A stretch of DNA of 13,174 bases from Spirochaetales bacterium. Lineage in GTDB: Bacteria > Spirochaetota > Spirochaetia > SZUA-6 > DRHE01. Of this stretch, positions 1-13,174 are shown in pieces. The stretch is taken from NCBI GenBank assembly GCA_023136785.1, contig JAGLQP010000016.1:1-13174 (forward strand), given 5' to 3'. Numbering within the stretch: the stretch's first letter is position 1; each line of letters opens with the position of its first letter. The notes below the pieces were generated by a model that had not been told where the DNA came from, made no database searches, and saw only the letters and a program-made list of their open reading frames with translations. Position numbers and translations under genes: made by a program.

Positions 1-933
1 AGCCGCTTCCAGCACCTCCAGCGCGTTCAGGTCCGGATTGTTGCCGTTGACTATCGGCGGGGTCCACCCGGAGCCGAGGAGCATGGCGATCTGCTCGCCC
101 GACATCTGCTTGCGCACCGTGCCGGGATTCTGGGCGGTGACTCCGGGCGGGACGACTTTATGCTCGGTGACCAGCGAGGTGAAGAAGCGGAACGCCTCTT
201 TTGCCGCGGACGAAGAGAGGGCCGAGCACTTGTTCCCTTCCGTCAGGTACGCTCCGCCGTGACTGAACAGGATCGGCGTAACCCGCAACTCGAAACCCGG
301 GTCAATGGCTCCGATGGTCCCGAAACCCCAGCTGTCGATCTTCCCATCGTTGTCCCGGTCGCGGGTCAGCTTCTTGGCGTTGGCCAGGAATTGATCCCAG
401 GTCTCGGGAGCGGCACCCGGGTCGAGGCCTGCTTCTTTGTACAGGTTCTTGTTGTAGAACAGGACCATGGACATGAAGTCCCCCGGCATGGCAAAGAACT
501 TGCCGTCTTTCTTCATCAGCTCGAGGGTCTGGGGATACCAAGCGTCGGTGAATCCGGCTCCTTCGTTGTTGACAAACTGCGTAATGTCCTTCCCGTAGCC
601 CTTCTCGATGAAGGACTTTATCGAATAGGCATGAATGTGGAAGACATCCGGACCGGTTCGGGCTTCGATCTCCGTGGAATACTTGGTCTCCTTCTCCCCG
701 TAGGAGACGGTCTCCAGCTCCACCGTTATGGATGGATTCTCCGCTTCGAACAGGGAAGCGGCCTCTCTGAGAGCCTTCTCCCAGTGGGGCTCCGCCATGT
801 GCCAGTCCGAGAATACCAGGGTTACCGGACCTGCAGGTGCCTCTTTCTGGCCGGCGGACCACACAGGTACGGCCAGGCCGAAGGCCAGAAGCGCTGCGAC
901 AATTAGCAGGCAACTTCTTTTCACTGTTTTCAT
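1..933 (-). CDS. Sugar-type ABC transporter extracellular solute-binding protein (partial, 3' end off the window)
   Basis: The frame is open from an ATG at 933-931 to the window edge (311 codons, no stop). The protein starts with a Sec signal: basic residues (MKTVKR), a hydrophobic core, then a predicted cut around VWSA/GQKE. No cysteine is placed for lipidation; spirochaete binding proteins often show this GQKE pattern. The mature part reads like family 1 solute-binding proteins (SBP_bac_1): TLVFSDWH near residue 40, then GPDVFHIHAYS, FFAMPGDFMSMVLFYNKNLYKEAGL, PETWDQFLANAKKLT and GEQIAMLLGSGW. It should capture a sugar or similar small solute outside the inner membrane and deliver it to permease genes probably lying downstream, beyond position 1. 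An excellent Shine-Dalgarno (AGGAGGTGAGT) sits directly before the ATG. The gene is divergent from the GntR regulator at 1157, which likely controls it. The substrate cannot be read from the sequence. Confidence 0.93.
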   Translation of the reverse strand, partial: MKTVKRSCLLIVAALLAFGLAVPVWSAGQKEAPAGPVTLVFSDWHMAEPHWEKALREAASLFEAENPSITVELETVSYGEKETKYSTEIEARTGPDVFHIHAYSIKSFIEKGYGKDITQFVNNEGAGFTDAWYPQTLELMKKDGKFFAMPGDFMSMVLFYNKNLYKEAGLDPGAAPETWDQFLANAKKLTRDRDNDGKIDSWGFGTIGAIDPGFELRVTPILFSHGGAYLTEGNKCSALSSSAAKEAFRFFTSLVTEHKVVPPGVTAQNPGTVRKQMSGEQIAMLLGSGWTPPIVNGNNPDLNALEVLEAA

Positions 934-1007
934 ACTCACCTCCTGTTTATATTTTGAAATTCTTTACCTGGCTTCCTGGCCTCCTATTGCAGGACAGCCA
1001 GATATCT

Positions 1008-1035
1008 GATACATTAAACATTACCTCAATGTATC
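1008..1035. promoter_or_regulatory. Candidate operator: inverted repeat GATACATT-N12-AATGTATC
   Basis: Perfect 8-base arms at 1008-1015 and 1028-1035 are separated by 12 bases, so the half-site centres lie 20 bases (about two helical turns) apart. One arm is in the spacer and the other at the start site of the minus-strand promoter at 1018-1046. A second small palindrome, GTACC-TG-GGTAC, lies at 1053-1064 closer to the regulator gene. The position between a GntR gene and a transporter gene fits autoregulation plus control of the transporter. Binding is inferred. Confidence 0.45.
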
Positions 1036-1046
1036 GATCGTGTCAA
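1018..1046 (-). promoter_or_regulatory. Sigma70-type promoter of the solute-binding protein gene
   Basis: On the minus strand a perfect -35 TTGACA (1046-1041) is followed by a 17-base spacer and a -10 TAATGT (1023-1018). Transcription would start near 1011 and leave a leader of about 78 bases before the ATG at 933. The inverted repeat at 1008-1035 overlaps the spacer and the start region, as expected for repression. Prediction by eye only. Confidence 0.6.
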
Positions 1047-1156
1047 GAATTTGTACCTGGGTACTTCCTCTAGGAGGGGGAGCAGGAACTGTTGAACGTA
1101 CTGACAGGAAAGGCAACCAAGCTTGCGGAAACAGAAAAGGTCCCGAAAATAAAATT

Positions 1157-1825
1157 ATGGAAATCGAGTATCCAAGTCTCAGCGACAGAGTCTACGAGTA
1201 TCTCTGCAACCAGATAATCGAGGGAAACATCACCTACGGGGAACGGCTAAATATAAAGAAAACCTCGGAACAGCTGAACGTGAGCGTCACGCCGGTGCGA
1301 GATGCTTTGAAGAAGCTGGAGATGGAAAATGTCGTCCATATAAAACCACGGAGCAACTGCATCGTTACCGTTCCGACGAAAAAGTCTATCCTGGACGCTT
1401 TTGCGATGAGAGAACTCCTGGAGCTTCACGCTGTGGAACTAATCTATCAGACAATTGCACGAAAAGAACTGTCCCCAATGGGTGCGATTGTGAGCGACAT
1501 GGAGACGATAACCAAGGGAGAACGGACGAGAGACCAAATCAGTCAATATATACATCTTGACCAATTGTTCCACACCGAGTTGTGCACTCTGGCCGGGAAT
1601 GAGTATCTGCAAAAATTTTACCGGGAGGTCAATCTCCACCTGACCATGACCTTCATCTACAGAATCGGAACCCCCCCTGACATCGGTGAAACCTTCGAAG
1701 ACCATAAACGGATCGTGGAAAAGCTGACAGAGAATTCCTCTGAAAGCCTGGAACTGTTAGAAGCGCACCTCGAACGCAGCAAGAGTCATATAGTGAACGG
1801 GGAGCTGTTCCACTCCCTGGAGTAA
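1157..1825 (+). CDS. GntR-family transcriptional regulator, FCD subfamily
   Basis: This is a 222-aa protein with an N-terminal winged helix (residues about 5-72; the recognition region holds TSEQLNVSVTPVRDALKKLE) and a C-terminal all-helical FCD ligand-binding domain (about 78-210). Typical FCD metal-ligand positions are visible: D135 in LDQLFH, H183 in EDHKRI and H204 in EAHLERSK, with the usual AGN motif at 146-148. Such proteins sense small carboxylates or sugar acids and usually repress a neighbouring uptake or catabolic operon, here probably the divergent solute-binding protein. I chose the ATG at 1157 because family homology starts there. A longer in-frame GTG at 1040 would add 39 residues with no family resemblance. 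The chosen start has only a weak, distant A/G-rich Shine-Dalgarno. A strong AGGAGGGGG at 1072-1080 lies upstream without a well-placed in-frame start. Confidence 0.9.
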   Translation: MEIEYPSLSDRVYEYLCNQIIEGNITYGERLNIKKTSEQLNVSVTPVRDALKKLEMENVVHIKPRSNCIVTVPTKKSILDAFAMRELLELHAVELIYQTIARKELSPMGAIVSDMETITKGERTRDQISQYIHLDQLFHTELCTLAGNEYLQKFYREVNLHLTMTFIYRIGTPPDIGETFEDHKRIVEKLTENSSESLELLEAHLERSKSHIVNGELFHSLE

Positions 1826-1995
1826 CAACTTCCCGCCTCAGGATATAGATAGGTACCAGTTTTGCAGTAGACTTTCAGATGTTCAACGGCTCCTTTGTCT
1901 ATAGATTTTAGGTGATTCAAGTCTCTGCCTTGACACTAGAGCAAAATATTGGACTTCATCAACCCTTACTACAGGTATATCGAAGGAGAACGCAC

Positions 1996-3013
<1,018 letters not shown>

Positions 3014-3023
3014 GATTCTACCC

Positions 3024-4229
3024 TCAGTTCTCTAAAATCATGATCTCCACTCGGCGATTCTGTCGTCTGCCCCGCTCGGTGTTGTTCTCCGCCAGGGGCT
3101 CCCGGTGTCCCATTCCCCGGGTGGTCACCTGGATTGCCCGCAGCGCTCCAAAGGACAACAGATAATCTGCCACGGCTTTGGCCCGCTGCTCGGACAGACG
3201 CTGATGGTCTTTCTCCGTGTAGCCGGGAACCCGGGCCGTATGGCCGGTGATCAGAATGTCCCGGTCGGGATAATTTTTTAGAATCTCACCGATCTGCCGT
3301 AGTTTGCCCCGTTCCGATTCCCGCAGGTAGGCTGAGTTGGCTTCAAACCGGATGTTCTGAAGGCTCAAAGTAACCCCCTCCTCTTCCGCGGTTACCGTAG
3401 TGTCCTCCACTCCCCGCTCCTCGAGCTGCCTGGCGATATCCTGGGCAACCCGCTCCTTGTCCAACTCAGTCGACTCCAGCACCAGCCCTTCCGCGCTGCC
3501 GATATACTCCACCACCTGTCCGTCGGAGAGATAGAAAACGAAGTCGAACTCTTCGCTGTATGAATGGGGTTTCCCCTTCTCGTTGTCCCAGTAGTAGGTC
3601 TGTTCCGATTTCCCTTCGATTAGTACGGGGACTACTGCCTGACGGCTGCGCAGCCCCTCCAGCCTGTGCAGGATCTCGTATTCGATCGAGATCACCTCAA
3701 GCCTTCTTCCCTCTATCTCCTCGGTGCCGACATAGGTGTAGCGTACATCCATTGGAAAGCGTACCGGCCTGTCAATGGCAAAGCTGCGGCGCAGATCGTG
3801 GGCTTCCTCGCCGGGGGCATTCCAGCTGGTACCGGGGGAGATGTCCTCTTCGGGGAAGGTAGGCACGTTGCGAACCACGGGCATGAAATAGGCTTCGCCG
3901 ATATCGTAGCTGCCCAGCCGATCCCGCCAGAAGAGGGATTCGTACTCCTCGGTCAGAGAAAATGAGCTCTGCACCCCGTAGGAGCGTTCGGAGGTCAAGA
4001 AGGTCGCGGAGAGCAATCCCATCTCGTTCCGGACCGCTAGGGTGTCTACGGCTACCTTGTTGAGTATGTTGGCCTGGTGGGAAAGCTCCCCGTTTACGTA
4101 CACCTCCTCGTTTACCTCCGTAATCAGCCTGTACTTCTCGTCCTTCACATACTTGAAACGAAAGGTTTCTGCCACAAGCGAACTCAGGGACAGAAACATT
4201 GCGAGAACAATGATTAATCCTTTGCGCAT
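3024..4229 (-). CDS. OmpA-family envelope protein with spirochaete-type N-terminal domain
   Basis: This is a 401-aa protein with a clear Sec signal (residues 1-20, ending LSSLVA/ETF). A beta-rich N-terminal region of about 250 residues is not recognised. The C-terminal OmpA/MotB domain (about 287-398) shows IRFEANSAYL, ILITGHTA (329-332), LSEQRAKAVADYLLSFG (345-361), RGMGHREPLAENN and the closing NRRVEIMI. It probably tethers the outer envelope to peptidoglycan from the periplasm. The aspartate of the usual GHTD motif, which contacts diaminopimelate in Acinetobacter OmpA, is alanine here, while the partner arginine R349 is kept. Spirochaetes such as Treponema use ornithine instead of diaminopimelate, which may explain this. 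A Shine-Dalgarno AAGGGAG precedes the ATG. The gene ends 10 bases from ilvC, tail to tail. Confidence 0.88.
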   Translation of the reverse strand: MRKGLIIVLAMFLSLSSLVAETFRFKYVKDEKYRLITEVNEEVYVNGELSHQANILNKVAVDTLAVRNEMGLLSATFLTSERSYGVQSSFSLTEEYESLFWRDRLGSYDIGEAYFMPVVRNVPTFPEEDISPGTSWNAPGEEAHDLRRSFAIDRPVRFPMDVRYTYVGTEEIEGRRLEVISIEYEILHRLEGLRSRQAVVPVLIEGKSEQTYYWDNEKGKPHSYSEEFDFVFYLSDGQVVEYIGSAEGLVLESTELDKERVAQDIARQLEERGVEDTTVTAEEEGVTLSLQNIRFEANSAYLRESERGKLRQIGEILKNYPDRDILITGHTARVPGYTEKDHQRLSEQRAKAVADYLLSFGALRAIQVTTRGMGHREPLAENNTERGRRQNRRVEIMILEN

Positions 4230-4281
4230 GCGATACTCCCTTGGCCTTCAGTCTCTAATCTCATCATCGGCATTAGTTGAG

Positions 4282-4310
4282 CTTTTAACTTTTACGCCGC
4301 TCATTGACAA
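4282..4310 (-). promoter_or_regulatory. Candidate promoter of the OmpA-family gene
   Basis: On the minus strand, TTGTCA (4310-4305), 17 bases, then TAAAAG (4287-4282). It leaves a leader of about 45 bases before the ATG at 4229. Its -35 overlaps the -35 of the opposing promoter at 4304-4333. Moderate match, by eye only. Confidence 0.4.
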
Positions 4311-4333
4311 ACACACTGCATCTATTCTATTCT
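4304..4333 (+). promoter_or_regulatory. Candidate promoter of the DEAD-box-like gene and trmB
   Basis: A perfect -35 TTGACA (4304-4309) is followed by an 18-base spacer and TATTCT (4328-4333). The start would be near 4340, about 34 bases before the ATG at 4374. It overlaps the opposing promoter of the OmpA-family gene by seven bases. Confidence 0.45.
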
Positions 4334-4373
4334 TATCTACAAATCTACTATCGTTCTTTGGAAAAAAAAGGTT

Positions 4374-5909
4374 ATGGCACTAACGAAAGGAAAAAGGTCT
4401 TTCGGAAGTGCGGAGGCGTGGACGCTATTTCGTGAAGCTGGGTACACGAAACCGACTCATCTACAACAGCGGCTGATTCCTCTCATTCTCAAAGGAAAAG
4501 ACGTCGCCGTAGAAGGAGAGGGAGATTCCGGTAAGACTGCCGCTTTCATCCTACCCCTTTTGGTTAAGATTAAACGGGGAAAATCCGGGATAAAGGCGAT
4601 AGTCCTTACCTCCTCCACCGAAAACTCGCATAAGATATTTCGCGAGTTCAAGAGGTTTATCCGATCCGGGAAAAAGCCCTCGATTTTTGCCTTTGGCCTC
4701 GAGGGTTTGGAGAAAAAAGAGCACAGGATGCTTTCGCGAAACCCGGACGTGGTAATCGGTACCCCCAACAAGATGATCGATCATATTAGACGGGGAAACC
4801 TCCATTTTTCTGGTCTCCAGACGGTGGTTATTGAGAGGAGCGAGAACACTGAACATCCCGGTTTCATAGAAGATATCCTGTTCATTTTCTCCAAGCTTCC
4901 GCAGAAAAAACAGACAATACTCATTTCTTCTACTCTCGAAAAGGATAGTGAGAGACTAGTACCTCTATTGAGACGCCCCACTACGCTGCCGATGTCATCT
5001 TGGAGACAGCTCGCAGCTCCGGTTCGGGATCGATTTATCGAGGCCAACGGAGAGCAGAAGCTCTCGGCAGTTATCAAGCTCATCCTCACCGAACCGATGG
5101 AAAGCCTCCTGATTCAGAGTGCGGAACCAAAAGAGGCAATCAAGTTGAGCAAACAGATACGGAGCCAAAACTTGGACGCAGCGTTGCTGCTGGATACCTT
5201 GTCCCCCCAACAACAGAACAAGGTGTGTCAGAACTTCAGTGTGGGAAAGGTACCGATTCTGGTCAGCACCTTTGAGACTGCCCGCAAGAAAAACCTGAGG
5301 TGGGTATCCCACGTCATCAATCTGGCCGTACCCCCACGACCGGAGAACTACAAACCAAGATCGTTTGTTCTTGGACAGGCCATCACTCTTGGCACGGTCG
5401 AGGACTGCAATCGACTAAAGGAGAACCTGAAAGTGGAAGTAGAGAGAAGCGAACTGCCTTCGGAGGATCAGGTGTTTCGCGGTATGATTCAACAAATCGT
5501 GAAGAAAATCAAGGAAGAGGAAGATCCTCAGATCTTGAATCACTATCGCAGTATTATTCGCAAGAGCGTACCCCTCACCCTACGTTCTTATTTTGCAGCC
5601 TATCTGTTCAAACAGTCTCTGGCTGGAGGTAAGAAGAAGAGTTCCAAACGGGTGAGACTGTTCCTGAGCATGGGGAAAAACAGGAAGGTATTCCCCCAGG
5701 ACCTGATACAGCTTTTCATGGACCGACTCAAAGCGCAGAGATCTCAGATTCATGATATCAAGATTCTGGACAACTACTCTTTCATCGAGGTCGATCCCGC
5801 TCTTGGCGAACAGGCCATTAAAGAACTCTCCGGAATCGAGTTCAAAGGTCGAAAACTAACGGTCAACTATGCCCGCAAACGGGAGAACAGACGCGAAAGC
5901 GCCAAATGA
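4374..5909 (+). CDS. Degenerate DEAD-box RNA helicase-like protein with C-terminal DbpA RNA-binding domain
   Basis: This 511-aa protein keeps the two-RecA-lobe layout of DEAD-box helicases. There is a Q-motif-like GYTKPTHLQQRLIP (23-36) and an acceptable P-loop GEGDSGKT (48-55). Other motifs have decayed: PTREL is absent, motif Ib is GTPNKMIDHI, motif II DEAD is ERSE (154-157), and SAT is SST (185-187). Motif V is TFETARKKN (299-307). Motif VI YxHRxGRxxR is YKPRSFVLGQ (326-335), losing the arginine finger. The C-terminus (about 427-500) is a well-preserved DbpA-type RRM (RVRLFLSMGKNRKV, ILDNYSFIEVDP, IEFKGRKLTVNYARKR), which binds 23S rRNA hairpin 92 in DbpA. I infer an RNA-binding pseudo-helicase, perhaps a ribosome assembly factor. 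The reading frame is clean over 1.5 kb, so selection has kept it. The start has only a short AAGG, 3 bases upstream. The 3' end overlaps trmB by 41 bases. Confidence 0.87.
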   Translation: MALTKGKRSFGSAEAWTLFREAGYTKPTHLQQRLIPLILKGKDVAVEGEGDSGKTAAFILPLLVKIKRGKSGIKAIVLTSSTENSHKIFREFKRFIRSGKKPSIFAFGLEGLEKKEHRMLSRNPDVVIGTPNKMIDHIRRGNLHFSGLQTVVIERSENTEHPGFIEDILFIFSKLPQKKQTILISSTLEKDSERLVPLLRRPTTLPMSSWRQLAAPVRDRFIEANGEQKLSAVIKLILTEPMESLLIQSAEPKEAIKLSKQIRSQNLDAALLLDTLSPQQQNKVCQNFSVGKVPILVSTFETARKKNLRWVSHVINLAVPPRPENYKPRSFVLGQAITLGTVEDCNRLKENLKVEVERSELPSEDQVFRGMIQQIVKKIKEEEDPQILNHYRSIIRKSVPLTLRSYFAAYLFKQSLAGGKKKSSKRVRLFLSMGKNRKVFPQDLIQLFMDRLKAQRSQIHDIKILDNYSFIEVDPALGEQAIKELSGIEFKGRKLTVNYARKRENRRESAK

Positions 5910-6618
5910 CAGGGCGCAGAGTGAGGCAGGCGCGCACAGCGGGTCGAAGGAGCTCCTGCGTCCCGAAGATTTGCCGCAGGTGTTGCGGGCGGTTTCCCCG
6001 GATATCCCCCCATTAGACCCGAAAAACCACGCCCATCGGGGTGTGTTGGATCAAAAGTCCGACAGGTTCGAGAAACTCGAAGTCGAGATTGGCTGCGGAA
6101 ACGGCCATTTCATGATCGAGTACTGTCGGTTAAACCCTCTGAGTCTGTTCATCGGCGTGGAGATCAAAAAAAAGCGTTGCCTCAAAGCTCAGGCGAAAAT
6201 CGACAATCAAGACATCGCCAATGCCCGCGTTATTTACGGCAGCGCCGAGGAAGCGCTGCACTACCTGCCCGACGGCTCTGTGGACACCTTTCATCTGTAC
6301 TATCCCGACACATGGCCAAAGAGCAAACACAGGCGACGTCGTTTTCTGCGTAAAGAAAATATCGAGATGCTGCAGCGGAAACTGACGGTCGGTGGTTTGA
6401 TTTTTTTTGTAACCGATTTTTTCGATTACTATTTTCACACGAAGGTTCTCGTCCTCCTACAGGACGGACTCGAACTGTCCTCAAAAACGCCCAGCGAGTC
6501 CATCTTTCAGTCCATGTTTGCCAAGAGATTCCTGGATATGGGCAAAGGGGTGCACGTACTGGCGGCCCGCAAAAAGCGGCAATCCCCAGGGGAGGAGAAA
6601 CCCGTGATCAGCGAATGA
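5869..6618 (+). CDS. trmB: tRNA (guanine-N7-)-methyltransferase
   Basis: This enzyme transfers a methyl group from SAM to G46 in the variable loop of tRNAs. The 249-aa protein has the SAM-binding motif LEVEIGCGNGHF (70-81), the acidic end of strand 2 GVEIKKKR, the family signature YYPDTWPKSKHRRRR (144-158, usually FPDPWPKKRHHKRR) and VTDFFDYY (181-188). The usual C-terminal TxFE motif is weak here (SMFAKRF). The first 65 residues are a poorly conserved, polar leader. The ATG at 5869 lies inside the upstream helicase-like gene (41-base overlap) and has no clear Shine-Dalgarno, so translational coupling is likely. An internal GTG near 5980 is a less likely alternative. The pairing with an RNA-binding protein suggests an RNA-processing operon. 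Its stop overlaps the opposing membrane-protein gene by 11 bases. Confidence 0.92.
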   Translation: MPANGRTDAKAPNDRAQSEAGAHSGSKELLRPEDLPQVLRAVSPDIPPLDPKNHAHRGVLDQKSDRFEKLEVEIGCGNGHFMIEYCRLNPLSLFIGVEIKKKRCLKAQAKIDNQDIANARVIYGSAEEALHYLPDGSVDTFHLYYPDTWPKSKHRRRRFLRKENIEMLQRKLTVGGLIFFVTDFFDYYFHTKVLVLLQDGLELSSKTPSESIFQSMFAKRFLDMGKGVHVLAARKKRQSPGEEKPVISE

Positions 6619-7804
6619 CCTGATGCCAAACGAGCAGCAGGAGAAATAGATTCAGCGCCAAAGCGGAAAAAACACACACAGCGGAGAGATATTCAAACAA
6701 ACGAGCCCGGCGACTGCAACTCTCGGCGAGCATCGCGGGATTGCCCATTACCAGCACGAGTTCCGCCATAGGATCCTGCGGCGCCTCCATCCACCGCTGA
6801 TCTTCCTTCTCTTTGTAAGCACCGAAAAGGAGGTATTCTTCTATCTTTCCTCTTTCTATGGAGGGGATGTTCCCGCCACGGATTTTCAGCTCCCCCTTTA
6901 TCAACAAATTGGCGTCTTGAGTACACAGATAGGCTTCTCCCGTGGGTAGCGTTATGACCGTCTCTCGGCTCGCCCCCTCCGAATCCTTGTAGTAGCGCAA
7001 GGGAAGACGCAGCAGATCCCGCTGCGCCCTCAACAGTCTGGCCCGCTTCCAGAAAAAACGGTACAGATAGTAGAGGATAAATCCCGGCGGCAGCAGTCCG
7101 GAGATAGGGAAGAATGCCAAAGAAAGGGCGAACAGGGGGGGTAAACCGGAAGGTGTCGAGCGCATGAAAATGTAGGCCAGTAAAAGCATACAGAAGGATC
7201 CGGTCAGCAGGGAGACAAGGGTGAACTGATTCCAGTACTCGTTTCTCTGCCTTCCCCCCCAAATAGCCCGTTGCACTATTGTCCGCTGCTCTCCATCGTA
7301 GAGAACAACCAGAAGCGGGTCTTTAACCCGGGATCGAAAAACCGCTCTATCCTCAACCGAATAGAGAGGTCCGGCGATAAACATCTGGGTCCCTGCGGGA
7401 AGGGAAAAGACCTGATCCCAGGAGACCAAGGCCGGCTGCTCGTCAGGTATCACCTCCTCCAGACGTTCCACCGGTAGTGTCTGGGCTTTAGTGGAGAAAG
7501 AGGGAAGAAAGTACAGTTTTGCCGACTGTAGATCGACTTCGACCGTAAAACCGCCGGTGTTGATCCAGATTCTGTTTTCGCCCTGAATGGCCTCGAGTTG
7601 CCCAAACACACGGTACCTGCCTGGAACATCTGCCCGACGAGACAAATCAGAATAGCTTAAAAAAGGAAATAGCGAACTCTCCTGTATGCGTCGACGAAAC
7701 AAGCGCCACCGGGATCGAACGGAAAAAGCCCCGATTCCCGGAATGAGTCCAAAGAAGAGGAAGGCTGCAGCGAATACCAGGATGATTAAATACAGCTCAT
7801 GCAT
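6608..7804 (-). CDS. Membrane protein of unknown function, four predicted TM segments
   Basis: This 398-aa protein is not assigned to a family. Predicted membrane spans are residues 4-26, 193-213, 222-248 and 371-393. A soluble region of about 165 residues sits between spans 1 and 2 (PGRYRVFGQLEAIQGENRIW, then AGTQMFIAGPLYSVEDRAVF and KDPLLVVLYDG). A second soluble region of about 120 residues lies between spans 3 and 4 (ETVITLPTGEAYLCTQDANLLIKGELKI). The first region has short beta-rich, OB-like stretches. A distant relation to GIDE-type membrane proteins is possible but unproven. Basic clusters after spans 1 and 3 suggest these ends face the cytoplasm. The ATG at 7804 has a weak GGGA upstream. 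Tail-to-tail overlap with trmB is 11 bases. Confidence 0.8.
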   Translation of the reverse strand: MHELYLIILVFAAAFLFFGLIPGIGAFSVRSRWRLFRRRIQESSLFPFLSYSDLSRRADVPGRYRVFGQLEAIQGENRIWINTGGFTVEVDLQSAKLYFLPSFSTKAQTLPVERLEEVIPDEQPALVSWDQVFSLPAGTQMFIAGPLYSVEDRAVFRSRVKDPLLVVLYDGEQRTIVQRAIWGGRQRNEYWNQFTLVSLLTGSFCMLLLAYIFMRSTPSGLPPLFALSLAFFPISGLLPPGFILYYLYRFFWKRARLLRAQRDLLRLPLRYYKDSEGASRETVITLPTGEAYLCTQDANLLIKGELKIRGGNIPSIERGKIEEYLLFGAYKEKEDQRWMEAPQDPMAELVLVMGNPAMLAESCSRRARLFEYLSAVCVFSALALNLFLLLLVWHQVIR

Positions 7805-7895
7805 CGTGTCCCAACTCGAAAATTATGAAACCCTATGCAGGGGCGTTGTCCTCAGGTTGTCAAAGCCCGGCATTTTGAGTAGTCTGTAGCTTACC

Positions 7896-8573
7896 ATGAT
7901 AGAAAGATTAAAAGTAGGTCCCATGGAGACCAACTGCTACATCTACTCCAACGGTAAAAAAGAATGCATCGTCATCGATCCCGGCGGCAGTGAGTTAAGG
8001 ATCGTGTCCAGCATAAATATGCTGAAGATGATTCCGGCCGGTATCGCACTGACCCATGGGCATTTTGACCACACCGCCTCTGCGGGAAAACTAAAGAATT
8101 TTTACGGTAAAGAGGGGATAGATATTCCTATCGCCATCCATAAGGCGGATAAAAATTTCCTTGGTAAAAAAGCGGAAAAAACCAATCGGGAGACCCTGGT
8201 AGATCTCGGCTTGCCGGACCCGGACGAGTTTCTGGACTTTTTCTCCGATCTTCCCGAGCCGGATCTAATTCTCAAAGAAGGGGATACAGTTTTCAACACG
8301 AATCTTGTGGTACTGGAAACGCCTGGACACACAAAAGGGAGCATCTGCCTGTACAGCGAGAAAGACAGTCTTGTGTTTTCCGGGGACAGTTTGTTCTTTA
8401 TGGGCATCGGTAGAACAGATCTGCCCGGAGGCGATGAGAAAACCCTCCTCGATGTTGTCCGTAGTAAGATCCTGACCCTGCCGCCGGAAACCCGGGTATT
8501 TCCCGGTCACGGACTGGACACAACAATCGAGAGAGAAATCAAGGGCAATCCGTTTTTTCGCTTTGCCCATTAG
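7896..8573 (+). CDS. Metallo-beta-lactamase fold hydrolase, glyoxalase II-like
   Basis: This is a 225-aa single-domain MBL protein. The metal-binding set is complete: THGHFDH (H54, H56, D58, H59), H145 in ETPGHTKGS, D164 in SGDSLF and H205 in FPGHG, so two metal ions can be bound. The N-terminal METNCYIYS and IDPGG, together with GRTDLPGGD, match the short YcbL/GloB-like thioesterase group. The likely reaction is hydrolysis of a thioester such as S-lactoylglutathione or a related bacillithiol or CoA adduct; the true substrate is unknown. The C-terminal substrate domain of full glyoxalase II is absent. No good Shine-Dalgarno precedes the ATG. The start is chosen because family homology begins at MIERLKVGPMETN. 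It is divergent from the membrane protein gene (91-base gap) and ends 12 bases from the next opposing gene. Confidence 0.9.
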   Translation: MIERLKVGPMETNCYIYSNGKKECIVIDPGGSELRIVSSINMLKMIPAGIALTHGHFDHTASAGKLKNFYGKEGIDIPIAIHKADKNFLGKKAEKTNRETLVDLGLPDPDEFLDFFSDLPEPDLILKEGDTVFNTNLVVLETPGHTKGSICLYSEKDSLVFSGDSLFFMGIGRTDLPGGDEKTLLDVVRSKILTLPPETRVFPGHGLDTTIEREIKGNPFFRFAH

Positions 8574-8585
8574 GTAGGCGGGGCA

Positions 8586-8841
8586 CTACACCCCACAGGG
8601 TAAATCTTCCCCTTCCCCATGCTCGAGGAGTATTCCCTTGATGTGGGGATGATGAAACACCCTCTCCAATCCGCATTGCGGGCAGGGTTCCTCCATATAT
8701 ACAGTATCCACGATAATCTCATGTAGGTCTTCAAGCTCCGCGGGTTTGAGCAGATAGAAGCTCTGATGCACTCCCGCGAGGTTGGAAAACATCCTCTGCA
8801 ATGAGTTGCTTGTTCGCCGGGTAGATGTAGGATTTTTTCAC
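8586..8841 (-). pseudogene. Small unknown protein with a CPxCG motif, apparently frameshifted
   Basis: The C-terminal part is open from about 8801 and ends GGV-TAG at 8586. It reads SNLAGVHQSFYLLKPAELED, then HEIIVDTVYMEEPCPQCGLE. There is no good start in that frame: a stop sits just upstream and only a TTG is available. In the neighbouring frame, a GTG at 8841-8839 begins MKKSYIYPANKQLIAEDV and then loses sense after the run of four A (8786-8789 on the plus strand). Deleting one base of that run joins the two into an 84-residue protein. The PCPQCG pair could be half of a zinc site. I do not recognise the family. The GTG lies 23 bases after the stop of the upstream gene (8865), so it is probably the third gene of the dksA-like operon. 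Confidence 0.5.
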
Positions 8842-8864
8842 GGATGGAAACAGTATGTAACGGC

Positions 8865-9248
8865 TCAGGCGACCAGGTCAATCAACATGCCCGTTTCCGG
8901 GTAATTTCCGCCGAAGGAGGAAGGAAACTGCAGCAGTTGACCGCGGAGCCGGCTCTGGAGCTTGCTGATCAGCGGATCGATAGATTCAGGGTTCAACTCT
9001 CGTAGCTCTTCGGGACCGGGAACCTCTTCCCGACAACGGAGGAGTCTGTCGATTAGATTGTCCAGAACACGGAGCCTGAAGATGGGCGCCCCCCCGTCCT
9101 GTGCCGGTACTCCTTGGATGTGTTTGAAACGGGCATAAACGGCGTGAGCTGGATTTACCGGCACGGTGATGCGGCCGCCCTGCATGTTTTGAATGCGGAT
9201 AATATTGAGAAAAAAACCGGGTTGTGTGGAAGAGACGTTCAGAACCAT
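8865..9248 (-). CDS. Conserved-looking small protein of unknown function
   Basis: This is a 127-aa soluble protein starting MVLNVSSTQPGFFLNIIRIQ and ending PETGMLIDLVA. It has a central stretch with VNPAHAVYARFKHIQGVP and an amphipathic helix around VLDNLIDRLLRC. There is no signal peptide or membrane span. I do not recognise the family. The start at 9248 has the Shine-Dalgarno GAAGGGGT, but this lies inside the 3' arm of a strong hairpin (9250-9299). It follows the dksA-like gene by 60 bases on the same strand and probably shares its transcript. Composition and frame are clean. Confidence 0.7.
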   Translation of the reverse strand: MVLNVSSTQPGFFLNIIRIQNMQGGRITVPVNPAHAVYARFKHIQGVPAQDGGAPIFRLRVLDNLIDRLLRCREEVPGPEELRELNPESIDPLISKLQSRLRGQLLQFPSSFGGNYPETGMLIDLVA

Positions 9249-9249
9249 T

Positions 9250-9299
9250 ATCGACCCCTTCTACCTATTCCTAGTATCGGATAACTAGAGAGGGTCGAT
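9250..9299 (-). promoter_or_regulatory. RNA hairpin sequestering the Shine-Dalgarno of the 8865-9248 gene
   Basis: In the minus-strand transcript, AUCGACCCUCUCU (9299-9287) can pair with AGAAGGGGUCGAU (9262-9250). The 13 positions give 11 Watson-Crick pairs, one G-U and one C-A mismatch around a 24-base loop. The 3' arm contains the whole ribosome binding site and ends one base before the AUG (9248). No U-run follows, so it is not a normal terminator. A smaller alternative hairpin (CTAGT/ACTAG, 9271-9288) lies mostly within the loop. The element sits between the dksA-like stop (9309) and the next start, as a translational control element would. Confidence 0.6.
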
Positions 9300-9308
9300 T
9301 AGATGCTT

Positions 9309-9665
9309 CTATCGGTTGCGGCGTTCCTCAGAAGATTTACAGTCGATGCAGAGGATCGCGTATGGTATGGCCTGCAGTCGTTCCTGCGGGATTTTCTTGC
9401 CGCAGCTCATGCAAACCCCATAGTGCCCGTTTTCGATTCTTCCCAGAGCCGAATCGACGAGCTGCAGTCTCTTGATCTCCTGGGAGCCAAGAACCTCTAA
9501 AATCCGTATGTCGATATCATCAGCGGCGATATCGGCGAGATCCTTCGCTTCCATATCATCGACGATCTCTTGAAATTCACCGCTTTCAGAAACGAGCTGA
9601 TTCAAGATCTGCTCTTTGACCTCAAGCAGCTTCTCTTTCATCGCCTTTTTAAAACCAGTGCTCAT
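9309..9665 (-). CDS. DksA/TraR-family zinc-finger protein
   Basis: This 118-aa protein is built like a short DksA. It has a coiled-coil hairpin (residues about 5-75) whose tip carries DLADIA (42-47), matching the DxxDxA motif that reaches into the RNA polymerase secondary channel. A C-terminal four-cysteine zinc finger follows (C85, C88, C106, C109; CMSCGKKIP and CIDC). DksA proteins act with ppGpp to adjust transcription of stable RNA and amino-acid genes during starvation. With all four cysteines it is the zinc-binding type. It is first in a minus-strand operon with two unknown small genes and is divergent from infA across the 9755-10710 insertion. The promoter is at 9706-9734. True DksA versus a DksA-like paralogue cannot be decided here. 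Confidence 0.88.
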   Translation of the reverse strand: MSTGFKKAMKEKLLEVKEQILNQLVSESGEFQEIVDDMEAKDLADIAADDIDIRILEVLGSQEIKRLQLVDSALGRIENGHYGVCMSCGKKIPQERLQAIPYAILCIDCKSSEERRNR

Positions 9666-9705
9666 TCCCGCCTCTTCGGTCGATAGGGTCTTTTAAAGGT
9701 AGATG

Positions 9706-9734
9706 AATATGAACCAAAACAAAAAATTTGTCAA
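9706..9734 (-). promoter_or_regulatory. Promoter of the dksA-like gene
   Basis: Minus strand: perfect -35 TTGACA (9734-9729), 17-base AT-rich spacer, -10 CATATT (9711-9706). Transcription would start near 9699, about 35 bases before the ATG at 9665. It lies 20 bases from the left inverted-repeat arm of the insertion, so the promoter itself is intact. Confidence 0.55.
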
Positions 9735-9754
9735 CCATTTTCGCCTACGTTGTC

Positions 9755-9787
9755 GGGAAAACGCATATGGGAACCACCAGCTGGATA
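9755..9787 (+). repeat. Left arm of 33-bp terminal inverted repeat
   Basis: It begins GGGAAAACGCATATGGG and ends CCAGCTGGATA. It differs from the reverse complement of the right arm only at arm positions 4, 13 and 27. The arm contains the small palindrome CCAGCTGG. Confidence 0.8.
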
Positions 9788-9796
9788 GCCCTATAA

Positions 9797-9952
9797 GTGG
9801 TGGGCGGACGCTCACGCGCCGTTCGGGATGTAAACTTCAACAGGTCTTCCCGGCGTTTCTCGCGGGGAGCTGCGTTCGATTGGGGGAACCGGGTCACCCG
9901 GCGCGGGTACTACGGAACATACTTCGTTGGAATTCGCAGGACGCTCGCGAAG
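9797..9952 (+). pseudogene. Fragment resembling the C-terminus of an FGE/SUMF1-type (formylglycine-generating enzyme-like) protein
   Basis: The translated stretch reads GGRSRAVRDVNFNRSSRRFS, then RGAAFDWGNRVTRRGYYGTY and FVGIRRTLAK. This resembles the end of the SUMF1 domain, usually RVxRGGSW, then RxAxR, then Rx5GFRxVR. Here the GGS is replaced by DVN and GFR by GIR. No N-terminal part of the domain exists in the window. The piece begins just inside the left inverted-repeat arm and has no start signal. SUMF1-like proteins include sulfatase-activating enzymes and, in Treponema, diversity-generating retroelement targets. The match is by eye and may be wrong. Confidence 0.4.
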
Positions 9953-10078
9953 TACTGTTTCGTTGTTCAAATGCAACTTACTATAGAAGATGTTAGGTTT
10001 TCAAGCTTGCAGGATGTATCGTGGTAAACTATTCTGAAAATGGCCAAAGCAAAGTAATCCTGGAGGAATAGTAGGCAA

Positions 10079-10106
10079 ATGCCCCAGTTGGCGCTATGCG
10101 CCGCAG
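10079..10106 (+). repeat. 28-bp palindrome-bearing direct repeat, copy 1
   Basis: It matches the copy at 10620-10647 in 22 of 28 positions. The right half is the hairpin GGCGC-TAT-GCGCC followed by GCAG; the loop bases differ between copies while the stem is identical. It lies just before the DUF4143 fragment. Confidence 0.6.
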
Positions 10107-10113
10107 GCTCACT

Positions 10114-10347
10114 TTAGGCGTATACCTGACCGATGAATCGTTTCCGGTAGGAAAGGTCACCCTTCTGGACCTGTATCCCATGAGTTTCGAGGAATTCCTT
10201 GCGGGCGTCGGGAACCAGCGCCTGGTGGAATTACTCCGTTCCTATGTTTTTTCACATCCCCTGCCCCAAACAGCCCATGATCGATCATGGGACTTGTGGA
10301 AACGTTACCTCATCGTCGGAAGTTTACCGGAAGTTGTTGACCTTTAG
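10114..10347 (+). pseudogene. Fragment of a DUF4143/AAA_14-type ATPase
   Basis: The stretch LGVYLTDESFPVGKVTLLDL, YPMSFEEFLAGVGNQRLVEL and later WKRYLIVGSLPEVVD matches the region of these proteins around the LYPxSFxEF motif, between the ATPase core and the DUF4143 domain. Walker A and B and the C-terminal half are missing. The family is common in mobile accessory islands; its function is poorly defined. The frame begins immediately after the first 28-bp repeat and is cut at about 10330-10347, where a toxin gene fragment takes over in another frame. Confidence 0.72.
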
Positions 10348-10514
10348 CGGAAAGGGTCATGGGAAAAGCGGTGGATTTCGATTCATTCACTATTGGGATA
10401 AACAAACAGAAACGATTTTTCATGCTGTATGTTTATCCTAAGAATAAACAAGAGGATCTAACGCCGCAGCAATGTAAATTGCTTAGTCGCCTTGTACGGG
10501 AGGAATTCAAATGA
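10328..10514 (+). pseudogene. 3' fragment of a HigB/RelE-type toxin gene, with an additional frameshift
   Basis: The sequence RKLLTFSGKGHGKSGGFRFI, then HYWDKQTETIF, is the central part of RelE/HigB-like mRNA interferases (RKxRxxGxGKSGGxR). After the run of five T (10416-10420) the frame moves by one and continues MLYVYPKNKQEDLTPQQCKL to REEFK and a TGA at 10512-10514. Deleting one T would restore a continuous C-terminal half. The N-terminal half, roughly 50-60 residues, is absent: the DUF4143 fragment abuts it. The stop overlaps the antitoxin ATG in an ATGA, which is usual for this toxin-antitoxin arrangement. Confidence 0.75.
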
Positions 10515-10612
10515 ATACAAAAGACTTCGATAAACTTACACAAAGCATAAAACAGGCCGGAAAGATTAAACGCGGAAACATGAAGGCATCTAGAATAACG
10601 AACATAAACTAA
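10511..10612 (+). pseudogene. Truncated antitoxin N-terminus (HigA/NadS-like)
   Basis: The 33-codon frame starts MNTKDFDKLTQSIKQAGKIK and ends ASRITNIN before a TAA. It corresponds to the N-terminal arm of xre-type antitoxins paired with HigB/RelE toxins, which normally continue into a helix-turn-helix DNA-binding domain (IRxxxGLSQxxFA). That domain is completely missing. The ATG overlaps the toxin stop and GGAGGAATTC lies upstream, so translation could still start. Without its domain the peptide is unlikely to bind DNA. Confidence 0.65.
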
Positions 10613-10619
10613 GCAGAGC

Positions 10620-10647
10620 ATGCAGCAGACGGCGCTTCGCGCCGCAG
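10620..10647 (+). repeat. 28-bp palindrome-bearing direct repeat, copy 2
   Basis: It is 541 bases downstream of copy 1, in the same orientation. The hairpin is CGGCGC-TTC-GCGCCG followed by CAG. It lies directly after the truncated antitoxin stop, so the two copies bracket the DUF4143/toxin/antitoxin mosaic. Confidence 0.6.
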
Positions 10648-10677
10648 CTGATGAAGACAGTCCTTGCTTGCCCCATC

Positions 10678-10710
10678 TATCCACCTGGTGGTTCCCAAAT
10701 GCGTTTGCCC
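10678..10710 (-). repeat. Right arm of 33-bp terminal inverted repeat
   Basis: Its reverse complement begins GGGCAAACGCATTTGGG and ends CCAGGTGGATA, matching the left arm in 30 of 33 positions. It includes the palindrome CCACC-T-GGTGG (10681-10691). It ends 21 bases before the infA -35 box. Confidence 0.8.
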
Positions 10711-10731
10711 AGCTTTATCCGTACTTCTACC

Positions 10732-10761
10732 TTGACAAAGGAACTTCTCCTATCCTACACT
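10732..10761 (+). promoter_or_regulatory. Promoter of infA
   Basis: A perfect -35 TTGACA (10732-10737), an 18-base spacer and TACACT (10756-10761). The start would fall near 10768, only about 15 bases before the TTG start, leaving a very short leader holding just the Shine-Dalgarno AAGGAG (10770-10775). Confidence 0.5.
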
Positions 10762-10782
10762 CCGGAGGCAAGGAGCGAGTGC

Positions 10783-11001
10783 TTGGCAAAAGAAGAAGCG
10801 ATCGAAGTAGAAGGAGTGGTCAAGGAATCCCTGCCCAACACGATGTTTCGTGTCGAGATCAAGAACGGGCATGTGATCCTGGCCCATCTTTCCGGAAAGA
10901 TGAGGAAACACTACATCCGAATCGTTCCAGGTGACAAGGTAAAAGTGGCCCTATCCCCCTACGATCTCACCCGGGGACGCATTATCTACAGAGAACGGTA
11001 A
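10783..11001 (+). CDS. infA: Translation initiation factor IF-1
   Basis: IF-1 binds the ribosomal A site on the 30S subunit with IF-2 and IF-3 during initiation. The protein is exactly the usual 72 residues: an S1-like OB fold with [20 protein letters not shown], then [20 protein letters not shown] and [20 protein letters not shown]. The start is TTG at 10783, chosen because it gives the standard length and has AAGGAG seven bases upstream. The frame remains open further upstream, but that part shows no homology. The gene stands alone, not in a ribosomal protein operon. It is divergent from the dksA-like gene across the 9755-10710 element and ends 15 bases from the opposing Smr gene. Confidence 0.96.
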
Positions 11002-11016
11002 GTACTGTCTGAAAAA

Positions 11017-11436
11017 TTATCTCATCGAGGCGCGGATAACCACCCAGGTGGCACCGCGGCCCCCGTGCTTTCGTTTTGCCGAAGCGAATGCACCGGTGTA
11101 TGGACATTTCTCCAAATACCTGCGCACCACACCCTGTAGTACCGGCTCGCCTTGGGAGTGATTTCCCTTGCCATGAACGATCAAGACCTTCCTGACCGCT
11201 CTGCTTCGAGCCTGGTATATGAACCGTTCGAGAGCCTGCTCCGCTTCCCGGCTGTTCATACCGTGCAGATCCAAAACCGCTTGAACTTCCATCGACTCTA
11301 TATCCTGCCTGGGTCCTTCCATAGCATCCTGCCGACCCGCCTCTTTATCCGGCGGGTAGCGGGATATCAGCTCATTCATAGATCTGCTTCTTCCCCGTTT
11401 CTTCTCCCAGGCATCTAGAATGTCATTAAAATCCAT
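11017..11436 (-). CDS. Small Smr-domain protein
   Basis: This 139-aa protein has a polar N-terminal arm of about 50 residues and one Smr domain (53-136). It shows LDLHGMNSREAEQALERFIY, then VRKVLIVHGKGNHS (81-94), GVVRRYLEK and HGGRGATWVVI (124-134). Smr domains, as in the MutS2 C-terminus and stand-alone proteins, are nucleic-acid endonuclease modules; LDLHG and HGKG are their conserved motifs. Stand-alone Smr proteins such as SmrB can cleave mRNA on collided ribosomes, but which role applies here is unknown. It is the last gene of the minus-strand Bat-like operon, 15 bases after the BatE-like stop, with a modest AAGG upstream of its ATG. Confidence 0.9.
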   Translation of the reverse strand: MDFNDILDAWEKKRGRSRSMNELISRYPPDKEAGRQDAMEGPRQDIESMEVQAVLDLHGMNSREAEQALERFIYQARSRAVRKVLIVHGKGNHSQGEPVLQGVVRRYLEKCPYTGAFASAKRKHGGRGATWVVIRASMR

Positions 11437-11451
11437 AGGCCTTACTCACTT

Positions 11452-12432
11452 TCAATCAAGAAGAATAGTGTTCGTTTGTACCCATCCCATAATCTCGGAT
11501 GGGGTTTCGACGAGATAGTAGTCACCGAATTGTCCCCTGATCCAAAGACTCGTTCCGGAAGGCAGTTCAAACCAGGATTTCGAATCCTCCTCAGGGACCC
11601 TGTTCAGGTCGCTTTCTTCGGAGATCACCACACCCACCGATCGAGATTCCGAGCGGAGCCGTCCCACAAAAAAGGTGAAGGAACCTAGAGCCGCTATCGT
11701 CAGAAGCACAAAAGAAATGAGGAACTGAACCCGCTTTGTACGTACAACAAAGGCGGCCATGATCAACGACGCATTCGCAAACAGAAGGAGCAACAGGTAG
11801 GCGAGGTCCGGATGGACCGGAAAGGGGGCAGCCACTTGCCCGACAAGACCGTATCCTTGCTCCAGACTCTGCAAGACTCCCCTTCCTTGAGGATCCCCCG
11901 GCTTTTCCCGCAAACTCTGGCGTAGATAATGGATGGCGTATCCCTGCTCCCCCAGGTAATGGGAGAGGATTCCAAGGTTATAGAGAAGCGCAGGATTACA
12001 GGACAAAGCCTGTTCAGCCTGTCTGTAGAGCTCGATCGCCTCGGTATAGTGTCCGGCTTGAAAGCTCCGCTGCGCTTCCCGAACCGAAATGTAGGGATCC
12101 TGCTCCGAGGAAGCCATTAGAAGTAGGAGGAAGAAAAAGGGGAGTATGTTCTTAGCTTTTCGGGTAACCAGGGCAAAGAGAAAAAACAGCATACCGGGAA
12201 GCAAGAACAGCAGGTTCAGAGGATTACTGTAGTGGCGCGTGCAGTTGGATTTCTTGATCTCGTTCAGTTCTTTCAGAGGCAGATCCTGAGGATCGAGGGA
12301 AGCAGAGGCGGGGGGGGGATGCTCCGACGCGCTGCGCTGATCGTTCTGGGAGTATCCGGGGGTAGGCAGAAGCAAAAGCAGGACCGCTACCAATCCTGCT
12401 CGTACGTATCCTGCGCAGGCTCCGACACCCAT
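11452..12432 (-). CDS. BatE-like membrane protein with TPR and bacterial SH3 domains
   Basis: This is a 326-aa protein. A signal or anchor lies at residues 10-28 (ending PTPGYSQ), with membrane spans at about 71-90 and 96-107. Two TPR-like repeats follow at about 113-180 (AQRSFQAGHYTEAIELYRQA, then NPALLYNLGILSHYLGEQGY). Two further spans lie at 209-230 and 236-257, and an SH3-like beta domain at about 265-326 (GTSLWIRGQFGDYYLVETPS, GWVQTNTILLD). This layout matches BatE of the Bacteroides aerotolerance (bat) clusters, where VWA and TPR proteins form an envelope complex linked to stress survival. The ATG at 12432 lies 46 bases inside the upstream TPR gene but has a good AGGGAGGA about ten bases before it, so translation is probably coupled. 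The biochemical role is unknown. Confidence 0.75.
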   Translation of the reverse strand: MGVGACAGYVRAGLVAVLLLLLPTPGYSQNDQRSASEHPPPASASLDPQDLPLKELNEIKKSNCTRHYSNPLNLLFLLPGMLFFLFALVTRKAKNILPFFFLLLLMASSEQDPYISVREAQRSFQAGHYTEAIELYRQAEQALSCNPALLYNLGILSHYLGEQGYAIHYLRQSLREKPGDPQGRGVLQSLEQGYGLVGQVAAPFPVHPDLAYLLLLLFANASLIMAAFVVRTKRVQFLISFVLLTIAALGSFTFFVGRLRSESRSVGVVISEESDLNRVPEEDSKSWFELPSGTSLWIRGQFGDYYLVETPSEIMGWVQTNTILLD

Positions 12433-13031
12433 GCTGGTTTTTCCTCCCTATGAATTGATTCAAGTATCTCTTCGCTTTGGCTGTCCCTCTGCTCTTCGCT
12501 GCTGTCCGGAACTTCAGAAGCCGAACTGACCGGGATACTGGAATTCGCTTTCACCATCCCAGCGATACTCAACTCGAGATTGATTTTCGCATCCCAACTA
12601 TCCGATTTCAGCCGTAAGGCCTGGATAAAATTGGCCCCGGCTTCCCGATACTTCCCGATTTCATAATGAGCGACTCCCTGGTTGAAGAAGATCCTAAAAA
12701 TGAGCTCCCTATCCCGACGATTCAAGTCTCCAGTCAGATCGATAAAGCCCTCCAAACTCCTGTTCAAGATCCTCAAACCCGGATTTATCTCACCCTGGGA
12801 GACGTAAAGACTCCCTAAATCGTAGTCAATCCAGTCCTCCCAGCGCCTCGCGCCCCCCGTCTGCAGTGCCTGCAAATATCTATACGTAGCCAGGGCGTCC
12901 TCGCCACTGCGAAACAGAAGATTGCCCCGGAGCACCAAAAGGGTTGTGTTGGTCCCGGAACAGGAAGAAAGGACAAACAGGATCAGCAAAATTAGAACAA
13001 ACAACGCTGCTCCAGACTTTGAGGCTATCAT
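12387..13031 (-). CDS. TPR-containing lipoprotein, BatC-like
   Basis: This 214-aa protein has a lipoprotein signal: a hydrophobic stretch ending VLSSC, with lipobox cysteine 24. TPR-like helices follow (LLFRSGEDALATYRYLQALQ, GLRILNRSLEGF, FFNQGVAHYEIGKYREAGAN, FIQALRLKSDSWDAKINLEL). The tail is polar and rich in Ser and Glu. I chose the ATG at 13031 because it overlaps the stop of the upstream gene in ATGA and gives a compact signal peptide. An ATG five codons earlier (13046) is also possible. In bat clusters a TPR protein at this position follows a VWA protein and probably scaffolds the complex at the membrane or in the periplasm. Confidence 0.75.
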   Translation of the reverse strand: MIASKSGAALFVLILLILFVLSSCSGTNTTLLVLRGNLLFRSGEDALATYRYLQALQTGGARRWEDWIDYDLGSLYVSQGEINPGLRILNRSLEGFIDLTGDLNRRDRELIFRIFFNQGVAHYEIGKYREAGANFIQALRLKSDSWDAKINLELSIAGMVKANSSIPVSSASEVPDSSEEQRDSQSEEILESIHREEKPAWVSEPAQDTYEQDW

Positions 13032-13174
13032 AGAACGTTCTTCCATCGGACCGCCTTGACGGTCATCGAAAGGCCAAGGAACAAAAGAGCCAAGAAAACG
13101 AAGAAGCGAAAGCGATCTTTCTTTTCTCTTCTCATGCCGAGCACCATGTTGCCCTCCGCATGGGCCTTTATTGC
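13028..13174 (-). CDS. C-terminal end of a membrane-anchored protein, probably BatB/VWA type (partial)
   Basis: Only the last 48 codons lie in the window. They read RREKKDRFRFFVFLALLFLG and end VKAVRWKNVL before TGA (13030-13028). The single hydrophobic segment followed by a short basic tail is typical of the C-terminal anchor of BatA/BatB VWA proteins. No diagnostic VWA motif is present in this piece, so the identity rests on the TPR genes downstream. The TGA overlaps the next ATG, indicating coupled translation. Confidence 0.5.
   Translation of the reverse strand, partial: AIKAHAEGNMVLGMRREKKDRFRFFVFLALLFLGLSMTVKAVRWKNVL

Follow-up and report, generated by a model that had tools for sequence, protein, structure and literature searches.

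The window analysed here is a stretch of 13,174 bp of contig JAGLQP010000016.1 from a Spirochaetales bacterium (GCA_023136785.1). We label this genome G000; its assembly is 82% complete and consists of 745 contigs. A dksA/traR-like gene and the divergently oriented infA gene are separated in the window by a pair of inverted arms and the DNA between them (Table 1). Both genes are intact and the promoter-like regions outside the arms are common to G002, a genome of the same genus, which agrees with what a sequence-only reading of this stretch had stated about the surroundings of the arms. A dksA relative was present in 25 of 26 genomes of the order, G000 included. The infA gene was found close upstream of dksA in 13 of 26 other loci, in a search with an infA query that was one frame off, and was located by its start sequence in all six relatives examined. 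The starts of the two genes are 190 bp apart in G002 versus 1117 bp in the window, so that an empty dksA-infA region, which had been suggested as something to look for in relatives, is present within the genus. In an alignment read by eye the window and G002 agreed on the left to about position 9741 and on the right from about 10727, with both promoter-like regions kept, and the gap between these flanks in G002 was filled by about 60 bp of unrelated sequence without arms. Judged from this alignment, the window has gained about 0.93-0.99 kb relative to G002. The sequence of G001, also of the same genus, stops 93 bases upstream of dksA and carries little information on the gap.

Table 1. Features of the dksA-infA region, in window coordinates.
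Feature	Position	Strand	Evidence
dksA/traR-like zinc-finger gene, intact left neighbour	9309..9665	-	PF01258, E 5.8e-13
Left terminal inverted repeat (TIR), probable ISAs1-type end, outermost bases degenerate (TCGGG for CAGGG)	9753..9788	+	31/36 to right arm; outer 18 bases 13/18 to G006 IS end A
Segment without identified origin; GC 0.59 to 9970, then 0.38	9789..10075		
Internal fragment of AAA_14/DUF4143 ATPase gene, both gene ends missing, frame break, stop near 10347	10076..10353	+	88% DNA identity to G006 gene
Probable C-terminal fragment of RelE-type toxin gene	10358..10514	+	Weak PF06296 match, E 0.031, below cut-off; about 70% DNA identity to G003 locus L007
N-terminal fragment of partner antitoxin gene, 33-codon frame	10511..10612	+	L007 alignment; homology to G003 ends near 10584
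Short segment without identified origin, GGCGCTTCGCGCC hairpin	10613..10676		Fold z -1.68 (+ strand), -2.11 (- strand) for 10600-10670
Right terminal inverted repeat, probable ISAs1-type end (CTGGGCAAACGCATTT for CAGGGCAAACGCATTT)	10677..10712	-	Outer 18 bases 16/18 to G006 IS end A; 1 mismatch to TIR pattern
infA promoter-like TTGACA-18-TACACT, outside right arm	10732..10761	+	Conserved with G002; read by eye
infA, translation initiation factor IF-1, TTG start, intact right neighbour	10783..11001	+	PF01176, E 1.3e-27

The arms had been described as lying at 9755-9787 and 10678-10710 with 30 of 33 matching bases. We found them to be one position longer (9755-9788 and 10677-10710), with 31 of 34 positions identical in inverted orientation. 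When 8400-11800 was shuffled 20 times with its dinucleotide composition kept, the inverted 34-base match reached 22-26 at best, and the arm pair is real and beyond chance. The extent of the unit, about 9753-10712 (0.96 kb), is suggested by homology to the ISAs1-type ends described below.

Between the arms, gene fragments lie next to segments of no identified source. The segment at 9789-10075 had no match by DNA in 60 relatives, nor in Pfam, plasmids or the protein database, and its best match in PHROGs had an E-value of 0.31. The relative of the ATPase fragment is an intact gene of 447 aa in G006, a genome of a different genus. For the toxin and antitoxin fragments the relatives were found at locus L007 of G003, where the downstream ORF has an HTH_3 domain and the ORF tested for the toxin showed no Pfam match. 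The antitoxin fragment keeps the first two dozen codons in its G003-homologous part, and by these alignments the stretch of about 10358-10584 is probably a cut toxin-antitoxin pair; the related region in G003 appears interrupted itself. The ATPase piece and the toxin-antitoxin piece abut without a linker. No Rfam match was found for the hairpin segment at 10613-10676, and a DNA search of the G000 assembly (82% complete) revealed no second copy of the cargo. The statement that everything inside the arms is broken accessory-gene material could be demonstrated for about 10076-10584 only; the stretches 9789-10075 and 10585-10676 matched no identified source, in searches some of which covered just one of the two. 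An inverted repeat within the toxin fragment (10386-10448) folds well as single-stranded DNA, with a z-score of -3.45 for 10380-10455.

No transposase was recognised inside the unit among selected reading frames compared with Pfam and PHROGs, and a tblastn search of the unit with ORFs of three ISAs1-type loci gave a best E-value of 0.2 (the ORF taken from L113, the longest of that locus, is apparently not a transposase). The absence of a transposase noted from the letters alone is supported by both kinds of search, and a remnant of an ISAs1 transposase was rejected as a candidate after tblastn gave nothing significant. An attC or integron reading, prompted by a 28-bp direct repeat (D1) and a GCGC hairpin, was likewise dropped; the repeat copy at 10079 is not an attC site because it aligned inside the intact ATPase gene of G006.

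Evidence on the nature of the arms came from contig ends. A second model placed the outer half of the arm motif at contig ends in G006 and in G000, and the assignment to ISAs1 rests on reading these insertion sequence (IS) contig ends, whose model E-values were weak (0.10-0.50). Three contig ends in G006 run CAGGGCAAACGCATTTAGCAAAAAG... and three run CAGGGCAAACGCATTTAAGCCTGAA..., with CAGGGCAAACGCATTT at all six. Outside CAGGGC the six ends carry unrelated sequence, and they break off 126-127 bases inside, as would a repeat collapsed at k = 127. Two of the nine possible left/right pairings share 10/10 flanking bases directly outside CAGGGC and the other seven at most 5/10; these perfect 10-base flanks therefore represent a target duplication, by which two insertions could be re-paired (C90/C121 and C30/C133). 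The multicopy ISAs1-type element of G006 has one end type on contigs C6, C90 and C30 and the other on C60, C121 and C133. Two G006 IS ends match each other in inverted orientation over 17/18 bases and then diverge. Inner type B of G006 encodes, up to a stop, a peptide with 56% identity to the C-terminus of the L111 transposase (E 3e-13) and 55% identity to that of the L112 transposase (E 1e-8); the latter is assigned to ISAs1 by NCBIfam (NF033564, E 4e-128), and the peptide itself matched no NCBIfam model. Among the reference loci, both L111 and L113 (PF13808 loci) have CAGGGC termini, with target duplications of 10 and 9 bases, respectively, and for L112 one terminus only, TAGGGCAATCGCATCTA, was seen.

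In G000, contigs C47 and C281 carry CAGGGCA(A/G)ACGCAT(T/A)T at 41 and 43 bases from the contig end, and their flanks did not match each other by eye. The TIR pattern with up to 3 mismatches gave 12 matches in this genome versus 10 for the reversed control; therefore only the matches with 0-1 mismatch (C47, C281 and the right arm of the unit) are above chance. The left arm and a solo arm copy on contig C257 match this pattern only at 3 mismatches. Compared with the terminal CAGGG, the right arm reads CTGGGC and the left arm TCGGGA. At the window itself the candidate target duplication matched in 2/10 bases, and boundary shifts of up to 3 gave 5/8 at best. PF13808 had no match in the G000 assembly and one below the cut-off in G006. 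The inner half of the arm, GG(A/G)AACCACC, is common to the solo copies and absent from the assembled IS ends, and no autonomous element with this inner half turned up; the direct parent element therefore was not found. From these comparisons the arms are probably ISAs1-type ends. A mobilising element can stay hidden in a draft assembly because IS bodies break contigs; the contig ends nevertheless give access to the IS termini and their target duplications, by which an apparently orphan inverted repeat becomes a probable ISAs1-type relic.

A search for the arm sequence in the genome and its relatives, as the sequence-only reading had proposed, revealed solo relatives. Besides the two arms, G000 has a third, weaker copy by pattern and model searches (C257:3893-3926), which lies in another divergent intergenic region and matches the two arms in 26/36 and 28/36 positions, versus 31/36 between the arms. 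The searches also gave two further solo relatives in genomes of the same family (G004:C387 and G006:C133). None of these three has an inverted partner above chance level. No exact second copy of their flanks as a partner target duplication was present in the stretches examined; for G006:C133, four places with 1 mismatch were found in 20 kb. The G001 ortholog of the gene at C257 has no DeoR gene beside it in its locus, and the intergenic region is unaligned beyond the gene start, so that G001 does not inform on whether the C257 copy is an insertion. Longer exact patterns of the arms matched nothing in either genome_contigs or viral_contigs. With GCAAACGCATTTGRRAACCAC as an exact pattern, two stretches of genome_contigs matched, both from Spirochaetales MAGs and fitting G004:C387 and G006:C133. 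A single viral match of the shorter arm pattern was taken as chance because it lies inside a coding frame and continues differently. The solo arm-like ends on G004:C387 (L052 and L080) and G006:C133 (L051) are near toxin-antitoxin-type genes (HEPN + nucleotidyltransferase; HicA + HicB).

Other single ends were found at G004:C381 (E 0.002), G022:C57 (E 0.004) and G003:C136 (E 0.03), and the arm pattern with 3 mismatches gave 8 further scattered matches across the order. Weak model matches were read at 14 of 29 places for the first arm model and at 17 of 27 places for the second. Four of five weak arm-model matches in G087 (C27, C35, C50) are one repeat, two of them at contig ends, and differ from the arms outside the shared stretch. 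Further loci with paired arms and variable cargo, which the sequence-only reading had proposed to look for, did not appear: among 26 genomes of the order, the window holds the only locus with paired arms at the thresholds used.

The unit resembles the ISAs1 family (NF033564) in that the outer 16 bases of the right arm are 15/16 identical to the terminus CAGGGCAAACGCATTT, inverted and with the CAGGG-equivalent side outward, and in that contig ends of the same genome carry this terminus. It differs in having neither a recognised transposase nor a target duplication (9-10 bp at the loci examined), and in its longer inverted match, 31/36 compared with 17/18 followed by divergence in the G006 IS ends. 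According to the excerpts of PMC3913671, mobile insertion cassettes (mic) consist of two inverted repeats and lack a transposase; a target duplication usually accompanies them, and in their first description they were mobilised in trans by IS231A. The unit is similar in its two inverted repeats, the lack of a transposase and the unrelated cargo between them; the mic genes named in these excerpts are intact functions (qnrD, adp) and a duplication is usual, whereas the unit holds broken cargo and shows no duplication. As for an IS able to act in trans, ISAs1-type ends exist in the same genome but its assembly has no PF13808 match. TIMEs are described in the excerpts of PMC4133298 as Tn3-derived and forming mosaic non-autonomous elements, and among its references is a paper on a mosaic element that contains an IS of the ISAs1 family. 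With MITEs and TIMEs (PMC4133298) the unit shares being non-autonomous and TIR-bounded, and TIMEs also form mosaics; TIMEs derive from Tn3-family ends, and the unit occurs as one paired locus that holds gene fragments. The counts in its own genome (82% complete, 745 contigs) are one paired locus and one solo relative, not multiple copies with matched TIRs as in a MITE family. Among the open-licence papers listed for ISAs1 and MITEs, gene-fragment-carrying non-autonomous elements and mobile insertion cassettes, none describes the unit in its title or in the opening of its abstract, and excerpts of PMC5756416 and PMC3281130 contain nothing on it. As to type, the earlier suggestion of a possibly undescribed element is improbable, since the terminus of the right arm matches an ISAs1-type insertion sequence.

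We consider it moderately probable that the unit is a degenerate transposase-less element with TIRs of the ISAs1-family type, MITE- or mobile-insertion-cassette-like, and now probably an old and immobile relic. A pair of ISAs1-type ends would have come to lie in the promoter gap between dksA and infA, where it may have carried or flanked horizontally acquired accessory DNA encoding a DUF4143 ATPase and a toxin-antitoxin pair. Deletions would then have removed parts of this DNA, so that the remaining fragments lie end to end. Movement, if it ever took place, might have depended on an ISAs1 transposase acting in trans and cutting at CAGGGC; we infer this mobilisation in trans, the order of events and the present immobility. 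What had been proposed as a non-autonomous transposable unit is partly supported, by the TIR-like ends, an insert that is absent in G002 and the lack of a recognised transposase; a new mechanism is not supported, and a target duplication is missing.

It is possible, albeit rather unlikely, that each arm is instead the end of its own ISAs1-type insertion, and that the two insertions, oppositely oriented, flanked an accessory island, lost their bodies by deletion and never formed one transposing unit. Such a history would fit the lack of a common target duplication, the cargo pieces that abut without a linker and the existence of solo arm-like ends, which were found at C257 and, close to toxin-antitoxin-type genes, at G004:C387 and G006:C133. 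The two arms nevertheless resemble each other more closely (31/36) than they resemble C257 (26/36 and 28/36), and the CAGGGC-equivalent side is outward in both, as in one unit. The locus is probably either a transposase-less mic/MITE-like relic or a set of two separate relics.

Plant Pack-type elements carry gene fragments between TIRs, as the unit does. A bacterial counterpart would be a non-autonomous family with ISAs1 ends that takes in pieces of accessory genes (ATPase, toxin-antitoxin) and is moved by a trans-acting transposase, and such fragment capture, if true, would matter more. In its favour, the TIRs enclose two gene regions that are unrelated, truncated on either side and joined without a linker. 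We nevertheless regard this reading as very improbable, given one paired-arm locus in 26 genomes, no donor copy in the G000 assembly by DNA search and no target duplication at the window. Unlike Pack-type elements the unit has no multicopy family, and nothing indicates the active capture of gene fragments that had been proposed. Just as improbable is that the arms serve as an invertible DNA switch, or as a regulatory operator with the palindromic CCACCAGGTGG core of the right arm, between divergent promoters. Such a role would suit the location between divergent genes and the solo copy at C257 in another divergent intergenic region; points against it are the broken genes that form the cargo, arms that are imperfect at 91% identity, the absence of the motif from the orthologous gap in G002, and the outer bases of the right arm, which match an IS terminus that has target duplications.
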